Positions 1-64,000 of a DNA stretch of 64,000 nucleotides are shown here, piece after piece. The notes under the pieces were generated by a model that saw only the letters and a program-made list of their open reading frames with translations, did not search any database and was not told where the DNA came from. This stretch comes from Bacillus sp. F19 (lineage in GTDB: Bacteria; Bacillota; Bacilli; Bacillales; Bacillaceae). Location: assembly GCA_023823795.1 (NCBI GenBank), contig CP085710.1, forward strand, positions 3,250,001-3,314,000, read 5' to 3'. Both the position numbers and the translations under genes were made by a program. Position 1 is the first letter of the stretch, and every line of letters begins with the position of its first letter.

Positions 1-2
1 CA

Positions 3-1004
3 GATTTGCCGATAATTATCGAAGGTTCAACCGGAACCGGCAAGCAACTGTTTGCGAATGCCATCCATAATGGGTCAGAGCGGGCACAAAAGCCGTTTGC
101 GGCAATAAACTGCAGTACATATTCAGAAGATGTCCTTGAATATGAACTTTTCGGCAATGAACACGAAAATAAACAAGGGCTTTTTGAAAAAGCTGATGGC
201 GGAACTGTTTTTCTTAAAGAAATTTCAGACCTGAGTATGAAACTTCAGGCGCAATTGCTTCGTGTTCTGCAGGATAAACAAGTGCAGAGAATTGGATCCT
301 CAAAGCCTGGTATGGTGGATGTACGAATTATTGCCTCATCAACCGTTCATTTAAAAGCGTTAATTGATGAAGGGAGCCTGCGCGAAGACTTCTACTATTA
401 TCTTAACGTATTGAAGCTGACGCTGCCGTCTTTAAACGAACGGAGCAGCGATATTCCTATCCTGTCCGCTTCATTTATAAAGCAGCGGGGCCAGGACGTC
501 CGCATGGATAAAACGGTTTTGGACATTCTAACGAAATATCAATGGCCTGGAAATGTGCTGGAACTTAAGAATACTATTGATTATTTACTAACAGTCTGTG
601 ACGGCCGTTCCATTCAGCTGCACGATCTTCCTAAAGAACCATTTATGTCGCAGGAGTCTGCCAAACAGAAAAAAGAACCAAAAAATCAAAAGGATAAGCC
701 GTTGACTCTAATGGACAAACAAGAATATCTTTTTATTCTGGAATGCATCCGTTCAAGCAATGAGGAAGGGGAGCCTGCAAGCCGAAGAATGATCTCTGAC
801 AGCAGCAAGAATTCGCGTCACCCTCTAACCCCTCAGCAGGTTAGGCATCGACTCGATTTCCTAGAGAAAAATGATTATGTGACAAAAGGACGGGGGCGTG
901 CGGGAACGAAAATTACACTTGAAGGCCTGGATTTTCTTCAGTCCTTAACGGAAAATCTTCAAACGATAAATAAGGAGGCAGCGCAAAATGGAGTACTCGA
1001 TTAA
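3..1004 (+). CDS. yplP: Sigma-54-type AAA+ transcriptional regulator, YplP-like, 5' end outside window
   Basis: The 5' end is cut by the window. Visible order: AAA+ core with Walker A GSTGTGK near residues 7-13 of the visible part, then a linker rich in Lys and Gln, then a C-terminal winged-helix-like region (about 270-315). The match to bacterial enhancer-binding proteins is clear, but key residues are lost. The segment between LFG and GLF (about residues 50-58) is only NEHENKQ, so the GAFTGA loop that contacts sigma-54 is missing. Walker B reads FLKEI instead of FLDEI, and the usual WPGNVREL reads WPGNVLEL. It may therefore no longer activate sigma-54 promoters. The gene overlaps yplQ by 17 bases. 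Confidence 0.8.
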   Translation, partial: DLPIIIEGSTGTGKQLFANAIHNGSERAQKPFAAINCSTYSEDVLEYELFGNEHENKQGLFEKADGGTVFLKEISDLSMKLQAQLLRVLQDKQVQRIGSSKPGMVDVRIIASSTVHLKALIDEGSLREDFYYYLNVLKLTLPSLNERSSDIPILSASFIKQRGQDVRMDKTVLDILTKYQWPGNVLELKNTIDYLLTVCDGRSIQLHDLPKEPFMSQESAKQKKEPKNQKDKPLTLMDKQEYLFILECIRSSNEEGEPASRRMISDSSKNSRHPLTPQQVRHRLDFLEKNDYVTKGRGRAGTKITLEGLDFLQSLTENLQTINKEAAQNGVLD

Positions 1005-1629
1005 AGAAGAAATTGCAAACGCCATAACACATGGGATTGGTGTCCTGCTAAGTATACCCGCACTGGTCTATCTTATCATCTTTGCCTCAAAGTACGGTGA
1101 CGCCTGGCATATAGTCAGCTTTTCAATCTTTGGCGCAACCATGATCCTTTTATATCTTTTTTCAACCTTGCTGCACGCAATTCCTCACCGCAAGGCAAAG
1201 GATGTTTTTGAAATTCTGGATCATTCCGCCATCTATTTGCTTATTGCAGGCACATATACGCCGTTTCTGCTCGTTCCTCTCCGGGGAACACTTGGCTTTA
1301 CCCTGCTTGGTATTGTATGGGGACTTGCAATCGCAGGAATCGTGCTGAAAATTTTCTTCGTTAAGAAGTTTGTTATTTTATCAACACTTGCCTATATCCT
1401 GATGGGATGGCTGATTATTATCGCCATAAAACCTCTATATGCATTTTTAAGTCCTGAGGGATTTGCGCTGCTCCTTACTGGAGGACTGCTGTATACGATC
1501 GGAGCGATCTTCTATGTATGGAGAAAAATACCATATCACCACGCCATCTGGCACGGCTTTGTTCTAGCCGGCAGTGCAGCAATGTTTTTCTGTGTCCTGT
1601 TCTATATACCGGATGTACCATTTATATAG
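988..1629 (+). CDS. yplQ: Hemolysin III family membrane protein (PAQR-like)
   Basis: This 213-aa protein has about seven hydrophobic helices and matches the hemolysin III / YqfA family (bacterial PAQR relatives). Family landmarks are the N-terminal ANAITHG (residues 11-17), the STLLHA segment near 60, ILDHSAIYLLIAGTYTP around 77-91 and the C-terminal HAIWHGFVLAGS motif; these conserved His, Ser and Asp residues are the presumed metal site. An AAGGAGG ribosome site lies nine bases before the ATG and overlaps the end of the upstream regulator gene, so the two are probably translated together. A T-tailed hairpin follows. The physiological role of this family in Bacillus is not known. Confidence 0.9.
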   Translation: MEYSIKEEIANAITHGIGVLLSIPALVYLIIFASKYGDAWHIVSFSIFGATMILLYLFSTLLHAIPHRKAKDVFEILDHSAIYLLIAGTYTPFLLVPLRGTLGFTLLGIVWGLAIAGIVLKIFFVKKFVILSTLAYILMGWLIIIAIKPLYAFLSPEGFALLLTGGLLYTIGAIFYVWRKIPYHHAIWHGFVLAGSAAMFFCVLFYIPDVPFI

Positions 1630-1636
1630 GTAATAT

Positions 1637-1674
1637 AAAAAACTCTCATATGGCTTTGCCTTTGAGAGTTTTTG
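1637..1674 (+). terminator. Rho-independent terminator after yplQ
   Basis: The arms AAACTCTCA and TGAGAGTTT flank a loop of about 15 bases, followed by a T run, 8 bases after the yplQ stop. Confidence 0.75.
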
Positions 1675-1675
1675 C

Positions 1676-2062
1676 GATTATAATCCTTCATTCTTTCAGC
1701 TGTTTTCTTTAAATCATTTCCTGAATAGTCTTCTGCCAAGAATAGCTTATATACTCTTACATTTACGTTTGAAGGTTTAAACCCTAGCCGCCATACTTTC
1801 CCATATTGACATAGGCCCCGTCAATAGCTACAGAACGATTGGAACGCCGGCTCCCGCTGCCATGCGCCATGCACCTGTTTTGAACTCGATTAAATCTTCT
1901 CCTGAGCTTCATGTTCCTCAGGAAAAATAATCAGGGAATGACCCGCCTAAAGCTTTTCCACGCCATCTTTTTAAAGTAAGAACAGCCTGTCATCTTTTTT
2001 TTGCGGTCAACAAACACAAAATCATGAAGGTAAATAACATTCTCAGCATCTTGTTTCTTCCT
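1676..2062 (-). pseudogene. Decayed 1-acylglycerol-3-phosphate acyltransferase (plsC-like) relic
   Basis: No open frame survives, but three frames on the minus strand give successive PlsC-like blocks. In order they are a FVFVDRKKK block, GHSLIIFPEEHEAQ (in place of the usual G-S-IIFPEGTRS), LIEFKTGAWRMAAGAGVPIV, VAIDGAYVNMGKYGG, and a C-terminal block resembling VRVYKLF...DLKKTAERM. Several frameshifts and in-frame stops separate them, the glycine-threonine-arginine of the acyl-acceptor motif is lost, and the N-terminal HX4D region is absent. The homology call rests on motif order read by eye. Confidence 0.7.
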
Positions 2063-2076
2063 CCAGATGTGCGTAA

Positions 2077-2105
2077 GAAAAGCCTCTCATAAAGTGAGAG
2101 GCTTT
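2077..2105 (-). terminator. Terminator of thyA-dfrA
   Basis: AGCCTCTCA pairs with TGAGAGGCT, with a T-rich tail on the minus strand just beyond the dfrA stop. Confidence 0.8.
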
Positions 2106-2117
2106 GGATTGCATCTT

Positions 2118-2600
2118 CTATTTTTCAAAAACAATAAATTCAAAATCATACGGATTTTTTTCATCTTTTGGACCTTTTTCCCGATGAATGATTTTGTAAA
2201 GATCTTCTTTAAACTCAGGAAAATAAGTATCTCCCTCAAACGTTTCGTAAATTTTAGTCACATACAGTCTGTCTGCTGACTGAAGACACTCTTTAAAAAT
2301 TTCAGCTCCGCCGATGATAAAGACATTTTGATCTGCATAAGCTTCATTTACGAGCACTTCATCTAAAGAATGAATGACTTTAACTCCCTCATGTGAATAC
2401 TGCTCATTTCTAGTAAGAACGATATTCTCTCTGCCAGGCAGAGGTTTTCCGATCGAATCAAACGTTTTTCTTCCCATTAAAATGGGATGTCCCATCGTAA
2501 CCTTTTTAAAATAAGCCAAATCTGCCGGTATCCGCCAAGGAAGATCATTGTTGCGTCCTATTAACTGATTTTCATCCATCGCCACAATCATTGAAATCAT
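2118..2600 (-). CDS. dfrA: Dihydrofolate reductase
   Basis: NADPH-dependent reduction of dihydrofolate to tetrahydrofolate in the cytosol. At 160 aa it has the usual length. Family signatures are the N-terminal [24 protein letters not shown] with the active-site Asp27, the cofactor-binding [15 protein letters not shown] near 43-57 and IIGGAEIF near 95-102. The start codon overlaps the thyA stop by four bases (ATGA), so translation is coupled. The pairing is functional: thymidylate synthase produces the dihydrofolate that this enzyme recycles. Confidence 0.97.
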
Positions 2601-3391
2601 ACGCTGACTGCTCCCTTAATATGAGGATGCGGGTCATAGCCTTCTAATGTAAAATCTTCATATGTGAAATCAAAAATTGACTTTACATCAGGATTCAGTC
2701 TCATTTTTGGAAGCTCCCGTACATCACGGGTTAACTGAAGGTCTATCTGTTCTAGATGATTTTTATAAATATGCACATCTCCAAATGTATGAACAAACTC
2801 TCCTGGTTCTAAATCTGTCACATGAGCCACCATCATTGTTAATAATGCATATGATGCAATGTTAAATGGCACACCAAGAAAAACGTCTGCAGAACGCTGG
2901 TAAAGCTGGCAGGACAGCTTGCCGTCAGCTACGTAAAATTGAAAAAAACAATGACATGGAGGCAGTGCCATTTCATCGACATCTGCAGGATTCCATGCAC
3001 TCACAATGAGCCTGCGTGAATCAGGATTGTTTTTAATTTGGTTAATCAGCTTTGAGATCTGGTCAACCGTCTGACCGTCCGCCCCTGTCCATGAGCGCCA
3101 CTGATGTCCGTATACAGGACCAAGCTCGCCATTTTCATCTGCCCATTCATTCCAGATGCGCACTCCATTTTCCTGCAGGTATTTTACGTTCGTATCTCCC
3201 CGCAAAAACCAGATTAGTTCATGTATGATTGACTTCAAGTGAAGCTTTTTCGTTGTCAAAAGAGGAAATCCTTCTTTTAAATCAAATCTCATTTGATATC
3301 CGAATGTGCTGATTGTTCCAGTTCCTGTCCGGTCTTCTTTTACGATTCCAGATTGCAGCACGTGTTTGCATAAGTCCAAATATTGCTTCAT
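2597..3391 (-). CDS. thyA: Thymidylate synthase
   Basis: Converts dUMP plus methylene-tetrahydrofolate to dTMP and dihydrofolate. The 264-aa length is that of the E. coli-type ThyA, matching the enzyme called ThyB in B. subtilis. Catalytic Cys146 lies in [13 protein letters not shown]; the phosphate-binding Arg21 (EDRTGTGT) and the [10 protein letters not shown] segment (about 126-135) are intact, and the C-terminus ends [19 protein letters not shown] ribosome site precedes the ATG. First gene of a two-gene operon with dfrA. Confidence 0.97.
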
Positions 3392-3444
3392 TTAAAGACA
3401 CTTCCTTCGTTTAGATACTAGAGATAATTGTATAGGAAGTTTCT

Positions 3445-4155
3445 CTAGTTTTCTACCGTTTTGTGAAGTTTCGAAATAAATCTATAAGACAGCGGAGCCT
3501 TATGAAGCAGCTCATCTTTTGTTTTTTCATTCAAATAATACATGGCAAAAATCTCTGCAAAATATTCTTCAGGAAAACGTTCAAAGTATGTTTTACCTGA
3601 AAAGAGCAGGCCGGCCTCCTGCTTCCATATACTCAAATAAAAAGGATTGCTTCTTATGTTTGAAAACACATTCCGATCTGCAGCATGTGCAAACTCATGA
3701 AGCTCAAGCGAGACAGATCCATGTCCCTGGCCATATTGACTGTGGCCAATTTTGACAAAGACTCTATTATCTTCCGTCATTCCAGGCACGGTGTCCCAGT
3801 CTGATTCCGTTCCATAGCCCCGGGGAGTTCGTCCTGATAAATGCTCAAGACCCTCCTCATCAGTCAACTTCCCTGTAAACAATTTAATTGTCACGTTTTG
3901 CTGAAGAGCTTTTGTCAAAATGATAGGGTGAACATGATTTAAATGGTTCAGCATAACTTCTGCATCTTTTTCTGAAAAGGAATGATCTGGTACATAAACC
4001 ATTTTGTAAAGCGCTGAGCTTGATGATAGCGAGACCTTAGAAGAAAGCGAATGATCTTCAAGAAGACTGCCTGACGGAGCATCTGCAAAAACAAATTGGT
4101 AGATTGAAAACATCGCTATGAGCGAGATGATAAGAACAAGCAGGTTGATTTTCAT
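3445..4155 (-). CDS. Secreted M34-like metalloprotease (anthrax lethal factor / Pro-Pro endopeptidase fold)
   Basis: A 236-aa protein with a hydrophobic N-terminal segment (residues 3-22) ending FADA, a likely signal peptide or membrane anchor. A zinc motif HEFAH sits at 153-157 and a downstream EEYFAEIFAMYYL block at 196-208 supplies the third ligand. That pair of motifs is characteristic of the ATLF / M34 clan, which includes Pro-Pro endopeptidases and the lethal factor catalytic domain. There is no cell-binding domain, so a toxin role is not implied; a cell-wall or surface-protein substrate is more likely. It stands alone between thyA and a small ORF. Confidence 0.75.
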   Translation of the reverse strand: MKINLLVLIISLIAMFSIYQFVFADAPSGSLLEDHSLSSKVSLSSSSALYKMVYVPDHSFSEKDAEVMLNHLNHVHPIILTKALQQNVTIKLFTGKLTDEEGLEHLSGRTPRGYGTESDWDTVPGMTEDNRVFVKIGHSQYGQGHGSVSLELHEFAHAADRNVFSNIRSNPFYLSIWKQEAGLLFSGKTYFERFPEEYFAEIFAMYYLNEKTKDELLHKAPLSYRFISKLHKTVEN

Positions 4156-4313
4156 AATATATGTAACTCCTTGAAGGATTTTCTGACTTTTACGAACAAT
4201 ATATATGAAAATAGTAACATATTGATTTTATGCCGAACAGACATTAGACTCTGTAACTTTTATGCAAACTTCACCATATGATGGAAATTATCATGGAAAT
4301 TGGGTGAAAAAAC

Positions 4314-4475
4314 ATGAGGATGCTAATAAACAAGAATATTCCTTATCAACAGAAGCAGCAGCTGACACAAGAAATGATTGAAGTTATGACGCTTAAAAGC
4401 TACATGGTTCTCGACGGACTCACATCAATCGGACTGATATCCATTTTTTATTTATATTTCAGAGGAATCCTTTAG
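4314..4475 (+). CDS. Possible 53-aa small membrane protein
   Basis: ATG-to-TAG frame of 53 aa with a polar, Gln-rich N-terminal half and a single hydrophobic helix (about 36-50, GLTSIGLISIFYLYF). A weak GGGTG ribosome site lies seven bases upstream. A second frame starting at 4262 overlaps it (39 aa, hydrophilic, no ribosome site), so the pair could also be one frameshifted gene. I do not recognise it. Confidence 0.4.
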   Translation: MRMLINKNIPYQQKQQLTQEMIEVMTLKSYMVLDGLTSIGLISIFYLYFRGIL

Positions 4476-4492
4476 AAAAGCGAGGGCAAATA

Positions 4493-4518
4493 AAAAAAGC
4501 CGCAATTGCGGCTTTTTT
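4493..4518. terminator. Bidirectional terminator
   Basis: Perfect palindrome AAAAGCCGCAATTGCGGC with A and T runs on both sides; serves terC on the minus strand and the small ORF on the plus strand. Confidence 0.85.
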
Positions 4519-4527
4519 AATGACGGA

Positions 4528-5304
4528 TCATACGCCAGTGCTGTTGCTTTGGCTTGATTTTTTGCGGAAATAGTTAAGAGCAAATGTACCTGCGAACATC
4601 ACTAGAATGATGATGAAGAATACGGAGTGCTCAATATGAACGCCTGCAACGCTTAATCCCATTTTGATTGCAATAAAAGCAATAAGAATATAAGCAGTTG
4701 TTTCAAGTTCAGGAACTCTGTCGATTAATTTCAAGAAAACACCTGCTACTCCGCGCATCATCAGTACTCCGAACACTCCTCCTAAAAGAAGAACCCAGAC
4801 TTGTTCGCTGACTCCAAATGCAGCAAGAACGCTGTCTACAGAGAATGCAACATCCATCAATTCAACTGCAACAACTGTTCCCCAGAATGTTCCGAAGAGG
4901 CGGATAAGAAGGCCCTTTTTATTAATGCCGCCCTGCTCTTCTTCACCTTCAGCATTTTCTTTTGATTTATCCATGAAGTATTTGACAGCAAGCCAAGCGA
5001 GATAAGCGGCACCAAATATTTTGACCCACCATAGTTTAATTAAGAATACACCGACACCGATAGCAATGAAACGGAAGATGTATGCTCCAAGCAAACCGTA
5101 GAATAACGCTTTTTTTCTTTGCTTTTCAGGTAAATGTTTTACCATTACAGCCAGTACAAGAGCGTTATCTGCGGATAATAACCCTTCGAGAATAACTAAT
5201 GTACCAATAAGTCCCCATGAAACCGGATCTGTAAGGACTTGTCCCCACATTTCCCAATCGAAAAATTGTGCGTACGTGTCAAGCATTCCTTGCAAAATTG
5301 ACAT
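4528..5304 (-). CDS. TerC family integral membrane protein, probable metal exporter
   Basis: 258 aa with about eight membrane segments. The TerC family motifs are present: EGLLSADNALVLAVM near residues 40-54 and the second acidic motif VAVELMDVAFSVDSV near 145-159, whose Asp residues line the predicted ion path. Bacillus homologues (YceF, YkoY) are linked to Mn2+ export and metal loading of secreted enzymes, so manganese handling is the likely role by family. The start has an AGGAGG site. I looked for a yybP-ykoY manganese riboswitch in the 200-base leader and did not see its conserved sequence. Confidence 0.85.
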   Translation of the reverse strand: MSILQGMLDTYAQFFDWEMWGQVLTDPVSWGLIGTLVILEGLLSADNALVLAVMVKHLPEKQRKKALFYGLLGAYIFRFIAIGVGVFLIKLWWVKIFGAAYLAWLAVKYFMDKSKENAEGEEEQGGINKKGLLIRLFGTFWGTVVAVELMDVAFSVDSVLAAFGVSEQVWVLLLGGVFGVLMMRGVAGVFLKLIDRVPELETTAYILIAFIAIKMGLSVAGVHIEHSVFFIIILVMFAGTFALNYFRKKSSQSNSTGV

Positions 5305-5463
5305 CTACCATTTCCTCCTAAACATTACGTTAACTTTTTCATTATACTTAATAAAAGATTGCTTGTTAAGTATTTTGATCGTTAGTCATAATATATACAT
5401 ATTTATTTATTCAGCCTTCCGAAGTTTAATACGTTTGGGCGCTAGAAAAGTTTCAACTAAAAT

Positions 5464-5492
5464 AAAAAAAGCCCATGATATAAAATCAGGGG
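5464..5492 (-). terminator. Terminator of ypjP-ypjQ
   Basis: CCCCTGAT/ATCATGGG stem with one mismatch, followed by seven T on the minus strand, 10 bases beyond the ypjQ stop. Confidence 0.65.
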
Positions 5493-5501
5493 ATTTAATC
5501 T

Positions 5502-6026
5502 TTATATAGTAGCCTGAGTCTGTCTGCCATCTGCAATATCCCGGGCCCGGTGTGCCATTCTGCTTGCTGCTGCAGCGGCAAGTGCTGCAACCAGATCATC
5601 AAGAAATGTATTCACGCGATTTCCGCTGTGTTCATCCAGAGCTTTGATGATTCCGAATTTTTCTTTATCCAAATAACCGAAATTGGTCAATCCGATAGAG
5701 CCATATACATTTACGATGGAAAGCGGAATAATTTCATCTATGCCATAAAGAGGTTCATCTGTTTCAACAAGATGCTGCAGCGGCTGCGGAAGCAAGTTTT
5801 GTTCAGCAAGCTGGTCAAGGGCAAGACCAGTCAGCACAGCATGCACAATTTCACGTTTATTAAGGACCTTCTCTACATTTTCAACACAATCTTCAAGTGT
5901 AATATTCGGGATGTATTTTCGCTGAAGGGTCATCACAATATCAGCGATATCCTCTAATGTAACACCCCTGTCATTCAGCATTTCTTTCGTCGTTTTCACC
6001 ATTTCATCGATTGTGTATTTGCTCAA
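5502..6026 (-). CDS. ypjQ: Phosphatidylglycerophosphatase A-related protein (YpjQ/YutG family)
   Basis: Close in sequence to B. subtilis YutG and YpjQ, which are PgpA-related. Family blocks: GVTLEDIADIV, the ENVEKVLNKREIVHAVLTG helix, ETDEPLYGIDEIIPLSIVNVYGSIGLTNFGYLDK, and the C-terminal NTFLDDLVAALAAAAASRMAHRA with the conserved acidic pair. No membrane helices are evident, unlike E. coli PgpA, so enzymatic dephosphorylation of phosphatidylglycerol phosphate is inferred. I chose the TTG at 6026 because an AAAGGGG site abuts the upstream GTG (6038) too closely. It is the second gene after ypjP, four bases away if the GTG is used. Confidence 0.8.
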   Translation of the reverse strand: MSKYTIDEMVKTTKEMLNDRGVTLEDIADIVMTLQRKYIPNITLEDCVENVEKVLNKREIVHAVLTGLALDQLAEQNLLPQPLQHLVETDEPLYGIDEIIPLSIVNVYGSIGLTNFGYLDKEKFGIIKALDEHSGNRVNTFLDDLVAALAAAAASRMAHRARDIADGRQTQATI

Positions 6027-6042
6027 TGGCCATTGCACCCCT

Positions 6043-6630
6043 TTAATGTGTCATCCAATTTGGCGGCATGTTCTGATTCCAGTAGATGCTGCCAAGTTCA
6101 TGATGCTTTTGAAAAGAATCGTGGTGCGTATGATAATGAAAATTAAACCAATACCCCTGCTTTGGCGGATGATCGCGGCGGACATGAAATCTAAGTACAT
6201 CCTGTCCTGTCTGTTTGTTATACAGGTGAAAGATTTTCTCGCCTTTGCCGTCTGCAGGTTTTTTTGAAATGGCCAAATCCTGAATATCTTCATCAGAGTA
6301 CTCATCAACATATTGTTTTATGGCTTCTTCTATTTTCGGAAGAATGATCTGCCTGAATTCATCCTCAATGACGGTTCCGATTCTGTCTCCGAATTTTTGA
6401 AAGGACTGAACCTCGGCTGCTTCAACAAAAGTTGAAATGCAGGACTCTTTAGGCTGTTGCCAGTAAGCGGTTTCATCTGTAAAAAAGTGTTTGTCTGAGT
6501 TGGTTAATTTAGCGGTTGAATCTTCAGAGGAATGTTCCTCGACTGTGAGGGCAGCTGGAGGAGCGACCAATCCGAAGGTTGCAATAGTAAATAAGATGAC
6601 CAGCGTTTTCCGCATCCATTTGTTCAACAT
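6043..6630 (-). CDS. ypjP: YpjP-like secreted/membrane protein of unknown function
   Basis: 195 aa, collinear with B. subtilis YpjP: a signal-like N-terminus (MRKTLVILFTIATFGLVAPPAAL), then the conserved EKIFHLYNKQTGQD, LRFHVRRDHPPKQGYWFNFHYHTHHD and HHELGSIYWNQNMPPNWMTH blocks at the C-terminus. The many His residues suggest a metal or polar-surface role, but no function is established. It lies just upstream of ypjQ, with which it is probably co-transcribed. Confidence 0.85.
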   Translation of the reverse strand: MLNKWMRKTLVILFTIATFGLVAPPAALTVEEHSSEDSTAKLTNSDKHFFTDETAYWQQPKESCISTFVEAAEVQSFQKFGDRIGTVIEDEFRQIILPKIEEAIKQYVDEYSDEDIQDLAISKKPADGKGEKIFHLYNKQTGQDVLRFHVRRDHPPKQGYWFNFHYHTHHDSFQKHHELGSIYWNQNMPPNWMTH

Positions 6631-6816
6631 GTTCTCTATTCCTCCCAGTCTTCCTATTATACTATTATTCTATCATAGATAAATTCTAAATTTATAGAAA
6701 TTTTTCGCAAAAAAAGAAAATCTAGTGCCTTAAAGGGTATTAAAAAGATATGAAAAAGTTTACACTAAAGAAGACGGTGGAAATAAAATACTTTCACACT
6801 ATTGGAGTGAATCAGA

Positions 6817-6894
6817 ATGGGTTTTGAATCAGTGTTTATTATTGCATCATTCGTGACTCTGGCATATTTTATTTTCGCAGAAATAACAGATTAA
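6817..6894 (+). CDS. Possible 25-aa membrane peptide
   Basis: Short frame MGFESVFIIASFVTLAYFIF followed by AEITD and a stop; a single membrane helix. A GGAGTGA ribosome site lies seven bases before the ATG and a strong terminator starts two bases after the stop. The tight packing between a ribosome site and a terminator argues for a real small gene, but it is too short to identify. Confidence 0.5.
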   Translation: MGFESVFIIASFVTLAYFIFAEITD

Positions 6895-6895
6895 A

Positions 6896-6925
6896 AAAAC
6901 TCATGGCGCTCGCCATGAGTTTTTT
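6896..6925. terminator. Bidirectional terminator
   Basis: ACTCATGGCG-CTC-CGCCATGAGT with A run upstream and T run downstream; shared by the 25-aa ORF (plus) and the YuzL-like gene (minus). Confidence 0.85.
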
Positions 6926-6932
6926 TAATCTG

Positions 6933-7058
6933 TTACTGTTTCTGCTTTTTATTTGCTGAAGATTGCTTGCGGCCTGTTTCACTTACTGTCGTCCCCTGAC
7001 CTTCAACTTCAGGCGAACCAAGCTGTGATTTTGATGGATCACTTTTGCGTTTTGACAT
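6933..7058 (-). CDS. YuzL-like small protein
   Basis: 41 aa with an AGGAGGTG ribosome site eight bases before the ATG. The sequence KRKSDPSKSQLG...VEGQGTTVSETG fits the small YuzL-like Bacillus proteins as I recall them; it is polar, basic, has no membrane segment and ends in a KKQKQ tail. Composition would also suit a minor spore protein. The function is unknown. Confidence 0.7.
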   Translation of the reverse strand: MSKRKSDPSKSQLGSPEVEGQGTTVSETGRKQSSANKKQKQ

Positions 7059-7085
7059 TAGATAAGCACCTCCTCATCCTATTTT

Positions 7086-7868
7086 TCACGAATCTTTTAT
7101 TTCTATCACACCAAAATGGAATTTCGCTGATTTTCGTTTATAAACATGAAAGCCAAGTTTTTCAAAAGCGGAACTTTTGTAATGGTTTTTTAAAACAACT
7201 CTTTTTTTAGCCACCCGTTTTGCTTCTTTGATAATGTCTTCTGTAATCTCCTGATGCACACTCAGGGACCTTAAGTGTTCGATCCCGTGTGATTCATCTA
7301 TTTGCTCCTCAAACATTGGGTCAAAATAGACAACATCATATGAATTTGTGTCTAAGGATTGTAAATATTCTGCATGATTCATTCCTACAACTTGGATTCT
7401 GCGCATACTTTTATCAAATTCTTCCATTCCTGTTTCCCATTTGCTGAGACCTTTTTCAACGAGGTAAGCAACGAGATGATTCGCTTCAGCTGCTGTGACC
7501 ATTCCTGTTTCACCAGCCGCGTAGCTTGCTATTATACTGTCGGATCCAAGTCCCAATGTGCAATCTAAAAAACGATCTCCTTCTTTTAAATCTGATGCAA
7601 AAATTAAAGGATCGCTCTCCCTTTTTTGCAATCGTTTCAGACGGAACATGGCTGAATTAGGATGGAAGAAGAAAGGATCTGTATTCCCTTTCTCATGGAG
7701 TTCCAGCCGGTTCTGCCCTACGACGAGTACATCCGAATTATATTCTTCCTTCATTTTGGCTATGGATCGTTTTTTTCGGGCTTTATATTCAGCTTTTAAA
7801 TCAGAAGAAATCTCTTCCGCTAGTTTGATCATCTCAAGATTTGTCCTGCCTGCTGTTGTTACAATCAA
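7086..7868 (-). CDS. ypiP: Class I SAM-dependent methyltransferase (YpiP, RsmJ-related)
   Basis: 260 aa. The SAM-binding motif reads FLDCTLGLGSDSI (about 99-111) and the catalytic-type motif VVYFDPMFEE (about 180-189) is the DPxF form typical of base N-methyltransferases of the RsmJ/YpiP group. The N-terminal region contains FFFHPNSAMFRLKRL, also typical of this group. Substrate is unproven; rRNA guanine methylation is inferred from relatives. A TTG start is used, ten bases after GGAGTGA. Confidence 0.85.
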   Translation of the reverse strand: MIVTTAGRTNLEMIKLAEEISSDLKAEYKARKKRSIAKMKEEYNSDVLVVGQNRLELHEKGNTDPFFFHPNSAMFRLKRLQKRESDPLIFASDLKEGDRFLDCTLGLGSDSIIASYAAGETGMVTAAEANHLVAYLVEKGLSKWETGMEEFDKSMRRIQVVGMNHAEYLQSLDTNSYDVVYFDPMFEEQIDESHGIEHLRSLSVHQEITEDIIKEAKRVAKKRVVLKNHYKSSAFEKLGFHVYKRKSAKFHFGVIEIKDS

Positions 7869-7899
7869 AGTCTTTCACTCCGTATCACGCTTCATTCAT

Positions 7900-7924
7900 A
7901 AAAAAGGATGCCTAATAGGCATCC
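7900..7924 (-). terminator. Terminator of brxA
   Basis: GGATGCC-TATTA-GGCATCC followed by a T run on the minus strand. Confidence 0.85.
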
Positions 7925-7930
7925 TTTCCA

Positions 7931-8365
7931 TTATTTATTAGCTTCAAATGCATTTAATAAATTTTCCATGATATGTTCAATTGAGCTGCCTTCAATTTCG
8001 TGACGAGGAATAAAGTGAACCACATCTTTTCCATTAAGAAGTGCCATAGAAGGAGATGAAGGTTCATAGCCTTCAAAGTACTCTCTCATCGCAGCTGTAG
8101 CATCTTTATCCTGTCCAGCGAAAACTGTCACCAGATTATCTGGTGCATGCTCTGCCTGCATAACAGCCTGAGTGGCAGCCGGTCTTGCAAGTCCTGCTGC
8201 ACAACCGCAGACAGAATTCACAACAACCAATGTCGTACCTTCAGCACGTTCCATAAATGCTTTTACATCTTCATCCGTTGTTAATTCGTTAAACCCTGCG
8301 TTCGAAAGCTCAGCGCGCATTGGCTTCACCATTTGACGCATATATTCTTCATATGCCATTGACAT
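7931..8365 (-). CDS. brxA: Bacilliredoxin BrxA (YphP)
   Basis: Thioredoxin-fold protein of 144 aa that removes bacillithiol from S-bacillithiolated proteins. The active-site CGC lies at residues 53-55 in VVVNSVCGCAAGLARP, and the FAGQDKDATAAMREYF and SPSMALLNGKDVVHFIPRHEIEG blocks are typical of the BrxA/BrxB family. Two ATG codons are available; AGGAGGA lies six bases before the one at 8365 and directly abuts the one at 8371, so the shorter form is chosen. It is monocistronic with its own terminator. Confidence 0.95.
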   Translation of the reverse strand: MSMAYEEYMRQMVKPMRAELSNAGFNELTTDEDVKAFMERAEGTTLVVVNSVCGCAAGLARPAATQAVMQAEHAPDNLVTVFAGQDKDATAAMREYFEGYEPSSPSMALLNGKDVVHFIPRHEIEGSSIEHIMENLLNAFEANK

Positions 8366-8437
8366 AATCATTCCTCCTAAACCTTCGCGTGTAGTAAAAG
8401 AATACTACAGGAGGAATGACAATTCAACAAACGAGCC

Positions 8438-10150
8438 TCAGTGTGTTTTCTGCGGTTCCTTAACATCTTCAAATGCATCTGTAACTGCACCCTGCGAAGC
8501 ACATGAAACAGTTCTTGCATATTTTCCTAATACTCCGCGCTTTCTAAGCGGCGGAGCAGACCAAGTAAGTCTTCTTTCTGCTAATTCTTCATCAGAAACA
8601 TGGAGACGAAGCTCACGCTTATCACTATCAACCGTAATTAAGTCGCCTGACTTCACAAGAGCGATCGGTCCGCCTACTTGAGCTTCAGGAGTGATGTGGC
8701 CTACAACAAGGCCATGAGTGCCTCCAGAGAAGCGGCCATCTGTTAGAAGAGCAACACTCTCTCCTAACCCTTTCCCTACAATGATAGAGGAAAGAGACAG
8801 CATCTCAGGCATTCCAGGACCGCCCTTTGGCCCTTCGTAGCGAATAATCAGAACGTCGCCTGCAACTACTTCATTTGTTAATACTGCTTCTGTTGCTTCC
8901 TCTTCTGTATCAAATACTTTTGCTGGACCTGTCATTTTCGTTACTTTTAGGCCAGAAACCTTGGCAACTGCTCCGCTTGGAGATAAATTCCCCTTTAAAA
9001 TAACAAGCGGGCCATCTTTCCTCAATGCCTGCTCAAGGGGATAAATGACTTTTTGACCCTCTCTCAGGCCTTCCTGCTCACTAAGATTTTCTGCAATTGT
9101 TTTTCCTGTTACCGTTAAACAATCTCCATGAATCAAGCCATGCTCAAGCAAAAGCTTCATAACAGCAGGCACACCGCCCGCTTCGTGCAGATCCTGCATC
9201 ACGTATTTTCCGCTTGGTTTTAGATCGGCGATGTGAGGAACGGTTCTTTGGATGCGCTCAAAATCCTCAAGAGATAGATCTACATCAATGGAATGGGCAA
9301 TCGCCATTAGATGAAGAATGGCATTTGTAGATCCTCCGAGAGCCATAACAACTGTGATGGCATTTTCAAATGCTTTTTTAGTCATAATATCTTTTGGATA
9401 AATGTCTTGTTCAAGCATGCGATAAACAGCCTGGCCTGCTTCATAGCAATCATTTTCTTTAAATTCTGATTCAGCAGGATTAGATGAGCTGCCAGGGAGG
9501 CTCATTCCCATTGCTTCAATAGCTGATGCCATCGTATTTGCTGTATACATTCCTCCGCAGGAACCCGCACCAGGACAGGCATGGCATTCAATCTGATGCA
9601 ATCCGTCGCTGTCAATATCACCGTTATTAAATTTCCCTACCCCTTCAAATGCAGAAACGATATCAATGTCTTTGTCGTTTAATCTTCCAGGTTTAATCGT
9701 TCCGCCGTATACAAAAACAGCCGGAACCTCGGCACGCGCAATTGCGATCATACAGCCCGGCATGTTTTTATCACAGCCCCCGATTGCAACAAAGGCATCT
9801 AAATTCTCAGCTCCGACAACTGTTTCAATCGAGTCTGCAATGACTTCGCGGCTTGGAAGAGAGTAGCGCATGCCCTCTGTTCCCATTGAGATACCGTCAG
9901 AAACAGTAATTGTGCCGAAAATAAGTGCTGCACCGCCAGCTGAACTGGCACCTTTTTTAGACAGCTCTGCAAGCTTATCAATATGTATATTGCAAGGAGT
10001 GACTTCGCTCCACGTAGAGGCAATGCCGATCATCGGCTTTTGAAAGTCCTCATCCTTAAGTCCTACCGCACGAAGCATGGCACGGTTTGGCATTCGTTTC
10101 ATATCATCGCTGATTACTTTACTTTTAATTCTAAGATCTTTTTTGCTCAC
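8438..10150 (-). CDS. ilvD: Dihydroxy-acid dehydratase
   Basis: Dehydrates 2,3-dihydroxy-isovalerate and -methylvalerate in valine and isoleucine synthesis. The iron-sulfur ligands are Cys53 (VTPCN), Cys126 ([10 protein letters not shown]) and Cys198 (CPGAGSCGG); [22 protein letters not shown] and [11 protein letters not shown] are intact. The N-terminal [15 protein letters not shown] and [15 protein letters not shown] belong to a different IlvD subfamily from the B. subtilis enzyme, which I recall having NSYIDIVPGH and NTIGVDDGIAMGH at the same places. GTG at 10150 follows GGGGTGA at proper spacing; GTG at 10159 is also possible. A good SigA promoter lies upstream. Confidence 0.95.
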
Positions 10151-10183
10151 TTTCTTCACCCCGTTAAATTTGTATTGTTATAT

Positions 10184-10212
10184 ACTATAGTCCGAATTCT
10201 TTAGTATTTCAA
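10184..10212 (-). promoter_or_regulatory. SigA-type promoter of ilvD
   Basis: Minus strand: TTGAAA (10207-10212), 17-base spacer, TATAGT (10184-10189). No T-box leader or clear CodY box was seen in the short leader. Confidence 0.7.
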
Positions 10213-10302
10213 CAATATTCGCATAATTTACAAAAATAATATGTTAAGAAAGCAAAATTCAGCATGAATTGTAAATCTGCTCCTTCATCAAGCCTCCTTG
10301 AC

Positions 10303-10347
10303 AGAAAAAAAAGCGACCTCTGTTTAAGGTTTACAGAGGTACGCTTC
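10303..10347 (-). terminator. Terminator of the methionine aminopeptidase gene
   Basis: AAGCGTACCTCTGT pairs with ACAGAGGTCGCTT, then a long T run on the minus strand. Confidence 0.85.
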
Positions 10348-10358
10348 ATTCCTAGACC

Positions 10359-11105
10359 TTATTGTTCTGTTAAAATAAACGGGCCGTTTTTTGTAATCGC
10401 AACAGTGTGTTCATACTGAGCAGACAATTTCCCATCGACTGTCCGTGCCGTCCAGCCGTTATCATCCATTTTAGAATACCATGTGCCTGCGTTTAACATT
10501 GGCTCTATTGTAATGACCATCCCTTCTCTCAGCCTTAGCCACTTGCCTGGTTTGCCATAATGAAGCACGGTCGGCTCCTCATGCATCGTTTTCCCGATGC
10601 CATGACCTGTAAAGTCTCGTACGACAGAAAAAGATTCACCTTCTGCGTAAGACTGAATCGCATGGCCGATGTCACCGAGGCGATTGCCGATGACAGCCTG
10701 CTCAATCCCTTTATACATGGCTGTTTTAGTAACATCCATTAACTTTTGCGCTTCTTCTGATATAATGCCTGCAGAATGTGTCCAGCCAGAATCAGCCAAT
10801 GCTCCATTTAAATTAACGACGAAATCGATTGTGACAATATCACCGTTTTTCAATGGTTTTTTACTGGGAAATCCATGACAGATTTCATCATTTACAGAAG
10901 CACAAGTTGCATATTCATACCCTTTATAGCCTTTTTGTTCTGCTGTTGCTCCATGTTTTTTTAGATAGTCATCTACGAAAGCGTCAATTTCAAGTGTCGT
11001 GACACCTGGCTTAATTAACTTAGCCACTTCTTTATGACATGAAGCGAGCAGTTTGCCTGCCTCATGCATTTTGTTAATTTCTCTTTCGCTTTTTAATATA
11101 ATCAT
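10359..11105 (-). CDS. map: Type I methionine aminopeptidase
   Basis: Removes N-terminal methionine from new proteins. 248 aa, with the five dinuclear metal ligands in order: the Asp of TIDFVVNLNG, the Asp of ADSGWT, the His of GHGIGKTMHEEP, the Glu of ITIEPML and the Glu of YEHTVAIT. The cytosolic genome copy in Bacillus normally lies in the ribosomal-protein cluster, so this stand-alone gene is probably a second, paralogous enzyme. The extra KMDDNGWTARTVDG loop is normal for type I. GAGGAGA lies upstream of the ATG. Confidence 0.93.
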   Translation of the reverse strand: MIILKSEREINKMHEAGKLLASCHKEVAKLIKPGVTTLEIDAFVDDYLKKHGATAEQKGYKGYEYATCASVNDEICHGFPSKKPLKNGDIVTIDFVVNLNGALADSGWTHSAGIISEEAQKLMDVTKTAMYKGIEQAVIGNRLGDIGHAIQSYAEGESFSVVRDFTGHGIGKTMHEEPTVLHYGKPGKWLRLREGMVITIEPMLNAGTWYSKMDDNGWTARTVDGKLSAQYEHTVAITKNGPFILTEQ

Positions 11106-11128
11106 TAATTTTATCTCCTCTTTTGCCC

Positions 11129-11860
11129 CTAATCTTCCAGTTTTCTTGATGTTGCTTTTATGATAAGAAAATGAGGGTTCGTCATGACATATTCATAGTT
11201 CGCTGGATGATTTTTCTTAAAGCTCTCTGTACCCCTTGGTTCAAACAGTTCATCTATAACAAAAAAACGGCTTGTTTCGGTTACAATTTTCTCCATCGGT
11301 TTTCGGTAAAAGCTGACCTCAAAAGTTGAACCCGCTTTCTCCCAAGTGTCATGAAGCAGCACTTCTTCAAAGTAGTTTTCACAATTAAAAAGTTTAAAAT
11401 CCATAAATGGATGATGCGTGGAAAAAACAAGCCGGCCTTTTGGCTTCAGCACTCTGCTGAACTCTTTAAAAATAGGAAACCAGTCTTTACAGTAATGCAA
11501 AGTGAGTGAACTGAAAATCATATCAAAAGAATGATTTTCAAATGGAAGAGGCTGATTTAAATCATGACAAATAATACGGGCCGCGCCTCCTGTTCTCCGT
11601 CTTGCAGCCTTCGCCATTTCCGGGCTGATATCTATAGCTGTTACGTCAGCGCCTTTTTCAAGAAACGTTTTTGTATACCAGCCTGCTGAACAGCCGGCAT
11701 CGAGGATAGCCAAGCCTTCCAGTTGTTCTGGAATCATGCTCAGCATCGCAGGTCGTTCGTAATCCGTATTGTATGGGCTGTCTTGATCTACTTGCCGTTC
11801 ATAAATACCGGCTAATTTATCAAATGCATCCTTAGGGGAATGTGTCATCCGCTCATCCAT
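11129..11860 (-). CDS. Class I SAM-dependent methyltransferase
   Basis: Methyltransferase fold with motif I LDAGCSAGWYTKTF, acidic ribose-binding DISPEMAKAARR, and the DMIFSSLTLHYCKDW / GRLVFSTHHPFMDF core, as in the UbiE/Methyltransf_11 group. The substrate cannot be read from sequence. The open frame extends to an ATG at 11890 with no ribosome site; GGAAAAAGG precedes the ATG at 11860, which I use, and ATG 11848 is also possible. It lies immediately upstream of the aminopeptidase gene. Confidence 0.85.
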   Translation of the reverse strand: MDERMTHSPKDAFDKLAGIYERQVDQDSPYNTDYERPAMLSMIPEQLEGLAILDAGCSAGWYTKTFLEKGADVTAIDISPEMAKAARRRTGGAARIICHDLNQPLPFENHSFDMIFSSLTLHYCKDWFPIFKEFSRVLKPKGRLVFSTHHPFMDFKLFNCENYFEEVLLHDTWEKAGSTFEVSFYRKPMEKIVTETSRFFVIDELFEPRGTESFKKNHPANYEYVMTNPHFLIIKATSRKLED

Positions 11861-11949
11861 CCTTTTTCCAAAATTAGTGCCTGCGTACATAATGCATGGT
11901 ATTCATTCAGGTATTAAGTTTCATATCATGCTCTTTTCAAAGAAAAAAA

Positions 11950-12146
11950 GCTGCTTCTTTACATAACAGCAACAAGAATATTACCCGATTTATAGTTTTG
12001 GCACCATACGGCTCTATGATTACCCGATTTCTGGATTTGAGCTGGTTTAGGGCCTCATACAGGCCCCTAGAACCCATGTATTTCCGCTACCCCGAAGCAT
12101 CATGCGACCTTTTAGGTTGCTTAAAGAGCCTTTTTCACTCACAAAA
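11950..12146. ncRNA. Structured non-coding region, possible small RNA
   Basis: About 290 bases between two minus-strand genes, without a convincing coding frame. It contains two hairpins (GGGCC/GGCCC extended at 12044-12075, and GCGACCT/AGGTTGC at 12104-12120) and a 12-bp direct repeat ATTACCCGATTT at 11980-11991 and 12019-12030. On the plus strand the C-rich repeats resemble anti-ribosome-site seeds and the transcript would end at the hairpin at 12147. On the minus strand a GCTG/CAGC hairpin plus seven T ends near 11945. Strand and identity are unresolved, and I could not match it to a known RNA family. Confidence 0.3.
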
Positions 12147-12182
12147 AGACTAAATCATTTTAGCTGATTTAGTCTTTTTTTC
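12147..12182. terminator. Bidirectional terminator downstream of ypgR
   Basis: AGACTAAATCA pairs with TGATTTAGTCT, with A and T runs on both sides. Confidence 0.85.
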
Positions 12183-12185
12183 TAA

Positions 12186-13313
12186 TTACTTTCTGCTTTC
12201 CGTCATTTGCTTCCAGACAGAGCCTTTCGCTTCTTCTCCGCCTTCAATTCGTTCTATCGCCATTTTGATTTGAAGGCTGACTTCAAATTCAGGGTCATTT
12301 TCAGCTTGTTTTAAGGCTTCCAGAGCACTTTTATCGCCTACCTCATATAAAAACATGGCCGCTCTCCATCTGACAAGCTTGTTTTTATCCTTTAAGGCAA
12401 GCATCATTTCCTGCATGGCACTTGGGTCACCAATGTCTGAGAGACAATCTCCCGCTGTTCTGCGGACCGTTACGGATTTATCTTTCAATGCTTTGTAAAG
12501 GTAAGGAAGAACAGCTGGTTCTTCAATCATTCCTAAATAGACAGCAGCAAGTCTGCGTATGGACGCTTTCTCGTCATTCAGCGCTTTGTCTAAAACGGGC
12601 AAATCACTTTCTTTCGGGTTCATCTGCTCCAGATGCGCATACCGGACAGTCCAATCGGGTTCATCAAGCATATTCATGGTAACTTCATACGATTTGCGGG
12701 CAGGAACCTGTTCTGCTTTATCTTTTTGCAGTAGTGCTTCTGTCATTTTTGTTAACCGTTCATCGCTGTGCGCAGCCTGAAGCTCTTCAACAACATCCTT
12801 GCCGATTTCATCAAAATCTCCGTATCTGACGCCTTGTTCTTTCCACTTTCTTTCAAGAACGACGTTATCTGCATTTTGCTGTGCCTGTAAAACGGCTTTT
12901 TGAAAGCGTTCCGGCAATCCGAATCTTTTTTCAGTCTCCCCGTCCGAAAGCTTCACCTGCATTGGGATTCCGCTGAACATTTGAATGTGCACATTCACTT
13001 CTCCAAAATGTTCGTTGATTTGAGGTTTGTTTTCTGCTCCCGCTTCAACACTTTCACCAAAGGCAGCGCGGACTTTGGGGAGAATTTCCTTCCAGTCAAA
13101 TTTCGCATTGCGCTCTACAGCGAGGAAATCTGCAACATGATAAACACCTTTTACACCTTCAACTTTCAGGATTTCCTGTATGACTTGAGGCGCTCCTTCT
13201 GCAGTTTCTTTTTTATAATTATTGCTTTTTCCGCCTGGCAGCTCTTCGTCTAAAATAACTTTCATCGTATTTGGACTTGGAGTCGGTTCAATCGATTTGA
13301 TATTCAAAGCCAT
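12186..13313 (-). CDS. ypgR: YpgR: Nfu N-terminal-type domain plus HEAT repeats (CvfC-like)
   Basis: 375 aa. Residues 1-90 match the Nfu/NifU N-terminal-like scaffold domain (EPTPSPNTMKVILDE...GVKGVYHVADFLAVERN), and residues about 210-350 form PBS-lyase/HEAT-like repeats (e.g. ASIRRLAAVYLGMIEEPAVL, VTVRRTAGDCLSDIGDPSAM, KLVRWRAAMFLYEVGDKSAL). Staphylococcal homologues are known as conserved virulence factor C. There is no CxxC cluster site, so it is likely a protein-binding adaptor rather than an iron-sulfur donor. It lies upstream of the predicted RNA region and downstream of ypgQ. Confidence 0.88.
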   Translation of the reverse strand: MALNIKSIEPTPSPNTMKVILDEELPGGKSNNYKKETAEGAPQVIQEILKVEGVKGVYHVADFLAVERNAKFDWKEILPKVRAAFGESVEAGAENKPQINEHFGEVNVHIQMFSGIPMQVKLSDGETEKRFGLPERFQKAVLQAQQNADNVVLERKWKEQGVRYGDFDEIGKDVVEELQAAHSDERLTKMTEALLQKDKAEQVPARKSYEVTMNMLDEPDWTVRYAHLEQMNPKESDLPVLDKALNDEKASIRRLAAVYLGMIEEPAVLPYLYKALKDKSVTVRRTAGDCLSDIGDPSAMQEMMLALKDKNKLVRWRAAMFLYEVGDKSALEALKQAENDPEFEVSLQIKMAIERIEGGEEAKGSVWKQMTESRK

Positions 13314-13385
13314 GTCACTCCCTGTTTAATCTCTGCAATCATTCTAACATAGCAAAAAGAGTTCATGCCATTTACAGAACCCGGC

Positions 13386-14036
13386 TTATAACCCTCTGTT
13401 CGGTCCTTCCCATTCAAGAAAAAATTGAGACAAGTAGTCGACCATAAACTGGTGACGCTGCAGCGCGAGCATTTTGCCTTCTTCCGTATTCATTAAATCC
13501 TTTAGCTTCAGCAGTTTTTCATAGAAATGATTGATTGATGTTGATTTAATTGTACGGTATTCTTCGTAGGTCATGCTGTTACGTGCTGGAATTGCAGGAT
13601 CATAGATTAGATTTCCTTTTGAACCTCCGTAAGAGAAGACTCTGGCTATGCCAATTGCGCCCATCGCATCCAGCCTGTCTGCATCCTGGACAATCTGTGC
13701 TTCTATTGAAGAAACCGCTCTCCTTTTTCCGCCTTTAAAAGAAATGGTTGAAATAATGGTCAGAACTTCCTGAATCGAATCAGGATCGAGTCCTTCTTCT
13801 CTCAAGAGATTTGCAACCTCATCCGTTTTCATCCGGATGTCATCACTCAGTTTGTCGTCGATTAAATCATGCAATAAAGCGGATAGTTCGATAATCCTTA
13901 AATCACACGAGTATTTTTTTGCAAGGTTTAGAGCCGTTCTGCGGACTCTGTCAATATGGAGCCAATCGTGCCCCGTCCCCTCTGTTTCAAGGCGGGCTTT
14001 AACAAACTTTTCTACATTTTCTGCTATTTGTTTCAC
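13386..14036 (-). CDS. ypgQ: HD-domain phosphohydrolase YpgQ
   Basis: 216 aa, all one HD domain. Metal ligands: His of HDWLHIDRVRR (about 23), His-Asp of LLHDLIDD (about 53-54), and the Asp of IVQDADRLDAMGAIGIARVF (about 118). B. subtilis YpgQ is reported to be a Mn-dependent pyrophosphohydrolase acting on dNTPs and other nucleotides; the same activity is inferred. A GTG start follows AGGAAG by eight bases. Eleven bases separate it from degV upstream. Confidence 0.9.
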   Translation of the reverse strand: MKQIAENVEKFVKARLETEGTGHDWLHIDRVRRTALNLAKKYSCDLRIIELSALLHDLIDDKLSDDIRMKTDEVANLLREEGLDPDSIQEVLTIISTISFKGGKRRAVSSIEAQIVQDADRLDAMGAIGIARVFSYGGSKGNLIYDPAIPARNSMTYEEYRTIKSTSINHFYEKLLKLKDLMNTEEGKMLALQRHQFMVDYLSQFFLEWEGPNRGL

Positions 14037-14047
14037 ATTGACACTTC

Positions 14048-14893
14048 CTATTCTTCAAACCATGTCACGCCCACGACATCCTCTCCTGTATGAACTCCAA
14101 TTGTTGTACAGAGCGGAACAAGTTTGATATGGATGTCAGGAAACTCTTTTTGAAGGACTTCATACAGTTTAGAAGACTTGCCGAGTTTGGAGCTGAATAA
14201 AACTGCTATTTCATGAATGGCGTGATTTTGATTTCCTTCTTTAATTAGATTGATAATATACTGAAACCCTTTTTTCTCTGATCTTACTTTTTCTGCTGTG
14301 GAGAGCTTGCCTGATTCCACGCGGATGATTGGCTGTATGTTTAATAGACTTCCCAGATAATATTGTGTCCCTGACATTCTGCCGCTCTTATGGAGCCTTG
14401 TTAAATCGCCGATCAGGACATATGTGCGGTGATTTTCACGGAGTGTTTTAAGCTTTGATGCAATATCATCCGGTTCAAGCCCGGATTCATGCATTTTTAC
14501 CGCTGCCTTAATCAGCCTTGTCAAAGGCTCTGATAATGTCAGAGAATCGACAACAGTTACAGGAATGTCTACTTCAGCAGCAGCCTGTACAGCAGAAGTA
14601 TATGTACCGCTAAGCAAACTGGATAAGTGGATAGAAACTATTTCATCATAGTCCTCTGCAAGCTTAGTATACAGCTCGACAAATGCACCTGGAGGCGGCT
14701 GTGAGGTAGTAATGGCATTAGATGAATCTTTTAATAGGACATATAGATCATCAGCCTGAAGATTCACTCCGTCAAGATATTCTTCATCATTTATGCAGAT
14801 CACCATCGGCACCCAGAAGACGTCTGGATGATCTTTCAGCTCTGCATCTATGCTTGCGGTGCTGTCAGTTACCCATGCAATTTTTCTCCTCAT
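14048..14893 (-). CDS. DegV family fatty-acid-binding protein
   Basis: 281 aa, with the DegV hallmarks: N-terminal WVTDSTASI, the TSQPPPGAF loop (about 88-96) and SIHLSSLLSGTYTSAVQAA (about 110-128), then the C-terminal subdomain with HKSGRMSGTQYYLGSLLNIQPI. Family members bind a fatty acid and, in other Firmicutes (FakB), present it to the kinase FakA. FakB function is inferred from family only. Probably co-transcribed with ypgQ. Confidence 0.9.
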   Translation of the reverse strand: MRRKIAWVTDSTASIDAELKDHPDVFWVPMVICINDEEYLDGVNLQADDLYVLLKDSSNAITTSQPPPGAFVELYTKLAEDYDEIVSIHLSSLLSGTYTSAVQAAAEVDIPVTVVDSLTLSEPLTRLIKAAVKMHESGLEPDDIASKLKTLRENHRTYVLIGDLTRLHKSGRMSGTQYYLGSLLNIQPIIRVESGKLSTAEKVRSEKKGFQYIINLIKEGNQNHAIHEIAVLFSSKLGKSSKLYEVLQKEFPDIHIKLVPLCTTIGVHTGEDVVGVTWFEE

Positions 14894-14954
14894 ATATGAC
14901 TACCCCTTTGTTTAGTATTCAAACTATCCCTATCCTTTTATTAAGCATCCGCAA

Positions 14955-15818
14955 TTAAGAATCCTCTTTTAAAACTGTATTTAATTTTGGAAATAATGTC
15001 AGCGCGTTCTTATAAAAAAAGTTTTCGTGATGCTCCTCAGGAATTATTTCCTTATACAAATCTATAAACGGCTTGACGCCAATTAATGGCCAGTCCGTAC
15101 CGAATATAAGCTTTTCATAGTGTTCACAATATGATAAGGCATGCATCAGATGATCAAAAAACCTTGTTTTCTTTTTATCTGAAATGTCCTTTTCTGTGCC
15201 GACAATCAGTCCGGACAAATCTGCAAACATATTATCATTTTTATTGACAACTTCTGCTCCGTCCAGCACCCACGGATCTCCCAAATGCGCCATCATAAAC
15301 TGGATATCGCGGTTTTCGACTGCCACTTCATCAAGTGTAAGCGGATGACTGTATTTTAAAAGTCCGCGTTCTGAGTATGTATCTCCCGTGTGAAAGACAA
15401 CTGGAAGCCGGTACGCTTTTGCAAGCTCATATACAGGTCCATAAACTTTGTCATAGGCGTAATAGGGATAATATCCTAAATAGATTTTAATTCCCGCAGT
15501 CTGCGGATCCTGAAGCGATTTTTCAAGCAATACCAGGTTCTGATCATTCAATTTATTTGGATTTATACCCGGACAATAAAAAAACTCTTTTGGAACCGGC
15601 CCATCGAGATCAATTCCCATTGGCGTTTTTGCATCGGGATCAGGAAAACCCCCAGGTTTTGTTTCTGTTACACCCATGGCTACTGCAGCGACAACACCCT
15701 CTTCTTCATATTCTTTTTGCAGGCCGGCAATCGAGTAGTCGACAAATGATAATGTCTCAGCCGTTTGCTTAAAACTTTGGATATTTGAGATATGCATATG
15801 AGCATCAATGATTTTCAT
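14955..15818 (-). CDS. Amidohydrolase family TIM-barrel metalloenzyme
   Basis: 287 aa. Metal-binding residues: HMH of IDAHMHISN (residues 6-8), His of VVFHTGDTYSERG, His of MMAHLGDPWVLDG, and Asp of LIFGTDWPL near 243. This is the amidohydrolase-2 (ACMSD-like) pattern with an unassigned substrate. The start has an AGGAGG site eight bases upstream. It lies between degV and the glutathione peroxidase gene on the same strand. Confidence 0.85.
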   Translation of the reverse strand: MKIIDAHMHISNIQSFKQTAETLSFVDYSIAGLQKEYEEEGVVAAVAMGVTETKPGGFPDPDAKTPMGIDLDGPVPKEFFYCPGINPNKLNDQNLVLLEKSLQDPQTAGIKIYLGYYPYYAYDKVYGPVYELAKAYRLPVVFHTGDTYSERGLLKYSHPLTLDEVAVENRDIQFMMAHLGDPWVLDGAEVVNKNDNMFADLSGLIVGTEKDISDKKKTRFFDHLMHALSYCEHYEKLIFGTDWPLIGVKPFIDLYKEIIPEEHHENFFYKNALTLFPKLNTVLKEDS

Positions 15819-15845
15819 GAAAAATCCTCCTGAGCAAAAGATATA

Positions 15846-15874
15846 AGAAAAGAAGCCGATTGCTCAGGCTTCTT
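15846..15874 (-). terminator. Terminator overlapping the end of bsaA
   Basis: GAAGCC-TGAGCAATC-GGCTTC then TTTTCTT on the minus strand; the first arm covers the last bsaA codons. Confidence 0.6.
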
Positions 15875-16352
15875 CTTTTAACAATTGTTGAATTTTCTCT
15901 TCCATTTCCTTAGGATCCGTATTAGGCGAAAACCTTTCGACTGCTTTTCCATGTCGATCTAAGAGAAATTTCGTAAAGTTCCACTTCACAGCTTTTGAAC
16001 CTAAAAGTCCAGGCGCTTCTTTTGTTAAATGTGTAAAAAGAGGATGTGCATCAGAGCCATTTACATCAACTTTTGCAAACATTGGAAAGGTTACACCGTA
16101 ATTCAATTGGCAAAAGCTTTTGATTTCTTCTTCGTCTCCCGGCTCCTGGCTCATAAACTGATTGCACGGAAAGCCAAGGATTTCAAGCCCCTTGGATTGA
16201 TAGCGTTCATAAAGCTCCTGCAGCGCCTTATATTGCGGAGTGAAGCCGCATTTGCTGGCTGTGTTTACAATTACAAGAACCTTGCCTTTATAAATACTCA
16301 TAGATTGTTCTTCACCGTTAATGGTTTTAATTTTTATTTCAAATATACTCAT
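15864..16352 (-). CDS. bsaA: Glutathione peroxidase-like thiol peroxidase BsaA
   Basis: 162 aa, Gpx family with catalytic Cys35 in [15 protein letters not shown]. The tetrad partners are the Gln of [14 protein letters not shown] and the Trp-Asn of [14 protein letters not shown]. Bacterial members without selenocysteine usually take electrons from thioredoxin. The FPCNQF cysteine is the usual resolving position. ATG 16352 is preferred over the adjacent GTG (16355) by the spacing from AAGGAG. The upstream gene's TGA overlaps this start. Confidence 0.93.
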
Positions 16353-16852
16353 CACTTTGCTCCTTCTTTTACTTTTTCGAGAGTATCGATGGCATGATCA
16401 GTCATAGTAATTAAGTCATCTACTTGTTCTTCTCCTATAAGCCGGTTGAAATGCACTTTAAATGAATGGTGATAGTGCTCAAAAGGAACTTTGTATGAAA
16501 TCTGATGGGTAATTGAATAAACACCCCAAAGCTCTTCAACTATAGATTTGATAGGAGTTTCAGCAGATGATGAACATGCTTGGAAGGTTAAGATAACTTC
16601 ACACTCCGGAACAGCACTTGTTTTTAATAGTTCTCCGGATAATTGAGATAGGCTCATTGATAACTGAAATTCAGCGGAAACCGTTTTATTTCCTTCTTTT
16701 AACTGAAACGTATTTTGATAGCATCTTGACATGGCTGCAAGATCCACTAGGTCTTTACGGCCGATTACGGTTATGACACCGCCAAGATCTGCGTCGTAAA
16801 TAGCCCCTTCTAGTACAACCTTCAAATTATCAAAAGCAGTCGGATCAAACAT
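16352..16852 (-). CDS. Unrecognised 166-aa cytosolic protein
   Basis: 166 aa, no signal or membrane segment, mixed alpha/beta composition. It overlaps both neighbours by a few bases: TAATG with the fhs stop and TGATG with bsaA, so it is translated as part of an fhs-orf-bsaA operon. Notable segments are [18 protein letters not shown] and [20 protein letters not shown]. No family recognised. Confidence 0.8.
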
Positions 16853-18537
16853 TAAAACAGCCCTCTTGCCTTCCCTTTTTCATCTACATTCATCGAAAGC
16901 GCAGCGGGTTTTTTCGGCAGCCCCGGCATTGTCATAATGTCTCCTGTTAAACAAACCAGGAACCCCGCGCCGATTGATGGCTTAAGCTCACGAATTGTCA
17001 GTGTAAAATCCTTCGGCCGGCCAAGAAGCTCAGGCTGGTCAGAAAGGGAGTATTGTGTTTTCGCCATGCAAATCGGCAAATTTGACCATCCGTACTGTTC
17101 AAAATCCTTTATTTGTTTCAATGCCTTTGAAGAAAAATCAACGGTTTTAGCTCCATAAACGGCTTTGGCAACTTTTTCAATCTTTTCCTTAATGCTGTCA
17201 TTTAAGTCATACAAGTAATCAAAGTGATTTTTTGTGTGCTCGATTGTTTCAAGCACTTTTTCTGCAAGCTCAATTCCTCCGGCACCGCCTTTTTCCCAGA
17301 CCTCAGTGAGAGCAGCAGGATGAGAATGAAACTCGCACCACTTCATAAGAGCATCGGTTTCTTCCTGTGTGTCTGTCACAAAACGATTAACGGCTACTAC
17401 ATAAGGAAGTCCGAATTTTTCAATCGATTCTATATGCTTCGCGAGATTCTCTGCACCTGCAAGCATTGCCTCTTTGTCTGAGATGGCAAGCTGGTCTTTT
17501 GGGACGCCGCCATGCATTTTTAAAGCCCTTACAGTTGCTACAATGACAACCGCAGCAGGTGAAAATTCTCCTGCACGGGTTTTAATATGCAGAAATTTCT
17601 CTGCGCCGAGATCCGCTCCAAATCCTGCTTCCGTCACAACATAATCACCAAGCTTTGCAGCCATTTTTGTTCCCAGAAGGCTATTGCAGCCGTGAGCGAT
17701 ATTAGCAAATGGCCCGCCGTGGATAATAGCCGGTGTATGTTCAAGCGTTTGAACAATATTCGGTTTCAAGGCGTCTTTTAATAAAAGTGTAAGAGCTCCT
17801 TCAAATCCCAAATCGCCGACTGTTACAGGCTCCCGCAGATAGGAAAAGCCAATCACAATTTTAGAAAGCCTGCTACTTAAATCATTGAGATCAGATGCCA
17901 AACACAGGATCGCCATAATTTCAGATGCAACCGTGATGTCAAAGTGATCTTCGCGCGGTGTTCCGTTTGCAGGTCCTCCAAGTCCGATTACTATATTTCT
18001 AAGTGCTCGGTCATTTAAATCCATTACCCTTTTCCAAGTGATTCTTCTCGGGTCGATCCGGCATTCATTGCCTTGATGTATATGATTGTCAATCAGTGCT
18101 GCCAATGCATTATTAGCTGTTGTGATTGCGTGAATGTCACCTGTGAAATGCAGGTTGATTTCTTCCATGGGTATGACTTGCGAGTACCCGCCTCCGGCAG
18201 CTCCGCCCTTGATGCCCATTGTAGGTCCAAGTGAAGGCTCCCTCATGGCAATGACTGCTTTTTTCTTAAGCTGATTAAGCGCCTGGCCAAGTCCGACAGT
18301 TACAGTTGATTTTCCTTCTCCTGCAGGAGTGGGATTAATGGCCGTCACCAGTATCACTTTTCCGTCAGGTTTCATTTTAACCCGATCTAAAAATTCCAAA
18401 GATATTTTCGCTTTGAATTTTCCGTAATATTCCATTTCATCTTCTAAAATATCAAGACCGCCAATAATCTCCTGAATCGGCTTAATTGGTGCTTCCTGAG
18501 CGATTTCGATGTCTGATTTATGTTTAATTTTTAACAC
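16852..18537 (-). CDS. fhs: Formate-tetrahydrofolate ligase
   Basis: ATP-dependent formation of 10-formyl-THF from formate. The P-loop [15 protein letters not shown] is intact, as are [34 protein letters not shown] and [14 protein letters not shown]. The open frame extends upstream to 18579, but GTG 18537, preceded by AGGGTG, gives the family-like start [15 protein letters not shown] and 561 aa. I recall no fhs at this place in B. subtilis, so this is probably an accessory gain. First gene of the fhs-orf166-bsaA operon; the product feeds the same one-carbon pool as thyA/dfrA. Confidence 0.95.
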
Positions 18538-18599
18538 ACAGCACCCTACTTTCTGCTTATAAATATAGATTCCACGCACAATTGTAACACAAAAGCAAA

Positions 18600-18628
18600 T
18601 TGAATTATTATTCTAAACTTTCTATAAT
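18600..18628 (+). promoter_or_regulatory. SigA-type promoter of metA
   Basis: TTGAAT (18600-18605), 17-base spacer, TATAAT (18623-18628). The leader is only about 35 bases, leaving no room for an S-box or T-box. Confidence 0.75.
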
Positions 18629-18668
18629 AGAGAAAACTCAGAATGAAAAAGAAAGTTGAGGTTCTTCC

Positions 18669-19577
18669 ATGCCTATTAATATTCCAGCTGACCTTCCCGC
18701 CAAAGAAATTCTTGAAAATGAAAACATCTTCATTATGGATGATGCCAGAGCCTATCAGCAGGACATCAGGCCTTTAAATATTGTGATTTTAAATATTATG
18801 CCCGAAAAACAAAAAACAGAGGTGCGATTATTGCGCCTTCTCGGAAACTCGCCGCTTCAGCTTAACATTACCTTTTTGCGTCCTGAAACACATGTTTCAA
18901 AAACAGAAAAGCAGCAGCATCTTCAGCAGTTTTATACGACGTTTAATAAAATCCGCCATAAAAAATTTGACGGAATGATTATAACAGGGGCTCCGATTGA
19001 GCATCTGGAATTTGAAGAGGTGTCCTACTGGGAAGAGCTTAAAGATATTTTTGAATGGACAAACCAGAATGTCACTTCAACTCTGCATATATGCTGGGGT
19101 GCACAAGCAGGACTTTACTATCATTACGGCGTAAATAAATATAGTCTGAAGGAAAAATGCTTCGGTGTTTTTAAACATGATATTTGTAATACTTCTGTAA
19201 AAATTGTCAGAGGCTTCGATGATCAATACTATGTGCCGCATTCCCGGCATACGGATATAAAGAGACAAGATATTGAGGCGGTTGAAGCACTTGACATTAT
19301 TAGTGAATCTCCTAAAGCCGGTGTTTGTCTGGTCTCTTCAAGGGATGCAAAGAAAGTATTTCTGACAGGTCATCCAGAATACGATTTGTTTACCCTGAAA
19401 GAGGAGTATGAACGAGATCTCGCAAAAGGCATGAACACCGCCATTCCGCTGTCCTATTTTCCGGATAATGATCCGGGTAGAAAGCCGGTACAGAAATGGA
19501 AATCCCATGCACATCTTTTATTTGCAAACTGGCTAAATTATTGCGTCTACCAGGAAACACCCTACGAATGGGAATGA
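18669..19577 (+). CDS. metA: Homoserine O-acetyltransferase (MetA type)
   Basis: Acylates homoserine, the first committed step of methionine synthesis. 302 aa. The catalytic Cys142 lies in [10 protein letters not shown]. Residue 111, which decides acyl-CoA choice in this family, is Glu ([19 protein letters not shown]); Glu marks acetyl-CoA users such as the B. cereus enzyme, whereas E. coli has Gly and uses succinyl-CoA. His of the C-terminal GHPEYD and the GVCLVSS block are present. Monocistronic with a clear promoter. Confidence 0.95.
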
Positions 19578-19739
19578 TTTTGAAATAATGCTTACAATAA
19601 TTGGATTATTTTGTTAAAATTAAGCAGAATTTAATTTAAATTTTATGTAAACTTTATATTTCTTAAATATTCATATGATACGCTTGTCATAGTTAATCAT
19701 GTAATCTTTGTTCTTCAGATTAAATTTGAGGTGAATGCA

Positions 19740-20885
19740 TTGTTAAAAAAACCAAAAGTTCTGATCTTAACTGCAAAATACGGGAATGGACACGTTCAAG
19801 TCTCAAAAACACTTGTAAAGCAATGCAGGGAACTAGGCATCGAGGAAGTGGTAGTGTCAGATTTATATGCGGAATCGAATCCTGTATTTACAGAGATTAC
19901 TCAGTACCTCTATTTAAAAAGCTTTACAATCGGAAAGCAATTTTACCGCATGTTTTACTATGGTGTAGATAAAATTTACAACAAGAAGCTGCTTACTCTT
20001 TATTTTAAGCTGGGCAACAAAAGACTGCACGAGCTTATTGAAAAAGAGCAGCCTGACATCATTATTAATACGTTTCCGATCATTGTCGTACCTGAATACC
20101 GCAGGCGCACGGGAAATATCATCCCGACTTTTAATGTTCTTACAGATTTCTGCCTTCATAAAATATGGGTTCATAAAAACATAGACAAATATTATGTCGC
20201 AAGCAAAAGAGTAAAAGAAAAAGTCATGAGTCTTGGAATTCATCCCGCTGCCGTAAAGGTAACAGGCATTCCAATCCGCTCTCAGTTTGAAGAAAATTTA
20301 AATGAAGAGGCCATTTATAAAAGATATAACTTAGATCCAGATAAGAAAACGCTGCTCGTCATGGCGGGAGCGCACGGAGTTCTAAAAAATGTTAAAGAGC
20401 TGTGCGAATCGTTTTTAGAAGAAAAAAACCTGCAGACTGTTGTTGTCTGCGGTAACAACACTTCATTAAAAGAGAGCCTGGAGAGCATTACCGGAAAGAA
20501 CAAAGAGAACCTAAAGCTCCTCGGCTATGTTGAGCGTGTTGATGAATTGTTCCGAATCGCTTCCTGCATGGTGACTAAACCAGGCGGCATCACCCTGAGC
20601 GAAGCAGCTGCAGTAGGTGTGCCAGTTATTCTTTATAAACCTGTGCCAGGCCAGGAAAAAGAAAATGCTCTCTTCTTCCAGGAAAATGAGGCGGCTCTTG
20701 TCGTAAACCGTTCAGAAGAAGTATATGACGCTGTCAGCAGCCTGCTTCAGGATGACAAAAAGCTGAGAAGAATGAAGAGGAATATTAAACGGCTTCATCA
20801 TCCAAACTCTTCGCTTACGATTATGGAAGATATCGTAAAAGAAGCTGCAATCTTTAAAGAGAAAAAATATATAAAAGCGCAGTGA
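19740..20885 (+). CDS. ugtP: Processive diacylglycerol beta-glucosyltransferase UgtP
   Basis: Transfers glucose from UDP-glucose to diacylglycerol, giving the mono- to triglucosyl lipids that anchor lipoteichoic acid; in B. subtilis it also links nutrient state to division by acting on FtsZ. The GT28/MGDG-synthase fold shows ILTAKYGNGHVQVSKTL, INTFPIIVVPEYRRR, FNVLTDFCLHKIW and the UDP-binding TKPGGITLSEAAAVGVPVILYKPVPGQEKENA. The TTG at 19740 lies five bases after GAGGTGA; the in-frame GTG at 19731 is part of that ribosome site. Confidence 0.95.
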   Translation: MLKKPKVLILTAKYGNGHVQVSKTLVKQCRELGIEEVVVSDLYAESNPVFTEITQYLYLKSFTIGKQFYRMFYYGVDKIYNKKLLTLYFKLGNKRLHELIEKEQPDIIINTFPIIVVPEYRRRTGNIIPTFNVLTDFCLHKIWVHKNIDKYYVASKRVKEKVMSLGIHPAAVKVTGIPIRSQFEENLNEEAIYKRYNLDPDKKTLLVMAGAHGVLKNVKELCESFLEEKNLQTVVVCGNNTSLKESLESITGKNKENLKLLGYVERVDELFRIASCMVTKPGGITLSEAAAVGVPVILYKPVPGQEKENALFFQENEAALVVNRSEEVYDAVSSLLQDDKKLRRMKRNIKRLHHPNSSLTIMEDIVKEAAIFKEKKYIKAQ

Positions 20886-20936
20886 CAATTTGACCGCTTT
20901 CAGGATGAAGGGGAATTGAATCCTGGAGGTCACTAT

Positions 20937-21953
20937 ATGGATACAAGCACACATATTACGATGGGATTTGGTCTTGCCGGTCTTGCTTTTATTGACCCTG
21001 CAGTAGCTTCTGGCACAGAACTGGCATCAGCTGTTCTAATCGGTACTGTACTTGGGTCGAATGCACCTGATTTTGATTACGGAATCAAGATGGTAAAAGG
21101 AAATGGAATGTATACAGAGCATCACCGCGGTCTGTCACATTCTATCCCTGCATGGTTTATATGGACTGGTTTGTTAACTTGCATTATCTATCTTTTTCAT
21201 TCGAATCTTTCAACACTTGAGCTGATGCATTTATCCGGGTGGATCTTTCTTGCCGTACTGCTTCATGTCATGTTTGATATATGTAACGCATACGGCACAC
21301 AGGCAGCGAGACCCTTTACGAAAAAATGGCTTTCACTGAATTTTATTCCGCTGTTTGACCCGCTTATTGTATTTTTGCATTTATTAGGATTTGCTTTGTG
21401 GGGTTTGCTCGATACACCGGGGATCATTTTCCTGTCGATCTATTCAACAATTGGACTTTATCTTTTAGAACGATTTTTCAGTTCCAGAAGAGCATTGACT
21501 ATGGTGAAGAAGAAAAAATTAGGCGAAATTGGATCAATCACAATCATTCCAACCATTCTCTGGTCTGTCTGGCATATCGTCTCTGAAACAGACTCCTGTT
21601 TAAGATCTTTCGAACTCCGGTCAAAGAATCTTAAATTGATTCATACTTTCGAAAAATCAGATCCAGAGTCTTCTATCATAGCCAATGCAAAAAAGGATCA
21701 GAATGTAGGCCACTTTTTAAATAATTCAAAGCATGTTCATACTGTAGTACTCCCAATCCCCACTGGCTATGAAATCCGATTTTTCGATTTGCGATTTCGC
21801 ACGAAAAACCATTATCCTTATATGGCCGTCTGTCAAATGACTAAAGACGGAATGATCCTCTCCTCTTGTACAGGATGGTTTCATCAGGCAGATGAATTTA
21901 AAAGCAAGCTGATATCACACGAGAACTCTGGGAAAAACCAATTAGAAGCCTAG
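20937..21953 (+). CDS. Membrane-bound metal-dependent hydrolase, YfhP/YdjM-like
   Basis: About 338 aa with several membrane helices. The N-terminal MDTSTHITMGFGLAG, GSNAPDFDYGIK, EHHRGLSHSIPAW and LLHVMFDICNAYGTQAARPF motifs carry the His and Asp residues typical of the LexA-regulated YdjM / DUF457 group; B. subtilis YfhP is the closest I recall. The C-terminal third is soluble. GGAGGT lies seven bases before the chosen ATG; the frame is open further upstream but with no ribosome site. Confidence 0.8.
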   Translation: MDTSTHITMGFGLAGLAFIDPAVASGTELASAVLIGTVLGSNAPDFDYGIKMVKGNGMYTEHHRGLSHSIPAWFIWTGLLTCIIYLFHSNLSTLELMHLSGWIFLAVLLHVMFDICNAYGTQAARPFTKKWLSLNFIPLFDPLIVFLHLLGFALWGLLDTPGIIFLSIYSTIGLYLLERFFSSRRALTMVKKKKLGEIGSITIIPTILWSVWHIVSETDSCLRSFELRSKNLKLIHTFEKSDPESSIIANAKKDQNVGHFLNNSKHVHTVVLPIPTGYEIRFFDLRFRTKNHYPYMAVCQMTKDGMILSSCTGWFHQADEFKSKLISHENSGKNQLEA

Positions 21954-21962
21954 ACAAAAAAC

Positions 21963-22012
21963 AAAGGATGACCTAATGAACGCTGAGTGCGTTAATAGTC
22001 ATCCTTTTTTTA
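21963..22012. terminator. Bidirectional branched terminator
   Basis: Outer stem AAGGATGAC/GTCATCCTT with an inner hairpin AACGC/GCGTT; T run on the plus side and A run on the other. Shared by the convergent genes. Confidence 0.8.
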
Positions 22013-22186
22013 TTGATTTTTGTTTAATTCTTCTTCAAAATAAAAGGTTGATGGGTATTCCTTCAGAATGTAAGAGTAACGGTTCATATTTTTTATATAT
22101 TTTGATTGCATGACAGTGACACTTTCCCCTGTTTTCACAATTTGGACAGATTCACCATTTTGAAACTTGCTGGCATTGCTCTTCAT
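22010..22186 (-). CDS. Small 58-aa protein, SH3-like
   Basis: 58 aa, ATG preceded by GAAAGGAAG at about seven bases. The pattern NGESVQIVKTGESVTVMQ...YSYILKEYPSTFYFEEEL suggests a compact beta-barrel (SH3-like) with a C-terminal acidic end. It ends in the shared terminator. Not otherwise recognised. Confidence 0.7.
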   Translation of the reverse strand: MKSNASKFQNGESVQIVKTGESVTVMQSKYIKNMNRYSYILKEYPSTFYFEEELNKNQ

Positions 22187-22281
22187 TCAGCACTTCCTTT
22201 CATCTTATCCCTATTATACCATAGCTTCCATGATTTTTAAGGAGAGGAGAGGAGAAAAGAATGAACAAAGCATTTTTCCCG

Positions 22282-22977
22282 TCAGCTTGTCGTTTCTCTA
22301 AAATACACCTCTTCAAAAGGCTGGACAATTACAAAGCCTTCTCCTTCAAATTTCATTTGTATGGACTCTCCGCTTCCGCGGCCTATTATGGTTTTCAAAG
22401 AAATATCTGTTACAAATTCTGGAGTTAAACTGCCGGACCATGCGACAGTTGCATTTGGATCCGTATAAACCGGATCACCCGGATTCACAATCAGTGTTAA
22501 TGGCTCATAATGAGAGGTAATAGCAATTAGCCCTCTTCCTTCAAGATTCACATTAAATAAACCGCCTGAGAGCATGCCTGCAATTTTTCTCATCATTTTA
22601 ATATCCCACGAAATAGAAGGTTCAAATGCAAGCAAATCATTACCATTTACATATAATTTTTCCCCATTAAGGTTCAAAATCGAAATCTTTTTCCCTTGAT
22701 CCGCTAAATACAGCTTTCCATTTCCAGTCGCCTTCATTAAAGAGATGCCCTCTCCAGTAAACGCTTTTTTGAACATCTTGCCGATCCCATGCTCAAGTAT
22801 GCCTTCCCGTTCATATTTAATTTGCCCCCGGTAAGAAACCATTGCTCCAGATTTCGCCCAAATCTGTCCATTTAAATTGATTTCCAGCAGTCTCTCTGTC
22901 TCAAGTTCAAATAAGCCCTGCCCTTTATCCTGCTGCTCAGTCTTTTCAACAAACTCTTCAATAGAATATCGATTCAT
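22282..22977 (-). CDS. AIM24 family protein
   Basis: 231 aa, all-beta AIM24/DUF124 fold: LEINLNGQIWAKSGAMVSYRGQIKYER, FTGEGISLMKATGNGKLYLADQGKKI, LAFEPSISWDI, GRGLIAITSHYEPLTLIVNPGDPVYTDPNATVAWSG and GSGESIQMKFEGEGFVIVQPFEE. Function in bacteria is unknown. The true start is ATG 22977, six bases after GAAGGAG and overlapping the upstream methyltransferase stop (ATGA); the longer open frame is spurious. Confidence 0.85.
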   Translation of the reverse strand: MNRYSIEEFVEKTEQQDKGQGLFELETERLLEINLNGQIWAKSGAMVSYRGQIKYEREGILEHGIGKMFKKAFTGEGISLMKATGNGKLYLADQGKKISILNLNGEKLYVNGNDLLAFEPSISWDIKMMRKIAGMLSGGLFNVNLEGRGLIAITSHYEPLTLIVNPGDPVYTDPNATVAWSGSLTPEFVTDISLKTIIGRGSGESIQMKFEGEGFVIVQPFEEVYFRETTS

Positions 22978-23672
22978 TTGATTTCTCCTTCTTTCTTTTG
23001 AAGCATAAACAGCCATAAAAATGAAAGGGACTGTTTTAATTCTGATGATAGGACGCGGGTCATCTCTTCCGTTACTCCTCGTTTGTAAACTCCCTGACTT
23101 CCCGCCAGTTCCCATCCGTTATCAATGGCCAATTTTTCGAATTCCCAAGGCATCATGGTGTTGCAGATGACAGGCTTCCCATAAAGTCTGTCAAAACTGT
23201 TCGTACGCGGATGGGCTGTGGGTCCAAGAATAGCAATGCACAAATAGCCATCCGTTTTGACGACACGCTTCAATTCGTTTAATGCAGCTAATGGATTCTC
23301 CGTCCACTCTATACAATTAATCGTAAGCAGGGCATCTGCTTTGTCATCCTCAAAAGGCAGCTCCATCATATTCGCTTGAATAAATGTAAGCTTTCCCTCT
23401 TCTTCATGCTTTTTAGCGAGCTTAATCATTTCAGGAGAAAGATCTACTCCTGTAACCTTCAGCCCCTCTTTCATCAAAAGAAAAGACCCATACCCGTCTC
23501 CGCAGCCAATATCAATCACTTCAGCTTCCGGTTTCACATACTTCGTAAAAAAAGACACAATGGAGCTTCTGCTTCCCGAGTCCCACATCTCCTTGCTTCC
23601 TTTATTCCAGAATGCAGCACGCTCATCCCACTTCTTTTCAGCTTCTTTTTCCCAATTATATGTATTCTTCAT
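22974..23672 (-). CDS. Class I SAM-dependent methyltransferase (YodH-like)
   Basis: 232 aa. SAM-binding motif VIDIGCGDGYGSFLL (about 55-69), acidic VTGVDLSPEMIKLAKKH, NMMELPFEDDKADALLTINCIEW. Methyltransf_11 type, similar to small Bacillus methyltransferases such as YodH. Four-base overlap with the AIM24 gene indicates an operon and coupling. Substrate unknown. Confidence 0.85.
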   Translation of the reverse strand: MKNTYNWEKEAEKKWDERAAFWNKGSKEMWDSGSRSSIVSFFTKYVKPEAEVIDIGCGDGYGSFLLMKEGLKVTGVDLSPEMIKLAKKHEEEGKLTFIQANMMELPFEDDKADALLTINCIEWTENPLAALNELKRVVKTDGYLCIAILGPTAHPRTNSFDRLYGKPVICNTMMPWEFEKLAIDNGWELAGSQGVYKRGVTEEMTRVLSSELKQSLSFLWLFMLQKKEGEIK

Positions 23673-23791
23673 TTTTCAATCAGCTCCATATTTTATCATC
23701 TTCTACTATTTCTAGAAAATCAGCGGAAATCCTTTTCTGAGGAATAATTGATATAAATGGTTGAACACTATGAAAGAAAGGAGTGCTGAAG

Positions 23792-24019
23792 ATGGAAAAA
23801 GAATCTTTTGTTGCTGCACAGAAAAATGGAGACGGAGATCTCGTCTCATTCAAAACATCAGCAGGAAGAACACTCTCCTATCAAGAAGCACTGATGGAAA
23901 TCGACAAAGGTGCGATTGAGGGTGTAAATACCTTTAAAGGAAAAGACGGAGAGATGTATATACGGAGCAACCCGGATCACAATAAAGCAAATAACCTTGA
24001 TTCATTACCACCATTTTAG
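23792..24019 (+). CDS. DUF3892-type small protein
   Basis: 75 aa. The sequence ESFVAAQKNGDGDLVSFKTSAGRTLSYQEALMEIDKGAIEGVNTFKGKDGEMYIRSNPDH fits the small DUF3892 domain. AAAGGAG lies eight bases before ATG 23792. Thirteen bases separate it from the next small gene; a two-gene operon with a terminator at 24192. Confidence 0.75.
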   Translation: MEKESFVAAQKNGDGDLVSFKTSAGRTLSYQEALMEIDKGAIEGVNTFKGKDGEMYIRSNPDHNKANNLDSLPPF

Positions 24020-24031
24020 GAGGTCATCATT

Positions 24032-24184
24032 ATGACAAAGAAATTTAATAAAGGCAGCGAAAATGGCAACTCCCCTAGAAAGGGACACTTTCAGGAAGAA
24101 TTCGGCCAAGAAATCATATCTGGTGATAACAGCAAAGGAAACAAACGGAATAAAGATCAAAAATCAAAGACTTCAGAGAAGTAA
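24032..24184 (+). CDS. 50-aa basic hydrophilic protein
   Basis: 50 aa, AGGAGG ribosome site eight bases upstream. Very polar, rich in Lys, Asn and Gly (MTKKFNKGSENGNSPRKGHF...), no membrane helix; could be a small spore or cytosolic protein. Co-transcribed with the DUF3892 gene. Not recognised. Confidence 0.65.
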   Translation: MTKKFNKGSENGNSPRKGHFQEEFGQEIISGDNSKGNKRNKDQKSKTSEK

Positions 24185-24191
24185 ATTTCCT

Positions 24192-24220
24192 AGCCGGCTG
24201 CATGAGCAGCTGGTTTTTTT
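24192..24220 (+). terminator. Terminator of the DUF3892 operon
   Basis: AGCCGGCTGC-ATGA-GCAGCTGGTT followed by T run. Confidence 0.8.
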
Positions 24221-24261
24221 GAAAAAGGCAGAATGTTGCTGTTGATCCCTGCCTCTTGTAA

Positions 24262-24368
24262 TTTGACCACTCAATTTGGTTTTGATCGTTCAACTCAATT
24301 TCTGATCGTTAACTATGTTTTGTGACATCTCATAAACTGTTTCTTCCCGTTCGAATCGTTTTGTGACC
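24262..24368. mobile_element. Possible relic of an insertion-sequence end (IS21-like repeats)
   Basis: Clustered short direct repeats: ACTCAATTT at 24269 and 24293, TGATCGTT at 24283 and 24303, and GTTTTGTGAC at 24317 and 24358. Repeated terminal boxes with TGATCGTT-type sequence are typical of IS21-family ends. No transposase remains, so this would be a solo end or scar. Confidence 0.35.
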
Positions 24369-24469
24369 ATTCATCCAATTCTAACTGCCCAAATAGGATG
24401 GTCCATTTTTTTCTACAGTGAGGCGCTTCTACTCCAAACAAAAAAACTGCAGATACAGCCTGCAATTTT

Positions 24470-24664
24470 TTAGTCTTCCTTATCAAATTCGGCTTTTTCA
24501 TCATTTCTGCCTCTGTCAATTGTAATAGCGGCTGTTTCATTATTCATATACAGCGGTATTTGCATCTTGTCGCCGTTGTCATAAAAGGCTTCATTGATTT
24601 TTTCGTTCGCCCTCGACGTTTCTTCACTGCCTAGATAAGATGATTTATCCTTTTTCCAGTTCAT
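24470..24664 (-). CDS. 64-aa acidic small protein
   Basis: 64 aa, ATG preceded by GGAGGCGAGCT. Polar and rich in Glu, Asp and Lys (MNWKKDKSSYLGSEETSRANEKINEAFYD...). Longer starts at 24691 and 24682 lack ribosome sites. No family recognised; could be a minor spore protein. Confidence 0.6.
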   Translation of the reverse strand: MNWKKDKSSYLGSEETSRANEKINEAFYDNGDKMQIPLYMNNETAAITIDRGRNDEKAEFDKED

Positions 24665-24702
24665 TAGCTCGCCTCCATTCATATTTATCATCCCCCATGA
24701 AA

Positions 24703-24732
24703 TAAAAAAATCTCCCTGTTCAAGGAGATTTT
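24703..24732 (-). terminator. Terminator of the HPr gene
   Basis: AATCTCCTTG/CAGGGAGATT then seven T on the minus strand. Confidence 0.75.
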
Positions 24733-24741
24733 CGGCAAGTC

Positions 24742-25008
24742 TTAAGCGCCTAATTGTTCTGCTATGATCACACGCTCTACAGCCTCAATGGCGTCTTTTT
24801 CATCGCTGCCTTCTGCTGATACCACAATTGTTGTGCCTTTTGATATGCCAAGAGACATAACGCCCATGATTGATTTTAAGTTTACTTTACGGCCGTTTGC
24901 TTCTAAATTCACATCAGCTATGAATGAGTTGACTGCATTTACTAATGAAGTTGCCGGACGTGCATGGATTCCAGATTCACTTGTAATTTCAAATGTTTTT
25001 TGTACCAT
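24742..25008 (-). CDS. HPr family phosphocarrier protein
   Basis: 88 aa, the standard HPr length. His15 of the phosphotransfer site is present (SGIHARPATSL) and the regulatory Ser46 is present in LKSIMGVMSLGISKG. Crh, the catabolite co-repressor paralogue of B. subtilis, lacks His15, so this is a full HPr by sequence and should accept phosphate both from Enzyme I (His) and HPr kinase (Ser). It is monocistronic, with no ptsI next to it, so it is either a second HPr or a moved ptsH. Confidence 0.9.
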   Translation of the reverse strand: MVQKTFEITSESGIHARPATSLVNAVNSFIADVNLEANGRKVNLKSIMGVMSLGISKGTTIVVSAEGSDEKDAIEAVERVIIAEQLGA

Positions 25009-25084
25009 TTCTTACTTCCCCTCTCAAATTGTTAACATACAATATTATAATCGTTTTACGATAAAAGAAAACTGTTTTTTGGAA

Positions 25085-25345
25085 TTACGCAAGCTTTATG
25101 ATTTCATCGTGCAGAATGTAGCTGTGAAGATAAATAGTGCATGTTTCTGTGCTCTTTTTTTCAATAATAATTATATTTTGGAGCGGATCTTTAATCAGAA
25201 TGAGCTGTTCGCGCTCAAAATCCAGCAAGGACTCAAGTGCCTCAAGCTGACGGCATGCTAGCAGAAAACGCTCGTCACTCATTTTACGGTCCTTTTTAAA
25301 AATAACCTGCTTATTCCCAATGCTTGTTTTGTACACGTTTTCCAC
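25085..25345 (-). CDS. Hypothetical 86-aa protein
   Basis: 86 aa, Leu/Ile/Glu-rich, probably helical then beta (DERFLLACRQLEALESLLDFEREQL, then IIIIEKKSTETCTIYL). GTG start at 25345 or 25336; the ribosome site AAAGGGA fits the second better. Divergent from cspD. No family recognised, and a false ORF cannot be ruled out. Confidence 0.5.
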   Translation of the reverse strand: MENVYKTSIGNKQVIFKKDRKMSDERFLLACRQLEALESLLDFEREQLILIKDPLQNIIIIEKKSTETCTIYLHSYILHDEIIKLA

Positions 25346-25413
25346 ATCCCTTTACAAGTTATTCCACCTCATATTTAAAATATCTGAAATTTCAATAAAA
25401 AGCTATAGGTAAC

Positions 25414-25442
25414 TTGACGACAAATTTTCAATAGTGTATATT
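25414..25442 (+). promoter_or_regulatory. SigA promoter of cspD
   Basis: TTGACG (25414-25419), 17-base spacer, TATATT (25437-25442), followed by a leader of about 125 bases. Confidence 0.75.
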
Positions 25443-25448
25443 AAAATC

Positions 25449-25574
25449 ATCATTTAGCTAATAGTTAGTGAATTATTGTTTTAACAAACAATGGTTGCGC
25501 ATACATATTCGCTGCATGATAAATATTTCCAGGTAGCAACACCTTGTGCTACAGTATTAGGAGGATAAAGTACT
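25449..25574 (+). promoter_or_regulatory. Long structured 5' leader of cspD
   Basis: Untranslated leader of about 125 bases ending in AGGAGG. A GTAGCA/TGCTAC hairpin (25533-25552) lies just before the ribosome site. Long leaders of cold-shock genes generally control mRNA stability and translation by temperature-dependent folding; that is inferred here. Confidence 0.5.
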
Positions 25575-25775
25575 ATGCAAAACGGTAAAGTAAAATGGTT
25601 CAACAACGAAAAAGGTTTCGGTTTTATCGAAGTTGAAGGCGGAGACGATGTATTTGTACATTTCTCAGCTATCGAGGGAGACGGCTACAAGTCTTTAGAA
25701 GAAGGCCAGGAAGTTTCTTTTGAAATCGTTGAAGGAAACCGTGGACCACAAGCTGCTAACGTTGTGAAATTATAA
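25575..25775 (+). CDS. cspD: Cold shock protein CspD
   Basis: Single OB-fold RNA chaperone of 66 aa. RNP1 reads KGFGFI and RNP2 VFVHF; the sequence [20 protein letters not shown] onward is almost identical to B. subtilis CspD as I recall. AGGAGG lies nine bases upstream, and a terminator follows. Confidence 0.97.
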
Positions 25776-25811
25776 TTACAAACGTACATTATATTTGATC
25801 ATATACGATGC

Positions 25812-25846
25812 AAGAAAGAGGCTGAGTTATCTCAGCCTCTTTCTTT
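25812..25846. terminator. Bidirectional terminator after cspD
   Basis: AAAGAGGCTGAG-TTAT-CTCAGCCTCTTT with T-rich tail; it overlaps the last codons of the convergent 68-aa gene. Confidence 0.9.
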
Positions 25847-26038
25847 CGTGAAATCCTGGCTGATCATTAAGTATTCCACTGCCTTTATATTCTGTTTAAG
25901 CTTTTTTTCGATTCTGTTTACTTCAAACTGATTAAAAACATCTCCGTTCTTCGCCATAAACAGCAGCATGTCCAAATCTCCATATATCTCATAAAATGCA
26001 TTTTTAACATCTTCATTTATGCTGACCCTGCTTCTCAT
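25832..26038 (-). CDS. Hypothetical 68-aa protein
   Basis: 68 aa, helical, basic ends (MRSRVSINEDVKNAFYEIYGDLDMLLFMAKNG...). GGGAGAG lies upstream of the ATG. In B. subtilis the small regulator DegR is encoded near cspD, but I cannot confirm similarity and do not assign it. Confidence 0.6.
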   Translation of the reverse strand: MRSRVSINEDVKNAFYEIYGDLDMLLFMAKNGDVFNQFEVNRIEKKLKQNIKAVEYLMISQDFTKERG

Positions 26039-26251
26039 GAAATGCTCTCTCCCTCCTTCCCCAACCGTCCATCTAGTCTAAAAGATTCAATTTTAATTTA
26101 TATTCTACACAATTCTGTTATAAGGAACGAAAATCCTTCTTTTTAACGAATAATTTTTTATTCTGAAAATTCATTTTGTTCCTTTAGACTCATTTTTCTG
26201 ATGTATATTTTAAGAAAGATGTCGAACGATAAGTAAGTGGAGGTGACTAAC

Positions 26252-26518
26252 ATGGACCAGATTAATCATACAGGCCTTATCAGCGGCTTCAATAATCTAA
26301 AACAATTAGAAATGGCTGTAGCAGCAGCACAAAAAATGACAGGATCTGCAACGATGAGCATGGATCCTGAGGCGATTCAAAACGCAGAAAAAGCACTTCA
26401 GGATGCAAAAGCTATCTATCAGACTGCAGGGGATACAGGAGTTGACCAGGACTTTCTCAGCAATCAGAATGAACTTCTTCTGCAATGCGAGCACCAGCTA
26501 AACGAGGCAAAACAATAG
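26252..26518 (+). CDS. DUF2564-type small protein
   Basis: 88 aa, helical, Ala/Gln-rich: GFNNLKQLEMAVAAAQKMTGSATMSMDPEAIQNAEKALQDAKAIYQ. GGAGGTGA lies five bases before ATG 26252, so the longer frame is rejected. Matches the small DUF2564 family as I recall; function unknown. It ends at a bidirectional terminator shared with ypeQ. Confidence 0.75.
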   Translation: MDQINHTGLISGFNNLKQLEMAVAAAQKMTGSATMSMDPEAIQNAEKALQDAKAIYQTAGDTGVDQDFLSNQNELLLQCEHQLNEAKQ

Positions 26519-26527
26519 TAAGCATAT

Positions 26528-26565
26528 AAAAAATCCGCTGAATTTAGATGTCAGCGGATTTTTAT
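26528..26565. terminator. Bidirectional terminator
   Basis: AAATCCGCTGA pairs with TCAGCGGATTT, A and T runs on either side. Confidence 0.88.
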
Positions 26566-26753
26566 GTCAGCTTCTTGCCGTATTCTTTTATTTTTTGACC
26601 GACCGTGCATTCTTCAATACAGAAAGAATGAGCAACCTTTTTCCCATATTCCTTGCGAAAAAGCTTCTTCAATAAGCAATCCGTACAATAGGCATCGAGC
26701 AGCTGGTCGATTTCGCAAACAACTTGTTTTTTCTCCAATTCATTCATCTCCAT
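26562..26753 (-). CDS. ypeQ: YpeQ-like zinc-finger protein
   Basis: 63 aa, matching B. subtilis YpeQ: EIDQLLDAYCTDCLLKKLFRKEYGKKVAHSFCIEECTVGQKIKEYGKKL. Cysteines CTDC and C-x3-C, with His, suggest one zinc site. The ATG at 26753 overlaps the ypeP stop (TGATG), so it is translated after ypeP. The function is unknown. Confidence 0.85.
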   Translation of the reverse strand: MEMNELEKKQVVCEIDQLLDAYCTDCLLKKLFRKEYGKKVAHSFCIEECTVGQKIKEYGKKLT

Positions 26754-27418
26754 CAATCGCTGTCAAGCTTCCATTCACTTGCAATAGTCATTCCTTTTAA
26801 TCCTTGTCCTGCAAGCTTATCCGCTTCTTCATTTTCTTTTCGAGCAATTGGCATGCATATTGGACGCACTTTCATTTTTTTCAGGGCTGCTTCAATTTTA
26901 TCAAGCCAGCGGGTGTAAGCTTCTTCATAGACGGGCCACTCTCCGGACAGCTGGTTGAGCACAACTTGCGAATCTCCTTTAAAAGTTACGTCCTGATAAC
27001 GTACGCCGAGCTCATCAAGTTTTTGCACCATAAAGTAAACAGCCATGTATTCTGCTTCGTTATTGGATTCTGCACCATCTGCTTTTGCACTGAATCTCAT
27101 TCTTGCTCTTTTTTCGTTTATTGAATAGTAGATCACAGCGCCAAGACCTGCTTCTTTTGTTTGTTTATTGTAGTTGCCGTCAAAATAAGCTTCAACGTCG
27201 ACAGGCTCATGCGCGACTTCCAATTTTAATTTCTTTAATTCTTTAAGTGACCATGCCGTGCCGCGTGTATCAATAAATTCTATTGATTTCACCCTGCCGG
27301 TTTTTTCGAGATCATCACCAATCAAAATGGCTGAATCAAGGTCTGTTTCGTTATCAGATGTAAAAAGCAAGTTCTTTTTTTTCGGGCTGATGTACATCCA
27401 GTGTATTAGATATTTCAC
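26753..27418 (-). CDS. ypeP: RNase H-like protein YpeP
   Basis: About 221 aa: a short N-terminal beta domain (1-75) and a C-terminal type 1 RNase H fold. Acidic residues align: Asp of EAYFDGNYN, Glu of ESNNEAEYMAV, Asp of FKGDSQVVLNQL, Asp of KENEEADKLAGQ. All four catalytic carboxylates are therefore present, so nuclease activity is possible. The GTG at 27418 is eight bases from TAGGAG; the GTG at 27427 abuts it. Upstream of ypeQ in one operon. Confidence 0.88.
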   Translation of the reverse strand: MKYLIHWMYISPKKKNLLFTSDNETDLDSAILIGDDLEKTGRVKSIEFIDTRGTAWSLKELKKLKLEVAHEPVDVEAYFDGNYNKQTKEAGLGAVIYYSINEKRARMRFSAKADGAESNNEAEYMAVYFMVQKLDELGVRYQDVTFKGDSQVVLNQLSGEWPVYEEAYTRWLDKIEAALKKMKVRPICMPIARKENEEADKLAGQGLKGMTIASEWKLDSD

Positions 27419-27527
27419 CTGTTCCACTCCTAATTCGGCTGAGCTATATATTCAATAGTTTTGCTCATACCATCAAATGTATTCACTGTGCTATAATCAT
27501 ATTCGATAATTAACCAAGGCGCTTGCT

Positions 27528-27761
27528 GTGTTATCAAAAAAAAGCCTAAACGAAAGGAGCTTGACTAAATATATAAACAAGGAAACAGACTGTCTTATGG
27601 CTGGTTTTGCGTTAATCAATTTTATCATTGTTCTTTTGTTTTATAAACTATCCGGCACAAGCGGATTGTTTGTCTGTATGTTATCAATGGTTGTTTTAAA
27701 TGTGCAGGTGGTTATAACATTGAGATTTTTGGAAAGACCGCAACGATGGGGAGTATCATGA
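27528..27761 (+). CDS. Small two-helix membrane protein
   Basis: 77 aa (if GTG 27528 is used) or 66 aa (TTG 27561, next to AAAGGAG). Two hydrophobic segments: LMAGFALINFIIVLLFYKL and LFVCMLSMVVLNVQVVITL. An extended -10 promoter TGCTATAAT lies at 27489-27497. In front of ypdQ on the same strand. No family recognised. Confidence 0.6.
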   Translation: MLSKKSLNERSLTKYINKETDCLMAGFALINFIIVLLFYKLSGTSGLFVCMLSMVVLNVQVVITLRFLERPQRWGVS

Positions 27762-27814
27762 TATGGGATTAGCTGAAAAAGTGAAGCCCAATGAATAAGG
27801 AGTTGAAGACATAG

Positions 27815-28210
27815 ATGATCGAAGTTTATGTAGATGGTGCAAGTGCAGGAGATCCTGGGCCTTCAGGAGCAGGCATTTTCATTAAAGGTCACGGCAAAGG
27901 GGAACAAATCTCAGTCCCGCTTGGCATCATGACGAATCATGAAGCAGAATACCATGCTCTTATAAAAAGCCTGGAAATTTGTCTTGAGAAAGGATTTACG
28001 ATTATTTCAGTCAGAACGGATTCACAGCTTGTAGAACGTGCTGTTGAAAAAGAATATGTAAAAAATCCAGCTTTCATCCCGCTGCTCGAAAAGGTTCTTT
28101 GCTTAAAAAATAGATTTGAGCTGTTTTTTATTAAATGGATTCCGAGTAAACAAAACAGTGTAGCGGATCAGCTATCACGAACTGCCATTCGGCTGAATGG
28201 AGATACATAA
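27815..28210 (+). CDS. ypdQ: RNase HI-like protein YpdQ
   Basis: 131 aa, minimal RNase H fold. Catalytic residues Asp7 (VYVDGAS), Glu45 (NHEAEYHAL), Asp69 (VRTDSQLV), Asp118 (NSVADQLSR) are present. Lacks the basic protrusion of E. coli RNase HI, as does its B. subtilis relative, whose activity was reported weak or absent. RBS AAGGAG upstream; its TAA overlaps the start of the next gene. Confidence 0.88.
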   Translation: MIEVYVDGASAGDPGPSGAGIFIKGHGKGEQISVPLGIMTNHEAEYHALIKSLEICLEKGFTIISVRTDSQLVERAVEKEYVKNPAFIPLLEKVLCLKNRFELFFIKWIPSKQNSVADQLSRTAIRLNGDT

Positions 28211-29115
28211 TGATGAAGCTGAAAAAATCTTCAGTTGCCGATCTCAGCCTCCTGTTCGTTGCTTTTATATGGGGATCTACTTTTGTGATTGTCCAAAAAG
28301 CCATTCACTTTATGCCGCCCCACTTTTTTAATGGCGTTCGTTTTTTTGCTGCAGCCATTATACTGACTATGATTAGTTTAAGAGTAACCCGCTTTCGACT
28401 TTCAAAAGACACATTGCTTGCCGGAATATCGCTTGGCGTCTTGTTATTTTTAGGTTACGCCTTTCAGACTGTCGGATTGTTATATACAACCTCTTCAAAA
28501 ACTGGATTTATTACTGGTTTAAGTGTGATGATCGTTCCCCTCTTGTCCATCTGGCTCCTTAAGGAACGCGCCAGAAAAACAGTTTATTTTGCAGCAGGCC
28601 TTGGAACAGCAGGCTTGTACCTTTTAACCCTGAGTGATTTCTCTTCACTAAATATAGGAGATTTGCTTGTTCTCTTCTGCGCCGTTGCGTTTGCTTTGCA
28701 TATTATCTTTACAGGGAGGTTTTCCAGCAGTCATGATGCTTGGATGCTGACGATCGTTCAGCTTGCAACGGTTTCTATCCTGAGTTTTCTAGCATCCGTG
28801 GTATTTGAAGCTGCAAATATGAAAGAGAATTTCGGCAGCATGTTTACATTTGAAGTTCTGTTTGCCCTTATCATTACCGCGCTATTTGCAACTGCATTCG
28901 CCTTTTTCGTTCAAACAAAGCTTCAGCAGTACACAACAGCATCAAGAGTTGCTCTCATTTATGCCACAGAGCCAGTGTTCGCTGCATTAACCGCTTTTAT
29001 TTTCATAGGAGAGCGGCTGACAGTATACGGCATAATCGGCTCTCTGCTTATTTTGGCAGCCATGCTTACAGCTGAATGGAAGCAAAATAGCACAGAAGAA
29101 TCTCTTACCATATAA
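28210..29115 (+). CDS. EamA/DMT family transporter
   Basis: 301 aa with ten hydrophobic helices in two EamA repeats (about 10-140 and 150-290). Typical signatures: LLFVAFIWGSTFVIVQKAIH, SKTGFITGLSVMIVPLL and ASRVALIYATEPVFAALTAF. Substrate unknown (metabolite efflux in most relatives). Overlaps the end of ypdQ by one base with GGAG seven bases before; same operon. Terminator follows. Confidence 0.9.
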   Translation: MMKLKKSSVADLSLLFVAFIWGSTFVIVQKAIHFMPPHFFNGVRFFAAAIILTMISLRVTRFRLSKDTLLAGISLGVLLFLGYAFQTVGLLYTTSSKTGFITGLSVMIVPLLSIWLLKERARKTVYFAAGLGTAGLYLLTLSDFSSLNIGDLLVLFCAVAFALHIIFTGRFSSSHDAWMLTIVQLATVSILSFLASVVFEAANMKENFGSMFTFEVLFALIITALFATAFAFFVQTKLQQYTTASRVALIYATEPVFAALTAFIFIGERLTVYGIIGSLLILAAMLTAEWKQNSTEESLTI

Positions 29116-29142
29116 AAATCCCGGGATCCCCGAGATTTTTTT
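29115..29142 (+). terminator. Terminator of the DMT transporter gene
   Basis: AAATCCCGGG/CCCCGAGATTT stem then seven T. Confidence 0.8.
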
Positions 29143-29168
29143 ACAATTATAAAATTTTGTGTTTTGAT

Positions 29169-29288
29169 GGCAAGCGAAAGCGCCTAACTCCTTCGTCAGA
29201 ACGGCTCTCCAAAAAAGCCAAACCCGGACTTTTCCGTCGGAGCCTTATCTGACATGCCCGCGCTGACAAAGGCGCTTCCGCTTTTCTA
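29169..29288 (-). repeat. Dispersed hairpin repeat, copy A
   Basis: On the minus strand starts AGAAAAGCGGAAGCGCC and contains the family core GAAAAGTCCGGGTTTGGCTT, ending GGAGTTAGGCGC. Related copies at 43457, 48083 and 50632. Ends form a near inverted repeat (GCGGAAGCGCC / GGCGCTTTCGC). Confidence 0.75.
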
Positions 29289-29289
29289 A

Positions 29290-29565
29290 TTAGATCAAAT
29301 TCAGTTTTTGTGCCACAAGAACTGCCTGTGTGCGGTTTTTTGCCTTTTCTTTTGTCAGCCTTTCAAGAAGGGAGACAAAAAATGAGCCGTCAAATTCCTT
29401 CTGTGCTTTTAATGTCAGCTCAATCGCAGCAATGACCAGCTCGTCCTCGGCACCTGTGTAATGTTTGCCGAACTCGATAAAGCCAAGAGCATCTTCCTTA
29501 AGCTGAAATCCTTTATCTTTTAAATGCAGCAAATAATCTGTAACCGACTGTTTCGTATGTAGCAA
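29290..29565 (-). CDS. Hypothetical 91-aa protein
   Basis: 91 aa, acidic and helical: TDYLLHLKDKGFQLKEDALGFIEFGKHYTGAEDELVIAAIELTLKAQKEFDGSFFVSLLERL. Likely a real conserved Bacillus protein, possibly of the DUF6123 type. A ribosome site is weak, so the start is uncertain. No function can be suggested. Confidence 0.65.
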   Translation of the reverse strand: MLHTKQSVTDYLLHLKDKGFQLKEDALGFIEFGKHYTGAEDELVIAAIELTLKAQKEFDGSFFVSLLERLTKEKAKNRTQAVLVAQKLNLI

Positions 29566-29644
29566 GCAGACCCCGCCTTAGGTGTAAAGTTTCATCCATC
29601 CTAATTTTAGCTGATGGATAAAAAAATTTCTATACCATTTCGCC

Positions 29645-30307
29645 CTAGTAATAACCTATTTCATGAATTTCATCTGATTGAAAAGTGATAACGAGCGGAT
29701 CTTTATTTTGCGCTTCTTTGACCATTGCTTTTGCAACTGTTTTTGCATGGATCGGTTTCATTAATTTTAATTTTCCAACAAAAAGAAATCCAAGACTTTT
29801 AGCCATCCATACACCTATCTTTTCTCCGAAACGAAATTCTTCCCTGTCACCAATCAGCAAAGACGGCCTGAACAAGATAACCGAGGGCAGCCCTAGGTTC
29901 CTTAAGGCATCCTCCATCTGTCCTTTTACTCGATTATAGTAAAACAGTGAATCGCAATCGGCTCCGACAGCTGAGACGGCAAGGACTTTATAAACACCTT
30001 GCTGTTTGGCCAGACGGGCTGCTTCTACTGCATATTCAAAATCAACTTTATAAAACGCTTCCTTGGATTTTGCTTGCTTCATCGTGGTACCTAAACAAAT
30101 AAACAATTCATCTGCGGCAAATTCACTGCCATACTCAGATAAATAATCAAAATCAGTTATAATTGTATTTTTATGTTTGGCATTTTCATGGGTTAAAGGC
30201 TTTCTTGTAATCGTCTTCACTTCTGAGTACTGCTTAGATGCAAGCAGGAGACTGAGCAATTCAGTTCCAATCAAACCGGTTGCTCCGATAATCAATGCTT
30301 TCTTCAT
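29645..30307 (-). CDS. NAD(P)-binding oxidoreductase, atypical SDR (HTATIP2-like)
   Basis: 220 aa Rossmann protein. Nucleotide motif IIGATGLIGTELL near the N-terminus, NmrA/HTATIP2-like core FICLGTTMKQAKSKEAFYKVDFEYAVEAARLA, VLAVSAVGADCDSLFYYNRVKGQMEDAL (S...Y-x3-K catalytic pattern) and LFRPSLLIGDREEFR. GGAG lies eight bases before ATG 30307, so the MAIM start is rejected. Substrate unknown. Confidence 0.85.
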   Translation of the reverse strand: MKKALIIGATGLIGTELLSLLLASKQYSEVKTITRKPLTHENAKHKNTIITDFDYLSEYGSEFAADELFICLGTTMKQAKSKEAFYKVDFEYAVEAARLAKQQGVYKVLAVSAVGADCDSLFYYNRVKGQMEDALRNLGLPSVILFRPSLLIGDREEFRFGEKIGVWMAKSLGFLFVGKLKLMKPIHAKTVAKAMVKEAQNKDPLVITFQSDEIHEIGYY

Positions 30308-30373
30308 GATCGCCACTCCAATCTTATACTCTGAATCATAAAGGAATTAGAGCAATTAATCAAAAAAGAGAGG

Positions 30374-31270
30374 TCACATTGCCTCTCTTACTGCCAGGGC
30401 ATCTGATAAAAACGTGTGCAGCCCTCTTAGTTCCATTTCCTCAATCATCTGAACAGCGCGGTTATGCTCAACGTTCAGAAGGGCTTCATCAAGCGGGCAC
30501 TCTACTGGAACATCACATGTAATTTCAGCAAGTTTCCTTGATAAATGAAGCATTTCAAGATCCTGTTCAATCTTAGATCGCTGAGCTTTGGTCAGCTCTT
30601 CTAAGCTGCTGAGCAGGCCTTCAATGGACTTGTATTTCGCAATCAGTTTATATGCGGTTTTTTCTCCAATCCCGCGAACGCCAGGATAGTTATCGCTGCT
30701 GTCTCCCATTAATCCTTTTACATCGATAAGATGAGCGGGAAGAATGCCTGTTTCTTCTGTGAAAAAGTCGTGAGTATAAACCTTATACTGCCCGATTCCT
30801 TTTTGCATAAGGACAACCTGTACATCCTCCGTTAATAACTGCAGCAGATCACGGTCACCTGTCAAAATGGAGACATTCATCTCCCCTCCGTAAAGTTTCG
30901 CAAGTGTTCCGATGCAATCATCTGCCTCATAGCCTGCAAGTCCAACATTCGGTATGTTTAATGCTTCAACAACTTCTTTAGCCAAATCAAACTGAGGACG
31001 CATTTCAACAGGAGCTTCCGGACGGTTTGCTTTATAATGGTCAAACAATTCTGAACGGTACGTTTTGCTTCCCATATCCCAGCAGCAAATCACATGACTC
31101 GGGTTAAAATGTTTAATTGATGCCAGTAAATGCTTTAAAAATCCGTTCACAGCATTCGTAGGCACCCCTTTGCTGTTGATCATAAAATTGCCGTATACAG
31201 ATGTTGCATAAAAAGCTCTAAAAAGGAGCGCCATGCCATCTACTATCAATAATTGGTGTTTATTTTTCAT
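30374..31270 (-). CDS. ypcP: 5'-3' exonuclease YpcP (PolI N-domain type)
   Basis: 298 aa, the FEN-like 5'-3' exonuclease domain alone. Acidic metal ligands appear in LLIVDGMALLFRAFYA, GYEADDCIGTLA, ILTGDRDLLQLL, KGLMGDSSDNYPGVRGIGEKTA (helix-hairpin-helix). Processes RNA primers and flaps in Okazaki fragments; overlaps the PolA exonuclease role. Monocistronic. Confidence 0.93.
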   Translation of the reverse strand: MKNKHQLLIVDGMALLFRAFYATSVYGNFMINSKGVPTNAVNGFLKHLLASIKHFNPSHVICCWDMGSKTYRSELFDHYKANRPEAPVEMRPQFDLAKEVVEALNIPNVGLAGYEADDCIGTLAKLYGGEMNVSILTGDRDLLQLLTEDVQVVLMQKGIGQYKVYTHDFFTEETGILPAHLIDVKGLMGDSSDNYPGVRGIGEKTAYKLIAKYKSIEGLLSSLEELTKAQRSKIEQDLEMLHLSRKLAEITCDVPVECPLDEALLNVEHNRAVQMIEEMELRGLHTFLSDALAVREAM

Positions 31271-31354
31271 CTATTATCAAGTCTCCTATCTAAAAAAATC
31301 AAGTACCTCTATCATATCATAATATGTGGGCCAGACTGAAAGGGAAAAACATGA

Positions 31355-31396
31355 AAAAGACCCTCACCATTTGTGAAGGCCTTCTGTCTTTTGATA
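31355..31396 (-). terminator. Terminator of the 47-aa gene
   Basis: CCTTCAC/GTGAGG stem with outer GAC/GTC, T run on the minus strand. Confidence 0.55.
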
Positions 31397-31397
31397 A

Positions 31398-31541
31398 CTA
31401 CTTAGACTCCTGGTTCTTTTTGCTGTTCATTTTTTTCACTTCTGTTTCTGCATAAGAAGCGAATTCTTCGTTAAAGCCATTTTTCTTTTTAGCATTGTTG
31501 TTGCGCTGTGCATTTGCATTTCCGCTTTTTGTTCTGCCCAT
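31398..31541 (-). CDS. 47-aa probable small acid-soluble spore protein, gamma-like
   Basis: 47 aa, rich in Asn, Lys, Gln and Ala (MGRTKSGNANAQRNNNAKKKNGFNEEFASYAETEV...). The FxxEFAS element is the conserved core of gamma-type SASPs such as SspE. GAGGTG lies nine bases before the ATG. In B. subtilis the spore gene sspL maps near ypcP, but this sequence does not resemble SspL as I recall it. Spore protein is an inference from composition and motif. Confidence 0.6.
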   Translation of the reverse strand: MGRTKSGNANAQRNNNAKKKNGFNEEFASYAETEVKKMNSKKNQESK

Positions 31542-31610
31542 TTGTAACACCTCTTTTCAGTTGTGCTAATCTTAGGATTTCCGTTAAGCGGGTCTGATTA
31601 CACGCAGAAG

Positions 31611-31886
31611 TTATTGGTTATCTGCAGCGTATTTTCGCTGTACAAACTCACGGACCATTTCTTCCGAGACCAGTTTTCTTGTCGGAATAATGCCTTGTTT
31701 AGCGAGTTCATTAATCTCAGCTGTAACTGAATTAATGCCGCCAACAGAGAAAGGCTGTGAGTGTCTGCATTGCTGAACGGCCTGTTCAATAAGCGCTTCT
31801 CTTTTTTCTTCTAACGCTAAAAATGCGGAAACAATCGCGTGCTGTTTTTTACTGTGAGCTGAAATTTCTTCATGTACGTTTGTCAT
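31611..31886 (-). CDS. ypbS: YpbS-like protein (DUF2533)
   Basis: 91 aa, matching B. subtilis YpbS: MTNVHEEISAHSKKQHAIVSAFLALEEKREALIEQAV, INELAKQGIIPTRKLVSEEMVREFV. No known function. Overlaps the upstream 66-aa gene by 17 bases, last gene of the dynA operon. Confidence 0.8.
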   Translation of the reverse strand: MTNVHEEISAHSKKQHAIVSAFLALEEKREALIEQAVQQCRHSQPFSVGGINSVTAEINELAKQGIIPTRKLVSEEMVREFVQRKYAADNQ

Positions 31887-32070
31887 TGGGCAAGTCTCCT
31901 CTTTTTTTCATCAGGTTCAGGACTTTTTCAGTCGGTGTCCAGCAATCGAAAGAATAATCCGGTTTTGTTTCAAAACCGAGCCGGCCGCAGCGGTACATCA
32001 TTTTTCCGCCGCTGCGGAAGCTTTGAAAATGAGTACACGCGGCACAAACCTGATATTGTTTACTGTTCAT
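31870..32070 (-). CDS. 66-aa Cys-rich protein, possible zinc ribbon
   Basis: 66 aa with four Cys: CAAC at 9-12, Cys28 (YRCGRLG) and Cys43 (FDCWTP), a plausible single zinc site. Overlaps dynA upstream by 11 bases and ypbS downstream by 17, so it is part of the dynA-orf-ypbS operon. Not otherwise recognised. Confidence 0.7.
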   Translation of the reverse strand: MNSKQYQVCAACTHFQSFRSGGKMMYRCGRLGFETKPDYSFDCWTPTEKVLNLMKKRGDLPNDKRT

Positions 32071-35000
32071 CGCTTTTAAGCTCCATCATAATTTGCTTTA
32101 GAGTCTGATTTCCTTTTTGATGCAGGGTTAAATCATTGTTTGTATAAGCAGATAAAAGAGCCTCGTAATAATTCTCTGCCTGATTGGCAAGGTTCTCAAG
32201 CAGCAGGCTGCATTCATTCATGAACTGCTCAAGATAATACTCGCCAAACTGATCCTCGTGAGCTGATAAGATATCCGTTATCGGCGTGTCGAGTTTTCCC
32301 TGCAGCTCGTCACTCATGTTTTTCTTTTCATTTTTTTCAAAAAAGGATTTCGTGTTTTTAAATTTTTTCAATGGCTGACGGATTTCCGCTGATTTTATGT
32401 CTTTTAATGCAGCTTGCAGCTTAGGTGTTTGAAACTTGGTGAATTCCGGCAGAGATGTCCGGAGCTCGTTATTAGTCAATGCCATCTCCTTGGAATGACG
32501 CTTAAACACATTCTCAAGCAGCTTGCGGCTGTACTTTTCAAGCCTTAGTGTCGTTGCCTGCAGTTCTTGGAGAACATGAAATTGCAGCGATACAAGCAAG
32601 TCCTGCAGGCAGTTCTCAAGGATTTCTTTTGTTTGCTTCGAGGATCCTGCAAAAGCTCCCGGATGAAAGGCTTCTTTAAATAAGTCCGGAAACCTCAGCA
32701 TCGTTCGCTGTTTGACATAAAAGAGCTGCTCTTTAATTTCCTGCAGAACCTGACTTTGCTCAAGCTGATGTTCATCTGTACGAAGCTTGGATATAATCTC
32801 GGCACGTTCGGATGAAAGTCTCTGAAGTTCATGCTTTCTCTTCTCCTGATCAGCATCTGCAGCGTTCAAGATCGATTGCAATTGCTGCTTTGCTATAGAC
32901 AGCTCTACTTTGGCGGACATAATCATCGAAGCGGATAAATCGTTATTGATAAAGTGCATAAAATCATCTTGGAACTGAGTGAATTCAGATAAAGCTGGAT
33001 CTGACGTTTTTTCAAGCTCCATCAAACTAGATATGCCGTAAAGACGCGGATGGCGGATCTCATGGGAAAGCAGCTGCCCGGTAATATACTCTTTTACCAT
33101 CTCAATTTCTTCCTTGCTCTCTGCAAGATCAATGGCGTTGATGACAAAGAACATCTTATCCATTGTAAATGTATCTTTCACGCGTCCCAGCTGTTTCAGA
33201 AATTCACGGTCTCCTTTGGAAAAAGGATGATTATAATACGTAACAAATAAAATGGCATCCGCATTTTTAATGTAATCAAAGGCTACTTCTGTATGCCTTG
33301 AGTTAAAGGAGTCTGCACCTGGTGTATCAACAATCGTAATGCCATTTCGGGTAAGGGGGCTGTCAAAATAGATGATAACCTCCTCAACCGTGCAAGCTTT
33401 TTCTTCATTAGCGACAAACTCTTTGTATTCCTCTCTCTCAACTGCTCTTACCGTTCCGCTGATTGAAGGGAAATGTTTTAGAGCATGAGTGTAGAGCGGA
33501 AGAAGTGATTTCAGCCTCTCATTCCCGCCTTCTAGTTTCTCGAGTTTTGAAAGAGCTGAATGAACAGATTCTGCTTCTATCGAAAATAAATCGGCGATTT
33601 CCTTCAGAAATGCTTCTTCTGATTTAAACTTCACTTCAATTAAACCGTGCGGCTTATCCGCTGTCACAGGCACAATTTTGTTGATTGTCGCCGTTGTAGG
33701 CGTTGGAGAAGAAGGCAAAAGCTTTTCGCCGAGAAGCGCATTGGCAAATGACGACTTTCCTGCACTGAAAGCACCGAATAAAGCAACGGTAAATGTTTTA
33801 TTCTGAAGCGATTGTGCCTTCTCTAAAAGAGAAGCCGACAGCATGTGAAAACCGGGAATATCCCGCATGGCATCTGAAGCCCTGGCAATCTGCTTTGAAA
33901 AGAAACCCTGATCGAGATGGTGATCATGTTTTGGCTGTTCTTCTGTGAGCTCATCGCTCAAGGCAGAAACGGGTTTATGAGTCTCAAGCATCCCTTCAAC
34001 AGGCTCCTTCATAGGGTGATTCTGCATCCACTCCGTAATATTGATGTCTGGAAAGTTTTGCTGATCCATCAGTTCAATTAAATCATTTTTCACTTGTTCA
34101 AATGAAATCAGGCTGTGATAGGTCTCATTCAATTCTTCAAGCTGTTTGTTCGCTTCGTCAACTTCTTGTTCAAGGGCTTTTATCTGATCTGCACTCTGAT
34201 TCTTCAGATGGCGTTCAATCTCTTCGATAAGAGGCAGGGCCTGCTGTTTGCACTCTTTTTTGACAGCCTCGCTTAAATCGTTAGAATAGGTCAGCGTATA
34301 TTGCGAATTGACTGTTGCACCTTTATGGATTGAATCCTGCAGCAGCTGTGGCTGTATCTTTACATCAAACGATTGAATGTCATTTAAGATAACTGGATCA
34401 TGGATGTCATATTCAGCACTTTTTTTCTTTAAAAGTTCAGACAAATGCCACGTAATTTGAGACTGCAAGTGACGTGTCATTTCTTCAAAAAGGTCAGACT
34501 CGCGCTTTTGCCGCTCTTCAAGAGTTTTCACTTTAGAGAAGAGCAGGCCGACCTTAAATCCAGGCTGTGCAGCTGTAATAAATCGCTCCGCTTTGGATCT
34601 TGTTTCAAATGGAATCAAATTCGCATTTTTAAGGATATACTGAAGCTGTTCCTTCATATCAAAGACTGCGCTGTTCACTTTATCCAACAGGCTTTGAAGT
34701 GCTGAAGCAGATGCCTCATTGTTTACTTGCACTGATTCTAATTGCTGAATTAATTCATCTGCCTTGATGTCTTTTATCTCCAGATCGTCCTCTTTCCACT
34801 TCAAAAATTCATTTACTAATGATATCAAAGTGGACTGGGCATTCTTGATAACAAGATGATCTTCGGCGATTGTCTCGCGAATGAGCTTTTTTACTGTCTG
34901 AAGCTGATTATGTGTATTTTCATGATCTACCAAAGATGTATAAAAGATATGGTTTTTAGAAAGACCGGCTCCTCCAAATGTCATTTCGATCTGTGATCTA

Positions 35001-35638
35001 AAATAAGAAAAAGAAACTTCTTCCTCTCTATGTTTATCAATTTGATTCACAATCAGGTATACATTTTTGCCTTTATGTATCATTTCACTAATAAAAGTCA
35101 CATTCTCTTCAGATTGCACATGATTATAGTCTGTAACATAGAAAATCAGATCTGCAAGATGCAGGGTTGATTCTGTTGCCATCCGGTGAGCGGCATCTGT
35201 TGAATCAATGCCGGGCGTATCCATTATCACCACGTTTTCAGGCAGAGCCTGATAAGAATCGCTGATCTCGACTTTCAAAATTTCTTCGCCCTGCTTACAG
35301 TAATCTTTCACTTGCTGAATGGAATATTCTCCGCTCAATTTCAGCAGATTCCCGCTGCTGTCATGCAAAATGACCGACTTGTCCCCTTTTTGGAGCAGCA
35401 CCACATTAGCACTGGTCGGGATCGGACTTGTAGGCAGAATGGATTCTTCAAGGATCGTATTGATCATTGTTGATTTACCGGCAGAAAAGTGACCGGTAAA
35501 CGCAATGTGCTTTGTCTCTTTATGTACTTTATAAATAAGCTCTTTTACCTTATCTGCAGCGGCTTTATCCTCTTTCATTTTTTCGAAAACAGCAGCCGAA
35601 CGCGGCAGCAGATGGTGTTTTAACGTTTTCGTGCTCAT
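32060..35638 (-). CDS. dynA: Two-headed dynamin-like GTPase DynA
   Basis: 1192 aa, the length of B. subtilis DynA (YpbR), a fusion of two dynamin modules that tethers and fuses membranes and aids membrane repair and phage tolerance. Module 1 P-loop GHFSAGKST (49-57) with switch-like MDTPGIDSTD and G4 NQIDKH. Module 2 P-loop GAFSAGKSSFANALLG (about 620-635), VDTPGADSFNSRHTEV, NAIDLAES. Long helical stalk segments separate them. Both GTPase sites look intact. First gene of an operon with the 66-aa gene and ypbS. Confidence 0.96.
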   Translation of the reverse strand: MSTKTLKHHLLPRSAAVFEKMKEDKAAADKVKELIYKVHKETKHIAFTGHFSAGKSTMINTILEESILPTSPIPTSANVVLLQKGDKSVILHDSSGNLLKLSGEYSIQQVKDYCKQGEEILKVEISDSYQALPENVVIMDTPGIDSTDAAHRMATESTLHLADLIFYVTDYNHVQSEENVTFISEMIHKGKNVYLIVNQIDKHREEEVSFSYFRSQIEMTFGGAGLSKNHIFYTSLVDHENTHNQLQTVKKLIRETIAEDHLVIKNAQSTLISLVNEFLKWKEDDLEIKDIKADELIQQLESVQVNNEASASALQSLLDKVNSAVFDMKEQLQYILKNANLIPFETRSKAERFITAAQPGFKVGLLFSKVKTLEERQKRESDLFEEMTRHLQSQITWHLSELLKKKSAEYDIHDPVILNDIQSFDVKIQPQLLQDSIHKGATVNSQYTLTYSNDLSEAVKKECKQQALPLIEEIERHLKNQSADQIKALEQEVDEANKQLEELNETYHSLISFEQVKNDLIELMDQQNFPDINITEWMQNHPMKEPVEGMLETHKPVSALSDELTEEQPKHDHHLDQGFFSKQIARASDAMRDIPGFHMLSASLLEKAQSLQNKTFTVALFGAFSAGKSSFANALLGEKLLPSSPTPTTATINKIVPVTADKPHGLIEVKFKSEEAFLKEIADLFSIEAESVHSALSKLEKLEGGNERLKSLLPLYTHALKHFPSISGTVRAVEREEYKEFVANEEKACTVEEVIIYFDSPLTRNGITIVDTPGADSFNSRHTEVAFDYIKNADAILFVTYYNHPFSKGDREFLKQLGRVKDTFTMDKMFFVINAIDLAESKEEIEMVKEYITGQLLSHEIRHPRLYGISSLMELEKTSDPALSEFTQFQDDFMHFINNDLSASMIMSAKVELSIAKQQLQSILNAADADQEKRKHELQRLSSERAEIISKLRTDEHQLEQSQVLQEIKEQLFYVKQRTMLRFPDLFKEAFHPGAFAGSSKQTKEILENCLQDLLVSLQFHVLQELQATTLRLEKYSRKLLENVFKRHSKEMALTNNELRTSLPEFTKFQTPKLQAALKDIKSAEIRQPLKKFKNTKSFFEKNEKKNMSDELQGKLDTPITDILSAHEDQFGEYYLEQFMNECSLLLENLANQAENYYEALLSAYTNNDLTLHQKGNQTLKQIMMELKSDEQ

Positions 35639-35736
35639 TGCCTAAACCCCTTTGTCTAGCGTATATTGCTATTTTACTTGATTTTTTGCCTTTTTCCCAT
35701 CATATTATAGAATGTATGAATAGTTCTCTAGAAACC

Positions 35737-35765
35737 TGAAACTTTTTTTCGCCATGACTCGTATA
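35737..35765 (+). promoter_or_regulatory. Candidate SigW-type promoter
   Basis: TGAAAC (35737-35742), 17 bases, CGTATA (35760-35765). This fits the ECF SigW consensus (TGAAAC-N16/17-CGTA). B. subtilis spo0M is reported in the SigW regulon, consistent with the downstream Spo0M-like gene. Confidence 0.55.
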
Positions 35766-35815
35766 ACCAGTAATTGCAAATAGATTTTTTCACAAGCTGA
35801 AAGGTGGGCATTTTC

Positions 35816-36226
35816 TTGTTGTTTGGAAAGGTATTGTGTAAATTTGGAGTTGGCTCTGCAAAAATTGATCTTGTTCTAAAGGGTGATACATACTCCATCG
35901 GCGATATGATCAAAGGCGAATATATTATTAATGGCGGTGTTGTTGAACAGCGATTAAAACGAGTTGAATCAGATCTTGTGCAGACAACTTCAGATGATGA
36001 CCGCGAAATCGTGATTCATACGAACACGATTTTCTCTTCAGCTGTGATTTTGGCGCAGGAAAAAAAAGTGATGGGCTTCTCTTTTAAGCTTCCCTCTTCC
36101 CTTCAGCCATCTGATCACCGTGTATCTTATAAATTTATTACACGGCTTGTTTTTACAGATGGCATCAGCAGTGTAGATCATGACGAAATTATTATTCAGC
36201 CTGATTTATCAATTGCCAAAAGGTGA
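35816..36226 (+). CDS. Spo0M-like arrestin-fold protein, short form
   Basis: About 136 aa, matching only the N-terminal arrestin-like half of Spo0M (family PF07070): GVGSAKIDLVLKGDTYSIGDMIKGEYIINGGVVEQRLKRVESDL, FKLPSSLQPSDHRVSYKFITRLVF. Full Spo0M is about 258 aa, so this is a single-module form. TTG 35816 is eight bases after AAAGGTGG; the GTG at 35804 lies within it. Envelope-stress or sporulation role is inferred from Spo0M and the SigW-like promoter. Confidence 0.8.
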   Translation: MLFGKVLCKFGVGSAKIDLVLKGDTYSIGDMIKGEYIINGGVVEQRLKRVESDLVQTTSDDDREIVIHTNTIFSSAVILAQEKKVMGFSFKLPSSLQPSDHRVSYKFITRLVFTDGISSVDHDEIIIQPDLSIAKR

Positions 36227-36256
36227 CCGGGGTTATACTCATGTCACCTTTTTTGC
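36217..36256 (+). terminator. Terminator of the Spo0M-like gene
   Basis: AAAGGTGAC/GTCACCTTT with T run, starting at the stop codon. Confidence 0.8.
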
Positions 36257-36403
36257 ATTTTCTAATAGTGCATCCATCTATATATTGAATAACGTCTTCT
36301 TCCACTTGATACAATCCAGTCTTTTTTCAGGATTCTGCTTCACTGACTTGTTAACCGGATAGCAGTACTGCTGACTGCTTTTGCTTCATAGGTAGAATAA
36401 AAG

Positions 36404-36432
36404 AAGCCCGGACTGAAAGAGTCTGGTTTTTT
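36404..36432 (+). terminator. Isolated terminator-like hairpin
   Basis: CCGGACT-GAAAG-AGTCTGG followed by TTTTTTAT on the plus strand; no plus gene directly ends here, so it may be leftover from a lost gene. Confidence 0.45.
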
Positions 36433-36433
36433 A

Positions 36434-36797
36434 TAATCCTTTTTTCCCTATATACAGCAAATGAGAGGAAATGCCAAGCAAAGAGGGTTCCTTTGCGGTT
36501 TCAATAAGAAGTTCAATAAGGTTATTAAATTCCTGGTTTCCTTTTTCTTTCCATAGGGTTCAGGTGTTTTCGTTCAGGGCTGCACCAACCGCCGTTGATA
36601 CAGCGTGACCTTATACCCCTCTGCAGCAAGCGCCATTTAATACTTGCCATTGCCTGCTCCCTTATCAAGAATATGTGCTTTTTCAGGAAGTATTGTTTTA
36701 TGTATCGGTAATTGATTATATATTCCAGCGGTTCACGGTCTAGCCTTGCCCATTCTCTTTCAGCAAAACCGGTATAGTAGTCAATCACTGAATCCAT
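36434..36797 (-). pseudogene. Remnant of a SAM-dependent methyltransferase gene
   Basis: The 5' part encodes MDSVIDYYTGFAEREWARLDREPLEY...YIKQY, the usual N-terminus of Methyltransf_11 enzymes, then loses frame where the SAM motif should be (IRSRCINGGWCSPERK is a frameshift reading). A separate frame at 36434-36530 gives IELLIETAKEPSLLGISSHLLYIGKKGL, a typical C-terminus of that family. The core of about 100 codons is deleted. A clear dead gene. Confidence 0.75.
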
Positions 36798-36902
36798 CTT
36801 TCTTTCCCCTTTAATTTAAATGAATATTCATAAATTATACCATTTATTGTTTTTGCAATATAAAAAAAACGCTCTATAAGTTAGAACGTTTTCAGGGTTC
36901 AC

Positions 36903-38021
36903 TTAATTTTCCGGCTGTTTCATTTTAGGCTCAGCTTTTTTCGTAACTTTCCATTTGAAGATTTTATTCAGGAAATGATAGATGGCTTTTGACTCTTTCG
37001 TTAACAATGGGCCAAGGATCGCTAAAATCAGCACATAGAGAGCTGAGAATGGTTTTAGAATCGGCATTAGACCCCCTGCTATTCCTAAGTTAGCCATAAT
37101 GATCGAAAACTCTCCCCGTGAGACGATGGTCAGTCCGATGTTTAGTGAACCTTTATGAGATAACCCGGCTCTTCTGCCTGCGATCATACCCGCTGTGATA
37201 TTGCCGATAATCGTCAGTACAACAGCGCCCAGAGCAAGCCATACAGCTCCTCCAAGTAAAAATGGATCAATGCTTAGTCCGAAGCTGAAGAAAAAGAGTG
37301 CCCCGAAAAAATCACGAAATGGAACAACTAAATGTTCAATGCGGTCGCTGTGGTCTGTTTCTGAAAACACTAGACCTAATAATAGCGCGCCAATTGCTTC
37401 AGCAACATGGATTGTTTCTGAAAAACCGGCTATAAAGAACAGGGAGGCAAATACGACGATGATAAAGATTTCATCTGAAGAAATATTTAAAAGTTTATTT
37501 AAGATTGGAGTTGCTTTTCGGGCAACAATGAAAAACAAAAGCATGTACCCGAGGGCTATTAGAATGGAGGTTAAAGCACCGCCTATTGAAGTTGCATCTC
37601 CAAGAACGAGGCCTGATACGACAGATAAATATACAGCTAAAAAGATATCCTCGAACATGATAATTCCCAAAATGAGTTCGGTCTCGGTATTACCGGTTCT
37701 TCTTAAATCAACCAATACTTTAGCGACAATGGCACTGGAAGAAATTGTGATGATGCCTGCAATAATCAAGATTTCAAGCAGAGGAAATCCAGCAAGGAAG
37801 GCAAAAAGCAGCCCTACAGTAAAGTTTATTAAAATATAGATTGAACCGCCCATCACGATGGACTTCCCTGATTTGATCAATTTTCCGATAGAAAACTCGA
37901 GTCCGAGGTAAAAAAGGAGAAATAGAACACCCATGCGTCCCATAAATTCGATTATATCCGCACTCTCAATGAAGGTTAAATCAATGACTCCAATCTTAGG
38001 AGCGTGAGGACCTACAAGCAT
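36903..38021 (-). CDS. khtU: K+/H+ antiporter KhtU, frameshifted near its 5' end
   Basis: CPA2 cation/proton antiporter core: GRMGVLFLLFYLGLEFSIGKLIKSG, TISSSAIVAKVLVDL, GFSETIHVAEAIGALLLGLVFSETDHSDRIEHL, FFGALFFFSFGLSIDP, LTIVSRGEFSIIMANLG. Very close to B. subtilis YhaU/KhtU but missing the first ~37 residues. These are found in two frames: MDHLVFEVG from ATG 38131, then ALVLVAIAALLAGKFKFSIIPFLIVLG one frame away. A single base (probably an A in the GGAAAGC run near 38103) is missing. Either a real mutation or a sequence error; without it the gene spans 36903-38131. K+ efflux, with KhtT as c-di-AMP-sensing partner. Confidence 0.85.
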   Translation of the reverse strand: MLVGPHAPKIGVIDLTFIESADIIEFMGRMGVLFLLFYLGLEFSIGKLIKSGKSIVMGGSIYILINFTVGLLFAFLAGFPLLEILIIAGIITISSSAIVAKVLVDLRRTGNTETELILGIIMFEDIFLAVYLSVVSGLVLGDATSIGGALTSILIALGYMLLFFIVARKATPILNKLLNISSDEIFIIVVFASLFFIAGFSETIHVAEAIGALLLGLVFSETDHSDRIEHLVVPFRDFFGALFFFSFGLSIDPFLLGGAVWLALGAVVLTIIGNITAGMIAGRRAGLSHKGSLNIGLTIVSRGEFSIIMANLGIAGGLMPILKPFSALYVLILAILGPLLTKESKAIYHFLNKIFKWKVTKKAEPKMKQPEN

Positions 38022-38147
38022 TCCAAGGACAATGAGGAATGGAATAATGGAGAACTTAAATTTCCCTGCTAAAAGGGCTGCTATTGCTACTAAAACTAAT
38101 GCTTTCCTACTTCAAATACTAAATGATCCATCTATACATATTCCCCC

Positions 38148-38636
38148 TTAAGAAGATAATAAATTTTTAATTAGCGCTTTCAAATCCTTTCTTTCTCCTG
38201 AAATAACTAAAGTGTCACCAGCTTCGATCATCGTTTCCGGTCCTGGATTCAATACTTTTTTCTGATTTTTTTTCATGATAGCAATGACGGTTACACCGTA
38301 CTCGTTTCGAATATCAATGTCTAAAATGGATTTATTCACAGCAGGAGCACCCGGCTCTACTTTGAACCATTCAATCACAAGGTCATCAAGAGCTATTTCA
38401 ATGGACTCCAATGCTTTTGGCTTGTAAACCATGCCGCCTAAAATGGCTGCAACTTGCCTTGCTTCAGAATCATTAAATGTAACACTTGAAATACTTTCCT
38501 CATGATCATCCGCATCAAAATGATAAATTTCTCTTCTTCCATCATCATGAATCACGATGACAATTTTATCATTTGTTTTTGTAATCACTTCAAACTTTCT
38601 GCCGATTCCGGGCAATTCACTTTCTCTGCAATTCAA
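38148..38636 (-). CDS. khtT: KhtT regulatory subunit (TrkA-C domain)
   Basis: 162 aa: N-terminal ESELPGIGRKFEVIT...HDDGRREIYHFDADDHEE and C-terminal RCK_C/TrkA-C domain (about 90-162) with ILDIDIRNEYGVTVIAI and GDTLVISGERKDLKAL. In B. subtilis KhtT gates KhtU in response to c-di-AMP and pH. TTG 38636 lies seven bases after AAGGAGG; the frame upstream is spurious. The small khtS gene present in B. subtilis is not seen. Sixteen bases before khtU. Confidence 0.9.
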   Translation of the reverse strand: MNCRESELPGIGRKFEVITKTNDKIVIVIHDDGRREIYHFDADDHEESISSVTFNDSEARQVAAILGGMVYKPKALESIEIALDDLVIEWFKVEPGAPAVNKSILDIDIRNEYGVTVIAIMKKNQKKVLNPGPETMIEAGDTLVISGERKDLKALIKNLLSS

Positions 38637-38670
38637 ACCTATTCCTCCTTCACATTTGGGCAAAAAAATA

Positions 38671-38690
38671 GAGGCCTTTTTTAAGGTCTC
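38671..38690 (-). terminator. Terminator-like hairpin in the khtT leader
   Basis: GAGACCTT-AAAA-AAGGCCTC on the minus strand, then TATTTTTTT, about 27 bases before the khtT ribosome site and 10-30 bases downstream of a predicted start site. It may attenuate khtTU or simply end read-through from the gene upstream. Confidence 0.5.
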
Positions 38691-38706
38691 CATTTTTCTT
38701 AATTTC

Positions 38707-38735
38707 ATTGTATCGAACTTTTTTGATGTATTCAA
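38707..38735 (-). promoter_or_regulatory. Predicted SigA promoter of khtTU
   Basis: Minus strand TTGAAT (38730-38735), 17-base spacer, TACAAT (38707-38712). Confidence 0.6.
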
Positions 38736-38772
38736 ATAGTTTGCACTTTTATTCACAAAGTCTTCAAAGGTT

Positions 38773-39399
38773 CTAAAACTCTTTTGATGTAAACGGCAAA
38801 AAGTATTTAACCCCTCTTCTATTAAATGGAAGAACCTTCATATCTGCAATCAAATGACTGGCATATCCCGCTGTGCTCACTATAAAAGCATCATCCATCC
38901 CGATTGCCTGCTCAAATTGAAAGGCAATAACTGCAAAAAAAGCAAGGCCTAAAAGAGAATGCGTGTAGCTTCGATGGGGCACGAAGGAAGCAATAACAAT
39001 AAATGCTCCAAGCAATATGATCCATGGTTCCTGAAGAAAAACTCCGCCTGCTGCAACGCCGATTCCAGTCATTGTCAGCATATGCCTTTGCCTTATAAAT
39101 GCTGAGAGAACGATAATAGCTGTTCCAGCCCCCATACCTATCCAAATTTCATTGCCGCTTCCTTGAAAAAAGCTGTACATAATCATCAAAAAACCGACAA
39201 TCTGTGCGACTATCCGGAAAAATTGATGAGAAAACGTTATTTTGTTGCTCAATTTCCCGTCAATATCAAAATCAGGCATTAACGCAGTCAAACCGCCAAG
39301 TCCTGATAACAGTAAAGTCGACTGAAAGTCAGCCCCTGCTGAGTTTGCAATAATAAATCCTGTACCGGCTCCTATTGCCATGTGTGAAGTTCCATTCAT
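38773..39399 (-). CDS. YdjM family membrane-bound metal-dependent hydrolase
   Basis: 208 aa, about five membrane helices. YdjM/DUF457 motifs: MNGTSHMAIGAGTG, LMPDFDIDGKLSN, VPHRSYTHSLLGL, ASHLIADM. His and Asp ligands all present. Second member of this family in the window (the other at 20937). ATG 39399 gives the family-like start although AAGGAG is 13 bases away; TTG 39411 is nearer to it. Confidence 0.85.
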   Translation of the reverse strand: MNGTSHMAIGAGTGFIIANSAGADFQSTLLLSGLGGLTALMPDFDIDGKLSNKITFSHQFFRIVAQIVGFLMIMYSFFQGSGNEIWIGMGAGTAIIVLSAFIRQRHMLTMTGIGVAAGGVFLQEPWIILLGAFIVIASFVPHRSYTHSLLGLAFFAVIAFQFEQAIGMDDAFIVSTAGYASHLIADMKVLPFNRRGVKYFLPFTSKEF

Positions 39400-39588
39400 A
39401 GAAGTTTCCAATCTCCTTATTCGTTCATCTTATCATTCTAATATAAAAAAGCCCTTCTGAGAGGACTTTAATGGAAAAAGTTTCTGATTTAAGGAGAACT
39501 TAGTTGATGAAACAGCAAGTCAGAATTTCAAACAACCTTAATTAGTTCGTTTTTCCCCTTGCCGCATATAGGTCATTTCCTATTCCAA

Positions 39589-39618
39589 TAAAAAAGATCC
39601 CCAATAGGAGATCTCCAT
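39589..39618 (-). terminator. Terminator of the azoreductase gene
   Basis: GATCTCC-TATT-GGGGATC then six T on the minus strand. Confidence 0.7.
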
Positions 39619-39620
39619 TT

Positions 39621-40256
39621 TTAGAACGAATGAGCCAAGTCTTTAGCGCGTGCAATACCATTTTCTTTGATTTCTTGTGCTTTATCAGGCATTGCTGCAT
39701 GACCTTCAATAAATAAGCCATCAAATGATGGAACTCCGAAGAAATTCATCATAATGCCAAGGTGACGGTGGCCCATTTCCATTTCAGCAGCTGGTCCAGT
39801 TGAATAGATGCCGCCGCGAGCCTGGATGTGAAGAGCTTTTTTATCTGTTAATAAACCAACAGGTCCCTGCTCTGTGTATTTAAATGTTTTACCTGCTACA
39901 GCTACTGAGTCAAGGTATGCTTTCATAACCGGAGGGAATGAGAAATTCCATAGAGGTGTAACGAATACATATTTGTCAGCTGAAACAAATTGTTCGCTAA
40001 GCTCAGACAAACGTCCTACTTTTGCTTTTTCTTCTGCAGAAAGTTCTTCAAAACCTTTGCCAGTCTGAAGTTTTCCCCAGCCGCTGAATACGTCTGCATC
40101 TAAATGGGGAATGTTCTCTTTATATAGATCGATATGAACGACCTCGTCATTTGAATTTACTTCTTTGTAAGTATCCAAGAATGCTTTTCCTGCTTCCATG
40201 CTGAATGAAGCCGTGTCATCGTGCGGGTGTGCAGTGATGTATAAAACTTTTGCCAT
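39621..40256 (-). CDS. azoR: FMN-dependent NADH-azoreductase
   Basis: 211 aa flavodoxin-like fold. FMN-binding [10 protein letters not shown] (11-20), [39 protein letters not shown] and [35 protein letters not shown]. Reduces quinones and azo compounds by two electrons. An MhqR-like operator over a SigA promoter upstream suggests induction by quinones or aldehydes, as for B. subtilis azoR2. Confidence 0.93.
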
Positions 40257-40354
40257 TTTGTCATTTCACCTTTCCTTGTTTAAAATTAGAGACATTTTAT
40301 TATTGTTTGAAAGATATAAATTAAAACAATAATTTACGAATCTCTAAATTGAAT

Positions 40355-40370
40355 ATCTTTAATTCGAGAT
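40355..40370 (-). promoter_or_regulatory. MhqR-like operator
   Basis: ATCTTTAATTCGAGAT, an imperfect inverted repeat close to the MhqR site ATCTCGAATTCGAGAT as I recall it. It sits over the predicted transcription start. Confidence 0.5.
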
Positions 40371-40371
40371 A

Positions 40372-40400
40372 ATAATATCGAATATTTTATTCTTTGTCAA
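40372..40400 (-). promoter_or_regulatory. SigA promoter of the azoreductase gene
   Basis: Minus strand TTGACA (40395-40400), 17 bases, TATTAT (40372-40377). Confidence 0.8.
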
Positions 40401-40470
40401 TTGATTTGAATGGCAAATGAATCTCAATCTTAAACATCGCACATATTTTATCTTTTTTTCTATCCTATTT

Positions 40471-40508
40471 AAAAAAGCGACTGCCGTACTGTACGGCAGT
40501 CGTTTTTT
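40471..40508. terminator. Terminator of the SnoaL-like gene
   Basis: AAGCGACTGCCGTAC/GTACGGCAGTCG with A and T runs; near perfect and bidirectional. Confidence 0.85.
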
Positions 40509-40517
40509 TCGGCTATT

Positions 40518-40952
40518 TTATTTAAGCTGCTGACTTAACTCTTTTGTCATTTGCTCAGTCAGCTCTGGTCTGCCGTGAAACTTTGCAGGTGTATTCTGAA
40601 AAAGCTGAATGAGCCATTTATCTTCTCTTTTTACTGCAACCAGCGTTTGATGAGTATTAACATCCGGATTTAAATCTGTTTGCCCAGGCGGAACTATTCC
40701 TGCAATGGCGCGCAAAATGGCTGCTTCTGAATTGAGGAGCTGCACATTTTTCACTTTAGTTATAAAGGGGGCGGTTGGATGACTTTCAAAAATAGGGCTG
40801 AGATGCCCGTAAATATCGCTGCGGCCTATTGCCAGGCTGCCGTCAAACCCAATCATTTCTCCTTCTTCTGCAAAAAGATCGGCCATTTCACGTGCATTGC
40901 GGTTATTCCAAGCTTCGATAAGCTGATGATAAAGGATATGTATCGTATTCAA
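40518..40952 (-). CDS. SgcJ/EcaC-type SnoaL-like protein
   Basis: 144 aa, NTF2-like cone fold (DUF4440 type): HQLIEAWNNRNAREMADLFAEEGEMIGFDGSLAIGRSDIYGHLSPIF, VAVKREDKWLIQLFQNTPAKFHGRPE. Members bind small ligands; no catalytic function is assigned. Separately transcribed. Confidence 0.85.
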   Translation of the reverse strand: MNTIHILYHQLIEAWNNRNAREMADLFAEEGEMIGFDGSLAIGRSDIYGHLSPIFESHPTAPFITKVKNVQLLNSEAAILRAIAGIVPPGQTDLNPDVNTHQTLVAVKREDKWLIQLFQNTPAKFHGRPELTEQMTKELSQQLK

Positions 40953-41062
40953 GTCATTTCCTCCCTTTGAATGCCTTTATCCAGATTTTACATCAAATGA
41001 TTTCTAATAGAAAACAACCAGAGTTCAATACTATATAAAAAAGAGAAATAAGGATGAAAAAA

Positions 41063-41362
41063 ATGACCGAATTTCCTGTGATTCACACAAATGTTTGGGA
41101 TGCAATAGCGGCCGTACCGGCAGTTTTGATTCTTACTCAAATTTTAAAACTTTCTTTCCATATTCCCGGCAAATACGTTCCGGCTCTTGCCGGATTCCTG
41201 GGAATGGGAATCTCTATTTTCATCAGTCATCCGCATCACTTATCTTCAGGAATCTTTATGGGTTTTTTTTACGGCAGTGCAGCAGTTGGAGCCTATTCTT
41301 CGCTCAAGACTTCGATTTTGGCATACCACGGGCGTTCAAAGTATAGGGATAATTCAACATAA
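41063..41362 (+). CDS. Holin-like small membrane protein
   Basis: About 99 aa with three hydrophobic helices and a short basic tail (HGRSKYRDNST). The arrangement IPGKYVPALAGFLGMGISIFISHPHHLSSGIFMGFFYGSAAVGAYSSLKT is holin-like (phage-type holins of Firmicutes). ATG 41063 has AGGATGA nine bases upstream; the ATG at 41054 lies within it. No lysin gene is adjacent, so a lytic role is not established. Confidence 0.65.
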   Translation: MTEFPVIHTNVWDAIAAVPAVLILTQILKLSFHIPGKYVPALAGFLGMGISIFISHPHHLSSGIFMGFFYGSAAVGAYSSLKTSILAYHGRSKYRDNST

Positions 41363-41384
41363 AAAACTGCCAAAGAGGCAGCAA
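41361..41384 (-). terminator. Terminator of the 28-aa gene
   Basis: CTGCC-TCTTT-GGCAG then TTTTTT on the minus strand. Confidence 0.75.
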
Positions 41385-41390
41385 ATGTAT

Positions 41391-41477
41391 TTAAGAAGCA
41401 GTATTTACTTTTTTAAGTATGTAACCAATTAACGAGCTGTAGGCTAAGACGGTTCCTAATAGAAATAACATTGTCAT
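41391..41477 (-). CDS. 28-aa membrane peptide under Fur-like control
   Basis: 28 aa: one membrane helix (MTMLFLLGTVLAYSSLIGYI) and a basic tail LKKVNTAS. AAAAGG lies about 12 bases before the ATG. It has its own SigA promoter overlapped by a perfect Fur-type palindrome and a second box over the start site, and its own terminator. Size and control recall the Fur-regulated FbpC of B. subtilis (29 aa), but I cannot confirm sequence similarity. Confidence 0.6.
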   Translation of the reverse strand: MTMLFLLGTVLAYSSLIGYILKKVNTAS

Positions 41478-41498
41478 TGTCTCACACAACCTTTTCGC

Positions 41499-41546
41499 TG
41501 AGAATGATTCTTAAAATCAGTGTAGCATGAATGAAAATTATTTTCA
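41499..41546 (-). promoter_or_regulatory. Fur-type operators and promoter of the 28-aa gene
   Basis: Two 7-1-7 palindromes: TGAAAATTATTTTCA (41532-41546, perfect) and TGAGAATGATTCTTA (41499-41513). The promoter on the minus strand is TTGAAA (41542-41547), 17 bases, TACACT (41519-41524), so one box covers the -35 and the other the start site. Resembles Fur boxes (TGATAATNATTATCA). Confidence 0.65.
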
Positions 41547-41594
41547 ACACAAAATGCAAACCGACTGTTCAACAGTTAAGTCCCTCTAGAGTCA

Positions 41595-42155
41595 TCAAGT
41601 CTCTTCTTTCCCCGGAATAAACCTTCTTTTATTTATAAATGACTTCTTATAATCTGTATGCTTCATCAGTGCATTTTCTTCCGCAGGGATCCGGATGGAC
41701 AATATCGCTGCATTAAGAACCGTAAAAAGGATGGCAGTTGCGTAAGCTTGGAATAATATTGGAAGAAATAGAATTTCAACGGCCACAACTAAATAATTTG
41801 GATGCCTCATAAATCTGTATGGACCTTTTGCAACGACTTCAAGTCCCGGGACGATAATGATCTTTGTATTCCAAAACGGCCCTAAACTGAATACCGCCCA
41901 GTACCTGATCACCTGAGTGATTAAAATAATCGGCAGGATCATCATCCAAAGCGGTGAAATTTCTTTATTAAAGATCATTACCTCTAGTGTGAATGAGAGC
42001 AGAAACAGCAGATGAACCGCTACAATCAGCGGATAATGCTCACCGCCGTGCTCTTCTCCCCCCATGCTTTTCATGTGTGTTTCGTTTCTCTTGGCAATAA
42101 ATAATTCAGAGACTCTTTGAACAATGATAATGATGAGAAAGAGATAAAAAATCAT
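41595..42155 (-). CDS. ypbQ: Isoprenylcysteine carboxyl methyltransferase-like protein YpbQ (BpsB)
   Basis: 186 aa with about five helices; ICMT motif GPYRFMRHPNYLVVAVEILFLP and the C-terminal EENALMKHTDYKKSF. In B. subtilis it (BpsB) O-methylates the alkylpyrones made by the adjacent type III PKS. ATG 42155 overlaps the bpsA stop (ATGA), nine bases after GGGAGA. The frame open to 42170 is not used. Confidence 0.88.
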   Translation of the reverse strand: MIFYLFLIIIIVQRVSELFIAKRNETHMKSMGGEEHGGEHYPLIVAVHLLFLLSFTLEVMIFNKEISPLWMMILPIILITQVIRYWAVFSLGPFWNTKIIIVPGLEVVAKGPYRFMRHPNYLVVAVEILFLPILFQAYATAILFTVLNAAILSIRIPAEENALMKHTDYKKSFINKRRFIPGKEET

Positions 42156-43252
42156 ATAGCTTTCTCCCATTCTACTAGTAAAAGCTCAGAACAAAATCCT
42201 GGCCCGAGGGCTGCAATTATGCCTAAATCAGACTCCTCAGCAATCCTGCTGATTAAGGATTCCTCTATTACATACATAACTGTAGCAGATGACATGTTTC
42301 CATGATTTTTCAGGACGTTTTTGGAGATCTGCAGCTGTTCCTCAGCAAACCCAAGGCTTGATTGATAGGCTTGAAGCACTTTCTTCCCGCCAGGATGTGC
42401 TAGAAAGTGCTTAATTTGCTGAAGCGAAATGTTTTCTTCTTGCAGGTATTCTGCAACCGTCTGTTTTAGCCAGTTTTTAATAATGCTCGGAATATCTCTT
42501 GAGAAGATGACGTAAAATCCGTTATTTTTAATATCCCATCCCATCACATCTTCAGAATCCTTCATAAAGGTTGATCGTGTAGAGAGCGTTTTAGGGACTG
42601 TTTTAAGTGAAGAAAGCTCTTCTATCTGAATTCCTTCTCCCGCAAGCAGCGTACAGGCTACACCATCTGCAAACAAAGATGTGCCAATGAAGTTGCTTTT
42701 AGATAAATCATCATGCTGAAAAGTCAGGCTGCACAGTTCCACACAAACGACAATCACTTTAGCATGCGGATAGGCTTTGCAGTAGTCATGAGCTCTGGAC
42801 AGACCCGATGCTCCTCCTGCGCAGCCAAGACCCCAGATAGGAACCCTTTTTGTTGAATCCTTAAAAGGCAATTGATTCATTATTTTAGCATCAATGCTTG
42901 GAGTCGAAATGCCTGTGCTTGAAATAAAGAATATCGCATCAATTTCTTCGCAGCCAATGTCTCTCTTTAAAAATTGTTTTGCTGTTAAACAGTTGACGAT
43001 CGCATCGGTTCCAAGTGCAACCGCTGCTTCAATATACGTATTATTTTTATCTTCAAAAGAATGATTAGAAGCATACCAGTCCATGTCTTTTACGAATTGC
43101 CTGCTTTCAATGTCTCCATTTTTAAAAGCAGGCAGCAGTCTATTTATGTCTTTAAAGGTTCCTTCAAATAGTTCCTTTGCGAATTCAACGGTCGCATCCT
43201 GCGGCATTTGATTCGGCGGAATACTTTTACCTACCGACAAGATATATGCCAT
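42152..43252 (-). CDS. bpsA: Type III polyketide synthase BpsA (BcsA)
   Basis: 366 aa, chalcone-synthase fold. Cys-His-Asn triad: Cys144 (IWGLGCAGGASGLSRA), His of AHPGGKKVLQAY (about 305) and Asn of KNHGNMSSATV (about 337). Makes triketide pyrones and resorcinols from long-chain acyl-CoA and malonyl-CoA. Start MAYILSVG at 43252 follows GGGGTG; the longer frame is not supported. Operon with ypbQ. Confidence 0.94.
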   Translation of the reverse strand: MAYILSVGKSIPPNQMPQDATVEFAKELFEGTFKDINRLLPAFKNGDIESRQFVKDMDWYASNHSFEDKNNTYIEAAVALGTDAIVNCLTAKQFLKRDIGCEEIDAIFFISSTGISTPSIDAKIMNQLPFKDSTKRVPIWGLGCAGGASGLSRAHDYCKAYPHAKVIVVCVELCSLTFQHDDLSKSNFIGTSLFADGVACTLLAGEGIQIEELSSLKTVPKTLSTRSTFMKDSEDVMGWDIKNNGFYVIFSRDIPSIIKNWLKQTVAEYLQEENISLQQIKHFLAHPGGKKVLQAYQSSLGFAEEQLQISKNVLKNHGNMSSATVMYVIEESLISRIAEESDLGIIAALGPGFCSELLLVEWEKAI

Positions 43253-43327
43253 AAACACACCCCATTTTCCACCTAATAAGGGTACTCTTTCCATTTTTGA
43301 TGCATTTTATGTAGGACTTTCAGGTGA

Positions 43328-43366
43328 ACAAAAAAAAAGCTCTTCCCGATAAATGGGAAAAGCAAC
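43328..43366 (-). terminator. Terminator upstream of bpsA
   Basis: GCTTTTCCC-ATTTATC-GGGAAGAGC then nine T on the minus strand; ends transcription from the acetyltransferase side. Confidence 0.75.
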
Positions 43367-43456
43367 GTTTTAAAGGAGTTGTTGTTGTGCTCTTTTATTA
43401 TAACCTTAAAATCCTGTTTGAAAAGAAAAGATTGAATGGGAATTAATGTATGTCAA

Positions 43457-43552
43457 CAAGAAAAGCGGAACCGACTGGTCAGACCTCACCCAGAAAGTCC
43501 GGTTTTTACTTTTTTGTTGGAATCGTTCTGGCTGAGGTGCTGGGCTGCACAT
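43457..43552 (+). repeat. Dispersed hairpin repeat, copy D (shorter)
   Basis: Starts AAGAAAAGCGGAACCGACTG, contains CAGAAAGTCCGGTTTTTACT and TGTTCTGGC-like GTTCTGGCTGAGGTGCTGGG. About 96 bases; internally shorter than copies B and C. Confidence 0.7.
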
Positions 43553-43577
43553 AAATTGCACACATTTTTATCCTTTC

Positions 43578-44120
43578 CTAAGACTTAAAAAAATAGGCCA
43601 TATGAATTTCGTCATCAAACTTTCCGTTTAGAATTGCTTGATCACGCTGAGTTCCTTCAATCATAAATCCATATTTTTGATACAGCTTCAGTGCAATCTC
43701 GTTTGATGCAAAAACGGTTAAGCACAGTTTATGGAGATTGTTTGATTTGCACCACTCAAGCGCAGCACTCATCAGTTCTTTGCCAATGCCAAGTCCTTGA
43801 GCAGAATCTGAAAGCCACGTCCGGAAAAGTCCTGTATGCTTTTTCATCTCCAGCTCCCCGCGGATGACTCTTGCAATGCCGACAATTTTCCCTTTTAGTT
43901 CAACACCTAAATAAAGGTTGTTTTTTTCTCTCATATTGCAAATAAAGTCTACTTCTTCCTGAATAGACCTCGGCCGTTCTTTTTGTATGTACGTTCCGGA
44001 ATCAATAATGCTTTTTACGGCTTCAATAATATCTTCAGCATCCTCTTCTCTTATCGGACGCAAAGTGACTTGTTCGCCGTTCTTAGCTGTAAATACTGTT
44101 TTTACCTCTTTAGTAATCAT
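43578..44120 (-). CDS. GNAT family N-acetyltransferase
   Basis: 180 aa. Acetyl-CoA motif SAQGLGIGKELMSAALEWCKSNN, followed by CLTVFASNEIALKLYQKYGFMIEGTQRDQAI (RimI-like tail). AAGGAG lies nine bases before ATG 44120; the frame upstream has no ribosome site. The substrate is not evident, but a peptide or aminoacyl acceptor is usual. 76 bases from the HAD gene upstream. Confidence 0.9.
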   Translation of the reverse strand: MITKEVKTVFTAKNGEQVTLRPIREEDAEDIIEAVKSIIDSGTYIQKERPRSIQEEVDFICNMREKNNLYLGVELKGKIVGIARVIRGELEMKKHTGLFRTWLSDSAQGLGIGKELMSAALEWCKSNNLHKLCLTVFASNEIALKLYQKYGFMIEGTQRDQAILNGKFDDEIHMAYFFKS

Positions 44121-44196
44121 GATGTTCAGCTCCTTCGGTTTAGTATATCTCAGGGACCTAAGAAGTAACACATTATACAGCTTGATTCTCATTTTT

Positions 44197-44850
44197 TCAA
44201 AGAATAAGTCTGCCAGATTGGCGCAAATATCCTTCAACATCTTTAAAATTGTTTACGCCAATATACTGAATTCCCTTCTCTTCTAACAGCCCGCACAGCG
44301 CGTCCTTGGCAAAGGTTACATTCGCATAAGCAGCTGGGTGAGAGTCTGGTTCGCTGTCTCCGAAGAAGTATACAGTTTCGTATTTTTCCTTAAGCTTTAA
44401 AATCACTTTTGATTTATCAATACCGTACCGCTCTGAATATTTCCAGTCTCCTTTGTCAATTTTCAAATGGATATTCCTGCTGTGGTAATATCCATCATTC
44501 GAAAAAACTTCTACATCTTCAGCTCCAATTTGATCCAAAATATGCCGGATGTAGTAATCCGTACCTGCACTTAAAATGAAAAAATCTCCTCCGTTTTTTT
44601 GAACAAGCTTGATAAATTGTCCAATATGCTCATCCATAGGCATAGTCAGAATTGATTTTATCAGTTGCTCTTCCTCTTCATGGATTGAGGTAAAAATATG
44701 GCTTAAAAAATCAATATCAAGCATCTGTCCAGCCTTCCATTCTTTATAAAGATCCTCACCCTCTGGATAGTAATTTTCTATGACATGATGATAAAAATCT
44801 TTTTTGGAGATGGTTCCGTCAAAATCTGATACAAAAGCCCACTTTTTCAT
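44197..44850 (-). CDS. MtnX-like HAD phosphatase
   Basis: 217 aa, HAD subfamily IB: DFDGTIS nucleophile motif (residues 9-15), motif II FILSAGTDYY, motif III Lys and GDSEPDSHPA (metal Asp). The MtnX type dephosphorylates hydroxy-ketomethylthiopentenyl phosphate in methionine salvage, but no mtn genes are nearby, so substrate is uncertain. Confidence 0.85.
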   Translation of the reverse strand: MKKWAFVSDFDGTISKKDFYHHVIENYYPEGEDLYKEWKAGQMLDIDFLSHIFTSIHEEEEQLIKSILTMPMDEHIGQFIKLVQKNGGDFFILSAGTDYYIRHILDQIGAEDVEVFSNDGYYHSRNIHLKIDKGDWKYSERYGIDKSKVILKLKEKYETVYFFGDSEPDSHPAAYANVTFAKDALCGLLEEKGIQYIGVNNFKDVEGYLRQSGRLIL

Positions 44851-44954
44851 TGAATTGACCTCCGGAGATTATTTTTCAATATTTGGAAATATATAGGGGA
44901 TATTCTCATATGATGTAGTAATTGCTTTTTACTATTACATCAAAGGGGATGCAC

Positions 44955-45713
44955 ATGAAAAAAATACTGGTTATTTTCACCTTGGCGCTGATCATGTTTT
45001 TTGGCGCGGGAATCAGCAAAAGTTATGCAGCTGGAAATGATTTTATCATCATCAACAAATCAAAAAATCAGCTTGCCTACTATCAAAACAGCAAATTAAA
45101 AAGCGTATTCAGAGTAGCTACAGGCAGGCAGCCTTCCTACACCCCGGAAGGAAAGTTTAAAATTGTCAGCAAAATTGTCAACAGACCTTATTACAAAAAA
45201 GGCATTCCAGGAGGAGATCCCCGCAATCCGCTGGGCAACCGCTGGCTTGGAATCAATGCCAGAGGAACTTGGGGCACTACTTATGCTATTCACGGCAATA
45301 ACAATCCAAGTTCAATCGGACAATACATCAGTGATGGATGCATCCGAATGTATGACAAAGAAGTTGAATGGCTTTACAGCCAGGTGAAAATGAACACACC
45401 TGTTATTATCACCACTTCAGGCAAAACATTCGATTCAATTGCGCTTTCAAATGGCTACAAAGTCAGCGGAAGCAAAGCAGTCTCTTCTAAACCTGCTGCA
45501 TCTTCCGGCCAAAATCTAAAAAAAGGCAGCCGGGGCAGCGAAGTAAAGCAGCTTCAGCAGCTGTTGACATCGAAAGGCTTTAATACAAAGGGCATTGATG
45601 GAGTTTTTGGAAACAATACTGATAAAGCGGTCAGATCATTCCAAAAGAGCAAAAAGCTTGGTGTTGATGGAATTGTCGGGCCTATGACTAAAAAAGCACT
45701 TAGTATGTATTAA
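44955..45713 (+). CDS. Secreted L,D-transpeptidase with peptidoglycan-binding domain
   Basis: 252 aa. Signal peptide MKKILVIFTLALIMFFGAG cut near YAAG (about 26). YkuD domain (about 28-160) with His113 (AIHGNNNPSSIG) and catalytic Cys129 (SDGCIRM). Ser/Ala-rich linker, then a C-terminal PG_binding_1 domain (about 190-250: GSRGSEVKQLQQLL, IDGVFGNNTDKAVRSFQK, GIVGPMTKKAL). Cross-links or edits wall peptides. ATG 44955 after AAAGGGG. Confidence 0.94.
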   Translation: MKKILVIFTLALIMFFGAGISKSYAAGNDFIIINKSKNQLAYYQNSKLKSVFRVATGRQPSYTPEGKFKIVSKIVNRPYYKKGIPGGDPRNPLGNRWLGINARGTWGTTYAIHGNNNPSSIGQYISDGCIRMYDKEVEWLYSQVKMNTPVIITTSGKTFDSIALSNGYKVSGSKAVSSKPAASSGQNLKKGSRGSEVKQLQQLLTSKGFNTKGIDGVFGNNTDKAVRSFQKSKKLGVDGIVGPMTKKALSMY

Positions 45714-45723
45714 TAGAATAAGA

Positions 45724-45755
45724 GAGCCCTAAAAATCATTTTTAGGGCTTTTTTT
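45724..45755 (+). terminator. Terminator of the L,D-transpeptidase gene
   Basis: AGCCCTAAAAAT/ATTTTTAGGGCT then T run. Confidence 0.85.
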
Positions 45756-46039
45756 CATGAAATCTCCAGCAGCTCGAGATGAAAGTCACCTGTTGCATCT
45801 TTTTCATATAAATTTGTTAGCGATGCCGTGTAATTAGTGATGGTTCCTTTAAAAGAAAGATTTCTATCAGGAATATCCACATAAAATGTCTGATTATATA
45901 ATAGTGTCGTAATGTCATAATAGTTTTCAGAGTGAACTTTAAAGTCCATTGTTACTCTCTGTGCGCCGTTTTCGGCAAGCTCTTCTTTTAAAAAATAGGG
46001 TTTGATCTCAATTTGATTTAAGAAAACCGAATAGGTCAT
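45755..46039 (-). CDS. DUF3219 family protein (YkvR-like)
   Basis: 94 aa. TMDFKVHSENYYDITTLLYNQTFYVDIPDRNLSFKGTITNYTASLTNLYEKDATGDFHLELLEI matches YkvR/DUF3219 as I recall. The ATG at 46039 follows AGAGGA closely; the upstream reading includes the pbuX terminator and is rejected. Function unknown. Confidence 0.8.
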   Translation of the reverse strand: MTYSVFLNQIEIKPYFLKEELAENGAQRVTMDFKVHSENYYDITTLLYNQTFYVDIPDRNLSFKGTITNYTASLTNLYEKDATGDFHLELLEIS

Positions 46040-46122
46040 TTCCTCTGCATTTCCCGTAAGTTGATAGGGGAATGGTAACATGACTGCGTTAAAAATACCA
46101 AGAATACAGCTCGGTTTATAAA

Positions 46123-46153
46123 TAAAAAAACCCTCACACTTTATCGTGAGGGC
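46123..46153 (-). terminator. Terminator of xpt-pbuX
   Basis: CCCTCAC-GATAAA-GTGTGAGGG then seven T on the minus strand. Confidence 0.85.
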
Positions 46154-46160
46154 CAGTCTC

Positions 46161-48211
<2,051 letters not shown>

Positions 48212-48232
48212 CTAATTTTCTTTTCCTTAAAA

Positions 48233-48406
48233 CAAAAAACGGCATTGCCTCACATAGAGTGAGACAATGCCGCTATATCCGGAAAAAAAAGGAATTCCCA
48301 ATAAGGAACCTTTTCGTATAAAAACAACACTGCTCACCCATAGTCAGATGATTTACGGTCATCCGGTAGAAACTTGCAGGCCATATCCCTGCGATTATAT
48401 GAGTGC
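48233..48406 (-). promoter_or_regulatory. Guanine riboswitch with terminator (xpt-pbuX)
   Basis: Aptamer 48333-48406 on the minus strand: P1 strand CACTCATATAATC, loop 2 GATATGG, TTTCTACC-G, loop 3 CCGTAAA, then GACTATGGGTG. The base before TATG is C, the guanine/hypoxanthine-specific form (adenine forms have T). The terminator hairpin GGCATTG...CAATGCC with T run is at 48233-48273. High guanine should stop transcription. Confidence 0.95.
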
Positions 48407-48426
48407 TCGTTTATTTGATTAGTTGC

Positions 48427-48455
48427 ATTATAACAAGGATTTTATAGTATGTGAA
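48427..48455 (-). promoter_or_regulatory. Promoter of xpt-pbuX
   Basis: Minus strand TTCACA (48450-48455), 17 bases, TATAAT (48427-48432). Confidence 0.75.
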
Positions 48456-48469
48456 GTACTTTTACGGAG

Positions 48470-48515
48470 AAAAAACGAATAATAGCACATAAAAGTTTTT
48501 AATTATTCGTTTTTT
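48470..48515 (-). promoter_or_regulatory. PurR-like operator
   Basis: Perfect 14-bp inverted arms AAAAAACGAATAAT (48470-48483) and ATTATTCGTTTTTT (48502-48515), spaced by 18 bp, just upstream of the -35. Central CGAA in each arm and the spacing resemble paired PurBoxes. Confidence 0.55.
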
Positions 48516-48554
48516 CAAACAAATTAAAAGATGATTTAGTGCGTTATGATCGAT

Positions 48555-48941
48555 TTATGATTTTGAATAATTCAGCTGCCAGGAAACACCATATTGATCT
48601 TGTACCCATCCAAACTTCTCGCTGACTGGAGAGGCTGCCAGCGGCATTAATATGCTGCCTCCTTTTAATAGTTTTTCAAAGGCATCTTCAATCTCAGCTT
48701 CACTGTCACAAACAACAAATAAGGAAATTGCCGGTGTAAAAGAAAAATCATGCTGGACGATGCTATCGATACACATGATTTCCTGCCCTTTTAATTTGAA
48801 TAAAGCATGCAGAACAGATCCGTTTTCATGATGATGGATGCTGTTAATTTCTGATCCTTCAAAAATAGATACATAATTATTCATCGCCTCTTCTGCTTTT
48901 CCTGTAAACATAAGAAACGGCCTCACTTTTTGCTGATTCAT
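48555..48941 (-). CDS. VOC/PhnB-like protein
   Basis: 128 aa, glyoxalase-like fold (PF06983 type): VRPFLMFTGKAEEAMNNYVSIFEGSEI, FGWVQDQYGVSWQLNYSKS at the C-terminus. Metal-binding or ligand-binding with unknown substrate. RBS GGAGAG. Separate gene. Confidence 0.85.
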   Translation of the reverse strand: MNQQKVRPFLMFTGKAEEAMNNYVSIFEGSEINSIHHHENGSVLHALFKLKGQEIMCIDSIVQHDFSFTPAISLFVVCDSEAEIEDAFEKLLKGGSILMPLAASPVSEKFGWVQDQYGVSWQLNYSKS

Positions 48942-48961
48942 CCAATTCTCTCCTTTAATAG

Positions 48962-48992
48962 AAAGACCGCACCTCTATAATGTGCGGTCTCA
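48962..48992 (-). terminator. Terminator of ypwA
   Basis: GACCGCAC/GTGCGGTC then TTTCTATT on the minus strand. Confidence 0.75.
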
Positions 48993-48997
48993 ATGAT

Positions 48998-50524
48998 TTA
49001 TTTTGCAGCCTCTAATTGGTAAAGCTTTGCATATTTCGTTTCAAGATGCTCAATCAAATATTTAGCATTCAGGCCTTCACCTGTGACATCCTGAAGGATT
49101 TCAAGCGGCTGTTTCATTTTTCCATATTGATGAATGTTTTCAGTCAGCCAGTTTTTAATCGTGCCGAATTCTCCATTTTCAACAATCTCATCAAAATTCG
49201 GGAGGTCTTTTTGCATCGCATTCTTAAACTGGGCTGCATACATATACCCCAATGCATACGAAGGGAAATAGCCGAACATGCCGCCAGACCAGTGAACATC
49301 CTGCAGAACGCCTTCTCCGTCATTTGAAGGTGTTACCCCTAAGTATTCCTCATATTTCTCATTCCATATACGCGGAAGATCCTCAACTTCAATTTCATTA
49401 TTGAATAGACCTTTTTCAATTTCATAGCGGATCATGATATGAAGCGGATATGTCAGCTCATCCGCTTCAATTCGAATCAGTGATGGTTTAGATTCATTTA
49501 CGCCTCTATAAAAATCCTCTAAAGAGACATCATCAAATTGACCTGCTGCATGCTGTTTTAAAGATTCATAGTAGCGTTTCCAGAAGCCGGGATTTTTCCC
49601 GATAAATTTTTCATAGAAGAGAGATTGTGATTCATGTATTCCCATTGAAGTTCCATCACACAGCAGCGTGCCTTCAAGTTTTTCAGAAATATTCTGCTCA
49701 TAAATGGCATGCCCGCACTCATGAATGGTGCCAAATAACGCGGTGCGGAAATCCTTCTCTGCATACTTCGTTGTAACCCTAACGTCCCCGCGGTTTAAGC
49801 TGATTGCAAATGGATGCACGGTTTCATCCAAACGCCCCGCTTCAAAATCATAGCCAAGCTCTTTTAAGAAAAATTCAGAGATTTGACGCTGTTTTTCTTT
49901 TGAGATCGGCTCATATAAAAAACTCGTTTCAGGCTGATTAGGAGATTCCGTAATACTCTTAACGAGCGGTACAATGTGTTCTCTTAGCTCTCCAAATACA
50001 CGGTCAAGCACTTCTACCGTTACACCAGGCTCATATTGATCTAAGAAAGTATCATATTTGTTTTCTTTATAACCCCAATATTCAAGAAACTTTTTGTTTG
50101 TTTCAACAAGCTTTTTTAAGTATGGTGCAAACAAGCTGAAATCAGATTTATCTTTTGCTTCCTCCCATACCGATTCTGCTTTTGATTTAAGGATCACATA
50201 TTCCTTAAATTCATCCTGCGGAATCACTTTACTTAGCTTGTATTCTTTCTCGCACTCCAGCGCTGCTTTATACGCAATTTCTGAAACTTCATCTTTCGCC
50301 TGTAAAACTTGATCAATATATGATCTCATCTGATCAGAGGTCGCCATTTGAAAAACTTCTGTAGACAGGACACCAATTGCCTGAGACCGCTGCTCAACAG
50401 CTTTCTTAGGCGCCCCTGTTCTAAGATCCCAAAACATGAGAGAAATGGCTTCATTATAACTTTTCATTTTTTGAAGATACTCTAAAAATTCTTTTTCAAT
50501 GGATTGAATGGACAATCTGCTCAC
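48998..50524 (-). CDS. ypwA: M32 family metallocarboxypeptidase YpwA
   Basis: 508 aa, all-helical M32 carboxypeptidase (thermostable carboxypeptidase 1-like). Zinc motif HECGH at 268-272 and third ligand Glu in IHESQSLFYE (about 300); DYWx-like DRVFGELREH and GMFGYFPSYALGYMYAAQF are family blocks. Removes C-terminal residues from peptides in the cytosol. Start is ATG with GGGGTGAG. Confidence 0.95.
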   Translation of the reverse strand: MSRLSIQSIEKEFLEYLQKMKSYNEAISLMFWDLRTGAPKKAVEQRSQAIGVLSTEVFQMATSDQMRSYIDQVLQAKDEVSEIAYKAALECEKEYKLSKVIPQDEFKEYVILKSKAESVWEEAKDKSDFSLFAPYLKKLVETNKKFLEYWGYKENKYDTFLDQYEPGVTVEVLDRVFGELREHIVPLVKSITESPNQPETSFLYEPISKEKQRQISEFFLKELGYDFEAGRLDETVHPFAISLNRGDVRVTTKYAEKDFRTALFGTIHECGHAIYEQNISEKLEGTLLCDGTSMGIHESQSLFYEKFIGKNPGFWKRYYESLKQHAAGQFDDVSLEDFYRGVNESKPSLIRIEADELTYPLHIMIRYEIEKGLFNNEIEVEDLPRIWNEKYEEYLGVTPSNDGEGVLQDVHWSGGMFGYFPSYALGYMYAAQFKNAMQKDLPNFDEIVENGEFGTIKNWLTENIHQYGKMKQPLEILQDVTGEGLNAKYLIEHLETKYAKLYQLEAAK

Positions 50525-50631
50525 CCCTTGATTTTTTATGTAAATAAATAGTAATAATTTTCTAACATTTTCAGATTAAATGATGAGAAAGGCTTTTGTC
50601 AATCATTTTTATCGACTGGATAGTCTGTTTT

Positions 50632-50752
50632 AAGAAAAGCGGAGCCGACTGTTCTGACTCGGGCAGACAGATAAGAATTCACCCGAAAAGTCCGGGTTTG
50701 ACTTTCCTGAGGGAATTTGTTCTGGCCGAGGGGCTAGGAGGTGGAGCTAGAC
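50632..50752 (+). repeat. Dispersed hairpin repeat, copy C
   Basis: Starts TAAGAAAAGCGGAGCCGACTG, core GAAAAGTCCGGGTTTGACTT, inner arms GAATTCACCC / GAGGGAATTT, then TGTTCTGGCCGAGGGGCTAG, ends GGAGCTAGAC. Confidence 0.8.
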
Positions 50753-50794
50753 AATAAGAAAAGCAGAACCGACTGTTCAAACCAGACTGATAAG
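50753..50794 (+). repeat. Partial second copy of the repeat head
   Basis: AATAAGAAAAGCAGAACCGA and following CTGTTCAAACCAGACTGATA repeat the first ~40 bases of copy C in tandem. Confidence 0.65.
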
Positions 50795-50841
50795 TATGCT
50801 CTCTCTAAACATAAAAAACCCAGTTTCAATTCCAATAGCAC

Positions 50842-50869
50842 AAAAAAAAAGCGAAGGAATTCCTTCGCT
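50842..50869 (-). terminator. Terminator of ypvA
   Basis: GCGAAGGAATTCCTTCGC palindrome then nine T on the minus strand, 2 bases after the stop. Confidence 0.85.
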
Positions 50870-50870
50870 T

Positions 50871-52808
50871 TTAGACTAATTCAGGCTCAACCGGCAATAT
50901 TGCTTTCACCTGATCCAATACTTTTACATCACGTTCACTTGATAGGTAAATCGAAATTCCCCCCTGATCTGTGCTTGTTCTGATCAGGCGTCCTATGCCC
51001 TGCTTCAGTCTTAGAATCATGTAAGGCATGTCTACATCAGCAAATGGTTTTGCCGTGCTGCTCCGTTTAGATTCAAAGACAGGGTCTGTTGGAGGAAACG
51101 GGAGTGACCAGATAATCACATTTGACAGTGATGCACCTGGGATGTCGAGTCCTTCCCATAAATGCACAGCACACAAAATGGACGTTTCGTCATTTTGGAA
51201 CTCAGATACGAGCTGGCTGATTTCCTGATCTCCTTCAAATAGGAATGAGTATTCAGTGTTCTGTTCACTTATATATTGTTTAAAGACTTCGAGTTCGTTC
51301 ATCGCACTGAACAGGATCAGTGCACGGCCGCCGGTCTTTTTAACATTTTCCAGTGTCTGAACACACTTCATTTTATTAAGATCTTGTGAAGCTGATAGAT
51401 CGTGAAGTTTTATTTTCATATTTTCTTCATAATCAAATGGCGACTCCACCGTGAGAGACAAGTAATCTTTAATGCCAAGACTTCCGGCAATAAAATCAAA
51501 TGACTTATTATTAGACAGAGTGGCAGATGAGAAGATATATGGTTTTTTCTGTGAAAATACTTTTTCTCTCAGCACTTCTTCAACGGTCCGCGGCATAATA
51601 ATGAGCGAAAAATCCTGCTCTCCGCTTTCAATCCAGTGAATGGCCCCACTCTGCTTATTAAAGAGAGAAATGGAGAATTCCATAGAATCCAAGTATTCTT
51701 CAACAATTTTCAGCTCGTAGGAATCAATGGTGTACATTTCGCTTTCGAATACGAGTGCTTCCCCGATTTCAGCCAGCAGCCGGTGCAGATGAATGCCCTG
51801 CTTCTTTAAGGTATCGTTCATGAAAATTTTTGAACGGTGCGAGCCTGGAACTTCTTCAGATGCATCCAGCAGGCTGTCGAAAAACTCTTCATTAACTACA
51901 AGTGTATCTTCCACTAAATGAGCGAATTCCTCGCGGATATCGTTTTGAAGAAGTCTTTCCAGAAGAACAGCAAGTGTGCTGCTTTTCACTCTATAGGTTA
52001 AAGCTTTTTGCGCTGCATATTCTAATAGATGGCCTTCGTCAAAAACGACAGAACTGTGCTCTGGAAGAAGCGGCATCTGGCCTTCGCGTTTTCTGGAATC
52101 AAATGTCCAAATATGCTCCATGTAAAAATCATGTGAGCAGACAATCAGATCAGCAGCTTTTCTGTAATGATCGCGTGAAAGAGTTAGGCCGCAGCGATGT
52201 CTTTGATCGCATGATAAACAATCCTGAAACGGGTCATAATTCACAGCGTTCCATTCATCATCTGTTAAATGAGGGTATTCTTTTCTGTCGCCATAATGGC
52301 TGAATGATTGCATACCCGCTTTTTCATGAACGAAGGACGGCAATGATTCAAATAAATCCAGATAAAGATCATCACCAGTACGCTGAATGGTTTGATCCAG
52401 TTTCTTAAGACATAGATACTGATCCTGTGATTTCCCAAGACGCACATCGATATTTAAGTCTAAATGCTTGCGGAGCTTAGCAATATCGCCCTCATTTTTA
52501 ACAAGCTGTTCAATCAGTGTTTCATCAGCACATGCAATGATAGCTGGTTTCCCCGTATATCTTGCATAGCTTATAGCATAAAGCAAATAAACAAGGGTTT
52601 TGCCCGTTCCTACTCCTGCTTCAGCAAACATGACGTTTTTTTCGCGAAATGCGCGTTCAAGCTGAAACGCCATAAATATTTGTTCATCTCTAAGTTCAAA
52701 GCCTTTTTCAGGCAAAATATCATAAAAAACATCACCGATCCAGTTATTTAATCCTTCATAGAAGGTTTCATTCTTTGATACGGCAAAAGGCAGACGTGAC
52801 GTCGGCAT
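50871..52808 (-). CDS. ypvA: DinG/XPD-type helicase YpvA
   Basis: 645 aa superfamily 2 helicase without an exonuclease domain. Motif I AGVGTGKTLVYLL (about 62-74), DEGH box VVFDEGHLLEYAA (about 245), motif VI QGIGRLIRTSTDQG near 600. Cysteines in CLKKL, CLSCDQRHRCGL suggest a [4Fe-4S] cluster. Unwinds 5'-3' in repair or R-loop removal. Own terminator. Confidence 0.92.
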   Translation of the reverse strand: MPTSRLPFAVSKNETFYEGLNNWIGDVFYDILPEKGFELRDEQIFMAFQLERAFREKNVMFAEAGVGTGKTLVYLLYAISYARYTGKPAIIACADETLIEQLVKNEGDIAKLRKHLDLNIDVRLGKSQDQYLCLKKLDQTIQRTGDDLYLDLFESLPSFVHEKAGMQSFSHYGDRKEYPHLTDDEWNAVNYDPFQDCLSCDQRHRCGLTLSRDHYRKAADLIVCSHDFYMEHIWTFDSRKREGQMPLLPEHSSVVFDEGHLLEYAAQKALTYRVKSSTLAVLLERLLQNDIREEFAHLVEDTLVVNEEFFDSLLDASEEVPGSHRSKIFMNDTLKKQGIHLHRLLAEIGEALVFESEMYTIDSYELKIVEEYLDSMEFSISLFNKQSGAIHWIESGEQDFSLIIMPRTVEEVLREKVFSQKKPYIFSSATLSNNKSFDFIAGSLGIKDYLSLTVESPFDYEENMKIKLHDLSASQDLNKMKCVQTLENVKKTGGRALILFSAMNELEVFKQYISEQNTEYSFLFEGDQEISQLVSEFQNDETSILCAVHLWEGLDIPGASLSNVIIWSLPFPPTDPVFESKRSSTAKPFADVDMPYMILRLKQGIGRLIRTSTDQGGISIYLSSERDVKVLDQVKAILPVEPELV

Positions 52809-52943
52809 GTATCAGATCCCCCACATTCTTTTATACTCGAAAGGACATTATTTCACTTAACGCACTCATAGTCAAGATTTCATGCCTATGGATAAACGCA
52901 AGAATAAAAATTGTTTTTTTAGCACATGCTGCCTTTGCGCACT

Positions 52944-52979
52944 AAAAAAGATAGGCTTTCATCATGAGAAAGCCTATCT
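52944..52979 (-). terminator. Terminator of yptA
   Basis: AGATAGGCTTTCTCATGATG/AAAGCCTATCT with T run on the minus strand. Confidence 0.85.
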
Positions 52980-52980
52980 C

Positions 52981-53172
52981 TTAACGCTCATAAAGTGTAT
53001 CAATCAGTACCTTCTGATCAATAGCAGAGGCGTGGGCAACAGCTTTTAAAAAATCAGCGCGGGCATTATTTAACGATGCATGGGCTGCTGCGTCCTGGCC
53101 ATTTTCTATGAGCGATAAATAGGAAGACGACAATGCCTTCGATATTAAGTTAAAGTCTTCGTTTACGTGCAA
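52981..53172 (-). CDS. yptA: YptA-like 63-aa protein
   Basis: 63 aa: NEDFNLISKALSSSYLSLIENGQDAAAHASLNNARADFLKAVAHASAIDQKVLIDTLYER, all-helical. Position and length match yptA of B. subtilis. TTG 53172 lies eight bases after AAGGGG. Unknown function. Confidence 0.65.
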   Translation of the reverse strand: MHVNEDFNLISKALSSSYLSLIENGQDAAAHASLNNARADFLKAVAHASAIDQKVLIDTLYER

Positions 53173-53231
53173 AAAGACCACCCCTTGAAATTTATCAATA
53201 CTGATTCTAGTGTATTCAAGGGAGGATCAAT

Positions 53232-54383
53232 CTATACCTGTTTCTTATCACGCGGAGGGCGTTTCCCCCAAAATTGATAATAATCTGTTTCGATAAATCC
53301 GTTAAAAAGTTTTCGTTTTTTTGTAGCTTGTCTGCCGTAATATTGCTCAAATCCTTTATGAGAAGTCAGCATATAAATCGACCATGTATCATGAGGAGCC
53401 AGAGCCCGTCCTAAATCCTTATACATTTGTTCCACTTCTTCTTTTTCGCCCAGACGTTCGCCATACGGCGGATTGCCGACGATGACGCCGTATTCTTTTC
53501 TGGTCGTGAAGTCGCTTACCTGCATTTGTTTGAACTGAATAATGCCGCCAAGACCAGCTTCATCCGCATTTTCCTCAGCGATCCGGATCATTCTGTGATC
53601 GATGTCATAGCCTGCGATATCAAGAGGAACATCGTAGTTGGCCAGGTCTTCTGCTTCTAGTCTTGCATTGTTCCAGTGCTGCTTATCAATCCAGTTCCAT
53701 TGTTCGGAAACAAATTCCCGATTAAAACCCGGAGCAATGTTCTGTCCAATTAATGCTGCTTCAATAGGAATCGTGCCTGAACCGCAAAAAAGATCTGCAA
53801 ATGGCCGGTCCGGCGTCCAGTTCGTCAGCATAACAAGTGCTGCTGCCAATGTTTCTTTTAATGGAGCTCCGCCCTGATCAAGCCTGAAGCCTCTTTTATG
53901 AAGTCCTGCACCGCTTGTGTCAATGGTCAGTGTTGCTACATCTTTTAAAAGAGCAATCTCCACTTTATAAAGTGGACCTGATTCCTCATACCAATCAGAT
54001 GCGATATTATGATGGCTTTTGAGTTTTTCGGCGATTGCTTTTTTCACGATCCTTTGGCAATCAGATACGCTGAACAGCTTTGATTTCACTGATTTTCCTG
54101 TGACAGGAAATTCAGCCTGCGCAGGAATGATATCTCCCCAGTTTAATGCTTTTGTTTTTTCAAAAAGCTCGTCAAACGAATAGGCTTTGAATTCTCCTAC
54201 TTTTAATTTGACACGGTCTGCTGTGCGCAGCCACAAATTCACACGCGGTATGTCTTTAGCTTCTGCCTGAAATGTAACTTTTCCGTTTTCTGTTGTGCAC
54301 TCATAGCCAAGATCACGCACTTCCTTTGCAACAAGTGCTTCAAGGCCCATTGCTGCTGTAGCAATTAATGTGACTTTTTCCAT
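53232..54383 (-). CDS. ypsC: THUMP-domain RNA methyltransferase YpsC (RlmL-like)
   Basis: 383 aa: N-terminal ferredoxin-like/THUMP (about 1-160), then Rossmann methyltransferase with DLFCGSGTIPIEAALIG and NPPY catalytic motif (VIVGNPPYGERLG). RlmL N-terminal-half relative; 23S rRNA guanine N2-methylation inferred. AAGGTGA precedes ATG 54383, so the MIFM form is rejected. Confidence 0.9.
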   Translation of the reverse strand: MEKVTLIATAAMGLEALVAKEVRDLGYECTTENGKVTFQAEAKDIPRVNLWLRTADRVKLKVGEFKAYSFDELFEKTKALNWGDIIPAQAEFPVTGKSVKSKLFSVSDCQRIVKKAIAEKLKSHHNIASDWYEESGPLYKVEIALLKDVATLTIDTSGAGLHKRGFRLDQGGAPLKETLAAALVMLTNWTPDRPFADLFCGSGTIPIEAALIGQNIAPGFNREFVSEQWNWIDKQHWNNARLEAEDLANYDVPLDIAGYDIDHRMIRIAEENADEAGLGGIIQFKQMQVSDFTTRKEYGVIVGNPPYGERLGEKEEVEQMYKDLGRALAPHDTWSIYMLTSHKGFEQYYGRQATKKRKLFNGFIETDYYQFWGKRPPRDKKQV

Positions 54384-54465
54384 GAAAATCACCTTCTTTT
54401 TTGTAATATATCTGACAGTTATCGCAAACGTCCGTTAGCTTGTTCAACCGAATTTTTATGTAAAT

Positions 54466-54493
54466 GAAAAGCTCTCATCTAAGTGAAGAGAGC
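54466..54493 (-). terminator. Terminator of rnpB
   Basis: GCTCTC-TTCACTTAGAT-GAGAGC then TTTTC on the minus strand. Confidence 0.75.
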
Positions 54494-54514
54494 CTGTTTC
54501 GCATTTATAGTAAC

Positions 54515-54925
54515 CTGTAATAACGTTCTGTAAGCCATGTTTTGTCCCTTTGTACTGCAAACGGCCGGTATCACCTCGTACTCCGGTGGTAATCATCTAT
54601 CTACAGAAGCGTGTCGCTTCCGGCCTTCTCCTTGTTCAATTCCTAAGAGAAGGTGCCCCTACCTATATTTGGGTTTCTCGCTCGCGGGGTTTACCGCGTT
54701 CCACTCTTTCAGTTTCCCGAAAGACTACGTCACTGTGGCACTTTCAAGGTATTAGAGCCATATCCCGGATGGGACTTAGGCTTGTTCCCTGCCGTCAGCC
54801 AAAGTCTTGGCTGCCCTAGCTTATGACTTCGCTAGGCACGAACACTACGGGCATCTCAGCACCGTGCGAGCATGGACTTTCCTCTACAGCCCTAAAGACT
54901 GCAGCGATTACCTGAACGTTATTAT
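54515..54925 (-). ncRNA. rnpB: RNase P RNA, type B
   Basis: Minus strand carries AACGTTC at the 5' end pairing with GAACGTT at the 3' end, the universal GAGGAAAGTCC, GCTCGCACGGTGCTGAGATG, CGAAGTCATAAGCTAGGGCAG, TGGAACGCGGTAAACCCC, AGATAGATGATTACC, ACAAAACATGGCTTACAGAA. Matches the B. subtilis RNA through its length (about 400). Ends are approximate. SigA promoter upstream. Confidence 0.97.
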
Positions 54926-54943
54926 TTTTTAAGAGCAAATATT

Positions 54944-54972
54944 AGTATAGATAATTTAAGAGAGTAATGCAA
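54944..54972 (-). promoter_or_regulatory. Promoter of rnpB
   Basis: Minus strand TTGCAT (54967-54972), 17 bases, TATACT (54944-54949). Confidence 0.75.
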
Positions 54973-54988
54973 GTGTAAATAAATGGAA

Positions 54989-55294
54989 TCAGTCGTAAAG
55001 CTTGCTGCCGAAAACGTGTTTCTCTAAGTTAGATAAACGTTTCAGAATATCAAAATTCGTCGTATTTGTTTGTACTGGCTGAGCCTGTTTGCGATTAAAA
55101 GAATCTTCAAGCTGCTTTGTCAAACGAAGATTTTCCTGCTGCAGCTCCTCAATTTCCTGATGAAACGTTTCATAATCTTTAATCACAAAGTCCAAAAATT
55201 TATCAACGTCTTCCTGCTTATAACCGCGCATACCCTGTTTAAATTCTTTTTCTAAAATTTCTTTAGCCGTTAATTTTATTTTATCAGAAAGCAT
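54989..55294 (-). CDS. gpsB: Cell division regulator GpsB
   Basis: 101 aa. DivIVA-like N-terminal [35 protein letters not shown], coiled coil with [18 protein letters not shown]-terminal [17 protein letters not shown] trimer region. Shuttles PBP1 between septum and side wall, with ponA nearby in B. subtilis. GAGGTGA lies five bases before ATG 55294. Confidence 0.96.
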
Positions 55295-55370
55295 CTCTTT
55301 CACCTCGTCACACTGAAATCATCTTTACATATTTTTTCACATCTTGATTGCAATTGTCAATTTCTCTTCG

Positions 55371-55937
55371 CTAACTTGACCAAAATCCATCCGATTTACT
55401 CTGCTCTTCTTCTACAATCATTTGCAGATCTGAAAAAGAAATTATCATTAATGAATATTCGATAGCTTCAGACTTCTTTTTGACCGTCTCCAGCAAAAAT
55501 TTTGGAGAACCCTGGTTTTCTTCATCATAAACAAGAAGCAAACCTTGACTCTTTGAAACAAAAAACTCATTTTTTAAGCAAAACTGGTTTGGATTTTCGT
55601 ATTTTCGTTTTGTAATACTATCAACAAAATCAGCTTGAGACAGAATGAATTCATAATATTCTTTATTGTCTTCATTCCACTTCTCTTCCTGATCCAGAAA
55701 AGGTGTAAGCACACCCAGCTTTAATTCATCATACTCTAACTGTAAATCAAAGACAACCTCTGCGGCCCATAGTTCAACACCCAGCTGTCCGCTAATCAAT
55801 ACCCATTCTAATCCGTCTTCAATCAGCGGCCTCAATGATTTTTCTATTGCCTTTTTAATATACAGAATGGCAGGATCATCTTTTTTAAAAATACCCAGCT
55901 CAAATGGCTTGTAGCCTGAAACTGTTATTACTTTCAT
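55371..55937 (-). CDS. ypsA: YpsA (DUF1273, SLOG fold)
   Basis: 188 aa, SLOG superfamily with [61 protein letters not shown]. Nucleotide-derivative binding predicted; YpsA overproduction affects division in Firmicutes. Upstream of gpsB in the same direction, as in B. subtilis. Confidence 0.92.
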
Positions 55938-56003
55938 CTATGTATCGTCTCCCTTAAAAAGGAATAGGAGCTGATATCTAGCATCAGCTCCTACTATCCG
56001 AGG

Positions 56004-56420
56004 TTAACGGCCGTAAGGACTAAATGGTGGTCTTGGACCGCCGCCGCAGTTGAATTGTTGATTTGAAGCCTGATTTACCGCAGATTGTGTTTGAGGGAAA
56101 TAATGTTTATGCTGAAAGTTCTGATGGTTGACTACAGTAGTGTGAGTAGGATGAATGTGCGGAACGACTGTTGTAGAAAATGTGTGCTGAACACAGCATT
56201 TTGTCGGATAGACAATCGGCGGACACACTTTAGCAGGTCCCATAGGTCCCATCATGCTTGGTGACACCATGCTTGGAGCTGGCATATTCGGTCCCATCAT
56301 ACTAGGTGAAACCATATTCGGCATATTCGGTCCCATCATACTAGGTGAAACCATGTTTGGCATATTCGGTCCCATTGAACCTGGTGATACCATATTTGGC
56401 ATATTATTATTTGGCATCAT
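56004..56420 (-). CDS. cotD: Inner spore coat protein CotD with N-terminal repeats
   Basis: 138 aa. The C-terminal half (about 68-110) is CotD: PPIVYPTKCCVQHTFSTTVVPHIHP, HTTVVNHQNFQHKHYFPQT. Residues 8-62 are repeated units of GPNMPNMVSPSMM type, absent from the 75-aa B. subtilis CotD as I recall. At DNA level the unit of about 40 bases is near identical in tandem (about 56270-56395). Likely SigK-controlled; no promoter assigned. Confidence 0.85.
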   Translation of the reverse strand: MMPNNNMPNMVSPGSMGPNMPNMVSPSMMGPNMPNMVSPSMMGPNMPAPSMVSPSMMGPMGPAKVCPPIVYPTKCCVQHTFSTTVVPHIHPTHTTVVNHQNFQHKHYFPQTQSAVNQASNQQFNCGGGPRPPFSPYGR

Positions 56421-56516
56421 ATTTGTTTTTGACTCCTTTCCTTCATTTCTTATCTGTCTTACAGTGATAGTCTATGAAGAAAAGTGTGTACATGTACTGA
56501 TGCATTAACCTATTTT

Positions 56517-56612
56517 TTACAAGAAAGCATAGAATGTGTCTTTGAAGTTTGAAAAGATAAAAACTGTTGCAAATAAAACGATGAAAAACAAGTAGAAAAT
56601 CCCTTTGTACAT
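56517..56612 (-). CDS. Possible 31-aa membrane peptide
   Basis: 31 aa: MYKGIFYLFFIVLFATVFIF then SNFKDTFYAFL. A TGGGGTGA ribosome site lies seven bases before the ATG. A single helix; seen next to cotD. Unknown. Confidence 0.55.
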   Translation of the reverse strand: MYKGIFYLFFIVLFATVFIFSNFKDTFYAFL

Positions 56613-56726
56613 ATTTCGATCACCCCAGGCAGATAGTGTTTACAGTCCTTAATTTTACACACATCTACACCATTCTACAATTACCTATTTTATTCTTTTC
56701 AAAATTTCACAATATCGACAAATTCT

Positions 56727-56776
56727 CTGCGAAAAACCGCTGATTTTGCGCTTCCCCGGGGAATAATCAGCGGCTT
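56727..56776 (-). terminator. Terminator overlapping the yprB stop
   Basis: AGCCGCTGATT/AATCAGCGGTTTTT; the first arm contains the yprB stop codon. Confidence 0.75.
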
Positions 56777-58011
56777 TTATTTCCTAATCGCTTCATTCTT
56801 TTTAAGAGCGCAAGCTTTTCTTTTTCAGAATCGGTTTTTAATGTTTGATCTTTTGCTTTAATCGTTAAGTAAGCAGATGTCGCATATGACAGTGCTTTTT
56901 CATAGTTCTTTTCTTTGTGTTCATAATACTTAGCAAGCTCTACGGCAGCTTTCGCCTTCTGTTTCAAGCTCGTGCACTCTGCAACAGAATGAAATAATGG
57001 CAGGGCTTCCTTCAGTTGTTTTTTCCTTTTCAAATGCATGGCCATTTCGAATTTCGCCTCGAATTCTTTAGCCTCACTGCGGTCTGCTACAGATCTGAAT
57101 GTGTCGAACGCTGTTTCTTGATCTCCTGCAGACAGCAGCCATCTTGCCACTTCATACTGTTCTGTATCCGTTGCTTCGACACCCGGGAACAAGATTCGGT
57201 AAGAAAGATGTGTATACAAAGTAATTAAAGAAAGAATATCAATCTCGTTATGAATCATTACACCCTCGATATGATCAGGATCCTGAGACTGAACAAAGGT
57301 AAAATAAAGCATAGGAGCTAGATAGCCAGGAACATCATGCTCACGTTCAATACCCAGTATTTCTTTCTCTACTATGCTGAGTTTTACTGATTCCAAGCTT
57401 GATTTCCATAACCTTCTCGCGGCATGGAACAGATCAAAGTGGCCGAAAGCGGGAAGTTTTGGCACTTGTTCGCGTACTAGAGTATGCCTTGTTTTCACCT
57501 GGGGCCAATCGAACGCTTTACCGTTATAGGTTACGAGAGTCTTTGTATTCACATGGCTTAAAAAGCTTTGATAAAGTGCGACTTCGTTTCCCGGTTTAGG
57601 GAGAAAATGCTGCTTGACAACCACCTTGTCATGGAAAACCTGTGCATGCCCAAGCAGAAAGATTGTATTGCCTGCACCTCCCCCGAGTCCCGTCGTTTCT
57701 GTATCAAAGAAAAATAATTCAAAAGAATCATGGTCTTTGGACGATAATGGATGCAGGCTGTTTCTTTCATTCCAAAGAGAAACGGCTCTATGAAATTCAC
57801 CCATTTGATAGAGACCATGTTTATAGTCCAGCGGAAAAGTGCGTTCCCTGACCATGCAATACTCTCCATCAAACCAAAAGGGCTTGGCATCTAGAGCGTT
57901 CCACTTTTCAAGGTTGGGAATTTCCTCCGAATGGGCTGTTTGTACAGTTTCTGAACTGCCTTCAAGCGACATATGTGTTTTTAATCGATTTAACTTTCCT
58001 TTTAATGACAA
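56767..58011 (-). CDS. mrfB: DEDD-type exonuclease MrfB (YprB)
   Basis: 414 aa. RNase H-like DEDD domain: FFFDTETTGLGGGAGNTIFLLG, LVTYNGKAFDWPQVKTRH, GFFDLFHAARR-like AFGHFDLFHAARRLW, IHNEIDILSLITLYTHL. C-terminal TPR-like helices (about 280-400). In B. subtilis MrfB acts with the helicase MrfA in UvrABC-independent repair of mitomycin C lesions. It overlaps the truncated native yprA end by 10 bases. Confidence 0.93.
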   Translation of the reverse strand: MSLKGKLNRLKTHMSLEGSSETVQTAHSEEIPNLEKWNALDAKPFWFDGEYCMVRERTFPLDYKHGLYQMGEFHRAVSLWNERNSLHPLSSKDHDSFELFFFDTETTGLGGGAGNTIFLLGHAQVFHDKVVVKQHFLPKPGNEVALYQSFLSHVNTKTLVTYNGKAFDWPQVKTRHTLVREQVPKLPAFGHFDLFHAARRLWKSSLESVKLSIVEKEILGIEREHDVPGYLAPMLYFTFVQSQDPDHIEGVMIHNEIDILSLITLYTHLSYRILFPGVEATDTEQYEVARWLLSAGDQETAFDTFRSVADRSEAKEFEAKFEMAMHLKRKKQLKEALPLFHSVAECTSLKQKAKAAVELAKYYEHKEKNYEKALSYATSAYLTIKAKDQTLKTDSEKEKLALLKRMKRLGNKSR

Positions 58012-58473
58012 GGATTCTCTGCTCCTTTTAACTGAACTAATAATTGAAGGGTATCGTTTTTTTGATGATCAGACCCTTCAAGTCCTGTGCACGATGGGCA
58101 TCCGGATTCGCATGGACAGCCTGCAATCATCCCCATCGCTTCCTGCAGGAAGATCTCCATTGTTTCAAACACCTTATTTGAAAGCCCCGCCCCGCCCGGA
58201 TAACGGTCATACAGAAATACGGTCGGCAGATCATTATGAGTCGCTTTCATTTGCGGAATAACACTAATATCGGATGGATCACACATCACGCTTAACGGGA
58301 CAATATGCTTCAGAGCATGTGCAATTCCCAGCAGCGCTTCCTCAAGCCTGTCTTTTTTAAGCGATTTTGCCAGTTCCTCCGATAAACTGATCCAGGCAGC
58401 ATTCGTATGCAGCTCTTCTTCCGGCAGATGAATGGGTCCCGAACCGATGTTTTCATGTGTATCGAATTTAATT
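58002..58473 (-). pseudogene. 3' remnant of the resident mrfA (yprA) gene
   Basis: About 156 codons homologous to the last fifth of MrfA: KFDTHENIGSGPIHLPEEELHT, PTVFLYDRYPGGAGL, and zinc-type CPCESGCPSC. The helicase part is absent. Its position, in the original frame and overlapping yprB, is that of native yprA. Homology to the intact copy at 59618 begins at FIKIKF (58473), about 22 bases after the stop of the 249-aa gene. The ATG at 58508 could still be translated to a 168-aa stub. Sequence differs clearly from the intact cassette copy. Confidence 0.85.
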
Positions 58474-58494
58474 TTAATGAACATACTTACAAAC

Positions 58495-59244
58495 TCATGA
58501 AATAGCACTATTATACCGATTTATCAAAAAGTCTATAAAATTAATTGTTTCTTCTTTTCCTTCTTCGTTAAACACTGTTGCAACTAGGTCTTTGCTTAAC
58601 GATTTTTCTAAATCCTTTGTTTCAAAGGTAAAAGCCGCGTCTTCTTCCAAGCTTCCAATGTCTTTTATTAATATTTTATTTCCTTCTTCGTTATTAACGA
58701 TAAACCTAAATTCTAACTGTTCTTTAAAAGAAAGGTCCTTTTTAAAAGGTCCGATTCTTCCCTCTGTGTTTTCCAGGTCTACATATTCTACGAAGTCTAA
58801 GGCTTTTACATCAAAGGTACTTGTGAATTTGTTAACAAAAGCACCGGGGTTTGTTATAACTGTACAGTATTCACCGAATTTTTCTAATTCGATCGGAATA
58901 AGTCTTTCTATTTTTCCCGCTTTGAAGTCGTTAATTCGTTCTATGCTTATCCAGGTCATGCAATAAATAAAGCTATCCATTATCTCGTTAAGTCTTACAT
59001 TGATTGCCTTAGAACTGCTTTTTATTTCTTTGCCCTCTACTCTAAATGTAATTTTTCCTTCTTTGTACCTTTCAAAAATACCCTCAAACTTATCTGCCCT
59101 TTTTATTTCTTTCTGCAGTTCGTCTTCTTCTAAATCTTTGTAATGACCTAACCGCTGCATGAAAACATTACCTGTCTTTAACAAGGCTTCCATATGCGAC
59201 TTTTCCCCGAATTTTAATAATAATGCTGCGTGAACAGTTGCCAT
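58495..59244 (-). CDS. Unrecognised 249-aa cytosolic protein in the yprA cassette
   Basis: 249 aa, no signal or membrane helix, acidic and Lys-rich; N-terminal half helical (VHAALLLKFGEKSHMEALLKTGNVFMQRL, FERYKEGKITFRVEGK), C-terminal half beta-rich (EFRFIVNNEEGNKILI...). AAAGGGGGAAAGGG precedes the ATG. It ends about 22 bases before the native yprA remnant. Last gene of the mrfA-yolD-orf249 set. No family recognised; phage or plasmid type is plausible. Confidence 0.8.
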   Translation of the reverse strand: MATVHAALLLKFGEKSHMEALLKTGNVFMQRLGHYKDLEEDELQKEIKRADKFEGIFERYKEGKITFRVEGKEIKSSSKAINVRLNEIMDSFIYCMTWISIERINDFKAGKIERLIPIELEKFGEYCTVITNPGAFVNKFTSTFDVKALDFVEYVDLENTEGRIGPFKKDLSFKEQLEFRFIVNNEEGNKILIKDIGSLEEDAAFTFETKDLEKSLSKDLVATVFNEEGKEETINFIDFLINRYNSAIS

Positions 59245-59335
59245 GTACCCTTTCCCCCTTTACCCAGACTGCACGCCTTACATAGTAATCACTTTTGTAA
59301 TGGAAAAGAAGTCAATAGTTATTAAGGCGTCCAGT

Positions 59336-59605
59336 TCATCTATAATTTGTATTTTCTTTTTTTGGGTCGACTTTCTCTACAGTCCCTACCCTGGTATTAA
59401 AAAAGCCGTCTTTCCAGCTGCTGATTTCTAAAAGCGTTTTTTCGGTAAGGCTTTCGGCCAGCAGCGTTTCCATTTCTTCTATCTGGTCTTCGCTTAATTG
59501 TGGTCTAGGTACTTTTAAGCCCTCTCGTTCCACTTCTTTTAACATTTTTATATGTTCTGGCATAAAGAAGCCCTGCCATTTTTTATTCCCGCGATCTCTT
59601 AACAA
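59336..59605 (-). CDS. YolD-like protein
   Basis: About 89 aa, matching the YolD-like family: LRDRGNKKWQGFFMPEHIKMLKE, VPRPQLSEDQIEEMETLLAESL, SSWKDGFFNTRVGTVEKVDPKK. YolD-like genes usually accompany Y-family polymerases (UvrX/YqjW) under SOS control; here the partner is a repair helicase instead. TTG 59605 is seven bases after AAGGGG, itself overlapping the mrfA stop region. Role in repair is inferred. Confidence 0.85.
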   Translation of the reverse strand: MLRDRGNKKWQGFFMPEHIKMLKEVEREGLKVPRPQLSEDQIEEMETLLAESLTEKTLLEISSWKDGFFNTRVGTVEKVDPKKENTNYR

Positions 59606-59617
59606 AGGTATCACCCC

Positions 59618-61864
59618 TTAAAATTGATTTAGCAGCTGTATACTTCTTGCCTTCGCTTTTATCCCCTCTATTTCGTTACCGATACACGAAGGGCAGCCGT
59701 CATTACAAGGGCATTTCTTTATTAGGTTTTTCGCAGCTTCTTTCATTTCGTCGAAGCGCTTATAAACCTCTTCTGCTAAACCTATCCCGCCTGGGTAATG
59801 GTCGTAAATGAAAATCGTAGGCAGTCCTGTATGTGCTGCTCTTATTTGTGAAACTACGTGAATATCATTACGATCACACATTACATGTACAGGTACTACA
59901 TGCTGCAGCACATTGGATATTCCTAGCAGCAGCTGTTCCATTGTTTTTTCGCCTAGCGTCGGGTCGACTTCTTTTATTTCTAACCAGGTAGCGCTGGTAT
60001 GCAGTTCTTCTTCTGGTAAGTAGATCGGTCCAGACCCTATATTTTCGAACGTTGTTAACTTGATCTTTTTAAAGATTGTAGGTAAAGCATTTACTGTTAC
60101 ATCGCCATAGTTTATTGAAGAAACATTTCTTATATTCGTTTTATCTATTTCTAAAACCTTTAATTGTACAGCCAGATTCGCGTCTGTGTAGTATTCTACG
60201 TCTACTTCCCTTACGTACGCTTTTTTATGGTCCCAGTCCAGTTTCTCTACCTGGTATTGTACGCCTTCGTGTAAATAAATCGCTTCGTCATGTAAAAGTG
60301 TCATAGCACTAAAACGGTCCATTTCCCCTATGATTTTTACGTTAGCTGTTTCCGATTGATCTATTATTACGACGTTTTCCTGTGAAGCCGATCTTAAGCT
60401 GATATTTCCAGCTGGAAAAGACTGATTAGCCCAGTAAAACTTTTTACCGTTTTGATACAAGACCCTTTCTTCTACCAGGTATTCTAATATGTCTTCAAGT
60501 TCTAAAGGTCCGAATTCTTCCCCTTCATTAAACGGCAGTTCGTAAGCTGCACATTTTAAATGATCTACTAAAATGATTAAGTTTTCTGGGTTAATCCTGG
60601 CTGACTCTGGGGACCGATCGAAAAAGTATTCCGGGTTTTGAACGATATACTGATCTATTGGGGCAGAACTAGCGACCATAAGTATAAGTGCTTCGCCATG
60701 CCTACGCCCAGCCCGTCCTGCCTGCTGCCATGTACTAGCAACGCTGCCAGGGTAGCCTGTCATAACGCAGACCTGCAGCTGTCCAATGTCTACGCCTAAT
60801 TCTAAAGCGTTTGTACTTACTACCCCAAGTATTTCCCCTTCCCTTAAGCCTCTTTCTATTTCTCTGCGCTGCTTGGGAAGGTATCCGCCCCGATAACCTC
60901 TTATTGATTTCGTGCCGATCTTATCCTTAACCAGTTCCTGTATATGACTTAAAATGATTTCGACCCGTACCCGACTTCGAGCGAATACGATCGTCTGTAT
61001 TTTGTTCTTTAAAAATTCCTTCGCTAGATTGTTTACTTCTACTGTAGCGCTTTTTCGAATGTTTAAAGGTTTATTTACGATCGACGGGTTATAAAAAACA
61101 AAGTGCTTTCTTCCCCTGGGCGCCCCGTTATCATCTACCAGGCGCATAGGGTTTCCAGTAAGCTGTTCGGCTAACTCTTTCGGGTTCGCGATCGTCGCAG
61201 ACGTACAGATAAAGATCGGATTACTTCCGTAAAATTTACAGATTCTTTTTAGCCTTCTTATTACATTCGCTACATGACTGCCGAAGACCCCGCGGTATGT
61301 ATGCAGTTCATCAATAACGACGTATTTTAGATTCTCGAATAAGCTTACCCATTTCGTATGATGGGGAAGAATGGCCGAATGTAACATATCAGGGTTTGTA
61401 ATAACGATATGCCCAGCCTTACGTACGACCTGCCGAATAGTCGGGGAAGTATCTCCGTCGTAGGTATAGCTTTTAATATCTATCCCCATTTCTTCTATGA
61501 TCTCGTTTAATTCGCTTTTCTGGTCTTGTGCCAGGGCTTTAGTTGGAAAAATGTAAAGTGCGCGGTTCGCGTCATTTTTTGCAATGGATTGAAGGACAGG
61601 AAGGTTATAGCAAAGTGTTTTACCCGAAGCGGTAGGGGTTACAGCTACAATGTTTTCACCTTTTTGTAAGGTTTCGTAGGCTGTGTACTGATGGCTGTAA
61701 AGTTCCCCGATTCCTCTTTTTTTCAGCGCAGCTTTAATTCTTTCGTCTACGCTTGCAGGTATGGGCTTCGTTTTTGCTTCCTGGGGTTCGATTTCGTGCC
61801 AGTTAATTATATTTTCATTGGTTCTTAATTCTTCTATCAAATCTGAAAGTGATTTTTTCTTCAT
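59618..61864 (-). CDS. mrfA: DNA repair helicase MrfA (YprA), cassette copy
   Basis: 748 aa, full length. Motif I VTPTASGKT (about 75-83), motif II VIDELHTYRG (about 184), FICTSATI, motif VI QQAGRAGRRHG near 390. C-terminal DUF1998/MrfA domain with YDHYPGGIGL and CPCNDGCPSC zinc site. Very like B. subtilis YprA as I recall, much more than the native 3' remnant. ATG 61864 has GAGGTGG; the GTG at 61873 overlaps it. A LexA-like box lies upstream. Works with MrfB. Confidence 0.95.
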   Translation of the reverse strand: MKKKSLSDLIEELRTNENIINWHEIEPQEAKTKPIPASVDERIKAALKKRGIGELYSHQYTAYETLQKGENIVAVTPTASGKTLCYNLPVLQSIAKNDANRALYIFPTKALAQDQKSELNEIIEEMGIDIKSYTYDGDTSPTIRQVVRKAGHIVITNPDMLHSAILPHHTKWVSLFENLKYVVIDELHTYRGVFGSHVANVIRRLKRICKFYGSNPIFICTSATIANPKELAEQLTGNPMRLVDDNGAPRGRKHFVFYNPSIVNKPLNIRKSATVEVNNLAKEFLKNKIQTIVFARSRVRVEIILSHIQELVKDKIGTKSIRGYRGGYLPKQRREIERGLREGEILGVVSTNALELGVDIGQLQVCVMTGYPGSVASTWQQAGRAGRRHGEALILMVASSAPIDQYIVQNPEYFFDRSPESARINPENLIILVDHLKCAAYELPFNEGEEFGPLELEDILEYLVEERVLYQNGKKFYWANQSFPAGNISLRSASQENVVIIDQSETANVKIIGEMDRFSAMTLLHDEAIYLHEGVQYQVEKLDWDHKKAYVREVDVEYYTDANLAVQLKVLEIDKTNIRNVSSINYGDVTVNALPTIFKKIKLTTFENIGSGPIYLPEEELHTSATWLEIKEVDPTLGEKTMEQLLLGISNVLQHVVPVHVMCDRNDIHVVSQIRAAHTGLPTIFIYDHYPGGIGLAEEVYKRFDEMKEAAKNLIKKCPCNDGCPSCIGNEIEGIKAKARSIQLLNQF

Positions 61865-61895
61865 TCGCTCCACCTCTTTATGAATTTTAGTTTAG

Positions 61896-61909
61896 CGAAT
61901 ATTTGTTTG
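61896..61909 (-). promoter_or_regulatory. Candidate LexA (DinR) box before cassette mrfA
   Basis: Minus strand CAAACAAATATTCG matches CGAAC-N4-GTTCG at 8 of 10 positions, about 32 bases before the mrfA start. Confidence 0.35.
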
Positions 61910-62062
61910 CATTTCCAGTTAAAAAATTTAACAAAAGCTGGGTGCCTAAGATGTAACAAAATACAAATAAAAACGCTGTTTTCGTAAGAATTGTTACTAT
62001 CTTGACCATACTGATAAAAGGTTGACTTTCAACTAGTAAATTGGATTTAAAGGAGGGTTAAC

Positions 62063-62539
62063 ATGAAAGATGAATTAAGTATAAATATCTATTTAGGTGA
62101 AACTGATACTCCGTTTTCAAAATATTATAGCTCAGATGATGTTCACCTAAGCTCTGACCTTGAAGATTTTATTTTGTCAAAGCTACACAGTGGCAAAAGA
62201 AAAGAAGTAGAAATATTTTTTTCAGGTCAGAATGATTTTGACGAAAAGTCATTGAAGACTGCCACATTTAACACTTTTTCTAACCTTTTGAACGAAGAGG
62301 AATATACATATGCTAGAAATGTCAAAAAGGCTATTGTTTTGTTTGTGATTGGTATTATTGTTGGGGTGATATTCTTGAAGCTTTCAAGCAATCATGCCTA
62401 TATTGCAGGAGTATTAAGCATTGTGTGTTGGGTTTTTGTCTGGTCAGGTACAGAGGTTTATTTTTTTGAAAATCAGCAAATTAAACGAAATATTAGAAAA
62501 TGCAAGAATATTCTAAATGGTAATGTGCATAAAAAATAG
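62063..62539 (+). CDS. Two-helix membrane protein of the cassette
   Basis: 158 aa. Soluble N-terminus (1-85) with DVHLSSDLEDFILSKL, two hydrophobic helices AIVLFVIGIIVGVIFLKL and YIAGVLSIVCWVFVWSG, short basic tail. AAAGGAGGG lies six bases upstream. AT-rich, divergent from mrfA. Not recognised; could be an effector or maintenance gene. Confidence 0.8.
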   Translation: MKDELSINIYLGETDTPFSKYYSSDDVHLSSDLEDFILSKLHSGKRKEVEIFFSGQNDFDEKSLKTATFNTFSNLLNEEEYTYARNVKKAIVLFVIGIIVGVIFLKLSSNHAYIAGVLSIVCWVFVWSGTEVYFFENQQIKRNIRKCKNILNGNVHKK

Positions 62540-62609
62540 AATTTTAGTAAATATTTATATTTTTTCGGATTCTTTCTTGTGCATTTATTTGGGTTACTGT
62601 TTGGAATAT

Positions 62610-62635
62610 AAAAAAGCCCAGACCGAAGTCTGGGT
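62610..62635 (-). terminator. Minus-strand terminator inside the cassette
   Basis: CCCAGAC-TTCG-GTCTGGG then six T on the minus strand (UUCG tetraloop). No minus-strand intact gene lies directly upstream except the decayed yprA start. Confidence 0.7.
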
Positions 62636-62650
62636 AAAAGAGGAAAAAGT

Positions 62651-62696
62651 AAGACCTGGCAGGGGTTCGCCCCGTCTGCCAGGTCTTTATTTTTGG
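62651..62696 (+). terminator. Strong plus-strand terminator
   Basis: AAGACCTGGCAG/CTGCCAGGTCTT around an inner GGGG-TTCG-CCCC hairpin, followed by TATTTTT. Ends the 158-aa gene. Confidence 0.85.
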
Positions 62697-62792
62697 CTCT
62701 TTTCTAAAAGATTGTTGCTATTAGAAAAATAAATTGTATAATATTGGTAATAACTGATACGTCTGTTAATATCCTAATTAGGAGGTGTTTAG

Positions 62793-63017
62793 ATGAAATT
62801 AAAGAGCTTCATAGTTACCTTTGGTTCCTTTGTATTGACGACAGGAATGCTTTACCTGGTTGGTCATATGTTTACTATTCCTTGGTTAATGTTCCATCAC
62901 GAATATACAGTGAACGGAAACGGCTACTTCATTTCAGCTGGTTCGTTGGTTCCACTAATTATCGGTCTGATTGTATGCTTTTTTGCAGAAAAGATTTATA
63001 TTTACAAGTTCCGATAA
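62793..63017 (+). CDS. 74-aa two-helix membrane protein of the cassette
   Basis: 74 aa with two hydrophobic helices (FIVTFGSFVLTTGMLYLVGHMF and LVPLIIGLIVCFFAEKI). AGGAGGTG lies seven bases before the ATG. A terminator follows at 63020. Not recognised. Confidence 0.75.
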   Translation: MKLKSFIVTFGSFVLTTGMLYLVGHMFTIPWLMFHHEYTVNGNGYFISAGSLVPLIIGLIVCFFAEKIYIYKFR

Positions 63018-63019
63018 AA

Positions 63020-63047
63020 GCTTGGTTGATAATGCCAAGTTTTTTAA
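63020..63047 (+). terminator. Terminator of the 74-aa gene
   Basis: CTTGG-TTGATAATG-CCAAG then TTTTTT. Confidence 0.7.
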
Positions 63048-63051
63048 ATTC

Positions 63052-63162
63052 TTAATTTGCACGCCAAACCTTCTGAAAAACGTGTTTCACGAACCTCTCC
63101 AATGAAATTGGAAATATCAGCTTTTGGTTCAGGATTTCTGCTAATGACTGCTTTCTTCTCAT
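63052..63162 (-). pseudogene. 5' remnant of the resident mrfA (yprA) gene
   Basis: ATG 63162 with GAGGTGAGGCG before it reads MRRKQSLAEILNQ, like the MrfA start MKKKSLSDLIEEL, then loses frame. The next frame gives PEPKADISNFIGEVRETRFSEGL, resembling the WHEIE-REAKT-P-PES region of MrfA. Leader and start are similar to those of the intact copy at 61864. The homology stops near 63060, beside the cassette. Confidence 0.6.
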
Positions 63163-63189
63163 TCGCCTCACCTCTTCATTCATTTTAAC

Positions 63190-63203
63190 AGAATAAACGT
63201 TCG
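63190..63203 (-). promoter_or_regulatory. Candidate LexA box before the yprA 5' remnant
   Basis: Minus strand CGAACGTTTATTCT: CGAAC half-site perfect, 8 of 10 consensus positions. Same relative place as the box before the cassette mrfA. Confidence 0.4.
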
Positions 63204-63375
63204 TTTTTAAGTGGAACAACCCATAATTAATTATTGGAAATTTTGGTGAGGTTTTTTGAGAAATAGGAGCTGTCTGAGGTTTGGGGAGCGGTTGCCTAAG
63301 AATGAATTCCATGACTTTTATTATGTATTCCGTTCAATTGTGAACCAATGAAATCCATTCTGTTACTCTGCCAAT

Positions 63376-63402
63376 AAAAAAAGCAGGCAGCTGCCCGCTT
63401 TA
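63376..63402 (-). terminator. Terminator of ypqE
   Basis: AAGCGGGCAG/CTGCCTGCTT then T run on the minus strand. Confidence 0.85.
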
Positions 63403-63411
63403 TGCATTTCG

Positions 63412-63912
63412 TTATTTAACTTTTATTTCAAACACTTTATCCGAGCCGCCTTTAACCTCGCCTAATGGAGATTTTTGCACATTTACTATAATATCGCCGT
63501 TTGTGATGATGATTGGTGTTATGGTGCTCGCTGCTTTTTCTTTAATTAAATTCAGATCAAACGTAATTAATTTATCTCCAGGTTTTACTTTATCGCCCTC
63601 TTTCACAAAAGCTTCAAAGCCTTCCCCGTTCATCGCAACCGTTTCAAGTCCGATATGAAGCAAAATTTCCATGCCAGTCAGGCTTTTAATTCCAATCGCA
63701 TGTTTTGTGTGAAAAAGCTGAATGATTTCTCCTTCAACCGGAGATACAAGGATACCTTCAGAAGGTTCAATTGCCATCCCGTCACCCATCATTTTTTGAG
63801 AAAAGACCGGATCCGGTACATCTTCAAGGTTAAGTAATCTTCCTGTTAGAGGTGCGTAAACCGTTTCTTCTGTTTGCTTTTCAGTCTTTTTTCCAAATAA
63901 TTTTTTCAGCAT
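63412..63912 (-). CDS. ypqE: PTS glucose-type EIIA protein YpqE
   Basis: 166 aa, EIIA-Glc fold. Active-site histidines in TKHAIGI and [37 protein letters not shown] and [15 protein letters not shown] complete the family pattern. Accepts phosphate from HPr and passes it to EIIB domains; as a free-standing EIIA it may serve several sugar permeases. AAAAGGAG lies eight bases before ATG 63912. The 5' side of the window ends shortly after. Confidence 0.94.
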
Positions 63913-64000
63913 GTTCATTCTCCTTTTCTGCTTTCGTTTCTATTATTAGAAATATCCTGTACCCCTGAATTTAAACGCTTCCCTAAGCCCGTCCCCATCT

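Follow-up and report, generated by a model that had tools for sequence, protein, structure and literature searches.

Probable phage-like origin of a cassette that splits the repair gene mrfA in Bacillus sp. F19 and carries a replacement copy

Introduction

How does a chromosomal repair gene come to be cut in two by a segment that carries an intact copy of the same gene? MrfA and MrfB (YprA and YprB) are the mitomycin repair pair of Bacillus subtilis. In Bacillus sp. F19, the interval between yprB and ypqE, located in the 64,000-nucleotide stretch of DNA analyzed here (the window), holds an intact mrfA together with pieces of another. A preliminary description of this DNA had proposed that a segment landed in the resident gene, that the middle of the gene was lost and that a foreign copy was substituted. 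The analysis reported below indicates that the insert very probably represents the remains of a phage-like element which integrated at mrfA codon ~600 and whose own mrfA replaced the resident gene.

Organization of the split mrfA locus

The partner exonuclease gene yprB/mrfB (56767..58011, minus strand) is resident and intact (Pfam RNase_H_2, 1.9e-43; 99.5% identity to the same-genus genome G006). It is overlapped by a genuine 3' fragment of mrfA, as first described, the resident (type-1) part of which occupies 58002..58475 on the minus strand and comprises codons ~600 to the end, including the MZB domain. The right end of the insert is marked by an attR-like scar, the phage half of which, ATTTCATGAGTTTGTAAGTATGTTCATT (58476..58503, minus strand), is followed by resident AAAATTAAATTC. 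The minus strand then encodes a 249-aa protein of phage families phrog_26561 and phrog_13198 (58495..59244; PHROG E-values 5.5e-17 and 4.4e-6), a YolD-like protein of phage family phrog_3352 (59336..59614; Pfam 3e-17, PHROG 9.3e-24) and the intact 748-aa type-2 mrfA (yprA; 59618..61864), the presumed cargo of the element, so that yprB lies ~1.6 kb downstream of this gene with the remaining cassette in between. Predicted proteins of 158 aa (62063..62536) and 74 aa (62793..63014) are encoded on the plus strand; neither has a Pfam match over the cut-off, and the 74-aa protein has no match in PHROG. The left end of the scar is formed by the first 10 codons of resident mrfA (63133..63162, minus strand) and is read as a deletion end rather than as an att site. 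The insert measures 4.66 kb between resident codons 10 and ~600, in line with the cassette of ~4.6 kb reported initially. Of the 5' fragment previously assigned to 63052-63203, only the leader plus codons 1-10 proved to be resident, whereas 63052-63132 is not mrfA.

Judged by alignment, both resident pieces are of the local lineage. The left piece with its flank is 96% identical to G006 over 880 nt and the right piece with its flank 98% identical over 4432 nt, and the 3' fragment shows 48% identity to the intact copy versus 78-93% to same-genus resident genes. The outcome that would have contradicted the original proposal, namely a 3' fragment belonging to the lineage of the intact copy, was looked for and is absent. 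A single unbroken resident mrfA was present between yprB and ypqE in all seven same-genus genomes searched, none of which has the arrangement of the window, and the proposed landing, loss and substitution are upheld by this comparison with close relatives.

The intact gene and its promoter region

The product of the intact gene contains the DEAD, Helicase_C, winged-helix and Zn-binding MZB domains, i.e. all those expected, and matches B. subtilis YprA (PDB 6znp) over residues 1-747; the four C-terminal MZB cysteines (C718, C720, C724, and C727) are invariant across 12 type-2 sequences. With helicase core, winged helix, four-cysteine MZB and an intact yprB downstream, it has the features of a MrfA repair helicase paired with MrfB, and the MrfAB repair function would probably be retained, as suggested earlier. 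The gene is ~69% identical to residents and up to 92% identical to genes of other genera. Its codon score (phage minus host) of +0.029 exceeds those of all 23 host ORFs (-0.268 to -0.131) and falls short of those of 24 phage ORFs (+0.05 to +0.29), the reference tables containing the same ORFs that set both ranges; the 158-aa gene scores at the host end and the 74-aa gene beyond the host range.

An SOS/LexA-like box, CAAACAAATATTCG (61896..61909, minus strand), is found ~44 nt ahead of the mrfA start. It has two mismatches to GAACNNNNGTTC and, since shuffles match that sequence equally often, the box alone is weak in the window. The longer sequence CAAACAAATATTCGSTAAACTA is common to the window and type-2 loci L083, L085, L086, L089, and L090.

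Searches for a direct source of the cassette gave few matches. In the window's own genome the cassette DNA has no second match apart from a 28-nt stretch. The phage collection contained no near match to the cassette mrfA (0/7 phage records covered 80% of the query), and all 1007 plasmid records were below 60% identity. The 249-aa gene had a single weak match (27%, 8e-6) among 80 other family genomes searched, six distant matches in the plasmid collection and none among phage records, and scans of viral contigs with this gene and YolD, which depend on exact short peptides, returned no relative. The window-type operator was found in none of the viral contigs scanned.

Serine-recombinase prophages at mrfA codon ~600

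The point of insertion in the window, mrfA codon ~600, is that used by recognizable prophages. In genome G867, resident mrfA is split at codon ~600 into two parts 56.3 kb apart; attL adjoins a large serine recombinase (Pfam Resolvase 7e-24, Recombinase 4.2e-10; PHROG integrase 2.5e-65), and the prophage encodes portal and tail-sheath genes (PHROG). A 55.8-kb viral contig, G877, has ends corresponding to mrfA codons 560-602 and 599-631 and a recombinase 66% identical to that of G867. In both cases the split severs the Zn-binding C-terminus of resident MrfA, and no type-2 copy was found in either prophage by searches. Such a copy is seen in viral contig G875, which is colinear with G867 and has the recombinase at one end and the first 148 codons of a type-2 mrfA, truncated by the contig end, at the other. 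A viral-contig scan with the 12-sequence type-2 alignment gave nothing beyond G875, and in no case was an intact prophage seen to carry the whole type-2 gene.

The right junction of the window aligns without gaps to the attR of G867 (17/27 matches; 9 of 2000 shuffles as good) and of G877 (18/27; 14 of 2000), a moderate match at the nucleotide level. At the left end there is no attL, the junction lying at resident codon 10. As noted in the preliminary description, no recombinase remains in the segment, and none was detected in the genome at 1e-50 (three of seven first-look candidates scored); because a recombinase beside att was not found, the window is classed only as a decayed remnant. Recombinase relatives occur in 6/397 Bacillales genomes, with no mrfA sequence in the short surrounding stretches, and among 245 Paenibacillaceae genomes in G867 only.

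Other loci retain more of the predicted order. In Paenibacillus gorillae (L127), a phage-gene remnant (39 aa, 62%, 2e-10) matching the gene that precedes mrfA in G875 is followed by type-2 mrfA, an attR-like sequence and a resident 3' remnant, an order that would place the replacement gene within the element. In L086, type-2 mrfA is preceded by what is left of a recombinase gene (59 aa, 46%, 1e-9). The placement of yolD and the 249-aa gene between type-2 mrfA and attR distinguishes the window from Paenibacillus. Two further candidates were rejected. The type-1 mrfA of G846, considered at first to be another split gene, proved free of any insertion and has frame breaks near codons 228 and 600, the latter due to one extra A within an A run; and recoding of type-2 mrfA at the attachment site, considered as a guard against a second integration, was not borne out, divergence there being ordinary (residual rank 0.44).

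Taken in sequence, a temperate phage-like element would have entered resident mrfA at codon ~600 by means of a large serine recombinase, carrying its own complete, diverged mrfA close to the attR end. The bulk of the prophage, together with resident codons 11-599, would have been deleted later in the window, leaving type-2 mrfA, yolD and the 249-aa gene next to the attR scar and the 3' tail of the resident gene. The incoming helicase probably assumes the mitomycin-repair role of MrfAB under the SOS-type box.

Distribution of type-2 mrfA

Loci with an mrfA match numbered 237, of which 200 were distinct; L115 and L163 were excluded from trees. The cut-off between types, 72.5%, divides the Paenibacillaceae sample cleanly, none of its complete genes lying between 64 and 81% (group f50 presumably belongs to this family), and is arbitrary in Bacillales, where the type-1 row L180 sits within the type-2 clade. 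In a protein scan, resident remnants flanked 10/116 type-2 loci versus 0/84 type-1 loci, and pair alignments suggest an additional, uncounted remnant in L243; the remnants are clearly of the local lineage for the window, L127, L137, and L145, and not clearly so for L147, L108, L149, L153, and L099. An attR-like sequence past the stop codon, better than all 300 shuffles, was found at 10/114 type-2 versus 0/84 type-1 loci. A promoter-operator pattern derived from G875 and four chromosomal loci stands directly ahead of type-2 mrfA in 14 distinct Paenibacillaceae loci, and its single match in the whole viral collection is G875 itself. On the Paenibacillaceae yprB tree the type label switches 18 times, 13 of which are forced. 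Since the exchange recurs in relatives with matching phage landmarks, mrfA looks like a phage docking site in which a phage version of the gene is installed again and again.

Alternative explanations

The same distribution bears on an ordinary gene exchange, in which linear DNA of a distant relative carrying mrfA and its neighbors recombined into the chromosome with one illegitimate junction and without any phage. The position of yprB downstream of type-2 mrfA in 114/116 loci (exceptions being the phage contig L163 and L115, whose flank spans ~440 nt) would fit such a route, as would the 47/68 Paenibacillaceae type-2 loci showing none of the three signatures counted (remnant, attR-like sequence and operator, compiled by hand), since clean swaps are compatible with homologous recombination between neighbors. 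It leaves unexplained, however, the right junction common to scattered lineages at codon ~600 with the same short sequence, the remains of a phage gene and of a recombinase, the operator also present in G875 and the codon usage, and as an account of the origin of the insert it is unlikely; it may nonetheless account for the later spread of type-2 mrfA. A defense island, with the YprA-type helicase as antiviral gene and the 249-aa protein as effector, is a much poorer candidate. DISARM, Dpd and Druantia have relatives of YprA at their core according to passages of a preprint (PMC12458937), and the helicase is matched by PADLOC models of 74 families, but the protein is related over its full length to the repair YprA/MrfA, the best-matching stretches, among the 25 of 74 PADLOC matches listed, fall in the shared helicase core, and PADLOC gave no match that would mark any of the remaining four cassette proteins as a defense companion. 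Least credible of all is an old tandem duplication, with lineages losing either copy of an ancestral side-by-side pair and keeping fragments, which would suit the location of most remnants on the 3' side, ahead of yprB, but not the resident pieces on both sides in the window and L145, the single gene in the seven same-genus genomes, the lack of intact copies of both types together in any of 245 genomes (at the threshold used) or the 81-88% identity of type-2 mrfA between the window and Paenibacillaceae, too high for an ancient duplicate when yprB is 29-37% identical.

Relation to known systems

Integration by a phage-like element that brings its own mrfA has partial parallels. In the Islander tRNA/tmRNA islands (PMC4383910), a conserved gene is likewise split by integration and restored by a part that the element provides; there this is a matching end piece, whereas here it is an entire diverged gene, equipped with a promoter, that persists after decay of the element. 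Diverse large serine recombinases can share one site within a coding sequence, as reported in part of Durrant et al. (2022, PMC10083194) for 33 that target a prolyl isomerase gene, and mrfA resembles this in offering one conserved coding site; the terms helicase, MrfA and DUF1998 are absent from the main text of that paper, and its passages, unlike the present case, include no replacement gene beside att. The SpyCI islands in mutL of Streptococcus pyogenes, as outlined in PMC4129442, are also phage-like elements inside a DNA repair gene, but mutL is switched whereas mrfA is replaced. Grounded prophages, in the account excerpted from PMC6379469, are immobilized and supply new genes; here the retained gene replaces that of its own landing site. 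A partial literature search covering titles and the starts of abstracts yielded no description of a prophage that occupies mrfA/yprA and brings a substitute for it.

Compared with MrfAB of B. subtilis, the imported gene likewise encodes a full-length MrfA (6znp) upstream of mrfB, whereas MrfA and MrfB of the window are of different lineages and form a hybrid pair parted by the cassette.

Implications for MrfAB evolution

Across both families, it is reasonably likely that contractile-tailed temperate phages dock in mrfA and repay the host with an SOS-controlled mrfA that outlasts the prophage, and that the helicase half of MrfAB has repeatedly been overwritten in Bacillaceae and Paenibacillaceae. 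Of the 109 Paenibacillaceae genomes in the sample whose mrfA is complete, the 41 with type 2 would hence owe the gene to phages, directly or by later spread. This docking and replacement would account for much of the patchy occurrence of type-2 mrfA in Paenibacillaceae, where ordinary recombination would have spread it later.

Such a route would permit repeated swapping of a core chromosomal repair gene between bacterial families while its neighbors stay in place. The attachment site at mrfA codon ~600 and the recombinase that it implicates are both directly testable, and scars of this kind make old integrations readable in genomes without any remaining phage gene. Complementation requires closely related alleles according to part of the preprint PMC12458937, and the compatibility of MrfA with MrfB becomes an evolutionary question, the partners in the window being derived from different lineages.

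Layout of the mrfA locus

The window sits in contig 1 of a 5.59-Mb genome, and on the minus strand its genes run from ypqE through a stub of the resident repair helicase gene mrfA (yprA), a 4.66-kb insert and the mrfA 3' end to yprB (mrfB), the partner exonuclease gene. The stub comprises the leader and 10 codons (63133-63162, minus strand), and the tail extends from codon ~600 to the end (58002-58475, minus strand); taken with their flanks, they share 96% (over 880 nt) and 98% (over 4432 nt) identity, respectively, with the same-genus genome G006. The insert contains an intact mrfA (59618-61864, minus strand), a yolD-like gene, a gene for a 249-aa product, and two small plus-strand genes encoding products of 158 aa (62063-62536) and 74 aa (62793-63014). 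The intact copy encodes a full-length relative of Bacillus subtilis YprA/MrfA and shares 68% identity over 1679 nt with the resident mrfA of G006. The preliminary description had proposed that a DNA segment carrying its own mrfA landed in the resident gene, which same-genus comparison bore out: all seven genomes had a single unbroken mrfA, with the cassette genes absent beside it. At 56004-56420, the window also encodes a small protein of repeated Met/Pro/Asn-rich units (SMMGPNMPNMVSP), presumably resembling a spore coat protein.

Prophages in mrfA and phage-like traits of the insert

In genome G867, resident mrfA is split at codon ~600 into two parts 56.3 kb apart by an insertion with a serine recombinase at its left end (attL), portal, tail sheath and a primase-like gene; this insertion is a prophage. 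Its right end, attR, consists of TTTCATGGTTCTGTACCCCCATTTATT followed by AAAATCCG and resembles the scar sequence at loci with type-2 mrfA, the kind found intact in the window's insert (the resident kind being type 1). The viral contig G877, both ends of which lie inside mrfA (codons ~602 and ~599), represents another prophage inserted at this site. A further viral contig, G875, is colinear with G867, with proteins up to 97% identical, and ends in the recombinase on one side and, where G867 has attR, in the start of a type-2 mrfA. In 6/397 Bacillales genomes the phage recombinase has relatives (L271-L276; 39-57% identical), three of which contain a stop codon; mrfA sequence was not found in the stretches fetched around them, and they perhaps use another target. 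That one conserved gene can be the target of diverse recombinases has been reported (PMC10083194).

The codon score of the window's intact mrfA fell outside all 23 host ORFs scored and slightly below the range of 24 phage ORFs; the yolD, 249-aa and 74-aa genes were likewise outside the host range, and the 158-aa gene lay at the host end. Phage protein families include the yolD and 249-aa products. The window junction matched attR of G867 and G877 at 17 and 18 of 27 positions, with 9 and 14 of 2000 shuffles equally good. The promoter-operator of the window mrfA is common to five other type-2 loci (Peribacillus kribbensis, P. deserti, Bacillus canaveralius and two Bacillus strains), one of which, L086 (Bacillus sp. 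SA1-12), has a recombinase piece upstream of mrfA. No att site was present on the left side of the insert, so a large deletion would have taken the left part of the prophage together with resident codons 11-599.

Distribution and phylogeny of the two mrfA types

Among 245 Paenibacillaceae genomes, counted by hand from the per-genome match list, the type split was sharp: 41 had type 2 (81-88% identity with the intact mrfA of the window), 68 a complete type 1 (60-64%), three a broken mrfA, and four only more distant helicases (34-35%). No MrfA match at E 1e-60 was found in the other 129, and mrfA may also often have been lost in this family. Neighbouring pairs of ~900-aa YprA-like helicases, 30-35% identical to MrfA and possibly defence-type YprA systems, are carried by several Paenibacillaceae and by one relative of the window strain (G032:C1:1420250-1425162; G649, G702, G726, G733, G747, G824, G857, G657, G660, G758, G792).

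The similarity of type-2 mrfA is not mirrored by the neighbouring genes, yprB of the named Paenibacillaceae type-2 loci being 29-37% identical to that of the window. In the mrfA tree (n=198), 67 Paenibacillaceae type-2 sequences form one clade (support 98), adjoining the Bacillaceae group that contains the window. Across all 198 rows (FastTree), the type label switches 31 times on the yprB tree vs twice on the mrfA tree. The yprB tree for Paenibacillaceae (107 rows) has 18 switches, of which well-supported branches force 13; this count comes from a quick method that returned a long-branch warning.

Scars and phage remnants at type-2 loci

Resident mrfA pieces flank 10/116 type-2 loci vs 0/84 type-1 loci, and an attR-like sequence past the stop, better than all 300 shuffles, was present at 10/114 type-2 (window and phage contig omitted) and 0/84 type-1 loci. 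Judged from approximate start codons, type-1 mrfA mostly touches or overlaps yprB (median spacings of -1 for Paenibacillaceae and -7 for Bacillales); type-2 mrfA mostly stands apart (+54 and +22). In close-pair alignments, resident mrfA resumes 6-54 nt past the type-2 stop at 9/16 type-2 loci, at points from codon ~600 to the last few codons; four of the nine (L122, L132, L236, L244) retain the final 12-28 nt alone, at the yprB start. In several lineages a similar sequence, (G)TNTGTAC..TTCATT, stands immediately before the resumed part, and resident AAAATCCG, at codon ~600, comes next. Most similar to the window's arrangement is L145 (Paenibacillus sp. SY21-1), where type-2 mrfA has resident pieces upstream (codons 175-201 and 385-449) as well as downstream (codon ~663 to the end). 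One type-1 mrfA (G846:C9:1259074-1261331) is interrupted by two frame breaks, one close to codon 228 and the other within a run of A close to codon 600, which could be sequencing errors.

At L127 (Paenibacillus gorillae; L241 duplicates this locus), the flank upstream of type-2 mrfA holds what remains of the gene located ahead of mrfA in the phage contig G875, and attR-like sequence and a resident tail lie downstream, which supports a position of this mrfA inside a putative former element. Phage-protein matches in the fetched flanks of 200 loci were confined to L127, L086 and the phage contig itself. The promoter-operator of the phage mrfA is TATAAT, then GGGGAACANYCGTTCT; a pattern built from G875 plus four chromosomal loci (L108, L127, L136 and L137) matched one stretch in the viral collection, G875, and the gene start in 14 distinct Paenibacillaceae type-2 loci. 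At least one signature (remnants, attR or operator) marked 21/68 Paenibacillaceae type-2 loci, in 7/20 separate type-2-only clades; none was found at the other 47, which would fit subsequent exchange among neighbours or decay to completion. SOS-like boxes (at most one mismatch) lie upstream of most type-1 genes and 62/68 Paenibacillaceae type-2 genes.

Relation to known systems

Islands that restore the gene they split have been described (PMC4383910). The literature searched (titles and abstract openings, partial coverage) yielded no repeated, full and diverged substitute of a core repair gene outlasting its phage. MrfAB is reported to repair mitomycin damage (PMC11194089; PMC12458937), and we infer that in the window strain the new mrfA would do the work of the old one.
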